Source: Terramyces sp. JEL0728
Taxonomy: Eukaryota; Chytridiomycota; Chytridiomycetes; Rhizophydiales; Terramycetaceae
Assembly (NCBI GenBank): GCA_027603945.1
Contig: JADIIU010000091.1
Coordinates: 1 to 52,610, forward strand
Length of the DNA: 52,610 nucleotides
Reading direction: 5' to 3'
Below the pieces are notes generated by a model. That model saw only the letters and a program-made list of their open reading frames with translations, did not search any database and had not been told where the DNA came from. Shown here piece by piece: positions 1 through 52,610 of the stretch. A program made the translations under genes and the position numbers. Within the stretch, counting starts at the first letter, position 1. Each line of letters opens with the position of its first letter.

Positions 1-1
1 T

Positions 2-274
2 CCAGTCGCGGATATCGTCTCAATTATCGGATATTTTAACCAACAATTGTCTTTTTTATCATCACTAGTATGGAATGCCGTTAATATCGGATTGATTTTG
101 CAAGAGTTGATTGTTCATTTATGGTTTTGTCACGAGATATCCAAGATCATCTCGTACACAAAATTAGAGATGGAAGAATATCTTTTAGAATGGGTTACAG
201 AAAGAGATGAAAGCTTTGAAACAGAAATTCCCAGACAACTATGCCAGTTTCAACTAAAACGGTTTATAAAATAA
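2..274 (+). CDS. Hypothetical protein, 3' part, cut by window edge
   Basis: The frame is open from the first bases of the window to a TAA at 272-274, giving about 90 residues, so this looks like the 3' end of a gene starting outside the window. The visible part is helical and fairly hydrophobic at first, then acidic and ends in basic residues. No family is recognised. A short intron near 262-294 (CTAAC just before an AG) could continue the gene, but none of the joins I tried gave a convincing downstream frame. Confidence 0.35.
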   Translation, partial: PVADIVSIIGYFNQQLSFLSSLVWNAVNIGLILQELIVHLWFCHEISKIISYTKLEMEEYLLEWVTERDESFETEIPRQLCQFQLKRFIK

Positions 275-1208
275 AGGAATGGAATTACTAACAGAGCAGG
301 AATTAGCGTCAGACCGGATCATTTTGCCAATGCATTCATCAATACTTGCAACAATATCTGGTGCCGCAACATTTACAATTAACATGGATGAAACTCGAGT
401 TTATTTTGATCCAGAATCACGCAGGACATTTGCATTAAAGGATCGAAAAAAGTAGCTGTGGAAAAGACAAAATCGACTGCAAATGCTCAGTTTTACTAGC
501 TGTATCTGGAAAGAAACTAGACCCTTAATCTCACACTCAAATTTACTCTCTGAGAGAATATGCACAATCCTATCTTAGCCTGTCTCCAAAAACAGCTATG
601 AATGGTCGCGCAACAAATCCAATTAGACACCTGTCTCTTCCATTCTCCAAAACTGGTTTCTTTACCAATTTCTTTACAATAATGGTTTCCTCGTTACTTT
701 CTCTTTGTTATTTTCCAAAACTTTTTTGATTCATTTGGATATGTAATAGTTATTGTCCCTCTCAACAACCGACCCACATATCTGATAAAACTCGCATGTT
801 CTATACCAACAATTGCGATAGATAACTTTAATGAGTTTGCTGCATTTTTATATAATGCAGTTTACCGAGGGACTATTTACAACAAGTATTACGGTAGTAA
901 CACGAAATTATCTATTCTAAATTACGATATATGGATTAGGCACATTTTTCATCAGGAAAGGGAACTGCAAATATTAATGCCTTGTTACTGCTGCTTTGTG
1001 CTTTGCGATAAACTGAATTCAAGTGTCCCTTAGGCATGCTATCAAGTGTATTAACAGCTGTTTGATCTGGGGAGTGTTTTTAGTTTGTTAATCTGGAGCC
1101 CACGGCCCAATCGCCTCAATTTAGGCCACAGCACGAGACCTATAAATTTACATAAAAGCACGGGCTGGAATATTATAATTCAAATATAAATGGTAAATTT
1201 TGTTTAAA
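275..1208. other. Unresolved stretch with open frames but no recognisable gene
   Basis: No family-level match is visible here. Two stretches look partly coding on the plus strand. ATG 279 opens 58 codons to TAG 455. A frame without an early ATG is open from 683 to TAG 1032 (116 codons, hydrophobic, Tyr/Asn-rich). Ordinary short introns did not join them into a closed model. A minus-strand ATG near 1037 gives a 33-codon ORF. The last about 60 bases before ATG 1209 are the probable promoter and leader of the oxidase gene. This may be a fast-evolving gene, a decayed gene or non-coding DNA. Confidence 0.3.
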
Positions 1209-3306
1209 ATGGAGTCTGTTATTGATGTGCTTGACAGCATTGCTGACACTTTTGTGGCTGAATTGAACAATCAACAAACCACTCTTAATGACTTGCTTTA
1301 TACAAAAGAAATCACAGAGTCTCTTCATGTTAGTGCAAACGATCGAGCTGAATTCTATAAATTTAAGCCAACTGCCCACATTCCTGGAATCGGGCAAATG
1401 ATATTAGAATATATGGAAAGGAATGTTCCACAGGATAAACTCGGTTCTATCAAATTGGTTTTGAAAAGCTTCAGCACTTCTTTGGGCATGGCCATTATTT
1501 CAGGAGGAATTGCGTTCAAACCATTCTTCGCCTTGCCATTATCTAAAAGGGAAAAAGTTCTCAATGCTCTACAAAAGAGCAAGTTTGCAGATCTTCGTTT
1601 GTTGTTTCGAGTTTTTAGATTAATTACTTTGATTCACTCATACGGGACTGTAGATGTTAAAGGGGTAAATAAATCTTGGAATGCGTTGAAATATGCAGGT
1701 CCGTCTAAAGAATTGCAAAAAAATACTGAACTAGCGAAAGAAATCTGGCGGCCAAAGTTTTTTGATATAATAGTGTGCAAGAATTGGAATATGATGTGGT
1801 TATTGTCGGATCTGGCGCAGGTGGAGGTGTTATGGCTTCTGAACTAAGCAAGATTGGGCACAAAGTTATCCTGCTGGAGAAAGGTTCCTATCGACATCCT
1901 TCTGAATTAAACTTGATAGAGTACAATTCTCTGACAGGATTTTATGAGCGAGAAGCAGGGTATTACTCTGAAGATGGGGGACTATTTGTCCTGGCAGGAA
2001 GTACTTGGGGCGGAGGTACATATGTGAATTGGTAAGTGACAATTAATTTTAGGTGTGCCTCTCTCGAATTGCCAACTATAGTCCGTCAGGAATGGGACTC
2101 TATATTTGGTCTTTGACATTTCACAACCAAAACATACCAAGATTCATTTGATTTTATTTCAAAGAGAATCGGTGTTTCCAAACCACAAAGATTAAATATT
2201 GCTAATCAGTTATTTTACGACGGATGCAAACATTTAGGTTACCATGTGGATGAAATTCCACAGAATATAGCAGGAAAGGAGCATGAATGTGGGCACTGTA
2301 CTTTTGGGTGTCCTTCAGGCACTAAACAATCGTCTTCTGTTACATTTATCCAAGATGCTGCCAAAAATGGGTGCCATTTCATATCAGATATTAAAGTTGA
2401 AAAGGTTTTACACTCCAGTGGAAAAGCAACAGGTGTGCTTGCTTGTAAAGACGGTAAAAGTATTACTATTAAAGCAAAAAAAGTTGTCTTGTCTTGCGGA
2501 TCCATGAATTCTCCGGTTGTTTTACTAAACTCGAAAATCAAAAATCTGTCTCCGCATGTAGGACAAAATTTGAGAATGCACCCAGTCAGCTTGATCTTTG
2601 GGGTATTTCCTGACAGAGACATCTTGCCGTACAAAGGGGGTATTATGACCACAATTTGCAATCAAGTTGCGGATTTGGATCAACTTTGGTATGGAGCAAG
2701 ATTAGAAGTTCCTGCATCGCAACCCTCGCTGTACATTGGGACACAAGCATGGAATTCAGCCAGCGAGCACAAACAGCAGTTTTTGAATTGGCCACACACC
2801 GTCAGTTTAATTGCCCTCACCAGAGATAAAGACTCGTCTGGAAGCATTTACGTTGATAGTGAAAAGAATGGAAGGCTGCATTGGAAATTGGGAAAACATG
2901 ACGCTAACGCACTGCTGAAGGCATTTGAAGCCGGTTTAGAGGTTCTTGTAGCTGCAGGTGCGAAAAAGGTATACACTGCCCAGATAGACGTTGAAGCTTT
3001 TGAAGTTACGCAATCGCCGGAAGATACTCTGAATTCTGAAGAATGGAAGAGATATTTGGAAAAGATTAAGCGGTCTGGCATTGATCCATCAAAGATGACT
3101 ATATTTTCTGCCCATCAGATGAGTTCCTGCAGAATGAGTTCAAAGAGAGAATACGGCGTAGTGAAACCAACAGGAGAATCTTGGGATTTGGAAGGGTTGT
3201 ACATCAGCGATGCCAGTGTATTTCCGACCGCCAGTGGTGTAAAGTAAATTTATCTTAACCAAGTCCAATGCTTACTGTATACGCTACAGCACATTCCATA
3301 GCTTAG
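1209..3306 (+). CDS. Long-chain fatty alcohol oxidase (GMC flavoprotein), with one in-frame TGA
   Basis: Members of this family oxidise long-chain alcohols to aldehydes using FAD, usually on membranes or in peroxisomes. After removing introns 1757-1773 (17 nt), 2032-2052 (21 nt) and 3244-3263 (20 nt), the model has 680 codons. It shows an N-terminal helical region, the FAD dinucleotide motif VGSGAGGG near residues 194-201, an '[13 protein letters not shown]' segment, the ECGHCTFGC cysteine cluster, [10 protein letters not shown] with the conserved active-site His, and the C-terminal '[13 protein letters not shown]' with the conserved Asn. The oddity is TGA at 2114-2116 (codon 290), in frame on both sides in a well-matching region. 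It could be a pseudogene, readthrough, or hidden by an unusually long 33-nt intron at 2109-2141 that also keeps frame. Confidence 0.86.
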
Positions 3307-3362
3307 TTTATGATAAAGGACATGAACGCAGAGTGAAATTATTTTCAATAAATCCCCATATT

Positions 3363-4359
3363 TTATCTAGCATATCTTGGACAAACCGGCATCGCCACCT
3401 TCCACAATTTGTCAAATACATCAGTCATATCCACAGGCAATGTCCCCTTTTGACAATCGGAAAAGTTTTCATTGGCTTGTTCAAATGATGATGCGCCAAT
3501 TATCACAGCTAAGATCAATTGTTAAATTACCGTCTCCCAGTCTGCCGTCTAATAGTGAGTGGTTCATAATCCATCTATGCGCGGCTTCTACATATCGCAT
3601 TCCATGTTTGTCACAAACAGCTTTGTATTCTTCTAGTACAGTGAAATATTCCGAGTTCCAATAGCGTTCTCGATATCTTTTACCTTGGATGGTATCGGGG
3701 GCGAATCTACCATCCGGTTCATCTTGCATTTTCAACTTACAAGCCAACAATCCACCACATAAAGGATTATATGCATAGAACCTAATATTTAATTTGCGCA
3801 AGCATGGGAATAATTCTGGTTCTACATCCCTCGTCAAGACACTGTATCGCCCTTGATAAACTGTAGGCAAAACAAAACCATTTGCTTGGCAGATTTTGTA
3901 AATCTCCATCACATTCCAAGCTGCATAATTCGACAATCCAAGCTCCTTGAAACATCCTTGTTGGTGCAATTCGTTGACTTTCTTCAAAGTATCTTCGAAT
4001 GGCGTAGCATGATCGGGAGCATGTAAATAAAAGATATCGACATGTTTTGAACCTAGTGCATCCAGCGATTCCTTGAATTGGGTTTCCAGCAGAGCTGGCG
4101 AGTGCATTCCTGATTTAAATGGGAATGCTTTTGTCGCAAGGACGAATTCCTTTTGAACTTGCAATTCGCACAATACTTCTTCGGTATTGCCGTCGCAGTA
4201 CATTCTTGCTGTATCTAGTTCGTTCCCGTAGGCTGAATACAACTTTAAAATATCCTTCATAACTTGACGATCGCTGATCCGTCCGCCATCTAATGTTTAC
4301 TAAGGATTACCTCCGACGCCAAAAGTCATTGTTCCAAATACCAGTTTTGGTGTTTCCAT
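3363..4359 (-). CDS. Aldo-keto reductase, AKR7 (aflatoxin aldehyde reductase) type
   Basis: This is an NADPH-dependent aldehyde reductase of 317 residues after removing introns 4290-4310 (21 nt) and 3509-3530 (22 nt). It starts at ATG 4359 with 'LVFGTMTFGVG'. The AKR catalytic set is visible: Asp and Tyr in ELDTARMYCDG, Lys in ATKAFPF, His in YLHAPDH. AKR7 signatures GLSNYAAW, LPTVYQG and RFYAYNPLCGGLL follow. The C-terminal VIIGASSFEQ segment appears only after splicing out the second intron. It is head to head with the sacsin-like gene, with only 18 nt between start codons. Confidence 0.93.
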
Positions 4360-4377
4360 TTTCTTGATTTTGTGAAA

Positions 4378-7300
4378 ATGGATTTCAAGAAATTCCAGTT
4401 TGACTTGCTCAATGACGCCGGAATTGAAGAAAAGGTCTGATATTACTTACAAAGGTCGAAGTAAACCAGAGACATTTAATTGACAAAATTCTGGCCAGAT
4501 ATTCGAGTGAATTTACTATATATCGGGAGCTATTGCAAAATTCTAACGATGCTGGAGCTGAATCAGTGCAAATTAGATTCAACTTGGTACCGGAATCTAA
4601 TAAATCATCCCAATTTTCACTCCCATGGATACATAAAAGTAGTGTGGAATCAGTGACTTATAAAAACAATGGAAAGGCGTTCAGCGAAGAGGATTTTGGA
4701 AGATTGAGGAAAATAGCAGAGGGGAATCCAGATGAACAGAAGGTTGGGTTTTTTGGTGTTGGGTTTTATTCTTTGTTTTCTATATGCGAAGAGCCGTTTG
4801 TCGTTTCTGGTGAGCAAACCATGGGATTCTTATGGAAAAAGGATATGCTCTACACCAAGAGAGGGGCAGTGCCAGATGAAATGGTGACTCCATGGACCGC
4901 ATTCTATTTGCCTGCTCGAGAGCCGTTCCCTTTACCAAATATGACCACTTTTGCAAAATTTTTGGTTACTTCATTGGCATTTTCTACCAATATTGTAAAC
5001 GTAAATGTTTTTGTCAACGATAGTCTTAAATTGTGCTGTAAAAGGAGAGGCGCGCAACCAAAAATAGTCGAATGGGAGCCAAAAGCTTACAATTTGCACT
5101 CTCCCCAAAAGCTGTTTCATTTGAGGGATATTCACGTATCTCAAATCCAGGTAGACACATCTAATTGTAGATGGATTTAGATGTAATTGACCAAAAGCAC
5201 GAAAATTTCACTGTATTTATGAAAATAGTATCTGGAGATGTGGATGTCAAAATTGGCAAGAAATTCGCAGATGAAATGCTTCGTACCACCAAGAAGCTTC
5301 CTCCAAAATCTACTACGATCAAGTTACTCTACTCTAATTTTGAAGAGTATGACTCTACACTGCAGGCCAGTAAAGGCAGTAATGGTATATTTGAAGACTT
5401 GATTCTTTCTCCTGGAAAACAGGGAAAGGTGTTTATAGGATTCCCAACTTTTCAGACTACAGGTTGTTGCGCGCACTTTGCTGGGCATTTTATCCCGACA
5501 GTCGAGAGGGAATCTATTGATTTTGTTGATAAAGTCCTAAAATTGTGGAACTCTGACTTACTAGCAGTCGGTGGAACGCTAACCAGAATTTGCAACGATT
5601 TTGAAGTCAGTCAAATCCAAATGCTATTGGGAAACATGTCCCTGGATGCACAAAGGTAGATTCAAATTAATATAGCTCTGCATGGTTTTGCAATAAAGCA
5701 GGGCATTTGCTAAACACGTTTAATTTCCAGCAATCAACACCATCCAGCCATGTCGGGTGGACGATTGGCAACAATTACCTTGAGTGCACAAGAAACCCAA
5801 TCCAAATTCTCTCCACGACTGGCAAATTTCATGCTCTGAACAACGTTAGACTGCCCCCAGAGGCAGATCTTAAAAGCTTCCTTAAATTTACACCCATTAT
5901 TCCAGAAGAGCTGTATATGCAGTGTGCCGATTTTGTCCAAAAATACAAACAGTTGGGTATATTGGTCCAAGTTTCAATTCCCGATGTGCTTTTGGAAATC
6001 CAACAACGAAGTTTGGGAGAGCAGGAAATGATTGGCTTTATGAAATGGTGGATTTCTCAGGGAAAATCAGGAAATTTAAACCAACAGCACATTCAGGTAT
6101 TAAAAAAGCATATACAGTATTCAAACGGGGGTGAGGTGATGGCCTTAGGTTCGAGAGATAAGGTTCCATCTTCAAGGTTCGCGCCTAAGCAGTTTCCAAA
6201 CAGTTGTATTCCATTAGAAATTACACACAGGTTTAATATGACAGATTTAGCAGGGTTCTTTTGGAATTGGCAGGAACTGACAATGAAGGAATGGGTGTCC
6301 TACATCGCAACTACAAAGGAATTTACAGAGGATCCTGTGTTTTCTGAAAAAGCTTTAGCAACAGTTTCAAAGAATTTTGGAAATGTTTCTTCAGCCGACA
6401 AGGCTTTTATAGTATCTATTATTTCTGGGAAAAAATGTATTCCTACAGACCAAGGGCTAGTTTTACCGGCTGATGCGTATTTTTCTAATGTTTCTCTTTT
6501 CCAAGATCTGCCAAAAGTCAAGTTTGCGCACAAGAAATCAATCTCTGAAGAATTTTTAAAGTTACTTGGCGTTCGCCAACATGTTGATCTCCAACTGGTA
6601 TTTGACAGGATTATCGACCTTGATTGGGACCAGACACAGTTGATCAAATATTTGGGGTCAATTCAAGACAAAATGACGGAAAAAGATGTCCAAACTCTCA
6701 AAAATACACCATTATTTTTAGCAGAGAACCTTTCCACCAACGACAGGATGCTTGCATCGTCTTTATACGCTCCAAATGACAAATTTAAGAGCTTTGGATT
6801 GCCGGTGTTGCATTGGGCATTAAAGTGGAAATATTTTTCTGATGAAGGTGCTTGTTATTAACCAAAGCCAATTTTATGAAGCGAATTGGATTAAAAACCT
6901 CCATCCCTTTGAACGACCTACTACTTTTCATTTCACAAAAGTCTGGATCTGAGAGAATTCAGCTGGTCAGATATTTAGTGGACAACATGGAAGAAGAATA
7001 TCAACAGGTGTACAAACCAGACAATATCAGCATACAGTTTTTGCCTTGTCAAAATAGTGACAGCCTCGCAACCCCTACCGAATGCTTCACTGATCCAAAA
7101 GTCCAACTAATGGGGTTCCAAGTAATAGATAAATCACTTTCGACATTTAGTTCAAAGCTAGGGGTAGAACCCTCTCCAAACGGGAATCTATTGATTGAAC
7201 GCTTGAAGACAAACTTGCCTACTTTGGAAAATGCTGGGTTGATATTGGATTTTTTATCAACGAGACAATCTTCTTTTAGCGGGTCAAATTGGAAAGTATT

Positions 7301-9175
7301 GTGGTCTTTGAAATTTATTCCAGTTAAAACAGTAGATGGATTCTTTTATGCAGCTCCAACGCAGGTATATTTAAAACCGGACGACCAATCTACTGTGCAA
7401 TATGCTGGTATATTTCACTACGTAAGTTTTGGCATCTCTGCCGATGCGTTCTTGCGCGCATGTGGAATGAAAGAACAGCCATCACCCATTGAAATTGCAG
7501 CTAATCTAATTCAAAATCCAGACAGATTTCTGGAAAACTTGAACAATAATCATTCATCGTACTTGGAAATTATCCGAATTTTGGCAACGAACATTACGAC
7601 TATGCAACAGCATTCTCAAATGTATAAACTAATGAAAAGATCCGCATTTTTACCAGCTTTTCAATACGACGATAAAGGGAGTTCAAATAATTTCCAACTC
7701 GCATCTGCAAACGATATATATTTAATTGATGATACGATCTTGGCCCAGCTGTTCCAACCTCTCGGGTACTGCTTGTTTAATTTAGTGCTCCAATGGAAGA
7801 GATTTTAGAACGATTCTATGCCGATTTAGGTTCCGATTGGCTTTCTAGGAATGTCAAAGAAAGTTATTCACCAGTTGGCGCTTTGAAAACCACACAAACG
7901 TCAATTGATTTGCAAAACACTATTCTGGAAAGATCGCCAATATTGTTCTATGACGGGCACCACATGCGACCTGAAAACGAATTAAACAGGAATTCGGCTG
8001 CTTTGATAAAAGCTATCAAAGTCCTGGAAATTCCCCAAATCAACATAGTGAGGGTCTTTAAAAATTCAAGAAAAATGCAAGAAACTACAGCTTGTTTTGT
8101 CAACTTAAATGGAGAAACTATACTAGCAGTAACAGAACAATTTGACTATTTTGACGTTGCTCGGTAATTCTAAAGTAAACATAGTGTAATTGGAGGGATG
8201 ATTTTAAAGAAGCCAAGGTTAAGCGATTCATTGCTAATCTCTACGTTTCTTTCAACTTCGCTGCGAAACCTAAACCTCAAAGGATTCCCAGTTGATAGAA
8301 TTCTGAACCTGAAAAGTAAACCAAAAGATGCAGAACTTGTTCAGTCGCCAAGTAACCAAACTCCAAGCAAAGTAGATCCCCCAAATCTTCATGTACCAGA
8401 TATCACACCAAAGAAAGAAATCCAGACCCCACAAAGGAAAGTATCCAAGGATTTCTTTGGCATGGTAAAGCAATTTACGAAAAGTCTTGGAATCTCAGAT
8501 TCGTTTGACAGTTTAAACACTTCCTCAGAAAGTGTAAACGAAACAAAAATGGATAAAGTTGCGAAAAAACCTCCAATTTCCAAGGACCAACGAGTAGAGT
8601 TGGCCAAGCAGTTGGAATTATCAATAGCCGCAGTGAAGAATTCGAATGAATCAAACTTTAAGGCGAAATTCCCTTCCATAACAAACGGACCGCCAGTCAT
8701 TCACTTGTGTAATGTATTAACAGATCAGGAGCTGTCGCTTGTTACTACAGTTGATTCAATTCCCATCTTTGTGGAAAAAAAAGTGTCTGAAGAAGGTAAT
8801 AGAATTATCAGCAGCAATACGGAGGGCATTTCGAGATTTGGAAAAGTTCTCTTATTTATTTCAAAATGCTTCAATTTGCCGGACAATGCAGTGCACATCT
8901 ATCTGGATAGCGATGGATCTACAATCGCCTTTAATAGAAACAAAACTTTGTTCTTTAACCTGCGGTATTACCTTGCGTGGCAATATGATACGGGCCTGCA
9001 AGGATACAATCTGAAGCTGGAAAACCCAAATACGATCTACTATTGGTTTATGACATTCTGTCACGAACTGGCTCACAATTTCCATGGTCCTCACGATTCT
9101 ACCCATGAATATTGGATGAGCTCGTTTGCTGAGCAATATCTTGGCCGACTTGTTCAAAACATGGGCAATATGTAA
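4378..9175 (+). CDS. Sacsin-like HSP90-type ATPase with DUF3684 region
   Basis: A large protein of 1558 residues from seven exons. Introns are 4435-4454, 5151-5170, 5656-5675, 6848-6867, 7766-7785 (20 nt each) and 8164-8184 (21 nt). The N terminus has the GHKL ATPase signature: ELLQNSNDAGA (Mg/ATP-binding Asn), then KNNGKAFSEEDF and GFFGVGFYSLFSICE (the GxGxxS/G lid glycines). This matches the HATPase domain of sacsin. The rest is a long DUF3684-type region of fungal proteins. The end carries FCHELAHNFHGPHDSTHEYW, a conserved HExxH-like segment that looks like a metallopeptidase motif; activity is unproven. The expected role is chaperone-like or protein quality control; the family name is firm but the function is inferred. 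Confidence 0.88.
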
Positions 9176-9237
9176 TTTTATGTAATAAACTAAACTCAAC
9201 AACGGGCCATGCTTGGAAAGTTTCTTAATTTTTTTTG

Positions 9238-10096
9238 ATGTTGAACGACATTCAAGTTGATAATGAAAACGGGAGGATCTCAATCAAAGGCTGGGAAATC
9301 AAAACGAATAAGAAGCCTATTTTAAATTCCAAAGAATTATCCGAGTAACTGGGTATTAACTAGTTTATCAAAATCAATTCAAATCCCATTCCCAGAAATG
9401 TTTTTTGGCAACAACAGTCTGGAAATTACTGCACCAAATAAACAAACGATTTCATTCAATGCCGTCGATGCGTTAAAAATGGTCGATGATTCCAAAGAAT
9501 CTGCTGATAGATTTAAAGTCGCAATTGCAGAAAAGTGGACAAATGCCAGCATGAAAAATCACACCGAAATCAAGGATATAGTAAATCCATATGATTGGAC
9601 ATTCACTACTTTTTATAAAGGGACTTGCGATGACTTGTTTGCCAAAGGATCAGTAGGAATTGATATCGAAAAGCTCACTGTTCCAGATCCTATATTGTTT
9701 TATGATGAAGTACTCTTGTTTGAGGATGAACTTGGAGACAACGGCACTTCCATCTTATCAATCAAAGTGGTAACTGAATTTTTAATGAATGCGGGTAATG
9801 GCCAAGAATTTTTTAGTATTGTTGAGGCAGTTTGTGCGAGTAGATGGGGTAGTCGCGATGGTCATTGATACCAGAATATACCATGAATTTGGGCAAAAAG
9901 TGCTTGTTAGAGATTTCCAACACAAGGTGATTTCACACCCTGATCAAGTCGCTGTATTATCTTGCTAACCTAGAAACTACCATTCACTGCCCAAGGACCA
10001 GATCTGGCTCAATTAGCAAATATCAACTGGGTTGCAAATGCAATGACTGAGAAGCACTTGATTACCCATGAGCTGGAGAATTATTTGATTGTATAA
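9238..10096 (+). CDS. TIP41: TIP41/TIPRL-like PP2A regulator
   Basis: TIP41 proteins bind PP2A-type phosphatase catalytic subunits and Tap42 and act in TOR signalling. The 265-residue product (introns of 19, 22 and 20 nt) has the family landmarks in order: ISIKGWEIKT, PFPEMFFGNNSLEI, FNAVDAL, NPYDWTFTTFYKGT, FYDEVLLFEDELGDNG, and RVDGVVAMVIDTRIYHEFG. The second intron (22 nt, about 9796-9817) is needed to join SIKVVTEF to LLRQFVRVDG in family register. The C-terminal about 40 residues are divergent. The gene lies 62 nt after the sacsin-like stop. Confidence 0.93.
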
Positions 10097-10358
10097 GATT
10101 TACAGCAGTATTCATGCAAAATGGAACGCTTTATGTTTACCTCTTATTCCAAAATGTGTTCTACCAACATTCATGAGTTTAGCAATTTTCCAACTTGGCG
10201 AGACTGTGCCAGTCAAACACGAGGCTGGCAGTCTGTTGTGCAGTTTGGTACTCTTGGGTTGTGTTGCATTTTGCATGAATACTGCTGTAATAAACGCAAT
10301 GTCCAAAGATTTTTGTCCAACTTTTTTCCATCCAATATCATCATTGATTAATCTTACA

Positions 10359-12198
10359 ATGCCACCATCACAGGAGGATGCAGATCTTGCATTAGCGTTA
10401 TTATTAGCTCAAGAGGATGGATACGATTATTACGAAGCAGACTATGACAGATTCGATAATGAACCAGGACAGAGACAAACAGATGATGATTTCATGCCAA
10501 TGAGAAAAAAGAAGAAGATTAAATGTATAATTGAATTAAATAAGCCGAGGAAAAGGAAGTGAAAATTAAACCTCCCAAAGTTTTGAAAACTGTAACTGAA
10601 GGGATGAACACAGGGAAATTCACCGAGGAGGAAGTTGTAAAGTTTAAGGAGGGATTGGAATTGTATGGAAGGGATTGGCTCAAAGTAATTGTGTTTTTAC
10701 TTAGCTTACTGAGCATGTAAAGACGAGAGATCCCAATGCAATTAGGAGCCATGCACAAAAATATTTCATTAAAATGTTTAGAGATAGCATACCTTTACCT
10801 GCCAGAGTAATTATTCGCTGATCAAGGTGTTGGAATCTGGTAGAGGATACACTTTGAGTGGAAAGGAATTGGATCCTGATTCTGCAGCAGCAAAGCCGTA
10901 CATGAAAGCAAGGAGAAATACTGACGCTTTGCCAGTTCAAACAATCAAAACAGAGTCAATCAAGATCACCATTAAACCGAATGCCGAAGCACCTCTTGTT
11001 GTGACGGAAATGTATTTGATTTTGACGATAGGATACCCTCCGCAATTCCAGCTATATCACTGGAAAAAAAGGCTAAAAAGAAAAAATCACCTCCTAAAAA
11101 GGTCAAGGAGGAGTTTATTGAAGATTCATCTGGGATCAGGACAGAGTATGCCATGAGCAGACCTGTCAGACAGCGCAAAAAGATTGAAATGGACCCGATT
11201 GCTACTGCATTATTTGCTCGGCCGGATAGGCATGTAATGATCCCTTGTGAAAGATACACAGGGGAGCCTGGGAGTGGTTTGGTGGGTTCGCAGCCGTTCA
11301 AAATTCTAATGCATACTTCAGCGTTGATAATAATGGATTTGCATGCGCATCTAACGTCGACAGAAGTGATCGGATTCCTTGCTGGACAGTGGCACGGTGA
11401 AACGAAAAGTACTTTATGATTAATTAGCTCTCGAAATCAAACTAGCATTGCCTTGCAAATCGATTGAGCAGGAACACGTTGAAGACTTTGATGATAGACA
11501 TTACAATGTAGAGTTGGATCCAGCAAGCGAGATTTCAACCCGAGAATTTGTGGCCGAAAAAGGTCTGAGTATAGTAGGGTGGTAATTCATTTTTTATGAT
11601 AGGTTTCACAGTCACGTTAGTTTTAATTAACATACAGCCCACTTTTGCTCCTGACCCTTCTTTGATTGATTTATATAACCAGAGAAATTACCAAGGTTTA
11701 TTTAGAACAAACACAAACCAAGATGACATTGCCATTGACTCTGTCGAGCCATTTGTTGGTGCTATCGTCGGTAAAAATAGCTAAATCAGCTCCATACGAT
11801 CCTAAATTACCAAAATCAGTTTCAGCAATAAATTGGTTCTACGTTGGCAATAGAGAGGAGGACAAGAACAAACCAAAGCACCTTACCTATGATTCGAGCC
11901 CGACAATCTCTATCGTTTCCGAACTAGAGATTATTGTAAATATTTCTTTACCTAGAAACAATTGTTGCGCGAATGTGGACAAAGAAAGGATAGAGTGGAC
12001 TTCAAGTCTAACTGGAGAAGAGATAGATGGGAATCAAAGCTGGACAAACTCAAATCAAGCATATCTTCGCATTTTGGAAATTTAACTTGCATTGACGGAT
12101 GTACTGCTGAAGAATTGCTAAACACGTTAGAAAGTGAACTATCAGATTGGACTTTACCTTCTGCGCCAGATAATATTATTCGGACAGTGGAAGAGTGA
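10359..12198 (+). CDS. MYSM1-like histone H2A deubiquitinase (SANT + JAMM/MPN)
   Basis: The 552-residue product needs nine introns of 19-22 nt. A short acidic/alanine-rich N-terminal helix (EDADLALALLLAQEDG) resembles a ubiquitin-interacting motif. A Myb/SANT domain follows at about residues 70-120 (KFTEEEVVKFKEGL, GRDWLKL, SHAQKYF). The MPN domain is near 285-480, with LIIMDLHAHLTSTEVIGFL supplying the JAMM glutamate and GWFHSHPTFAPDPSLID giving an intact HxHx7SxxD zinc site, so it should be an active isopeptidase. In animals MYSM1 removes ubiquitin from histone H2A. No SWIRM domain is evident, unlike animal MYSM1. The HSH dipeptides sit on a 13-nt exon (11603-11615). The same frame is open upstream to about 10092, but that hydrophobic part looks non-homologous, so ATG 10359 is chosen. 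Confidence 0.88.
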
Positions 12199-12238
12199 AA
12201 TACAATATATTCTAAAATTCAATCTTTATTTGCAAGAA

Positions 12239-13096
12239 TCAAGGTTTAATTTGAACGTTAACACTTTGTCCTAGAATGTTACCTGCAGGAGAGTATTCAC
12301 AGACGGTGGTTTGCTTAGTTTGTCCGCCTGCTTGGTACTTGGCAGCTGCACATCCCATAGAAGTAGTAGTAGGCCATAACAATTGAGTAAAGTGGCCGTA
12401 AGATTCAAAGTTTCCTTGTCCGATTGGTTCACCACTGTAGTTTGGGAATTCATCGAACCAGCTCTTGACAGCGTCAGCGCAAGTGAACAAACCGCCAGTA
12501 CTTTGGAACAAGTTTTCACCATAACCAGAACCAGAGTGGGAAAACGAATTGGTGGATGCCAATTTATTTGCCCAGTTTTGAGCAAATGCTTCCAAGTTGG
12601 AATCCCAAGTCAATGGGGCATATCCAACCAATTGACGGTACTGGTTGTGCATTTGAGTACAATCTGCTTGGAAGTTGCCAGTGTTTGCCAAAGGAAGATT
12701 TTGGGAGACAAATGCGCAAGCTGCTTTAGCGTTATCGACAAGATTAGCAGGGATTTGTAATCCAGCAATTACATACGGGGCAGCAGCAACAGTTTGTTTG
12801 ACAGCCGCAGCAACTGGAGCAACAAAAGATTTTGGAGCTTGGACAGTAGCTGGCTTTGCGATTACTTTAGCTGGAGCAGCAGTTGCCTTGGGTCTTGGTG
12901 CAACCGTTGTTGTCTTCACAGCGGCAGTTGGTTTTGCAATGGTAGCAGGAACAGGGAGAGTGGTAGGGACTGGGATCTGGTTGTACAATGGGTTTTGCTT
13001 GCAGACTCTTCTTTTCTTCAAACTGTCCGAGTTTGAATTTACCTGTGCAGATACAAGAGATAAAAGGACAAGAGAATTTAGTACAGAGAATTGCAT
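12239..13096 (-). CDS. Secreted CAP-superfamily (Pry1-like) protein
   Basis: Single-exon gene for 285 residues. Residues 1-17 form a signal peptide ending LVSAQ, followed by a KKRR dibasic site that a Kex2-type protease could cut. Residues about 40-110 are Pro/Ala/Thr/Val-rich, likely a glycosylated stalk. The CAP domain is C-terminal: DCTQMHNQYRQLVGYAPLTWD, HSGSGYGENLF, and the CAP1 signature GHFTQLLWP with MGCA. Fungal Pry proteins bind sterols and fatty acids outside the cell; that role is inferred. Its 3' end converges on the MYSM1-like gene. Confidence 0.94.
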   Translation of the reverse strand: MQFSVLNSLVLLSLVSAQVNSNSDSLKKRRVCKQNPLYNQIPVPTTLPVPATIAKPTAAVKTTTVAPRPKATAAPAKVIAKPATVQAPKSFVAPVAAAVKQTVAAAPYVIAGLQIPANLVDNAKAACAFVSQNLPLANTGNFQADCTQMHNQYRQLVGYAPLTWDSNLEAFAQNWANKLASTNSFSHSGSGYGENLFQSTGGLFTCADAVKSWFDEFPNYSGEPIGQGNFESYGHFTQLLWPTTTSMGCAAAKYQAGGQTKQTTVCEYSPAGNILGQSVNVQIKP

Positions 13097-13136
13097 TTAA
13101 TCTAATTTAATTTACACTTTCTGGTGTCGCTTTGTG

Positions 13137-13143
13137 TTATATA
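13137..13143 (-). promoter_or_regulatory. TATA box of the CAP gene
   Basis: On the minus strand this reads TATATAA, centred about 43 bases upstream of the CAP start codon at 13096. This is a plausible distance given the short leaders in this window. Assignment rests on sequence and position only. Confidence 0.5.
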
Positions 13144-13389
13144 AGATGGGGACGAAGGCGTCCAAGGCTCATCGTGGCGATGCAAGCAACCACATTAAAT
13201 TAAATTAAGAATGCAATAGCAACCTTCGGAAGCCAAGATAATAAATTCCCAAAGGAGACGTCCACCCATTGTAGTGAACTCTGCTCTTTTAAAAAAAGTC
13301 CCGTAATTTGCACGTCTGGACATTGAGGCGCCGTCAATTGTTTCAACATCAGTCAAGGAAGTGAAACGGCCACAAAGGTAACAAATACT

Positions 13390-13716
13390 ATGTTGTACTC
13401 AAAGATGATTGCCAGTGTCCGATGTAGAGGCAGCCATTCAATAAATAGCAGATATTATGCATACCCAAACGAGCATACAAAAGAGGATTCAAATGGCAAA
13501 TAAACACAGCTTGATATAATTCTGGACTGCATCAAGCAAGAAGCACTGAAAGCACTGAAAGCGCTGATTACTGACCGGGAGGCTTTGAATCCAAATTTTA
13601 CCCAATACTTTAATTTTCAGATCGCATCCTTATTTCTATTGGTTCTTAACGGCAAATTTGTTTCTCCGACACAGCCTGCAATAAAATATTTTTGGCTTTC
13701 ATCGAAAAATGTTTAA
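13390..13716 (+). CDS. Possible small mitochondrial-type protein, interrupted by in-frame TAA
   Basis: From ATG 13390 the frame encodes 37 residues with an Arg/Ser-rich, presequence-like start (MLYSKMIASVRCRGS), then hits TAA at 13501-13503. The same frame then stays open for 70 codons (DIILDCIKQEALKALKAL, later a hydrophobic stretch) to TAA 13714-13716, overlapping the LETM1 start by 8 nt. There is no nearby GT to start a normal intron around the stop. It may be a broken gene, a sequencing error or chance. No family is recognised. Confidence 0.3.
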
Positions 13717-15819
13717 ATCGTGTCGGAATATAAAAGTGAGGAATACTAGAATCCGCTATTCCCTCGGGTTAACACAATTTAATTATCAACCGCAACATCA
13801 ATTCTGGACGTCTCCCAAGGTTAATTCAAAGGCAGACGGAAATCAAGCTGATGTAAAAATCCTAAAGCAGGAATCAAAAATTGAAATTGCATTGCGTGAA
13901 GCCAAGGACGAAGTGATAGAGCAGCAACTCAAGCAGCAAAGCCCAGCACCAGAAACCCCTGTACCAATCAAAAAGACCTTGTGGGAGAAAGTCAAAGAGG
14001 AAGCTTCACACTACTGGCATGGTTTAAAGTTGCTTGGTACAGAAACTTCCATTTCTAGCAGATTATTAATCAAAGTGCTAAAAGGAAATACTTTGAGCAG
14101 AAGAGAATACCGCCAGGTAAATAGTATTTTAATTTAGTTGCAACGTACCGTTGGAGACTTGCTTCGCTTAGTACCTTTCATAATCATGATCGGAATTCCG
14201 TTTTTGGAATTTGCCCTACCAATACTGCTGCGATTTTTCCCAAATATGCTTCCTTCTACTTTTGAAAGTAAATTCCAGGAAGTGACGATTGATTTAATAT
14301 TAGGAAGAAAAGAAAAAGAATCTGTTAAAAATTAGAATTCAAATGGCAAAGTTTTTGCAGGAAACAGTGGGTGAAGTAGCGCTATCTGGAACAGGAAAGG
14401 CTGACGCAGCTAAAGAATTTAATGAGATTTTCAATAGAGTATTTGGAATATAACAATAGTGCCGAATTAGCGGAACATTAGCACCAACTGAAGATATTTT
14501 ACGAGTTGCCAGAAAATTCCAGGATGAATTGACCTTGAACAATCTTTCAAGACCGCAATTAGTTAGCATGGCAAGATATATGAACCTTAACGCTTTTGGA
14601 ACAGACACATTTTTGAGACACAATATTGAAAGAAACTTAAATCAATTGAAATTGGACGACCAAATGATTGTCAAGGAAGGGCCAGAGAATTTGAGCATTC
14701 CGGAACTCCAACAAGCTTGCTCCGCTAGAGGCATTGTGACTGTTGGCGTTTCACCTGCAAGAATGCGCTCCGAACTACAGCAATGGCTGGATTTACATTT
14801 AGTTCACAAGATCCCATCTTCACTGTTACTTTTGTCCCATGCATTCCAGACTATTTCCAGACCGTTAACACCAAGCGGAGATGTTCTAGAATCCAAAGTG
14901 GAAGCTCTCCAAGCTACCCTTTCCTCTCTTCCTCAAACTGTCGTTAATGAAACTCAACTTAAAGTTTCTGAACAGGAGGGTGTGGCTACATATAAGCAGA
15001 AGTTGGAAGTAATCAAGGAGCAAGAAGAATTGATTGCAGAAGAATTGGAACAAGATGCAGTACAATATTATTAACTGAAGGCACAAGCTGCAGTTAAAAA
15101 GGCCAAAGAAGACGAATTGGCCGCAAAGAAAGCAAAGGAGCTTGAGGCAAAAGAAGAGCCACCAGTTCAAGCCAAACAAGATGAGGTTAAACCCGAAGCT
15201 CCTGAAGTTAAACCTGCTCCTCCAATCGAAGCTGCCCCAGAAAAGGTATTTCTTGTATAACATAGCCAAACTCAAAAGAGCCAGAAAAGGCTGAAGAAGA
15301 GGTGTTATCTGAGACGGAAGTAAAGAAGTTGGCTGAAGCTCTTAAAACAATGACAAAAGAGTCTGCATTAGAAGATGTCAAGCAGGATTTGGATGTGCTA
15401 AAGGAAGATCGCCAAGAATTCATTGAAGTATTTTCATTTAACATCAGGATGTAGAGGAATTGAAACAAGTAACTCAAAAAGAAACCAACAGATCAACTGA
15501 TCGATTGGGCAGCAGAGTTGACAAGATGATTACCAATATTGAAGCTGAGCTCACAAAATACGATAGCGAAATTGGTTCCAAGCTCAATCTCATAAAACCT
15601 AACCTCGAAGGTCAAATTGCAATTCAAGATCTTGAAGAAGCGCTCCGAATAATCCAATCTAACCCAAATGACTCTAGAATATCCAAAATAGTTACAAAAC
15701 TTGACAAAGATGGTGACGGTCTTGTTACAATGAATGAAATTCTGGCATTAGCGGAGGCTGCTGAAAAAGAAGGCCATGGTGAAATTTTAAAAGAAGAAAA
15801 GAAGGGTGATTCAAAATAA
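13709..15819 (+). CDS. LETM1: LETM1/Mdm38-like mitochondrial inner-membrane ion exchanger factor
   Basis: LETM1 proteins sit in the mitochondrial inner membrane, support K+/H+ (or Ca2+/H+) exchange and bind mitochondrial ribosomes. The model has 661 residues and six introns of 20-22 nt. Visible features: a basic presequence-like N terminus; LWEKVKEEASHYWHGLKLLGTE; QLQRTVGDLLRLVPF with the transmembrane stretch IIMIGIPFLEFALPILLRFFPNMLPSTFE; IRIQMAKFLQETV; and the LETM domain with SRPQLVSMARYM and GTDTFLRHNIE. Then come coiled coils and Lys/Glu/Pro-rich linkers. A C-terminal EF-hand DKDGDGLVTMNE (about residue 620) is complete. Budding-yeast Mdm38 lacks such an EF-hand, so the architecture is animal-like. 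Confidence 0.94.
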
Positions 15820-15920
15820 TTTATAAAATCGCATTAAATTTAAATTTGTGCTGCTGCTTCATGATTTAGTTCAATTGTAGCTACCAATCAAGTTAATATT
15901 GAATCCGTTAAATACAGTGT

Positions 15921-16970
15921 TTATTTACATTCTATATAGTCATATTCCCCAGCTATTTCTGTACACTTGTATTTTCCACACAGCTCCCTAAACACCAGAA
16001 TTATTTCAATATTCTCTTTCTTCTTTCTTTTGGTCCAAACTTGCCCATTCATTAACGAAAAGAATCTCTTGAAAACAAGCGAAGCTTCATAATACTTTTT
16101 GTTCTTCATCAATATTTCCATATAAATAAAACAATCCTTCCAAGCAAATACTCTCTCTGTATTTCTGAATTGCGGAATAAACAAATCCCATAATCTTGTC
16201 GCCAAATGTTCCATTTCAAACTCATCAAGTTTCGTAAACATCAGGCTGTAATCATCTAAATTTTTAATACTAGCGTTTCCAATCAATAATTCTAGTATTT
16301 CCCTTGAGCAATTGTTCAAAAGTATCGAGTATGCTGATAAAGGTATTCTTAACCCGAGTGAATGCAGAAATGAACAAATTTCACAGATTAATAGAGGTGG
16401 TAGTCCATCAATCAATAAATCAGATATTTGAAATGTTAGGCTAGGGGCTGATTGTGTGAATGTGATCATGCGGATAATAATCGGGATTTGATCCATGATT
16501 TCTTTCAATTTCATATCTTGGATAATAATTTCCATCAAATTCTTTGTTTTCCTTTTTTCCAAATTCCATCTTGTAATTTGCACAAACACATCTACCTGCA
16601 GCAGCTTACATGCGCTGTATATACATTCATAATCCAGCTTACTAGGGTATCTGTTAATCATTTTTAAATCTCTAATCAAGTAGCCAATTTTATCCATATC
16701 CGGCTGGTTTTTGATGTGTTCAAACAATAATGAAAAGACACTGGTTGGTATTTTATGGAGATCATGTTCATGTGTGACACATTGATAGTATCTCCATATT
16801 TCATCTGTTTTGGTATTTGAAAGTAGCATTGATTCAAGTGTTTGAATGCTAAATTGAGGTTTGTAATTAATTATAACGTCATTGTACATACTTCCCATGT
16901 AAGACTGGTTTACCAGGATTATTCCGTGTGTGTATCTCTTTGTTGCCCTCAGTATTTTAAGGATCCTCAT
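15921..16970 (-). CDS. Helical-repeat (PPR-like) protein, or 3' exon of the next gene
   Basis: An uninterrupted frame of 349 residues from ATG 16970. It is rich in Leu/Ile/Lys and predicted all-helical, with loosely repeated 30-40-residue stretches such as LPPLLICEICSFLHSLGL. No diagnostic motif is seen; a mitochondrial PPR-like role is a guess. A candidate 17-nt intron between 17015 and this frame (GT...GCTAACCACAAG) would join it in frame to the upstream minus-strand gene, making one protein of about 844 residues. The gap between the two frames is only 41 nt, which favours one gene. Confidence 0.6.
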   Translation of the reverse strand: MRILKILRATKRYTHGIILVNQSYMGSMYNDVIINYKPQFSIQTLESMLLSNTKTDEIWRYYQCVTHEHDLHKIPTSVFSLLFEHIKNQPDMDKIGYLIRDLKMINRYPSKLDYECIYSACKLLQVDVFVQITRWNLEKRKTKNLMEIIIQDMKLKEIMDQIPIIIRMITFTQSAPSLTFQISDLLIDGLPPLLICEICSFLHSLGLRIPLSAYSILLNNCSREILELLIGNASIKNLDDYSLMFTKLDEFEMEHLATRLWDLFIPQFRNTERVFAWKDCFIYMEILMKNKKYYEASLVFKRFFSLMNGQVWTKRKKKENIEIILVFRELCGKYKCTEIAGEYDYIECK

Positions 16971-17011
16971 TTGATTGAAAAAAATATGAAAAAAACTTGT
17001 GGTTAGCGAAA

Positions 17012-18492
17012 CTAAAATATATTATCCATGTCTTGATGATAGAGAGCCATTTCATTGACGTGCTGCAACAACAATTGCTGTTTCTCCAAATCCGTTTCTC
17101 CAATTCTTTCCAGCAATTCAAACAAAATATCAGATAAATCATCGGGAATACCAGGTCCATGCAACAGTAATTGAGTTACCAAATCTGTAAATACTGTCAT
17201 TGAATTTCTAGAATTGATAGAAAGGAGCAACCATCTCCATGATTTTCCATGTTTTTGTAATCCAGATAATTGCCATACCCGCAAAGTCTCTGACGGGGAA
17301 TCAATTCCAATTAATCCATCCAGCAATTCTATAAACATCTCTTTTTCGCTAATTAAACTGGATATTGCTTGTAAAGTATGAAAATCATTTGCACTGGAAC
17401 AGTATTTGATAAAGAGCGAAATCATTCTCTTGTTTTTAGTGCTCATGGGCCATAGCTCCGTCGACACCAGTTTATCAGCCTTTAACTGCAACAATCTGCG
17501 GATATTTTGAGAGTAAATTTTGAATTGATTGATTTTGATGAATTCTACTGCTTCTATTGGATCAGTATACAACGAAAGCGCATGATTCAATGTTTCTTCG
17601 CTGACTCTAATATTCATTCTTTTCAGTATTGAAATAAACTCTAGAGATTTTGACAACACATCGCTGTGCATGGTTCCCAAAATCTTTTTTTGAATTGCAG
17701 TTGATGAAAGCATGTGGTAATTATGACAGGTGTTGATCAAATCAATCCCGCCAGTCCTGAAATATTCAATAAACAAAAGAAAAAACGACACTGACGGCTG
17801 GTATTCAGTCAATACAAGCTTGAACAAATCTTGGGGATCTTGTTTTAGTATCATTGTTGTTTCAAGGACCAATAAAATCTCGGACAGCGATGGTTTTGAA
17901 AAGCATTCAAATCTAATCTTTTCCAAAATCCTCTGCATCTCTTGTAGATTTTCCATACTGGCTTCATTTCTGTATTTATATAATAAAGAAGAATAATATT
18001 TTCTGGTTTTTGGAATCTTTAATTCCGATTGCAACTGCAAAATGTCCCTTATTTCCAGTTTGTCGAATGCCATATAAAATGGTTTCGAATCTCCTTTTTG
18101 GTGATAATTTAAAACACATTTCATGATTAATGTCTTGTCATTTTTGGGCAGAGCAATAAAGTTCTGGTACTTGTTTTCCGTCTGTTTCCCTTGTTTTTTA
18201 ATTGAATTTGGTTTACTTTTCTAATATCAACAAGAATTACCTTGAAGATTAATTCAAATTTCCTAACGGGTTTGAGCTCTACTTCCTGGTGAAATGGATA
18301 AACGAATCTGCTGCTGTGTTGAATCCAGAATGGAAATTCTCTTTTTGGTTTAATTGGGAATCTAGTATCTTTTAAATGGTAGGCAGGAATATATTCTGAT
18401 ATGTGAATTCCTCTTTTCAGAGTGTGAATTCTAATTCTTGATTGAAATCTCATTTGAAAAAAAAATGGAATTGCTGTTCCTTTTTGTCTCAT
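17012..18492 (-). CDS. Helical-repeat (PPR-like) protein, probably mitochondrial
   Basis: Two exons joined across a 20-nt intron near 18221-18240 give 486 residues from ATG 18492, or 473 from the second Met at 18453. The N terminus is strongly basic and Arg/Phe-rich (MRFQSRIRIHTLKRGIH), like a mitochondrial presequence. The rest is helical with weakly repeated PPR-like spacing (VSEETLNHALSLYTDPIEA). The second Met is the better start. The first would overlap the coding start of the divergent GPHR gene at 18465 by 28 nt, while the second leaves 11 nt. Confidence 0.66.
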
Positions 18493-19869
18493 TTGTATTA
18501 TATTTTTACATTGGATTTAAAGCAATAATCCACATTTCATTTGGATCAAAACCTACTTTGTTTACCAGGTATTTGGCTACTGACTTTAGGTAAATTGCAA
18601 GTTCATCTAGGTTATTGAGCAGCTAATCTCTAGGTAACTAATACTTTATGTCTAGGTAATTAAAGGCTAACATCGAGGTAATCAAAGGCTAACATCGAGG
18701 TAATCAAAGGCTAACATCGAGGTAATCAAAGGCTAACACCAAGGTAATCGAGGAATAACTCGCAAGGTTAATATTTTCAAATGTATGGTCAAATTCAATA
18801 TCATTATTATCACTGGTACTGCTGGAGATTTTATTTAATCAAACAAATGATAGAATGTTTTACTGGAAGTTTCAATTGTATCTAATGTTACTAAATGTAC
18901 TGCTGATCCTACCATTTTACCAAATACTACTGTTTCTAAACAGGACATTCAATCAATTTCTCATAAAGCATAGGATAGTGATTTCTGGAAGTGGCAGCAT
19001 TGTGTTTGTATTTGGATTATACTTTTTCACCTGGTCAAATTCAAATACGGTACTGGGATCGTTGATAGGAAGAGTTGGATTAGTTGGTGTTACCGTAATG
19101 GCAATATTATCTGGATTTGCAGCAGTGAATTCGCCTTATTCAAACTTAGCAGTATTTCTCCGGCCAGTTTCCGAGGGAGATTTGAAACGCCAGGAACAAC
19201 TCTTGATCTCAGCATTGGAATCACTTATCACAAGCAAAAAGAACAATACGAGTGATATACAGGCAAAAGAAATGTTTTTGAATCAAATGTTTGTGGATTA
19301 CGATAATTTGCTGGTAGATAGAGAGAAGAGTTTGTTGGCAACATCGTGGAGAGGAATCTACACAAACTTGCTTGGATATTTCTTTTCTTTTTACTGCATC
19401 TACAAAGTATTTACTTCGATGATTAATTTGATCTTCAATAGAAGTAATGGCAAAGATATTGTTACGAGAATATTGAATATTATGGTTCATTGGGTTGGAT
19501 TGGATCTGGATCTCGAGTTTTGGTCTGCTCAGCTATCCTTTATTTTGATTGGTGTGATGGTAATTGTAGCAGTGAGAGGATTCATCCTGCAGTTTTCAAA
19601 AGTGTCGCTGATGGCTACAACTACAAATTCAGATACACCAATAGCATTTCTTACTCACTTGATGGGATTTTATTTATCCAGTGTGGTATTAATGTTGCGA
19701 ATTAATCTGCCAGTGCAGTACAGGTATACTTTGTTTAATTAGAACTGTCATCACATCCCTACTGGGAGATTTGGAATTTCAAACTTTTCAAAGATGGTTT
19801 GACTTGTGGTTCTTGGTTTCTGTTTTGGTATCTGCGGTATTCCATTACGTGTATATAAAAACAAGATGA
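18465..19869 (+). CDS. GPHR: Golgi pH regulator (GPHR/GTG-type) membrane protein
   Basis: GPHR proteins are multi-pass anion-channel-like proteins needed to acidify the Golgi. The spliced product is 395 residues. Exon 1 is 18465-18568 (first membrane segment, MELLFLFVSFVLYFYIGFKA). Exon 2 starts at 18767 and exon 3 at 19743 after a 19-nt intron. Landmarks: EILFNQTNDRMFYWK, SLIGRVGLVGVTVMAILSGF and AAVNSPYSNLAVFLRPV (the signature region), YFFSFYCIYKVF, EFWSAQLSFILIGVMVI, and SSVLMLRINLPVQYR. Exon 1 to exon 2 phase is exact (AG + G gives Arg) only if all 198 intervening bases are removed. Those bases are the nine-unit intron array described separately. The start ATG lies inside or next to the start of the divergent minus-strand gene. 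Confidence 0.9.
18569..18766 (+). repeat. Array of nine abutting minimal-intron units inside GPHR
   Basis: Nine consecutive segments, each starting GT and ending AG, with no bases between them: 18569-18589 (21 nt), 18590-18610 (21), 18611-18633 (23), 18634-18655 (22), 18656-18677 (22), 18678-18699 (22), 18700-18721 (22), 18722-18743 (22) and 18744-18766 (23). Most have a branch-like CTAAC, CTAAT, CTGAC or ATAAC. Units 5-8 are nearly identical (GTAATC, then AAAGGCTAAC, then ATCGAG or ACCAAG); outer units are diverged. Size, ends and branch motif match single introns elsewhere in the window. The array exactly fills the gap between two GPHR exons. Confidence 0.9.
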
Positions 19870-19969
19870 AATCTCTTTGCATGATTAAAAGTTGAATTGT
19901 TACGGGACTGTCAATATCAAGCCATGCACCTTTAAATATCTATCCAGTGCGACTTTTCTGTATCTGGGT

Positions 19970-19992
19970 GAATATTTACAGCAGAAATATTC
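19970..19992. repeat. Perfect 8-bp inverted repeat
   Basis: GAATATTT and AAATATTC flank a 7-base loop in the 178-bp gap between GPHR and the next gene. It could be a weak hairpin in the GPHR 3' region or a symmetric protein site. AT-rich chance symmetry is possible. Confidence 0.35.
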
Positions 19993-20047
19993 TCTTTGAG
20001 TGCCACTTGTATGAAAACTGAGGCGGAATGTTTAACTCAAATTCCAA

Positions 20048-20545
20048 ATGAGTGAAATTGTGTTCACAATAAAGTACACTCCGTATTTGCCAATGGAGAT
20101 ATCCGCAACTGATTTTCATCCATTGTCAGACATCCTCAATCAAATGGACTATGACAACATTTTCAGAAGGATTGGAGAATTAAGGCCAAAGCAATTCTCT
20201 GCAAATACACTTGTGTGGATGTATATCGTAGGAATAGTGACATTACTAGCTACTCCGTTCATTTACTTTTTGAAAATAGGGAACCTATCATGGCTGGCAT
20301 ATCTGATTTACATTAAAATCAGTCTATCAATCTTATTTGGCCCAGTGTATCTATGTAGGCAGTATGGGGTGGTTTTTAGATCGGGATTAAAGGAGTATCA
20401 CAAAGCATTAATTGGTTCATTCAATCCGCAGTGGATGACATTCGAGTTGGTCAAACCAAAAAAGCTTGTTTGTCTTCCAAACCAATCCCCCTTGGTTTAT
20501 CAGCTGATAGTTAAACGAAATGTAATCTCTGTAGCGTATCAATAA
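20048..20545 (+). CDS. Small membrane protein of unknown function
   Basis: Single exon, 165 residues. The N-terminal about 55 residues are soluble and acidic. Two adjacent hydrophobic segments follow at about 56-75 (WMYIVGIVTLLATPFIYFL) and 80-100 (WLAYLIYIKISLSILFGPVYL), forming a probable hairpin in the membrane. A basic/aromatic C-terminal tail of about 60 residues follows. No family is recognised. The gene is tandem to GPHR on the same strand. Confidence 0.7.
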   Translation: MSEIVFTIKYTPYLPMEISATDFHPLSDILNQMDYDNIFRRIGELRPKQFSANTLVWMYIVGIVTLLATPFIYFLKIGNLSWLAYLIYIKISLSILFGPVYLCRQYGVVFRSGLKEYHKALIGSFNPQWMTFELVKPKKLVCLPNQSPLVYQLIVKRNVISVAYQ

Positions 20546-20575
20546 ATTTATTTTTTTGTTTCCAATTTAATCTAA

Positions 20576-21186
20576 ATGGACAAGGTGGCAGGACTAAAAA
20601 GAGCCGTAATGAATTCAATGTAACCACAAGGCGCTAGGAATCGAAGCAAGAAACGTTAGAGATGAAGATTTAGACAAATACGCAGCAGAGTTGATCTTGA
20701 AGCAATCGCAAAAGATAAAAACCCGTTTCGAGTTGATTGAAGAACCAAGGTTCTAAAAACTAATATAGCAAAATCCCAAATACTAATAAAAGGTTTCTCG
20801 CCAATACAATTCGAAGCACGGAGCAGTATAACGAAGCTTTAAAGAATGGAATTGTACAGGCACAGAGCAACGAGCAAGTGTTAGTACAGGAACCTAAAAA
20901 GAAAAAGAAAAAGACTAGGAGGGAGCCTGCCAAGGAACCAAGGGAGATTGACTACACCTCTGACCAAGGTAAAGACACAGAAAAGAAACACCTGAATGCC
21001 CTCGTTAAACACTCGAAGCTGAAAATCAAAAAGACCAAAAAAGTGTACACAGGTAAAAAAGGATTAGTAGAAGCTTTGCTGGGGCAAGTGGATCAAGGTG
21101 TGTACGGTCCTATTGCTGGTGTCACTACCGTACCTGTGAAAGATAATAAGATTAATCCTACGCTGCCTGAATCATGTCCGTGGTAA
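20576..21186 (+). CDS. Lysine-rich, probably nuclear protein
   Basis: With two introns (25 nt at about 20610-20634 and 19 nt near 20752) the product is 188 residues. It starts MDKVAGLKRAALGIEARNV, followed by a helical acidic/basic stretch. A motif PNTNKRFLANTIRSTEQYNEAL looks like a conserved core. A polylysine tract (PKKKKKKTRREPAK) and a basic C-terminal half follow, ending CPW. The composition suggests a nuclear or nucleolar protein. I cannot name the family. The 25-nt first intron is the longest plain intron in the window. Confidence 0.65.
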
Positions 21187-21248
21187 TAAATAATTTGCTA
21201 TCCCCAATTCAAAGCACCATGCACACAATCATACTGTAGCGGTTTTAT

Positions 21249-22464
21249 TTAGATCAGCAAATAGCAAGTTACAACCTGAACTCCTGCAATAATAAACAGG
21301 AATAAGACTCTGCGCTTTCGCGCTGATCCACCGACTCCATTCACCGGACTTTCAGGCACATCTGGCATAACCATTCCTTTAAGAGATCTCATTAGATTCA
21401 AGTTACCTTAGCGTGAAAAAGACAAACGCAAGCGCAGTGTACAAGAATACCCCATAGGTAACAAGTGAGCTTTGGAATGCTTTTGTTGCAATGACAGAAT
21501 TGATTCTGGGTTAATAACTATTACGGGATGAATTTATAGCCAGTGTATGAAATCAATTCCAGGAAAGGCGCATTTGAAGAAATGTTCAATAGGTAGCATC
21601 CCATCTTGATTAGCAATACTTCGAATAAAATCATAAACAACGCGCTGGAAGCAGTCAAGCCAAGTACATCTGGAGAAAAGCTGCTCTTGCTGGTCGCAGC
21701 AGTCACGCTAAGGCCAGCATGAATCCCGATTAATATAACATAGGTGACAAATGACATGACCGGAATGTATAAATCTGGAGCATTCAAGTCAAATCTAGGA
21801 GGAGCATATTCAAATGTACCATCATTATTGCCTGCATTAAATCCTACTTGCCTTGTTCGATCACGCGAGTCCAACTCTTGTGTAAGAATGGAAATAGCAA
21901 TACTTGCAACTTGTGCATAACATACGAATTGCTGACATTAAAATAGTATCGCCATTGAACAATATTGAAATATTGGCCAAACTAGGATTAATAATCTGAT
22001 ACGTTCTGATTGATTTTTTGTTGTGCTTGGTTTAACGCTTCTTGTCCCAATTGCATGCCGATTTGTCCAGTTGCGCTTTGTTGAAATTCATTAAAGTAAT
22101 TTTGCCCTTGGAATTGAGGGAATCCTTGATTCTGCTGAGTTGGGTTTTGCTGTTGGGGAATAAATTGCTGCGGTTGTTGATTCTGATATTGCTGCGATTG
22201 TTGATTCTGATATTGCTGCGATTGTTGATTCTGATATTGCTGTGGTTGTTGAGGAATATATGGCTGTTGTTGCTGATATTGATCATGCTGAGGCGTGAAT
22301 TGTGGAACTTGGAATTGCTGTTGATATTGATAATCGGTTTGCACAAACTCCTGTTGAATTTGATTAGGACTATTTGCCCTTGGGTTGGGACTAGCGCGCA
22401 TCCCTCTCGATGGGGTAGTCGCTCTCTGATGAGGGCTCTGACTTCTTTGGTTTGGATTATACAT
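21249..22464 (-). CDS. YIF1: YIF1-family ER-Golgi trafficking membrane protein
   Basis: YIF1 binds YIP1 and Rab GTPases and cycles between ER and Golgi. The model has 378 residues and four introns. Residues 1 to about 130 are disordered and Q/N/P-rich (QQYQNQQ repeats). The conserved region RYYFNVSNSYV, LLFPFLHKSW and APPRFDLNAPDLYIPVMSF follows, then about five membrane segments (YVILIGIHAGLSV, LGLTASSALFMILFEVLLI, LVTYGVFLYTALAFVFFTLR, VLFLFIIAGVQVVTCYLLI). The second intron (21832-21851) starts GC rather than GT. The start codon is only 9 nt from the divergent ZW10 start. Confidence 0.92.
22172..22243. repeat. Three 24-bp tandem repeats in the YIF1 N terminus
   Basis: Three nearly perfect 24-bp copies encode on the minus strand the octapeptide block QQYQNQQS (last copy variable). 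The length is a multiple of three and keeps the frame, giving a Q/N-rich low-complexity segment. Such coding microsatellites vary readily in copy number. Confidence 0.75.
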
Positions 22465-22473
22465 TTTTAAGAA

Positions 22474-24607
22474 ATGGAAAAAGACGAAATCGAGATTTTG
22501 ACGAGCAACGTTACAATAGATTTCCTAAAATATGAATTAAGGAAATATAAAGCATTGGATATCACGACTGCACTTCAGGATATCGAGAATGTGCTGAAAC
22601 ACCAGCAAGAAATTGAACTGATTGAAGAGGTATTCCCGTGCTCAACAAGGAAATGAATCGTTATCAACCAGGAGAAATAAGAAAAAAGGTACGGGAAATG
22701 CAGGCGAATATATCCAGGATAGAAAGGGAGATACACCACCAGGAATTGATACAGTCTATTGAGCAAATACGGATGGATTTTACAAATCTAGACAAGGTTC
22801 TAGATGCAAAATGCAGGTACGAAGACGTGCGAGCAGTTATTGAGGCACGGTTGTTGGAAGATGATACTCAAACTGAGCAAGATACAGAAATTTACGAGTT
22901 ACGAGTATTGGCAGACGAAACGAGGATGCAAGCTGTCAAAGAATTGCTGGAGCTATTTCAAAAATCACTTTCAATCGATCCACACCGGTTAACTATAGTA
23001 ATTCCCAGCTCACTTGAATCTCCCTTGTTCAAAGCTGCTAAAGTCAGCAAAATCATATCAATCAATGTTGAACTGGATCAGTATCGTGATCATTTCAATC
23101 ACTTTTGCGAGAATATCGTTTGCTTAATTGGCCAAATTGCAAAAAGTGAGACTGTTTTGTTGATTGAAACAGAATCTTCAATCAGTGTCTCATTGGATAA
23201 AGATGCTTCTTTGCCAAAAAGCAAGCAAGTATTTTCGTTGAATGCCATTGCTCTTATTATCAATTTTTTGAACCAACGTCTACACAACTTTTCAATGCTG
23301 AAATTGGGGCTGTTCAATAATATTTGGCAACCAACATGCCAAGCGATAATAAGCAATTATCTTCAATTACACGTCCCAAGTGAAGTTGACAAAGTTATCC
23401 GCTTTGAACAGGATTACACACTAATCATTGAAGACTTTTTGAACCGGATCACTTATGGTACATATCGTTAATCCAAGAGCTTTATACAGGAGAAATCTTA
23501 TTGGAGTATCTAAGTAGCTGCTTGGACTCTGTGATGAACCAGAAGACTGGCCACTATGTTGAAAAAGCCAAACAGCTGCTTTCAATCAAGTTTCAAGGAA
23601 CTCTACAAGTCGGAGAACATCAGAATAGTACTTTTAGTTAATTTAGAAGCAGAAAGTCGATTGTTTGATTTTCCCGCGTGTCTGGTTCACACAAGCATTG
23701 TGGAGATTAAGGAATTGATTGATGCAGTCGTGTTGGAATTGGGGTCTCACCACGATAAAATGTACTCTATACTTAAAATAGGTTTCTAAAGCGCTTGCAG
23801 ACAATAAGAAATATTTTGGACCGATCAAGATCTTTTTTTAACTCTGTTTTATCATCAGAACAGTCGTCAGAGAAGCTAATTTTATATCACAACGACTGCA
23901 TGTTTCTAGGACACCATTGCCAACTCTGGTTGCTGCCTTATTCTATGATATTCGATTCCAGCTATTCCATTGTCGATTTGACTTTAAAGTTTAGATTTTT
24001 AGCTCAGAGATTCTTTTCATCTGCAATTGTAAATTGATTTTATACTAGGATTCACAGAAATATTTAATTGGGAGGGAGCTGGAAAGTGCCGAAGGATTAG
24101 ACTGTGAAGAAACCCTCAGATTTGATAAAGTTACGAAAACTATACACCAGCTTACTAAGCATTTCCAAGATTTGAATGTCCTTTGGAAGGTAAACACCTT
24201 TGATGTAGCCAATTATCCCCTCCCATCTTCGCCTAATTGGTCTTGGTCAGCTGGTTGATCATTTGTCTGAACTATTGACAAATGAAATTTTAATCTTGTA
24301 CGACATTACAGAAGTGGAATCTAATCGGTTGGCTGGATATTTGGCACTGGAAGGGATACAAGCAATTTTTAGAGAAAATTTACATTATTCGATGATCAAT
24401 CATTACACTGGCCCAAAATATGCTCATTTCGTCACACTTGTTCAACTACTAACTTGGAGCATGTCCAACATTATGGAGTGTTGGCGACTGGACGCGTTGA
24501 ATGATTTCGAGACCAAAGATCTGGTGCACTTGATCACTGCACTGTTCAGTGACACTGAACTTCGAAGAAAAAACATCAAAGAAATAGAATCCAATGCAAA
24601 TACATAA
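22474..24607 (+). CDS. ZW10: ZW10-like tethering/kinetochore protein
   Basis: ZW10 family proteins tether Golgi-to-ER vesicles (Dsl1/NRZ complex) and in animals also act at kinetochores. Six introns of 19-20 nt give 671 residues. The N-terminal third is coiled coil (IRKKVREMQANISRIEREIH). The C-terminal half carries the best family matches: LILYHNDCMFLGHHCQLW, SIVDLTLKFRFLAQRFF, VTKTIHQLTKHFQDLNVLW, LVDHLSELLTNEILILYDI, and the end LVHLITALFSDTELRRKNI. Sequence is fast-evolving between these. It ends 8 nt from the RUS stop (convergent). Confidence 0.85.
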
Positions 24608-24615
24608 TATTATGA

Positions 24616-25957
24616 CTAACTTTGTTTCTTCCATGTAACTCTAAGACCCTTATCGCTCCAAACTATGCTCTGCATGTTCCATTCCAAGGCTGTTAATTGG
24701 CTGTAGAACAGAGGAAACATTTGATTTACCCATTCACAGGAAATAACGAAAGCATCTTCTACAGAGTGATTTGCCAATTCACAACTCCATTTGGTTGCGT
24801 GCAAGACGGCTTTTAGTACATCCTTTCCATCCCCTTCGGTTGACAGGACCAGCCAAAATTGCTTTAGGCTCTCGTCATATGTGAGCAAATAATTTTCATC
24901 CTAGTCTTTAGTACCACTTACGTGCAACAGCTCCAGCCGTTTGACGATATTTAGATCTGCTTTAGCATCTGCAAAGTGGGAAGGTATTTTGATATTAACT
25001 AATTCCTCTGTTGCGTACTCGCCAATCCAATGCTCCTTTCCAATGACATCTTTGTAGTCATAAATTTCTCCACTATTAACAAACCTTTTTGCGATTAGCT
25101 GCATACGAGGCAGGTTTAGAATTTCAAAATTAGCTGCTTTGACCAGGGCATATGTCATTGCTAGTTGGCAAATTGAGAGAGCAGCGTAAACCGCAATCAA
25201 AAGCACAGGGCTGTGAGAAAAGGATAAAATCGACACTCCTATTCCCAATCCGAGCAAATGCGCCAATGAAAGCTGTGCATCATCCTTTGAAACTAAATCC
25301 CCAATGTTATTTCCATGGATTGACGAGTGGTTGTTGAATGTAATATGTGTAGCACTCCAAATGCTGTAATGGATTCCTCTTAAAGCGATACCAAAAGAAG
25401 CTAATACCAAGAAGTGCGACGGGAAGAAAATTGTCATGATTTGAAGTCCTGCACCAATAACAGAAGATATCTCCCCTATAATCTTCCATGTTTTAGGGTG
25501 AGAATCAAAAGAATATGAAAAGTTTTGGATGAAAATAAGCTTTCCAATTTCACCAAAACCATCTTTTAATGCCCATCTAATTGCCAACGATGCCCCTCCA
25601 GCAGCTTAACATCAGTTTGTTATTACCTAACGGGGTTGCCGCACCTACAGAGTTTAGCATCGCTTCTGCAGTCATCACTGTAATCTTGCGTCAGGTAAAA
25701 AGTACTATTGATCCTGCAAGCGTTTCGGTAAACTGCCAAATATGCAAGCCGGTGTAAGCGCGATGAACTGTTTTAGGATAACCGATTGGTAAAAACATTT
25801 CCCTTAACAAGCTATTAATCTTGAACTTGAATTTCGTGTTTGTTTTATTGTTTACCAGGTCGTGCTCTATCTTTCGTCCATGATATATTTCTGTTAATTT
25901 AACCGGTTTCTTTGCTGTGGAGAAGAATTTTTGTTTTTGTGGAAACCGTTTCAACAT
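24616..25957 (-). CDS. RUS (DUF647) family membrane protein
   Basis: RUS proteins are conserved in plants, animals and fungi; the molecular role is unclear (root UV-B sensitive in plants). The 425-residue model with introns of 21, 22 and 21 nt starts at ATG 25957 with a basic MLKRFPQKQKFFSTAKK leader, possibly mitochondrial. Family blocks: LPIGYPKTVHRAYTGLHIWQ, AEAMLNSVGAATPLAAGGAS, AIRWALKDGFGEIGKLIF, the FDSHPKTWKI segment, IHGNNIGDLVSKDDAQLSLA, and LLGLGIGVSI. The C-terminal domain is soluble with FWLVLSTEGDGKDVLKAVL. Confidence 0.92.
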
Positions 25958-26022
25958 TTTTTGAAAAAATGTCACCTGTGGTGATTCACCAAATGCAGCC
26001 GCAAATCAAGTCATACAGTTTA

Positions 26023-28286
26023 TTAAGCGATAATGTCAATTGCTGCAGTTCGTTCTAGTCTCCCTCTTGGGGTCTTTACACCAACATGGACTTGATTGCT
26101 GCTGTACAGCCGATATAGTCCGTGTAATGTGCAACATCCAATCGCGACTGATTTCCCAGAGTTTATTTGGAAACCGCCTGAAGTCGTGTAGCCAAGGACT
26201 GTCTCAATATCTAATTTCTTGTCCTGGATTAAAACTAAAACTACCATCGTGTCTGCACTTGGAATGCAAATTGCTGAATTTGGCTCGACCGCACCTTCTT
26301 TTAATACCACCATCACTCTACAAAACATGTGCTTGACGGTTTCATGATTCATTTCTTTAAGCGATGCTGCAAATGATCTTTGATTTATCAGCGTTTTTAA
26401 TTTACCCAAGTAAGTTTCCGCAAATTGATCGAAATTTCGATATTTCTGGACTTCAAGTAGCTGTTCCTTCAAAAGATCCACCAGCCGTTGCGAATGCATC
26501 ACAGTGATTTGCTCGTCTTTGTCGACTCCCAAAAGCTCCTTAAAGTCTGGAGCAAATGGATTCTTAAAGTTGGTCTTTGAGTAATCAAATCTATACAGTT
26601 TGGGGGTGCGGTTGTATTTGGTTTTCTTTGCTTGTACTTCTATCATTGTTTCGTATTCGTATGACGGTGTTTCTGGGTGATCTTTTGGGAATGCAGCCAA
26701 ATTGCTTTCGAAATGGACAATATTGAAATCCCTTAATCCTCCAACTCTGGCTCCACTAAAAGTGAATAAATTCCATAATGGTAGTCCCCATCCTTTAGGT
26801 GCTACCAAATCCCACCCAAAATTGACATCTAAACGCTTGTTATTGTTTACCGCATTAAATGAGCCTCGATGGAGCAATAGAATGGGTATTTTTGCGTCAG
26901 ACGAGAGTGGTTCTAGTGCAGTGCCTGGTAAAGAATTCTACTATAAGATAAAGTTACTGCTGACCGACGTAGATTTATGTTGGCATTGCTATCTCTAGAT
27001 CCGAAAATATTACTGTTTCTTTCAACATCGTGAATTTGTGAAGTAGCTAGTCCAGTCGGCCAAGCAACTACTCGATCACAAATTTCTACCCAAGCACTAT
27101 CAGAAGGCTTTGGTTTTGGAAAACAGGGTTAGTCAATCTTTACCAAACACGTGGGTCTTGAATTGTCAGCGCTAATACTATTCCGGGAGGCAATGTAGAC
27201 GGGTTACTGATGTTCTTGATTTGATTCCACATTGTATGGGCATCTTTATTTTCATCCACATCGGCCAAAGTTAAAGCATGTGCCAATATCGAGTGGGTCC
27301 TTGGACCTGTGAACGAAAACTTTACGAATTCATTGTTCATACATTTTACTTGTACACCCCCTGCGTTTAGCCAAGTAAGTACCAACAGTCGCTTCATCCT
27401 TGTCATTTTCCTGTATCTCATCCTCCATATCACCCTGTAAAGCTTGCTGTATCAAGCAATATACACGTCTGTAAACATTTGGATGGACCCAGATCCACAA
27501 CTTGCCATTGCTAGCCCAAAAGAATTGAACCGGGCAAATTGCAGCTTTAGGGTACGCATAGATGGAATGTAAAAAGGCAGTTCCTGATCTTGATCCATTT
27601 ATATACTTTTTAGCCCCAATGCTCGGGACTGTTGGGTCTGTGATAGACGAAAAAGCCTCTATGATCGACTTTTGGTTCCCATGGATTTGAATTATTCGCA
27701 TAAACGACATGTCGTGAATCATCGAGCCATACTTCATGGTCCTAACTGCAAATCGAAGAGATTTTTGGTTGGTGTGAATTGGCTATCGATTAATAAACAT
27801 GTACGATTTTCAACCCCCACCTTTCTTCCATCTTCATTCTCTTTGCATGCCATATATGAGTTTCCAGCCATTTCTTATAGCCCGGTGTTGTCAATATTTT
27901 CGACAGTAATCTCGCAGGTTTTCTTTGAGCTTTCCGGCTTTCTTTCTTTTTCGGTTTATGAACTGGATCTTTTGCCATCTAAATTATTCGTTTGTTACTT
28001 GAGCAAGCGCTCTTTTACGGACATACTTGGGCAACCGCTTGACATTGTGAGAAGCTGCTCTTCTACGCATATATCTTGGAACTGTTTGGAAAACCCGCAA
28101 GTTTCCAGTATGCTCACTAAATAAACGAACAGATTACGATCCATTGGCAATCGCTTGCTCCATCGCTTTAATTTCAAATTGTCTGGCGGCCAATGCTTCC
28201 GTGACATTAAATGCACTTGGCAACAACCCTGCCTGAACTTGAATAGTCCTGTTCTTTTCTTTCCGCTCTTGCTTTGATAAATTCAT
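26023..28286 (-). CDS. POP1: POP1, RNase P/RNase MRP protein subunit
   Basis: POP1 is the large protein subunit of RNase P and RNase MRP, needed for tRNA 5' and rRNA processing. Six introns give 712 residues. Landmarks: RVFQTVPRYMRRRAASHNVK at the N terminus; WLETHIWHAKRM; MKYGSMIHDMSF; the FSFTGPRTHSIL block; ALTIQDPRV; KIPILLLHRGS; and the POPLD region FGWDLVAPKGWGLPLWN with GARVGGLRD. The C terminus ends VGVKTPRGRLERTAAIDIIA. The fifth intron is irregular. Either it is 20 nt ending TG (27124-27143) or a 41-nt GT-AG intron replaces it; both keep frame. Confidence 0.93.
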
Positions 28287-28317
28287 TCTTCAACTGATGG
28301 AATATTTTTCCAGAAAA

Positions 28318-28793
28318 ATGGGACAACAGCAATCTCAACCAACAACTTTTGTCCTAAAAAATGCCAAAGTAGAATCTCTCGATATTCCAATTCAAGTACC
28401 TTATATTTGATTTAGTTTTCGCCAAATTTCTTGAAGAGACTGCATGGACTTGAACTTTCACCACCAAAGCCCGACAATTTCGAGGAAACTGTGCAGGAAA
28501 GAGTCAACAAGGAGCTGGCACTCCAGCAAGAAAAGAGGGTTATCCATGAAAAGAGATCGGCGGACCAGGTTGCAAAGGAAGCGCAAGATTTGCTGAGAAG
28601 ACAAGCAGAGATCCCCACACTGAAAATATCCCCAGAGGTTGGATTAGCGCAGGAGCAAGTCATTCAATGTTACAGGTACGTAGTTTTAACAAGAAATAAT
28701 CCAACTAGAGTATTGGACTGCTGGAAGGAAGTAGAAGCATTTAAACTAGCAGAAAAGAAAGCACTTTACGAATATGTCCTCACAAATAAATAA
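28318..28793 (+). CDS. MIC19: MICOS subunit Mic19/CHCHD3-like
   Basis: Mic19 is a peripheral inner-membrane subunit of the MICOS complex at cristae junctions. The 145-residue product (introns of 20 and 18 nt) begins MGQQQSQP, a good N-myristoylation signal as in CHCHD3. A long charged coiled coil follows. The C terminus has QCYRNNPTRVLDCW, one Cx10C pair, formed exactly when the 18-nt intron is removed. The second cysteine pair of animal CHCHD3 is absent, as in yeast-type Mic19. It starts 31 nt from the divergent POP1 start. Confidence 0.75.
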
Positions 28794-28818
28794 TTTCCAA
28801 GAGTGGATTTATTGTTTA

Positions 28819-31102
28819 TTACAAGATGGCTTGGAAACTATAGAGAATATCTCTGACTTTATAATAATCAGAGCTGATGCCGCCTTCCAATCCGATCCCG
28901 CCATTTGGATTTCTTTTCACTACCAATGCGTTGTTGACTACCAAGTCTCCGGCAGGTGTAAAGTCTGATGTATATCCTGCAGCACCTAGCTTTCGTTTGA
29001 GCTCTTTAAATCTGATATCTCCAATGGTAACACCAGCCCTATATTTTTCTTCATTTGGTGGTAGAGGGTCCAAGACAAACCTAGATCCTGTCAGTGTGCT
29101 TTCGCTTCTGATGATTCCTGTAACAAAAGACAGTTTGTACTCATTAAGCTGACATTAAAGCAAAAATACCTTTGATAAACGCAATGACGTTGAAAGTGAA
29201 TCCGAAAGTAGAACCTGGTACATGTTGGTCGCAGATGAAATGTTTAATGGTTCTTCTAAAGACGGTGCGTATACCTGGTCCGTGATATATTCCGAGGACA
29301 AGCAATACTCCTGTAGAGACTTGGTTGCTTCTTCTGAACCGTGGATAATCACAAGTTTCTTTGGCGCAATATCCTGAATAATGTTTTTGATGGACCGACC
29401 TGGATTAGCAAAGGATACCGTCTGCCCTTCCTTCAAAATCCACAAAGTTTACTTGGCAGTGCAATTCCATTATCTGGTCTTGAACAACGTACTTGAACGG
29501 AATTACTTCTTCTATTTTTTCAGTATTTTCTTCAATCATTTCCAGATCCTGGGTTAGCACGCTCAAACCTTGAATTCATCCAGGACATGTTGGCTATTTT
29601 CAAATTTGGCGTACGCAAGCAAATCAATCACTTCGCCATAATCGTCCATCTTGTTTCTGGTTTCGTACACAGGAAACATTTTAAAAGCCTGTGCCTGTTT
29701 GAAGAAAGACTGTCTTTGCTCATGATCTTTTACGTGGATATCATAGCTGACATGGCCCGGCTGATCGTCGCTTTCATCATCAGACTCGGATTCATCTACG
29801 TCCATTACAATCACCTTTTCTTTTTCCAATTCTGCCAATCTTTGTTTTTCACGTTCCATGAAATCCCGTAGCTCTTTACCTTCGAGAGGCTTCTTTTTGT
29901 GGACTTTAATCTCATATTTCATATTGAGAGACACTTTTGCATTGTTTACAGAGTTTTCTTTCCAAAATTTGAATAATATGTCTCCCCTCGTATTTGGTTC
30001 TGGTGTTTCTGGAAAAAGCAGCAAGTTGTTTGGGTTTTTGCCCCACTCAAGAAGGACATCAAACGAATACCCAAAATCCAACCCGATAAAACTAGATATT
30101 ACAACTTTGGGCCCGTTGATTTCATCTAAATCTGAAATTTTTGTCAAGCATTTCACCGATTTTAAATCAAATGGCTGCGATTCAAATGCTTTGATGATAT
30201 TTTCTCCCATCCATTCAAGCATACTTTTCGCGTTATTCAAAACTGCAATTGATTGGTGAGCCAAAAAGATAAGAGTTGCAGCGGGTCCATTTTCTGTCCA
30301 ATAGTTGTCCAAGGTATAAGCTAGTTCCAATATCCTAGTGCTGCTGTTGATAGGGATGAGGACATTTGAATTTGATGCCAAACTTTGCAAAAGAATTTCT
30401 TTATTAGTACAAATTCACCTATCAATCGAGCATCTCTGTCCTTTCTTTTTACAGGCTGGGTAACCAGCGAGTTAATCGAGTCGGTAATCATCAGCGAGGG
30501 TTTCTTTAATGCTTCTGCAGTCATCAAGTCAGACCCGTTCAAATGTCCTTCCTTACTGTGGTTGTAATCCACAGCATACACAATATGTTCTGAATCTTTT
30601 TGAATTTTCCAAACAGTCCCCCCTACAGTATGTCCGGCACTAAACGCTGTAATAATAATTCCAGAACAGTTTCCCGACAATTGGTGCGGTTGCGAATATC
30701 GCAATCTTAAGATTTTGTCAAATGCTACTTCAATATCGCTTAATGTGAAAAGCTGGAAATCAGACTGTTCCAATTTAGATTTAACTATATCTATAAGTAA
30801 TTGTCTTCCCATATCATACACTGGCGTGGTAGTATAAATATCGCAGTCAAGCCCCAATTTCTTGACTGCATACGCTAGTCCTGATATGTGCGCCAAATCC
30901 CCATGTGAAATAATCACGGCGTCTATTTGTGTCGCAATTCTACATTAGTAAATTGGTACTTTTCCAAAGCTTTTAACGAATCTGGATTCAGATCCCAACC
31001 GCAGTCCAGCAGTATTTTGGCTTCGTCTATCTCCAATAAATAACAAAGAGGCTGCTGGTCATTGACTCCTGTCAGGGGAATGAACTTTATGAAGGATGAC
31101 AT
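28819..31102 (-). CDS. CFT2: CPSF100/Cft2-like pre-mRNA 3'-end processing factor
   Basis: CFT2/CPSF100 is the inactive metallo-beta-lactamase partner of the polyadenylation endonuclease. Five introns of 19-21 nt give 727 residues starting MSSFIKFIPLTGVNDQQPLC. Landmarks: LLDCGWDLN; IISHGDLAHISGLAYAVKKL, in which the catalytic HxHxDH motif is degenerate as expected for this subunit; ITAFSAGHTVGGTVWKI; DYNHSKEGHLNG (KExHLNG block); and in the beta-CASP part DFEGRADGRSIKNII and KKLVIIHGSEEATKSL. The C-terminal part has GVTIGDIRFKELKRKL. Confidence 0.92.
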
Positions 31103-31270
31103 TTCAAGATCCTTTTTTCAGAATTTCGTAAATTCTTTGTAAACAAGTTAGCCCTACGATCTGGTGCAAGTGGCTATTATAGAATGACTATCGCTGTCGA
31201 ACAAGCTTAGCCTGTACCTCAAGTCATGAAAATCATCAGATCATCAAATCATTACAACGGACTAAAAACT

Positions 31271-31939
31271 TTATTCTTCAAGTTGCATGGTTTGCTTCTG
31301 CTTCTTGATAGCTTCCCTGTGCGCATCTTGTTTACGATGCTCCTCGCTTATGCTGTGGATTCGGAAACCAAATATCTTTGGGACATAACGATCGTTTTTC
31401 TTTTCCGGCAATAAATGAGGGAACATTTGTAATATTAAGTGGGGCAAGGATGTGGTGAAATACGCTCCATCAATTTGTGAATAGTGTTTCTTTGAAGATG
31501 GATTATACACATCCTCGCACTTTGGACAATATAATTTAACCCCTTTTAATCCTGTTTGATCAATCATAGCAACTGGTATAACTGGTTGATCTTCACATAG
31601 CACTCTTGGACATTTTCCAAATTCCTTGCGTTTGAATTTCTCTGCCATCCTGGTCAATCCTTTTGTAGTGAGAACCCACCTCGCATGGATCAAACCGTAC
31701 AGCTGTCTTGCAGACCGTTCAACGACCTCCCAAACAGATTGTTCCAGATCATCCTCCAAACTGTCCGTAATTAAATCTATTGCCAACTGGTAGTGCGGCA
31801 CTTCAGTGTTGAGTCCTGCGAGGTTGAATTTATCAAGAATATAGTCTTCGTCCACTGCACAAAACAGTTCGTTTCCCTTTTGACTTAAAAACCAGTCTAT
31901 CCATGTAGTTCCTGAGTCAGACACATCTTCTTCCGACAT
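31271..31939 (-). CDS. CKB: Casein kinase 2 regulatory beta subunit
   Basis: This is the regulatory subunit of the CK2 tetramer, controlling substrate choice of the constitutively active kinase. Single exon, 222 residues, near the usual length. It has an acidic N terminus (MSEEDVSDSGTTWIDWF) and FCAVDEDYILDKFNLAGL. The zinc finger has all four cysteines in CPRVLC and CPKCEDVY. The dimer region includes DGAYFTTSLPHL and the C-terminal YVPKIFGFRIH. Confidence 0.97.
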   Translation of the reverse strand: MSEEDVSDSGTTWIDWFLSQKGNELFCAVDEDYILDKFNLAGLNTEVPHYQLAIDLITDSLEDDLEQSVWEVVERSARQLYGLIHARWVLTTKGLTRMAEKFKRKEFGKCPRVLCEDQPVIPVAMIDQTGLKGVKLYCPKCEDVYNPSSKKHYSQIDGAYFTTSLPHLILQMFPHLLPEKKNDRYVPKIFGFRIHSISEEHRKQDAHREAIKKQKQTMQLEE

Positions 31940-32047
31940 GTACTATATTAACAAACCATTACTGCTTGATCCATCCCTGTCCACTGTTTGAAAAATGAAA
32001 GCAGTTGAATTTCGTATTTGAAAATTTTTTTCATTTGGATCAGCCAC

Positions 32048-32203
32048 ATGCTCTCAATGAATCCAAAAAAGACATTGATGATCGACGTGCAGTTCAGACC
32101 GACCTTCCTGCGACTCGTTCTATCGTTTAGGGGAGCGACAGTTTTTAAGGTAAATCAAGCCCCATCTGCTCCACAGAAAAACATTTTTGACAGCTGCCAC
32201 TAG
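32048..32203 (+). CDS. Possible 51-residue protein
   Basis: ATG 32048 opens 51 codons with a basic/hydrophobic start (MLSMNPKKTLMIDVQF), a short hydrophobic part and a polar tail. A 27-nt GT...AG segment inside (32151-32177) would also be in frame if spliced. It lies between the divergent CK2 beta start and the convergent Dus4 stop. No family is recognised; it may be a small mitochondrial protein or chance. Confidence 0.3.
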   Translation: MLSMNPKKTLMIDVQFRPTFLRLVLSFRGATVFKVNQAPSAPQKNIFDSCH

Positions 32204-32213
32204 TACAAAGATT

Positions 32214-33170
32214 TTATTGTAATATTCCATAATGGTCTTGAAGATAATCAATCACTGCAGGCACGGTATGCAGTGCGTTGAAGTTTTGTTTTTCCGATCT
32301 TGACATGACATTTTCCAGCATAAACATCAAATGGTGATGGAATATAAAGTGATTGGAACCATGTCCGACTGAATAATCAACAAATCTTTCCACACATTCT
32401 ATCGGTGTAAAGTCGTAGCCGGCAAATAAAGCAGGGTTCTGCAAAAGTCCAGTTGCAACCATCACGCCGTCAGCTTTGGTATATTCCATCATTTCATTGG
32501 CTTCTTTAAGATTGTAAATCCCACCGTTGGTAAACATTGGGACGTTAATCGACTCTTTCATTATTTTTAACGCCTCCAAGTCTACTGGTTCATGGTTCTT
32601 CTGCTTCTTTAGCCTGCCATGCACAGTAATCCAATCCACTCCAACCGCCTCTGCTCTTCTGCACAATTCAACCGTTTCTTTTAGGTCGTCGTGGATTCTA
32701 ATCTTTATGGAACAAGGATATGCGGAGCCATCCTGCATCTTAACTGAACTGGTCCGTCTTTTCACTTGGCTTACTATATCTTTGACAGTTTCTGGCTTGG
32801 AAAGTAGGTATGATCCGATTTTTTCACCAATTGCCCATGGCTGCGGACATCCACAGTTGATATCAACACCATTGGAGTATTTTGCAACCAACTCGGCAGC
32901 ATCTGCAGCATCAGTTCCGTTATGTGCCGCAAATTGAACAACAACCGGATCGTCCGTGAAGTTTGTCGTAAACTCTGCCTCTCTCGAATGCTGCGAGTGT
33001 TTGAATACATCTGCCAGTATCATTGGAGTGTAGCAGAGATTAACGTTATAATCCCTTACTAAATGTCGAAATGGTAATTTGGAATAACGGACCATAGGTG
33101 CGCAAATTTTTAAATATCCGTTTCCCAAAAGCTGCTTTGGATTTATCCTTAGTTCTGTATTTCCCTCCAT
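32214..33170 (-). CDS. DUS4: tRNA-dihydrouridine synthase, Dus4 type
   Basis: FMN- and NADPH-dependent enzyme reducing uridines in the tRNA D-loop (position 20a/20b for Dus4). Single exon, 318 residues. Seen: KICAPMVRYSKLPFRHLVR at the FMN site; VVVQFAAHNG; VDINCGCPQPWA with the catalytic Cys in NCGCP; SIKIRIHDDLKETVELCRRA; ITVHGRLKKQ; FTNGGIYN; and ADGVMVATGLLQNPALFAG. It has no C-terminal extra domain. The start is 59 nt from the divergent NRAMP start. Confidence 0.95.
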   Translation of the reverse strand: MEGNTELRINPKQLLGNGYLKICAPMVRYSKLPFRHLVRDYNVNLCYTPMILADVFKHSQHSREAEFTTNFTDDPVVVQFAAHNGTDAADAAELVAKYSNGVDINCGCPQPWAIGEKIGSYLLSKPETVKDIVSQVKRRTSSVKMQDGSAYPCSIKIRIHDDLKETVELCRRAEAVGVDWITVHGRLKKQKNHEPVDLEALKIMKESINVPMFTNGGIYNLKEANEMMEYTKADGVMVATGLLQNPALFAGYDFTPIECVERFVDYSVGHGSNHFIFHHHLMFMLENVMSRSEKQNFNALHTVPAVIDYLQDHYGILQ

Positions 33171-33229
33171 TGCAATTAGATTCCAACTGCTGTATTAAAA
33201 AACTTTGAAAAGGAATTTTTGGCTTTTCA

Positions 33230-34867
33230 ATGCAGGCAGTAATCGTAGACAGTGAAGCGAGAGCAGTATTGCCCCAATCATCCGCACAGAATCTGAGAGA
33301 TGATGAAGATATCGAAGCAGCAGATGTACCAGCCTCACCTCCTACAAAATTTCAGGAAATACGGAAATTCCTTACCACCTTTTTCGGGTTTGTTGGGCCT
33401 GGATTCATGGTAGCGGTAGGATATCTCGATCCGGGCAACTGGGCTACAGATTTAGCCGCTGGTTCGCAGTATGGCTACTTGTTGCTTTTCATCATTTTGC
33501 TTTCAAACCTGATGGCAATTTTGCTCCAATCAATGTGTGTTCGTTTAGGGGTTGTTAAAGGGTTGGACCTGTAAAACATCATTAATGTAGTGCGCAATTA
33601 TGTCGTAGAGTCTTTCCCCGATGGGTGTACTTGGTTTTGTATATACTAACGGAATTGGCGATCATGGCAACAGATTTGGCAGAGGTTATCGGCTCGGCAA
33701 TTGCATTAAAGCTGTTATTCAATATACCAATGTTTTGGGGAGTGATAATTACAGCAACAGATGTAATGGTGATTTTGTTTGCTTGGAAACCGGAAAACCT
33801 TAGATATTTTGAATTCTTGATATTCGCGCTGGTATTTACGTGCGCAATTTGCTTATTTATAGTCGCCGGAGAGAGTGGTCCGGTGATGAAAGATGTTCTT
33901 ATTGGATTTATACCGTCATGGGAAATTTTTACAGCGCCAGGAGCATTGTATGTATCTGTTGGAATTATAGGAGCTACAGTAAGTGTATTTCACATTAGGT
34001 CATGCCTCACAATCTGTATCTTCATTCATCTATTGTGCAGCAGCGATCAGGATTCAAACAAAACCATTCAGAAGAAATAAATGAAGTCAGCAGTAATGGC
34101 GATGCAAATTCGTTGATCCGAGAGGTGGACACTCAGCTCGTAAGTAGATTGAGAAATATACCTACTTTTCTGCAAATGTCTTTGCTCGACTCTGCCATTG
34201 CTCTTACATTTGCGCTATTTGTAAACGCATCCATTTTAATCATCTCTTCAGCAAATTTCTATACAATCGGAAGAACAGATATTGCAGAAATCCCAGATGC
34301 TTTCAATCTAATTGGGGAATTGCTAGGTCGTGCATTTGCAGTGATATTTGCAACAGCTTTACTTATTTCTGGCCAATCTTCAACAATTACCGGCACTATG
34401 GCTGGCCAAATTATCATGGAAGGATTCTTGGGAGGAGAAATCAGAGTAAAGCCATGGGTTCGGAGATTGGTTACTAGACTATTGGCAATCACGCCTCCGC
34501 TTGTTTGTATTGTGTGGTTTGGCGAAGATAGATTGAATGATTTATTGATCCTCTCGCAAATCGTCCTTTCCCTCCAACTCCCGTTCGCAGTATGGCCGTT
34601 GATATACTTTACATCCAACAAGCAATTCATGACAGTAACCTTTGTAAATGATGAGCAAGAGTGGAATGGCAATACGCAGACTGATGACGAGCAAAGTAAC
34701 AACCTACTAATCTAGACGAACTGGTGGAACTGGATAATCCACCCCAAGAAATTGTAAAATGCTTTGCCAACCACATTGCTATTATTGTGCTCGCGGTAAT
34801 TGTTGGATTGCTGCTGACAATATTCAATATCATCCTTTTAATACAAGTTGCAACTGGAAATACCTGA
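33230..34867 (+). CDS. NRAMP-family divalent metal transporter
   Basis: Proton-coupled Mn2+/Fe2+ transporter. Three 20-nt introns give 525 residues. The N-terminal about 45 residues are cytosolic. The first membrane segment is [20 protein letters not shown], holding the metal-binding DPGN, then [17 protein letters not shown]. The block [20 protein letters not shown] is typical. The TM6 motif [15 protein letters not shown] is intact across the second intron junction. [18 protein letters not shown] is also conserved. The last exon adds a final membrane segment. Confidence 0.96.
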
Positions 34868-34922
34868 TAAATAGAATAAATCAGTCTAAAACACAATTTA
34901 TTCGTAATATATCTATCCCGCT

Positions 34923-35124
34923 TTACTCTTTTTCTTTGTTGATTTCTGCAGCTGCTCTCCTGGCCTCTTTCCTTTTCTCATTGTTTCCTGCATTAACAAC
35001 AGAATACTCTTGCTCTGAACAAGGGGTTTTCTCCAAGATTTTTGAATGTCTTGCTCGTCTGTTTCTTTGGTATATTCGTATAGTAATTCAGCGGTCCGCC
35101 CTGTATTAGATTTGTCAAGTTGTC
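34923..35124 (-). CDS. Possible small charged protein, 5' end unresolved
   Basis: A frame beginning after a stop near 35125 reads KSNTGRTAELLYEYTKETD and continues to a good 20-nt intron (34988-35007). Splicing there shifts it to RNNEKRKEARRAAAEINKEK and a stop at 34923. The result is very hydrophilic and looks coding, but no start codon is in frame, so an upstream exon is needed (an AG after CTAATA is near 35112). No family is recognised. Confidence 0.3.
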
Positions 35125-35159
35125 AATCATATAACAAAAAAAAGTAAGAAAAAATTGAT

Positions 35160-35552
35160 TTATTGTGGTCTCCACAACACTAGTTGCCCATGCTCCGGAT
35201 CTACTCTTTCCTGTATTGGTTTCAATAGTGGGAAATACACTGGAGTATTAATTTCAATATTCGGCTTAAAAGTAAATTCCTCCGGCTGAAGAGCATAGTT
35301 ATTAGTTGTATAAGGTATAAGTAGTTGATGCGGTGCTTGATAGAGTGGCTGGTATATACAAGTTCGTTTTGGTTCGATATCAATCATGTCGTCTTCTCTT
35401 TGTCTTTTTAGTGTGGGTGAAGACCTGAATCTTTTTGCAGGATTTAATGATCTGGCATCGCAACAACTAGCCAGATCGTTGTCAAATGACCGCTTGTTTG
35501 AGTGCACTGCAAACATTGAGTTGTCCGATTTTTCATTTGTTTTAAGCTTCAT
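35160..35552 (-). CDS. Hypothetical protein with nuclear-localisation-like motifs
   Basis: From ATG 35552 a single exon encodes 130 residues. The first half is Ser/Asn/Lys/Arg-rich with basic clusters (NPAKRFRSSPTLKRQRED, EPKRT) resembling a bipartite nuclear signal. The second half is Pro/Tyr/Leu-rich (YQPLYQAPHQLLIPYTT) and ends LVLWRPQ. No family is recognised. It is tandem to, and downstream of, the membrane protein on the same strand. Confidence 0.5.
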   Translation of the reverse strand: MKLKTNEKSDNSMFAVHSNKRSFDNDLASCCDARSLNPAKRFRSSPTLKRQREDDMIDIEPKRTCIYQPLYQAPHQLLIPYTTNNYALQPEEFTFKPNIEINTPVYFPLLKPIQERVDPEHGQLVLWRPQ

Positions 35553-35611
35553 GGAAAATTCTGGAAACAAAAAGAAAAAGTAAGGTTTAGCAACACGGAG
35601 ATCATTCCCAT

Positions 35612-36619
35612 TTATTCTTGAGCAACCCTATTTTCCTCCACTTTATCCAGAATTACCTTTTCCAGGACTACCTCTTCAACTTCGGAATTGATGGTCGTTC
35701 TCCACTCCAAAAACTTTAGAATTGGAAAAGAAAAGAAGGTGACTGAAATAACGTAGCAAAGGATGGTTGCCAGCGTAATTGCTAACCCGGTATGCATCCA
35801 AGTGTTGAACAGTGGCAAGATAAACGCATATTCGAATGCAAAGAAAGACACTGATAAGGAACCCAGTATCATTGGTTCAATTGCACCCATTGAAACTGCG
35901 GAACCAGATGTCAGCCATACAGAAATCATTGCAGTCCCGAAAATTGCTGGAAACAACGCAGTGATTCCTCCTATAATTGGAGAAATATGTCCCAGTAGAA
36001 TAGACGCAAAGATCGCCAACCCAGCAGCAACACCTCGGAGAATGTTTGACCACCATGGTACTTTGGAAGTAGACTTTGGTGTTCTTTTGTAATTCCAGCT
36101 CCCAACAATGCCGACAAGCAACTGCAGCACCATTGCTCCTACTGCCAGATAGAATAAAGCATTAACGGAGCCGTCAGTAATAATGGACGTAACAGACAAG
36201 TCTCCTTGCACATTTTCTGACGAGACGGCTTTGCTGAGGAAAACCAGACAAGTTGCAAGAATTAGCCATACAAAGTAGGATGTCAGGGTGATTAATATGA
36301 TCAATATATAAATATTGTCTGTCCATCTTGAATAGATATTTGGGAAATATTTCCAGCAATATAAAAAGAGACAATTGATAATCATAGCGGGACAGACTAC
36401 AAGCATAGATTTTTGATAATTTACGACAGATTGCAAATCCATTGAGCTTGCTATAGTAGTAAATAATCCAATCGACGCTGGTATTAAAGTTGTGGGGGAT
36501 GAACCTAGAACTCCACCAATTCTTCCTCCAAGTTTTTCTATACCAACAGATATCAGGGCCGCAACTAACCCGGAAAAGATACCGCTGAGTATAGCACTAT
36601 AAATTACTGAAGGTTCCAT
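35612..36619 (-). CDS. Multi-pass membrane protein, transporter-like
   Basis: Single exon, 335 residues, with roughly 9-10 hydrophobic segments. The N-terminal half has a glycine-rich loop KLGGRIGGVLGSSPTTLIP followed by ASIGLFTTIASSM. A second GG/P-rich region, LLGHISPIIGGITALFPA, lies near residue 220. Such paired half-helix loops are typical of secondary transporters. The tail is acidic/basic and soluble. I cannot assign family or substrate. Confidence 0.75.
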   Translation of the reverse strand: MEPSVIYSAILSGIFSGLVAALISVGIEKLGGRIGGVLGSSPTTLIPASIGLFTTIASSMDLQSVVNYQKSMLVVCPAMIINCLFLYCWKYFPNIYSRWTDNIYILIILITLTSYFVWLILATCLVFLSKAVSSENVQGDLSVTSIITDGSVNALFYLAVGAMVLQLLVGIVGSWNYKRTPKSTSKVPWWSNILRGVAAGLAIFASILLGHISPIIGGITALFPAIFGTAMISVWLTSGSAVSMGAIEPMILGSLSVSFFAFEYAFILPLFNTWMHTGLAITLATILCYVISVTFFSFPILKFLEWRTTINSEVEEVVLEKVILDKVEENRVAQE

Positions 36620-36708
36620 TTTCTGTAAATTAGCTAATATTTTTTTCTGGTCACTGGTGCCTTTTAACCTCTATTTTCCGCTGACCGTAAGAGTGAGTCG
36701 ACAAATGG

Positions 36709-36837
36709 ATGATCTACTTTGGTAACTTGCTAGAACCGCCTCGTTTTAATTTGTTGATAGAAATCAGTATTGCAGTGATTTCCATCATTGCAATTCTGAT
36801 TGTCATCTGGGAAAATACACTTTGTAAAAAGTTATGA
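36709..36837 (+). CDS. Possible 42-residue single-span membrane microprotein
   Basis: ATG 36709 opens MIYFGNLLEPPRFNLLIE, then a clean 18-residue hydrophobic segment (ISIAVISIIAILIVIWE), then a short basic tail CKKL and TGA. Soluble head, one membrane helix and positive tail resemble small organelle or ER membrane subunits. It is not overlapped by another gene. No family is recognised; chance is possible at this size. Confidence 0.38.
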   Translation: MIYFGNLLEPPRFNLLIEISIAVISIIAILIVIWENTLCKKL

Positions 36838-36945
36838 GATGGAAAGCCACGATGCTCTATAACATGACTCTAGTTAGCAAAGGAGATGTGGGAGAGTTGT
36901 CCGTGATATACAGAGGGATTTTAAAAGAAATTCAAACTAATACAA

Positions 36946-39054
36946 CTATTCATTAAATTCATCCATTGCAATCTGCTTGGATTCTTTGGCTTTGCGATTT
37001 TTCTCACTCTTTTCCGCTTTGCGACGAATACCCATTTCCATATCCATCTTCTTTCGCTGTAATTGCCGACCCTTTCGAACCATTTTGGTTCGTTCATGCT
37101 CTGGTATACCAATTGCTTGCCAGCCCCACCAATTCTTTGGAATAGTCTTCTTTTTCAATATCGCTTGTACTTGAGTGACAGGTGAGTGGTGAACCGGCGG
37201 ACATACTTCAGACAGTCTCTGTAGATATTCATGATCCCCATTATCTGCTTCTCGTGTTGCCTTTTCCATCAAATTTGGTATTTGAGAAAGTCTAATTGGC
37301 GGTAGATAGTACGGCTGTCTGAAATTTCTTGCTTTTTCCAATGTGTCAATTGCGTTTTTCAAGTCGTTATTTCTAGCGAATCCACGAGCAACAATTAGGA
37401 AAGCATCCTGCATGACTTTGCGAGATCTGCTTGTTTTCAAACGATATTCTTCTTGATCCTGTAATCCTTTGGGGCCATGTTCCATACTCTTCATTTCATT
37501 TTCAAGGTGAGTGTCCCATTCCAAGAACCTATTCCAGAATGGAACTGCCTTTTCGTATAAATCTAATTTCCTTTCAAAGGCAACTTTAAGCACTGACTTG
37601 TACGCCTTTGCTGCCGGGACTATATTGTATTTCTGGAAATCTTTGTTGAAAAAATCCAGAGCTCTTTCAAAATTATCTCTGGTCGGCTGTTCGCAAATAT
37701 TCTCCAATCTTTCATATAGCAATTCGCTTGTCATTTGCATCTTGTTTTCATCTACTAGTTGGACAATCTTATCCCACAGCTCATCTGCTTCTTTAATAAA
37801 TAGTCCTGTTGAATGTGTCGCATCGTCAAACACAGGATAAATAGAACTAGAGGGAGTGGCAGACTTGTCTTTTTTAAAGATTTCAAACTGCTTTCCTATC
37901 TTTTTATCTTCTTTTACCGTCAATGTTTTGACTGGTTTAGTTTTTAATGAAAAAGTCAGAGCTCTGATCAAATACTTGAAGCTAGCTGGGGTTGGGACAA
38001 GTTCTGATCCGGATCTCGCAATTAAATCATTCCACACGGTTTTTACTCTATCAATATCGTTGTTTCTGGAAGCGATTTGTAACAATGCATTGTAGGTTTG
38101 AATATTTGGTTCAAATCCAGTGGCAATCATTTGCTCCAACAGATCGAATGCTTCATTGTAGTAATCAGGCCTATTGCCACATGCGAGAATCAAACTGGTG
38201 TATGTAACAGGTGTTACTTGTAAATTGTTGGCAATCATTTCTTGGAATAAATCTAAAGCCCTTTCGGCATCTTGTGTTTTTGAACAGGAATAAATCATTA
38301 GTGTAAAAGCAATTGAATCTGGTCTTTCTATTTCTGATCGCATATGATTGAATGTCTTCCAAGCACGGTCAATCTGGCCGCTTTGAATGCATCCTTTGAC
38401 CAACGTCGTGAACACAATCTGGTTTGGATGTATTTTTTTCTTTTTCATTGCTTCGTAGACTTCAAATGCCTTGTGAACTTGCTTTGTATTTACCAATAGT
38501 TTAATTAGTGTGGAATAGGTTACTAAATCTGGTTCAAAGGTCTCTTTTATCAAATCATAGACTTGAAACGCTTTCTTTGAATCATTCACATTTACATGCG
38601 CATTGAGCAAGTGGTTGTAAGCAACTAAATCCGGTTCAAGTCCATGCTGTGCGATGGCTTCAAAAGCCTTTTCTGCATTCTCTTGATTTTTCGCCAAGGA
38701 GTTGACATGAATTAACTCTGTAATCATTGCCAGGTTTGGTTTCTTTAGCATCGCTTCCAACTTTTCATTTCGTTCAGAAATCGAACTTTGAATTGCTTTG
38801 TCGGTATCCTTAAAATTCACCTTTAGTTTATCCAAATAATTCTGTGATAACTTCAATTGCTTTTGTGATGCAGGCCCAATTGTACTGACCACTGGTGCTG
38901 TTAGTGCGTCGTATAATTGATTAATATCGGATTCAAGGATTGGAATATCCAGCTATTGTGAGAAAATATTTACTTGCTTTTCCGCTTCAGCTTCAACTCT
39001 ATTCACCAGCGAACTATTGAATCTTTTCAGTGCAAATCTTGCTAGTTTGAACAT
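36946..39054 (-). CDS. Mitochondrial pentatricopeptide repeat (PPR) protein
   Basis: One 21-nt intron after codon 27 gives 695 residues. The N terminus MFKLARFALKRFNSSLVNR is a strong mitochondrial presequence. From about residue 120 to 330 there are at least six 35-residue PPR motifs with the classic pattern: PDLVAYNHLLNAHVNVND, PDLVTYSTLIKLLVNTK, HPNQIVFTTLVKGC, RPDSIAFTLMIYSC and EPNIQTYNALLQIA. A helical region follows, then a very basic tail (RKGRQLQRKKMDMEMGIRRK). Such proteins act in organellar RNA processing or translation, or are mitoribosome subunits; target unknown. Confidence 0.92.
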
Positions 39055-39496
39055 TGCAAAAAAAATATTTGGCGAAATGCAAAATAAACTTTGGTAGAGT
39101 AACAGCAGACAAAATATCCAGCATTTGCCCACTACTTTATCTCAATCATCTGAGAGGATTCGCACAAATATCTCAAGAGTCGGCGCTCGAGTATTTCTCG
39201 AAATGTAACTTGAGAGATATTAGCTTGGCATTATCCTGAGTGTGCTATTTCCCCAAATTAACACCTTTCCACAGTGTGGCAGAGCTTGTCCATCACACAC
39301 TAATCAATCTCTCAAATGCTCGGCAAAGATTGGCGCAGTATAATCAATTATGCAACCGTTTGCATCCACACTCAATACAACGTTTATGCTTGAAACAATC
39401 AAATTGCAACTTGTGAAACAACAAAAACACGTTTTTGTTGTTTGGTTCAAGGAAAAGTCAAATGATATAAAAGGGTGGTGCTACTTTCCAAAGATA
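39055..39496. other. Intergenic region between PPR protein and cyclin genes
   Basis: No gene is supported. A plus-strand frame 39054-39239 (61 codons, no ATG at its start) and ATG 39350, in frame with the cyclin, are open but look non-homologous. There is a small inverted repeat around 39423-39441 (CAAAAACACG and TTTTTGTTG). The divergent promoters of both genes must lie here. Confidence 0.45.
39466..39473 (+). promoter_or_regulatory. TATA box upstream of cyclin
   Basis: TATAAAAG lies 24 bases before ATG 39497. It makes the upstream in-frame ATG 39350 a less likely start, since transcription would begin near or after 39490. This is positional inference. Confidence 0.45.
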
Positions 39497-40084
39497 ATGA
39501 CCAAAACTAAAGAGCCGCCAGAATACTATTGCCAGGCAGATCATTCCCTTTTAATAACGCTAATAGGTATTTTCTGGCTGACAAGTTAATATGCTTTTGA
39601 AACTAATTAAACACAACGATACCATCCCAGTCACTCTAGATAGCCTGACTAGATTCCATTCCAGATCAGCCCCGCCAATAAGCTTACTCGAAGTATTTAT
39701 CACTAACAAAGTATCTAAACAGAATAGTCAAATTTGCAAATATCAGCAGAGAAAGTCTAATCTGCATACTAATATACATTGATCGCATATCACAGCGAAC
39801 CAATTTCATTGTATCCAGCTTAACAGTGCACAGGTTTCTGATAGCGAGTATAACATGCTCCACAAAAGTAACTATTAATTAACAAGTCATTGTGCGACAC
39901 CTACTTGACTAATAAACACTATGCCAGAGTAGGGGGACTGACTACCCTGGAACTAGGAGTGCTAGAATTTGATCTATTAGACATGATTGATTGGAATCTA
40001 GTTGCAAATCCAGATACTATACAGCTGTACTTTACACATTTGATTAAACAGGCAAGTGTTTTTAATGAAAGAGAGAGTGTGTAA
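39497..40084 (+). CDS. Pho80/PCL-type cyclin
   Basis: Partner of a Pho85/CDK5-like kinase, regulating phosphate or polarity responses in yeasts. Three 19-nt introns give 176 residues. Landmarks of the Pho80-like cyclin box: LLKLIKHND, SLTRFHSRSAPPISLLEYL, ICILIYIDRISQRTNF, SSLTVHRFLIASITCSTK, and YLTNKHYARVGGLTTLELGV followed by LEFDLLDMIDWNL. The box is complete and almost the whole protein. The start could instead be ATG 39350 (49 residues longer), but the TATA position argues against it. Confidence 0.9.
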
Positions 40085-40127
40085 ATAAGCTGCTGGTGAA
40101 ACCGTAGATAAATAAACTTGTATATAT

Positions 40128-40447
40128 TTACATCTTTGCAAATTCGGCCATTGATGATATCAATTCATCTTCTGAATCGATTTGCTCTTTTGCAGGCGAG
40201 TCTGAATCAAACAAGTCGCCCCATACTACCACTTTTCCTTTGGCTGTTGGGGACTCTGGGAATGGTAAATCCTTCAACTGAACAGTGTTTTTCGATTTCT
40301 TGGTGGAATTAATCTTTACCAGTTTCTTTTCCTTTTGTTTAGATTTGTTCAGATTAGTGACATCCCGTAGTGGAATCTGCTTTCCATCATTCAATACTAG
40401 ATTAGCCTTTACTTACTAGTAGAGTTTTTCTTGTAGGTTTTCTTCAT
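40128..40447 (-). CDS. Small basic/acidic protein of unknown function
   Basis: Two exons joined across a 20-nt intron give 99 residues starting MKKTYKKNSTILNDGKQ. The motif IPLRDVTN near residue 20 resembles short motifs in cell-cycle regulators (PLRD[IV]TN), but this alone is weak. A Lys-rich segment, FPESPTAKGKVVVWGDLFD and an acidic tail SEDELISS follow. A TATAAATA element lies on the same strand at 40469-40476. The gene is convergent with the cyclin. Confidence 0.6.
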
Positions 40448-40549
40448 ATCTGATTCAAGACATTTGGATATTTATAGAATTTAAGCTTTAAGGTTATAGC
40501 AAGTTAAAAGGCTGCTATTCCCAACGAAAGCAAGTCTAAGGATACAATT

Positions 40550-41899
40550 TTATTTATAGAAATACCGAGCATCATCCAAACCAACAGTAAAGTCCCACAC
40601 AACAATCTTACTATCTTGTCCAGCAGAAACAATTTTCGTGTCGTTGAACTGCACTTTGAGAACTGAATCAGTGTGTACTCTCAAGTCATGAGCTAAATTT
40701 CCAGTCCTTAAATCCCATATCTTAACTGTATGGTCATACGAAGATGAAATGAGTTTCCGTTTGTCAATTTGAACTGATCTTACCAGGTTTGAATGTCCAA
40801 TAAACGAGTTTAATAAATGGCCTTGATGTTAAGGAGAAAAACCTGTGTTTAAATCCCATATTTTGATTTGGTTGTCGCTGCTTCCGGTTACTATAATATT
40901 TTCTTTTAGTTGCATACACACTATTCCGCGAGTGTATTGAACCAGCGTTCTTAGTAGATTACCATGAAAGTCCCATACCTTAATCGTTTGATCGCCGCTA
41001 GCTGATACGATTATATCGCTCTGAAATTGCACAGAATTAACGGCTGATGAATGTCCAATCAACGTTTTTCTAACCGATCCAGAAGGAATATCCCAGATCT
41101 ATGTTAAGCGAGACTACCTTGATGGTCTTGTCCTTTGAGCAAGTAACTAGCACGTCATTCTCGAATTGCAGATTTAACACTGGTTCGGAATGCGAGAATA
41201 GCTGCTTGTTGATATTTCCAGTAAACAGATCCTGCATAAATTCTTTAGTTACCCATATAATTACACTTGAATCTGATGATCCTGAAACTATTATTTTAGA
41301 GTCGTATTGCAAACACAAGACTGAAGCTCTGTGTCCAACCAACGTTCTTGATAGATTCCCGTTTTCCCATATCTTTATAGTTTTGTCCTTTGATCCAGAG
41401 ATTATCTTTTGGTCATCAAACTGTAATGTATAAACTGCATCTTCGTGTCCATGTAATTCATTTACAGTATACCTGCATTAGCCTGCATTACCTTCCGCTA
41501 TTCCAATTATTCTCTAAGCGTAACCGCAACTCATAGATTTGCTTCCAACTCCTTTCAACCAAGCTTTCATTCGTATAGTTTTCATTACACCGCCTTCCAT
41601 TCCTCATAAAGCAGAATTTCCACAGATGCTCATCATTTGCGACATGATTCCACGTCTTTGATACCTGCATGATCCTTCCTAGTTCTTGTATCTCCAGGTA
41701 TTTACATATCTTTACATTCAACTCGAAAGGAAGGGTAGCGAATGGATCTTGTTTCAACAGAGGCTGTAATGAATCTGTATTAGAACACTGTACCGACAAT
41801 AGTAGCCAATAGCGGTTTGGAGAGTGATAACAGTAACTTTACAGCTATTTTTGCGCGTTCCTGTTCAGTGTATTTTAATAGACCTTTGTTTTCTTCCAT
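40550..41899 (-). CDS. F-box/WD40 protein (SCF ubiquitin-ligase substrate receptor)
   Basis: Five introns (19-21 nt) give 416 residues. An F-box lies at about 45-90 (FATLPFELNVKICKYLEI, VSKTWNHVANDEHLWK), followed by seven WD repeats. Repeat cores are HGHEDAVYTLQF/IKIW, GHRASVLCLQY/VIIW, HSEPVLNLQF/IKIW, GHSSAVNSVQF/IKVW, YTRGIVCMQL/IKIW, GHSNLVRSVQI/VKIW and HTDSVLKVQF/IVVW. The layout matches FBXW/Met30/Cdc4 substrate adaptors of SCF E3 ligases; the target is unknown. One 21-nt intron after VIIW has no stop and keeps frame, so its retention would insert seven residues in a blade. Confidence 0.9.
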
Positions 41900-42030
41900 G
41901 AGAAAAAAACAAGAAAAAATCTCAGCATGAATCCAATGCGGATTGGTTACAGCAGGTTTATTACAGATTATATTCTTTTATAAATTAAATTATTGGTTGT
42001 CAATTTTCATTGTTTTTTCTAGATCTCAAA

Positions 42031-45000
42031 ATGTTGACCGAAAATGTAATTGAAAGTAATGCTAGAATCCGGGCCAGCCAAACGCAGAAGCGTTTGCCGA
42101 ATTGTCTGATCAGACTATTCTCGATCAGGATATGGATGCATTACAGGATGATCGGCATAAAAATCCCAGCAATGTGCAGGTACAAGTTTTTAATGCAAGT
42201 ATGACAAAGAACCTACAATTTCGATAATTATGCAAGTAGAGCAACATAATCTGCCAGTAAAAGAAACCGCTGCACTTGAACCAGCAAGTCCACTAATATC
42301 TGGGAATGTATTTCATAGTTGACCTAGCTGCCGAAACCAGAGTACCTTGAAGCACTAGAACGATTGAAATATCTGGAGCAAAATGATGTTTATGATGATG
42401 CGGTCAGTCTATCGACAGTTTCAGACTCAAATTCTGACAGAGGATATGATTTTGGCAACCAACAAAACTTTGGCTATCCCAGCAACGCAATGTGCACCCC
42501 TCACAAAGCGTATAAATACGAAAGTACTTCTGTGCCACCAAACGGGCTATCCAGATCAATCAGATACAATGTCTCGCGGGAATATCCCCACTCTGCGAAC
42601 CAACGAAGGAGTACTAGGATGTACAGTGAAAAGCAAGTGTATTCTCCAAATAAGTATGCCGAAAGAAAGACTAGTAGCGGTAGAATCAGAAAATTCGACC
42701 CTCTCAACCCAGAGTTATTTCTCTACGGTAAAAGAAGAAAAGGAAGACCAAGGATTTATCCAGTCAAAGAAACTACTTCAAAAAAATATAAACCAGTCAA
42801 GTTGTTTGCAGCTATGGGAAGACCAAAAAAGAATCCAACAGCAAATGATTTATTAAGGATAAATATGGAAAATGTAGCCAAGGAGCCGGCTGCAGTAGGT
42901 CCAGAGCGTCCAGCTAAAAGATTAAGATCAGAGACTGCTGTCGTGGATGAATATGCCACTAGATCAACACCAAACTCTGTCAAAGCCGTTCAAAATACTC
43001 CAATATCAATCCCATTTCAGTTGCCTTTAGTTTCAGCTCCAGTTCAGTCGCCTAAAGTGCCAAAATCTATTCCAAAGACTAAACGGATTCCCTTGGCTGC
43101 ACCAGAAAACACGCCAGATTATGCACATCCCCTTTTAGCATCCTTGCGAGTTCGTAGACGATTAGGAGTGAAAAAGGCTCTGAAATCAGATGGAGATGAC
43201 ACTAAAACTAAAAATCTAGCTTCAGAGCATTTTATTGAATTATCAAAAGATCCTAATGACCCTTCCAATCTCGTGGAACAAATTAATGACTTTTTCCAGT
43301 CCCCTTGCCCTGTAGTATTTTCTGGGCCTCAGGATACTGGAGAGCGCATGCTTGGTGCATTATTGGAATTCAACCTTCGCAATCTAGTTGGAGCAAATAA
43401 CTTTGGGTTGTTTGAAAATGTCATTAGTTTTAGAGAAGTAAGAAACACAGCGATTGAAGAAGGAATGGAAAAATTAAATGCAGACGATCCATTAAACAGC
43501 GAATTGGAGTATTTACACCTTAATATTAGCCATTTTGAAACAAGTACGCCTTACCAATCGATTATATTACAGCCGTGGGGAACAAAATCCGAACATTATT
43601 CAAACCAGTGGGACGGACAGCTCAAAGCTCTATATAATGTAAATATTACTTGACATTAGAAAAAGAAATTTCTCAAATCTGGGTTATATGCGGAAGAAGC
43701 CGAAGACAAGGTTCATCCCAAATTCTACACTGATGAAAATTTTCATTTCCCACTACCAATTAATGAGGGTGAAGCGCTATTGAGCAACATTGCTCACTTT
43801 GATATTCCTCACGACATCAAGCTATTCGTTGATTTGAATGGCGGTGTAAAGGAAGTCAAGCGAAGCTACTCAACCAACATCCCTACGTCTTTTCAAACTA
43901 TCCCAAAGAGTAATTTTTTGATAATCAAGATATATATGTTGATCGTAAACCTCGTAAGGTTGAAGTGCCTGCCATTTGTCACTGTGAACTACCAGATGAC
44001 GGCTCTCCAGCTTGCGGAGCTTCTTGTTTAAACAGATGCATGTATATTGAATGCACATCCGATTGCCCAAATGGGAATCGTTGTTCCAACAAAAGATTTG
44101 AGCAAAAGCAAACAGTAAAGAAAATTTCTGTAATCAAGGTAGCCGCAACTAATCTAGTGTCCTGGCCGAGGCTTTGGCCTCCAAACACAAGAATTTATCC
44201 CGAAAAACAAGTTTATTATGGAATACCGGGGAGAAATTATTAGTGATGCAACAACCCGCGAAAGAATGAGAACAATCTATGCAAATGCGTCCAACCATTA
44301 TTTCTTGAATTATGGTTTCGGAGAAGTAATTGATGGGTACCGAAAGGGCACGATTGCAAGGTTTGCAAACCATTCGTGCGATCCAAACTGCCATATTGAG
44401 AAATGGTAAGCGAGCTTTAACATTAGGAGCTATGACGGCGAATGCAGAATTGGGCTGTTTGCCTTAAAAGATATTCAACCTGGGTCGGAATTAACGTATG
44501 ATTACAAATTCGAGTCTTTTGGACCTCTTCAAAAATGTTTTTGTCAGAGTGAAAGCTGCAGAGGATTCATCGGATTAAACAAGAAAGATTTAGATGAAGA
44601 TAAAACAAAGAAGCAAGGAAAACCAGGCAGACGCAAAATAGATTATCAAGCAATTATCAAACCACAGGCCGTTCCCAATGCCGCAGAAGATGATGATTCA
44701 CCATCAAATGAAATGATTGTACGCAGAAAAACAAAAAAGTTACCATATGGCAGTGTGAATATTGCCTACAAGTATGCCTATCCACATAGACCCCGTCGCC
44801 TGTTCCTTCTTCGGAACTTTAAAACACTTTTCAAAACCAACTACCTGAGCATTTCTCGTAAAATCAGAAAGGCTCGAAGAAACACTCTTGAAACTATTAT
44901 TGAAAACCTAAATGATGAAGCAGAACTTGATCCAACTGAAACTGCCACTTTAACAAGAAATGGAAGCATGATCAACTACCTTGTCAACTCTCAATCTTGG

Positions 45001-45177
45001 CCGCATAAACTCCTTACTTATTATGCCAAGCCAATACCTAATCGACCAATGCTACTCCGCAATATAAAGGCAACTAATCGATCGCAACTCCCAGCAGGAC
45101 AAGCAGTACTTGCGCAAAGAAAGAGTTTGACGGAAATCATCGATCATCTAAGGCAGAATGTTGAAAGAGTGCCTTAA
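42031..45177 (+). CDS. ASH1/NSD-like SET-domain histone methyltransferase with AT-hooks
   Basis: Seven introns of 19-21 nt give 1001 residues. The N-terminal half is disordered, with two AT-hook-like GRP cores (KRRKGRPRIYP and AMGRPKKNP). The AWS cysteine domain follows (ICHCELPDDGSPACGASCLN, ECTSDCPNGNRCSNKRF). The SET domain has GRGFGLQTQEFI, FIMEYRGEIIS, FANHSCDPNCHIEKW and GSELTYDYKFE. A post-SET CFCQSESCRG completes the catalytic unit. AWS-SET-postSET order is typical of H3K36 methyltransferases (ASH1, NSD, SET2). No PHD, BAH or SRI domain is evident, so the exact subfamily is uncertain. Catalytic residues look intact. Confidence 0.9.
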
Positions 45178-45237
45178 TACTAATAAATGCCAATTAACAT
45201 GATCTTTCGATGTCCAGCTGCCAATTTTTTTACTCCA

Positions 45238-45798
45238 ATGAGTAATGTAAATCACGTAATAACACCCATTCGAGAGCTGAGACCGGCAAGAAAAGGATTA
45301 AATATCACTTGTATGGTAATCGACAAAAAGCGTACATCTCAATAACATAGGCGAATTGGCGATAAGTAAGACCAACAACCAGCCCTTGTACTCTATTTGG
45401 GTGGGCGATTCCTCAGGATCAGTTATATTATCGCTATGGGGAGACGTCTGGGAGAATTTACTGCCAGGAGATATGCTCAGACTAACCGATGTATATGCAC
45501 AGTTCAGAAACAAACGCTTGCAGGTTAGTCTTGAACGCACCGGTAAAGCAATACGGTTCGGAGAGTAATTATAGTTGATGTAGGGATTTAATGCTGTTTG
45601 CTACTACACCCAACATGTCGCATGTGTGCTGGAAAGAGGTGGATACCAAAGCAGTCCCGCCAATATGGGAGCCGCAGGGAGAAGAACCTTACTCTGACTG
45701 GTAATAATACTTTACTCAGGTCTAGCTACCCCGGCACAACAATACAGAAACCAATGACCCCATGGATATATCCAAATCTACATAAAAGACAGCGATAG
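45238..45798 (+). CDS. SOSS-B/NABP-like single-stranded DNA-binding OB-fold protein
   Basis: Homologous in layout to hSSB1/NABP2 of the SOSS DNA-repair complex. Three 19-nt introns give 167 residues. The OB fold reads VITPIRELRPARKGLNITCM, SIWVGDSSGSVILSLWGDVW, ENLLPGDMLRLTDVYAQF and LQVSLERTGKAIRFGE, followed by the NABP-like LMLFATTPNMS. The Pro-rich C terminus is short. It lies 60 nt after the SET gene on the same strand. Confidence 0.82.
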
Positions 45799-45815
45799 CT
45801 TTTTATTATACATTA

Positions 45816-46373
45816 CTAATATGCGTTCCAATAATCATCCTCGGTATTACATTCTTCTTCCTCTGCTTTGCGTTTGATTTCTTCTGGGGGATCAATCGCC
45901 AAATCATACATTTTCCAATAGTCTTCCACTTCAACTTGCATATCATCCTTCAACGCAAAGGATTTCTTTGCATCTTGAACTGACGGATGCCAGCGCTCTT
46001 TTTCAATGGTGATATCGTGAAAAGTCCAGCTAGAATCGTCTAAAAACAGGATTATGGAAAGGGTTGGAAACACCACTTGCGCATGTATCGTATCTTGGTC
46101 CAGTATTTTATAAGATGCATGCGAAGCGAATTTAGGATCTATCGAATCAATTTGCGCTTGCAAGTTTGGAATATTAGTCCAGCAAAAATAATCCAGTGTT
46201 GACTTTAGTTTGGATAATGCGATTCTCTCCTTTATGTACGGTGACGATATTCTTGACAGCGGTTTGTAGGAACTGGACTGTAAGAATGCAACTGAAAGAC
46301 AAGCGACTTTTATTGGGTCGTTTAACTCAAACATTTTGAGTGAAAAAATTATCCGAGAGTAGATTTGAACCAT
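45816..46373 (-). CDS. Hypothetical protein with acidic C terminus
   Basis: Open frame of 185 residues from ATG 46373; a second Met at 46334 (MFELNDPIKVACLSV) is an equally good start. Globular alpha/beta-looking sequence with FPTLSIILFLDDSSWTFHD, ending in an acidic tail EEEECNTEDDYWNAY. No family is recognised. It is convergent with the SOSS-B-like gene, with an 17-nt gap. Confidence 0.6.
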   Translation of the reverse strand: MVQIYSRIIFSLKMFELNDPIKVACLSVAFLQSSSYKPLSRISSPYIKERIALSKLKSTLDYFCWTNIPNLQAQIDSIDPKFASHASYKILDQDTIHAQVVFPTLSIILFLDDSSWTFHDITIEKERWHPSVQDAKKSFALKDDMQVEVEDYWKMYDLAIDPPEEIKRKAEEEECNTEDDYWNAY

Positions 46374-46545
46374 TCGGGCTGCGAATGTACTTTACCTTCC
46401 GATTCTGATACGCAAGATATTCATTCCCAAAACAAATCTACACAAATGTCAGTTTACATTGTTTGAAACCATATTGGCTTAGAACAATGGGTTTTGGAAC
46501 AATATCCACGTCCAATATAATTCGAGAGTTTCTGTGTCCAAACCA

Positions 46546-47529
46546 ATGAACTTTGGTACGGTGTTACTTTTGCTTGCTGCTGCTTCAGCTCAGTACCACG
46601 ATTCATCATTCAACTACCACGCTTATTCCAGCTACACGATCCCTCGATCAGATGTCGATTCATTCAATGTCAACACGGCAACAAAATACACTGGCATACA
46701 AGGAAAAAGTATTTATGTAAGGAATACCGGAAAGAACGCCTTGATCTATAGCACTGATAGCTTCAACAATACAAATGTAGTAAAATTTAGTATCCGATCC
46801 ACCCCAAGATTTGCAATCGAAACCAAAGCGCCAAACGCAAATGCCCAAAAAACCCCAAATATTTTACTCTCTGCCAAACTGGTAGGCTTATTTGAAGATA
46901 ACATCTTCCAGCCTCAAGCAGTTCCATTTGTATTGCTTATCTAACGGTAGAAAACTCACGGCACTTCTTACAAATTCAAAGACTTTGACTGGAGTGATAT
47001 TACCCTCTCAACTAGAATAGATACCACCAGCGCAACACTAATATTCAACTCTTATGGTACTTTCAAAGGCAAAGACCATATCGTTGTGAATTTGACAGCC
47101 TACATTTCCCCAGACTCTTACATGATGGGAAACACTCCTGTCGGACCTAGTTCACTGAAATACGACTTTGATGTCCTTGGAAGCCCAAGCTACACCCTCA
47201 AACCTAGCCAGTCATCTTCGTGGAACTTGGTCAAGGCGGTATTCTCTTCGCAGCCAAATGCCAATGTATTGCCAAACGCAATTCAGTACGAAAATGAATC
47301 CAGTGAAGTTGGCTGGGCCGAAGAAATCACAGTTGACGGAAATCCATCCACTGTAACGTTTCGTGGCATTGCTTCTGTCCCAAATGATCTGAAAACCCAA
47401 GATGATGTGGATAAAGTCTGTGCAAAGAGTATGGTTACTTTCAACATTCCTCACTTTAAAAAAAGTGTCTCTTGGGACCCGTCACTCATCAGAAAAACCT
47501 TGTCTGGCGCGTCTCAGCTGATTCTTTAA
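46546..47529 (+). CDS. Secreted or cell-surface protein of unknown family
   Basis: ATG 46546 starts a clear signal peptide (MNFGTVLLLLAAASAQ). One 21-nt intron (46930-46950) gives 320 residues, rich in Ser, Thr, Asn and aromatic residues with several N-glycosylation sites (NNT, NLT, NES). Beta-rich composition and no membrane anchor suggest a soluble wall-associated or secreted protein. No family is recognised. The TAA at 47527 overlaps an AATAAA-like signal. Confidence 0.78.
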
Positions 47530-47581
47530 TAAAATACCTGGTTCATAGTCACATTTTAAATCAGGTTTATTGAGAAAACGC

Positions 47582-49506
<1,925 letters not shown>

Positions 49507-50651
49507 ATGTTGGTGCAGCTGCGAAATGTTTTTGGATATTCTTTGCTTTCAACCACCAAAGCAATGCTTGTGATATACACTGAAAAACACAAGGAGCACA
49601 ACCCAAAGTTCTATTTCTCATTAGGCAGGATGGAAGATTTCCCAGAAATGCCATCAAGGGCAGAGGCAGTCATAGACGCAATCAGAGAGCGAGAAATTGG
49701 CAGTGTAATCCAACCAAGGGATTTTGGATTAGAACCAATTAAACGCATTCATTCAGAACGGTATATAGAGTATTTGCTGAATGCGTACGGCAACTGGTTA
49801 AAGATTGGTGGGAATCCAGAAGCTTGTATTCCAGATACATTTGCAATTAACCTTGATCCGCAAATTAGACAACTGGCAGATGAAGCAAAGAATAAATACG
49901 CTCAAGCAGGATCTTTTGCATTCGATACAGCAGCTGTAATTACAAAGGGAACTTATGGTGCAGCATACGAAGCGGTGCAAGTCGCACTTACAGGGGCAGA
50001 AATTATATTGAATTCCGCTAATGCAGCATTTGCTCTTTGTAGACCGCCAGGTACTAATAAACTTATATCAGGGCATCATTCAGAGACTAGTCTCGCTGGA
50101 GGCTTCTGCTATTTTAACAGTGCTGCGATTGCCGCCCAATATTTGATTGACAAGACAAATTCCAAGGTTGCCGTATTAGATGTAGATTATCACCATGGAA
50201 ATGGAACTCAGACAATCTTTTACAAAAAGAATAATCCGTTGTTTGTTTCGTTGCATGGAAAAGGCGATTATCCGTACTTTTGGGGATCTGAGCTGGAACA
50301 AGGGGATGCTGATGGATTGGGCTACAATGTCAACGTTCCACTACCGATTGGTACAAATGATGAGGACTATTTAGCCAGTTTAAAGCAGGTAATTGATTCA
50401 AAGATCAAAGTTTATCAACCAACGTATTTGGTGGTGTCGTTAGGATTAGATACGTTTGGCGGCGACCCTGTTGGGGGATTCAGCTTGACTTCAGCTGCTT
50501 TTTGCACAATCGGGGAACTAATAGCTTCAATCAACGTTCCAACTTTATTTGTAATGGAAGGTGGTTACGCGGTAAAAGAATTGGGAGAAAATGGTAACTA
50601 CAGCTAATTATAGCTTGCAATGTATTGGAAGGGTTTGAACGTCGAAAATAA
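49507..50651 (+). CDS. Acetylpolyamine-amidohydrolase/class II HDAC-like deacetylase
   Basis: Zinc-dependent deacetylase of the arginase/HDAC fold. Introns of 21 nt (about 50052-50072) and 20 nt give 367 residues. The catalytic core is intact: CRPPGHHSETSLAGGFCYFN (His pair, formed only after splicing), AVLDVDYHHGNGTQ (zinc Asp and His), LGLDTFGGDPVGG (zinc Asp) and MEGGYAVKELG. KHKEHNPKFYF and MPSRAEAVIDAI are typical of acetylpolyamine amidohydrolases. The first 19 residues (before Met20 MLVIYTEKH) are basic/hydrophobic and could target mitochondria. The close match to bacterial-type enzymes suggests old gene transfer, which is unproven. Confidence 0.93.
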
Positions 50652-50663
50652 AATTGATATTTA

Positions 50664-51749
50664 TTACACTTTTTCCAACGCCTTGTGCCAATGATCTTGA
50701 GAGAGATTGTACACAGTTTCCCAATAGTGTCTTCGTTTTAATGGATCTTGAATATATTCTTCATTAAACCAGTCGGAAATTCCTGGTAGCTTGTCTTCCG
50801 GTAGCGCTTGGAGATACGCTTCTGACGGACGGATTACAGAGCAATTGTCAAAAAAATATTGTGGTAAATGTCTTTTAAATGGCATGAACGGGTCAAGTGC
50901 AGACCTGTGAACAGGTTCACCAGGCACAAGGTCGCCTGCCAAAAGAGCTGGCGTGTTGCAATTCTTGATACTAATATTCAGATAATAATCCGTCAACCCT
51001 CCATCAATGAACTTGCCTTTTCCAACTCCTTCTATATAATTACAAGGGGGAGAGACAAAAGGGATGCAAGTGGTCGCGTGCAGCACTTGGTGAAAGTTGT
51101 CTTTTGTCAATTTGTAAAATGTAATGTTTTCGCTGTGCGCAAATTCCGGCACATCTGGCCCAGTGTAAAAGCATATTCGCTTACAAACCATTGAAATTGC
51201 GTCTGGGGTGATAAAATTCGCCAAAGCTACTCCTGCCAATACCCCCTTGAACAGATAATCTGGCAAGTAATGATACCATGGGTGGATATCTGCTACCATA
51301 ATGGCCAAGCGAAATTCAGGAAACTTCAAGATATTTGGTATCAATTGTGTAGGAGCACAGATTGTGTATAGCTCCTCCATCATTGGTTGCAGTGTTTTAA
51401 AAGTATCGCCGTGCTTGTAGTGCATTTCGCAATAATGTTCTTTCAACTGCCATGTAACATCTGTATTTGTCAACAGTGATGAAATAAGCGCGCAGGAACG
51501 CAGAGCGCCAGTTGATCCGCCTACCAACCATTTGCCGGCTCGTAACTGCTTCCTTTTGTACAGTGCTTTCAGTTTCGTTTCAAGCGCAGAAGATACAAAC
51601 CCTTTTGGTCCCGAGGCAGGTAAAAAGAAGTATCTAAAATACTCCAGGCCACGTCTTTTCAATTTTAGCTTGTGCTTTTTGTCTTGCTGCAGGTAATTTG
51701 ACGGATGAAAATGGAAAAAGTCCTTTAGCAGTTTCTTTCCTCTGGACAT
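50664..51749 (-). CDS. Patatin-like phospholipase/lipase
   Basis: Single exon; 361 residues from ATG 51749, or 378 from ATG 51800. The region between looks like a pyrimidine-rich leader, so 51749 is preferred. The catalytic dyad is visible: nucleophile Ser in LVGGSTGALR (GxSxG) and Asp in GKFIDGGLTDYY (DGG). An Arg/Lys-rich N-terminal part precedes it. The compact layout is closer to bacterial patatins than to yeast Tgl3/4/5. It converges on the deacetylase gene with a 12-nt gap. Confidence 0.88.
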   Translation of the reverse strand: MSRGKKLLKDFFHFHPSNYLQQDKKHKLKLKRRGLEYFRYFFLPASGPKGFVSSALETKLKALYKRKQLRAGKWLVGGSTGALRSCALISSLLTNTDVTWQLKEHYCEMHYKHGDTFKTLQPMMEELYTICAPTQLIPNILKFPEFRLAIMVADIHPWYHYLPDYLFKGVLAGVALANFITPDAISMVCKRICFYTGPDVPEFAHSENITFYKLTKDNFHQVLHATTCIPFVSPPCNYIEGVGKGKFIDGGLTDYYLNISIKNCNTPALLAGDLVPGEPVHRSALDPFMPFKRHLPQYFFDNCSVIRPSEAYLQALPEDKLPGISDWFNEEYIQDPLKRRHYWETVYNLSQDHWHKALEKV

Positions 51750-51800
51750 TTGGAATTTGAAAAAATGTAAAACAAAATTTAGGGGACAAATGCTAAACAT

Positions 51801-52458
51801 TCTGGAAACTAATCCGTCGCATAATTAGAATTGAAAATACTTTTGTTCTTTTGGCCCAAAGCTAATCAGATGCAATTTCCTGCATTTCAAGAGCAAATAG
51901 AGTAAAATTAAACTATATCTGCTATTGGTTCCATTGGCTTACAATTTGAACGACGAATAAATGACCATGCTTTACATTCATGAAATTCCTGATGATAGCG
52001 GTTGGCAAACTTAAGTTTTAGTATTTTGAGCTAATCTGCAAAAGATGTGTTCATTGCGGGCTGTGGACCACAAAGTGCGAGTGGTTTTACAGCATGGACT
52101 TGAAAACACTACCACCTACCTTGCATCAGCGATCAGCCCATTGATGTTTGGAATGTATGATCAACTAGGGATGAGCCAAACCAACTTGACTTTTGGGAAA
52201 AAAGAAAGGGAACTTGAACAGGAACCTTTCAGAGGAACTGGAAAAAGAAGTGGAAAATCAGAGTATCTTCTTGCAGGATATTCCAGTCCTAGCCGCCTAC
52301 TGGATTAGAAGCAGACAAAGCGAATGTGAGTATTTTTGCACAGCGGCAATCATTACGCAACCTGCTGTCATCAACATGAAACACCGCGTAGAAAATGAAC
52401 AATCTATGAGATAATCGATCAGGAATATAAATAGACGCTCTTTAGGTAGCAATCAATA
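51801..52458. other. Region with doubtful ORFs before the last gene
   Basis: ATG 52045 opens 87 codons to 52308. A second plus frame covering 52193-52414 (LSEELEKEVENQSIFLQDIP) looks more coding but has no ATG at its start. They overlap, and no GT...AG intron joins them, so this may be a frameshifted relic or one real exon of unknown extent. The remainder is AT-rich without visible elements apart from the TATA box at 52426. Confidence 0.35.
52426..52433 (+). promoter_or_regulatory. TATA box of the last gene
   Basis: TATAAATA lies 26 bases before ATG 52459. Together with the signal peptide that follows, it supports this start codon. Confidence 0.55.
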
Positions 52459-52610
52459 ATGTTGTCAATCATCCCATCTCTACTTTTAGGATCTTCTGTT
52501 CTTGCTTCCATTGACTTTTCGTCTTCCGATCTAAGCATCGAAAAGCGTCAATCACAGCTCTACAGAAGAGAAGCTGCAAAGAAAAAGAAAAAGGCAAAGA
52601 AGGCAAAGAA
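52459..52610 (+). CDS. Secreted protein, 5' part, cut by window edge
   Basis: ATG 52459 starts a signal peptide (MLSIIPSLLLGSSVLAS), followed by a short Ser/Asp-rich pro-region with dibasic KR and RR sites (IEKRQSQLYRREAA) suiting Kex2-type processing. A lysine-rich run (KKKKKAKKAKK) reaches the window end. Family cannot be judged from 50 residues. Confidence 0.75.
   Translation, partial: MLSIIPSLLLGSSVLASIDFSSSDLSIEKRQSQLYRREAAKKKKKAKKAK

Follow-up and report, generated by a model that had tools for sequence, protein, structure and literature searches.

Several arrangements in which splice signals abut or repeat are already known, namely zero-length exons, recursive splicing, stwintrons and AGGT tandem duplication. 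At the ratchet sites of Drosophila and human, AG/GT constitutes a zero-nucleotide exon and splicing restores a donor (PMC5126111, in the excerpts considered). Introns subdivided by recursive splicing are mostly long, and the excerpted part of a lariat study widens this size range (PMC10156609). In the stwintrons of fungi, a splice signal of one intron is split by a second intron, which has to be removed first, according to excerpts of two papers (PMC9024468, PMC12403724). A tandem duplicate carrying AGGT at both ends splices out and leaves the protein unchanged, as described for potato and fission yeast in the extracts considered of PMC4974935 and PMC3629103; the two papers differ on the fission yeast repeat motif, AGGT or AGGC, and one fission yeast EST was spliced out beyond the annotated intron. 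Finally, AGGT arrays in human UBC and VCX3A are usable as donor or acceptor, the intron length being a multiple of the repeat, and an extra intron copy in VCX3A occurs as a polymorphism (PMC10809524, excerpted). A literature search confined to open-licence PMC papers did not turn up any description of complete minimal introns abutting in arrays.

The window, that is the whole stretch of DNA analysed here, is the entire contig C91 (52,610 bases) of the genome of Terramyces sp. JEL0728 (15.0 Mb, 231 contigs), a saprobic member of the chytrid order Rhizophydiales. Within it, the 198 bases at 18569-18766 occupy one intron position of a GPHR gene. Their sole parse into GT...AG units of 18-30 nt gives nine units (Table 1), and Tandem Repeats Finder, which is independent of the unit parse, detected a 22-nt period at 18654-18749. 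The unique parse and the repeat finding confirm what a preliminary description had claimed, nine GT...AG units head to tail with no leftover bases, and its statement that most of them carry a branch-like motif was right, only units 2 and 4 being weak by eye. In 60 order-2 Markov resamples of the window, searched on both strands, we observed 119 two-unit chains, one three-unit chain and none longer, and in the reversed window all six chains had two units. A nine-unit chain is thus very unlikely to arise by chance, as neither control yields a chain of more than three units. AG/GT junctions without exon bases between units, i.e. zero-length exons, were found in the GPHR block and in other arrays. 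The nesting that defines stwintrons, one intron interrupting the splice signal of another, was found neither among the nine units, which abut, nor in the other arrays parsed in the final gene models.

Removal of the 198 bases together with the ordinary intron further downstream yields a protein of 395 aa matching GPHR_N and ABA_GPCR, while retention of the 198 bases introduces in-frame stop codons. No gap is needed to align the resulting joint, PTLFT/RLIFSNVWSNS, with two chytrid homologues, AKPSVPTRFLFSLIWANS of Kappamyces and KLPTRLLFALMFSNS of Batrachochytrium salamandrivorans. Model P0001 from Boothiomyces, the genus with the closest protein matches outside Terramyces, leaves this joint uncovered. 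The two exons are joined in phase by removal of the whole block, as had been proposed, and exon 1 itself matches the N-terminal ends of the chytrid homologues. The public 358-residue Terramyces model P0003 begins inside exon 2. We also noted that the GPHR ATG and the start of a gene model on the opposite strand lie only 11 bases apart (window 18453-18465).

Table 1. Coordinates of the GPHR gene and of its nine-unit block in the window.
Feature	Position	Strand	Length (nt)	Remarks
GPHR exon 1, first membrane segment	18465..18568	+		ends ...ACC AG, phase 2
Intron unit 1	18569..18589	+	21	branch-like CTGAC
Intron unit 2	18590..18610	+	21	weak branch TTCAT
Intron unit 3	18611..18633	+	23	CTAAT
Intron unit 4	18634..18655	+	22	weak branch
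Intron unit 5	18656..18677	+	22	CTAAC
Intron unit 6	18678..18699	+	22	1 difference vs unit 5
Intron unit 7	18700..18721	+	22	identical with unit 6
Intron unit 8	18722..18743	+	22	2 differences vs unit 7
Intron unit 9	18744..18766	+	23	ATAAC
GPHR exon 2	18767..19723	+		aligned to homologues
Ordinary single intron of GPHR gene	19724..19742	+	19	by eye; second gene finder missed it and reached a stop
GPHR exon 3 and stop TGA	19743..19869	+		aligns to GPHR homologues

Introns were predicted with two gene finders. The first had no length preference and favoured A at +3; 46 of its 97 predicted introns measured 18-23 nt, 20 nt being the most frequent length (24 introns), and the others were scattered. 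Many of its long introns were rejected as false, fusing adjacent genes. The second, which prefers units of 17-26 nt and permits others up to 420, identified in the window 66 single introns, the nine-unit block and two long ones. The final gene models cover ~224 kb, or ~1.5% of the genome, mostly at loci chosen by pattern. They contain 257 single-unit blocks, 246 of them 19-22 nt long, and 36 multi-unit blocks, with 15, 5, 1, 6, 1, 4, 3 and 1 cases for sizes of 2 to 9 units (two of the two-unit blocks represent one duplicated gene, on C18). In size and signals the GPHR units match the ordinary introns of the organism, in agreement with the preliminary description. Four long blocks were also present in these models: one of 65 nt in an SNW1-like gene, one of 141 nt in the window, one with a unit ending in TG and one other. 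The 141-nt block probably comprises a 21-nt intron followed, after a short exon, by one of ~33 nt, and a 226-nt block at 26925-27150 did not resolve into units in the final models.

A probable 33-nt intron at window positions 2109-2141 is among the few single introns above 26 nt, in a gene which we take to be GMC-oxidoreductase-like. The 65-nt intron (C20:93592-93656, minus strand, L047) has no unit structure and looks real; the gene that contains it resembles that of the splicing factor SNW1/Prp45. A U2 snRNA gene was found in the genome; the U1 snRNA search gave no match, its controls being likewise silent, and both matches for U6 fell under the cut-off. Among inner units (n=74), 81% carried A at +3 and 97% TNAY; the corresponding figures for 5000 random GT..AG strings were 28% and 32%. 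The comparison is partly circular, as inner units were picked using the signal score. On their ends, branch motif and restored frame, the units would qualify as U2-type spliceosomal introns.

The preliminary description knew of no comparable array. The GPHR block did not prove to be a lone case: all 36 multi-unit blocks above come from ~1.5% of the genome, and the whole-genome search for abutting GT...AG units that had been advised listed many, with branch motifs. Bare AG/GT spacing was rejected as proof, with 105+70 (175) matches versus 227+232 (459) for the pattern read backwards, and a second spacing pattern was likewise unenriched (94+77, i.e. 171, versus 113+76, i.e. 189). Real matches are told apart by donor and branch content and not by spacing: two well-scoring units were present in 68 of the 100 matches listed out of 175, and after shuffling of the unit interiors this number averaged 13 and never exceeded 21. 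These 68 matches, among the 100 listed of 175, correspond to 41 places; the training set of the unit score, introns predicted in the analysed DNA, included some of the scored loci. Chains of 2 to 9 units numbered 29, 9, 3, 7, 3, 3, 1 and 1 in the analysed DNA (one C12 region being counted twice), versus 22 two-unit chains and one of three units when the same DNA was reversed.

When flank frames were judged blind to the arrays, they agreed in 21 of the 27 arrays with clear flanks, one third being expected; agreement was 19/25 without the second dynein copy and 31/50 over all chains tested. The GPHR array was itself discordant in this test, its downstream margin of 2.3 lying under the clear-flank cut. 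Outside pattern matches and targeted loci, and with the GPHR array excluded, 7 of 202 intron positions were multi-unit, four of these 7 blocks sitting in a single HOOK-bearing locus. A very rough extrapolation gives a genome total of a few hundred arrays. The blocks of at least four units (n=16) lie near predicted coding starts, with a median position of 108 and none beyond 423, compared to a median of 523 for single introns (n=212; p about 3e-6). For blocks of 2-3 units the median was 352 (n=18), not significantly different from singles (p 0.07). The location of the largest arrays may point to a role or a mutational origin near coding starts. On each of C18, C26, C27, C36, C37, C44 and C60, the same pattern matches occur again on the same strand at distances of ~15 to 62 kb; these are either head-to-tail haplotypes in the assembly or segmental duplications. 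One array, on C51, is interrupted by the six bases GAATAG.

Comparison with homologues, which covered a minority of the arrays, gave eight gap-free array joints in six genes (GPHR, HOOK, SPX, ARL2, PWWP and dynein). The HOOK gene (C128) carries arrays of 7, 3, 8 and 3 units after codons 7, 102, 141 and 275, the last position being codon 275 in the final model and codon 283 in the second-finder model. Boothiomyces P0024 aligns without gaps across three of the four joints, and Hook homolog 1 likewise across the first two. An earlier HOOK model, in which four bases and one unit near codon 141 were kept as exon, was replaced by a block of eight units, one of them GC-AG; homologue alignments were made with a HOOK protein that still contained that error. 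The RND-KVKK stretch of P0024 at the eight-unit joint would fit removal of all eight. Against the three Terramyces units of the last HOOK joint, the Boothiomyces-like P0026 shows seven extra residues, whose back-translation would allow a single in-frame GT...AG intron of 21 nt. Similarly, the SPX (5 units), ARL2 (2 units) and PWWP (8 units) joints are each gap-free against a homologue. So is a dynein joint of 3 units, with a five-unit dynein block just beyond the aligned region; the second dynein block has two units in the final model, a third being accepted on homology.

A full parse was obtained only with GC donors for HOOK, two PWWP blocks and two C12 blocks, GC donors having been admitted only as GCAA or GCATG so that their form is fixed by design. 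As the reversed control also contained GC units (7 within 53 two-unit and 2 three-unit chains), a lone GC call carries little weight; those of HOOK and PWWP are backed by the reading frame. Separately, a block at C128:21130-21180 (minus strand) includes one unit ending in TG and not AG, with intact signals around it, the unit extending past the block.

We examined the inner splice sites of the arrays by leaving one site free while the other context was required. The donor of middle units was GT in 57 cases, GC in 2 and nothing else, the inner acceptor was AG in 28 of 28, and no case arose when the same tests were run on the reversed DNA. Middle units unlike both neighbours (n=31) showed the same profile, with 29 GT and 2 GC donors and AG in all 11 acceptors where testable. 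Loci fetched without the AGGT-spacing pattern provided 21 middle units, only 6 of which differ from both neighbours; here donors were GT in 17 and GC in 1, and acceptors AG in 13 of 13. Most loci were picked by AG/GT spacing and intact joints are hence partly ascertained. This constancy suggests that selection may act on every unit, ascertainment and the one TG-ending unit counting against, and it would favour recursive removal, using each unit, over one jump. Units from the second onwards were longer than single introns (21.5 vs 20.2 nt) and less often carried T at +5 (26% vs 57%). Compensation through U1 by AG before the donor was rejected as the cause of this loss: T was found in 58% of singles after AG and in 57% of the others, against 26% downstream.

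Two copies of the dynein gene (C37 and C56), identical at 1370 of 1387 aligned bases (98.8%), differ in length by one 21-nt unit, with 5 versus 4, the extra unit being a repeat of an existing one; a further 12 bases of difference lie in the leader. Across arrays, 13 of 109 neighbouring pairs were at least 90% identical, versus 0 of 4000 pairs taken between arrays, and 25 were at least 75% identical, versus 228 of 4000; the other 84 fell below 75%. Some neighbours are evidently recent unit duplicates, and for the remaining ones older duplication and separate insertion would fit equally well. The proposal of the preliminary description that a minimal intron had been tandemly amplified stood for units 5-8 of the GPHR block, a recent event, and perhaps for unit 9 (identity of 0.74 between units 8 and 9). 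Neighbours among units 1-5 have identities of 0.57-0.65, no higher than between unrelated arrays, on which ground units 1-5 would be old copies or separate gains.

Removal in one jump, from the first GT to the last AG, would make the block a single longer intron whose inner sites are relics of tandem duplication. Fission yeast offers a parallel, with gained introns of 24-nt repeats spanning four or two repeats (PMC4974935 and PMC3629103, in the extracts considered), and both the relaxation of downstream donors at +5 and the apparent presence of single introns of about 33 and 65 nt in Terramyces are in line with such a jump. It needs no inner GT or GC and no inner AG, yet these are kept in the 31 and 11 cases unlike their neighbours, although ascertainment weakens this argument; moreover, with 246/257 single introns at 19-22 nt, 100-198 nt would be far beyond the usual range, and we hold a single jump to be improbable. 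Repeated insertion concerns the origin of the units and is compatible with unit-by-unit splicing: new minimal introns would enter AG/GT sites, including those of the introns themselves, in an introner-like manner or by reverse splicing. AG/GT is a classical proto-splice site, which speaks for insertion, as do the 84/109 neighbour pairs under 75% identity. Near-identical neighbours, however, are far commoner than near-identical pairs between arrays, the additional dynein unit repeats one already there, and the repeated GPHR unit, the only one so searched, has no close copy at any other place in the genome, the nearest match differing at 2 of 19 positions. Repeated insertion thus appears to us a doubtful main source of the arrays.

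A start of transcription or translation after the block, which would then be untranscribed or 5′ leader repeat DNA, would account for the beginning of P0003 in exon 2 and for the opposite-strand gene model 11 bases from the GPHR ATG. The alignment of exon 1 with chytrid N termini argues against it, as does the position of other arrays deep in coding regions (HOOK near codon 275, dynein near codon 219), and a late start is hardly credible. A minisatellite in untranscribed DNA was rejected, tested arrays being flanked by homologous coding exons. The reading that we consider likely is that the units are complete minimal introns, removed singly through zero-length exons, in arrays that change by unit-sized duplication.

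Under unit-by-unit removal, the GPHR block would consist of nine minimal spliceosomal introns in tandem with zero-length exons between them, and would belong to a genome-wide class in an organism whose normal intron is ~20 nt. Every unit would retain its own donor, branch site and acceptor, each AG/GT junction would double as acceptor and next donor, and the array would probably be cleared via several splicing reactions. Whichever donor is joined to whichever downstream acceptor, the remainder should keep a GT start and an AG end; every route would then produce the same mRNA. As the routes converge, gain or loss of a unit would be nearly neutral, array length free to drift and removal bound to no fixed order. 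Arrays would lengthen or shorten by unit-sized tandem duplication or slippage, after which the units diverge. Longer jumps may also occur, since the TG-ending unit and the 65-nt and about 33-nt introns exist. With less assurance, we lean slightly towards regarding the arrays as 'intron satellites', which would grow and shrink unit-wise, undergo repeated splicing via zero-length exons in a 21-nt register and be maintained unit by unit.

Such arrays amount to a natural experiment, across many genes and on the smallest introns, on how the spliceosome handles up to nine abutting introns of ~21 nt. They bear on intron definition where no exon is present and on the order of removal, and more generally on intron multiplication and on serial removal of several introns. 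The unit-number difference between the two dynein copies makes a route of intron birth and death visible. Arrays would also explain truncated or mis-spliced public models at both genes checked: the Terramyces models P0003 and P0025 have exons dropped or intron bases kept at arrays.

Compared with the systems described so far, the Terramyces arrays share with recursive splicing the AG/GT juxtaposition and the zero-length exon, but here whole introns of ~20 nt, up to nine and each complete, abut one another. Like stwintrons, they are complex intervening sequences of a fungus; consecutive splicing is needed in stwintrons, whereas the Terramyces units are uninterrupted, number up to nine and should be removable in any order. 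In the known model of AGGT tandem duplication, as far as the excerpted sources describe it, exon sequence is duplicated (an intron-exon stretch in potato); in Terramyces the unit is an existing intron alone, and many genes are concerned. Lastly, the UBC repeats are coding and their isoforms differ, according to the excerpt considered, while the Terramyces units look non-coding and would all lead to one mRNA.
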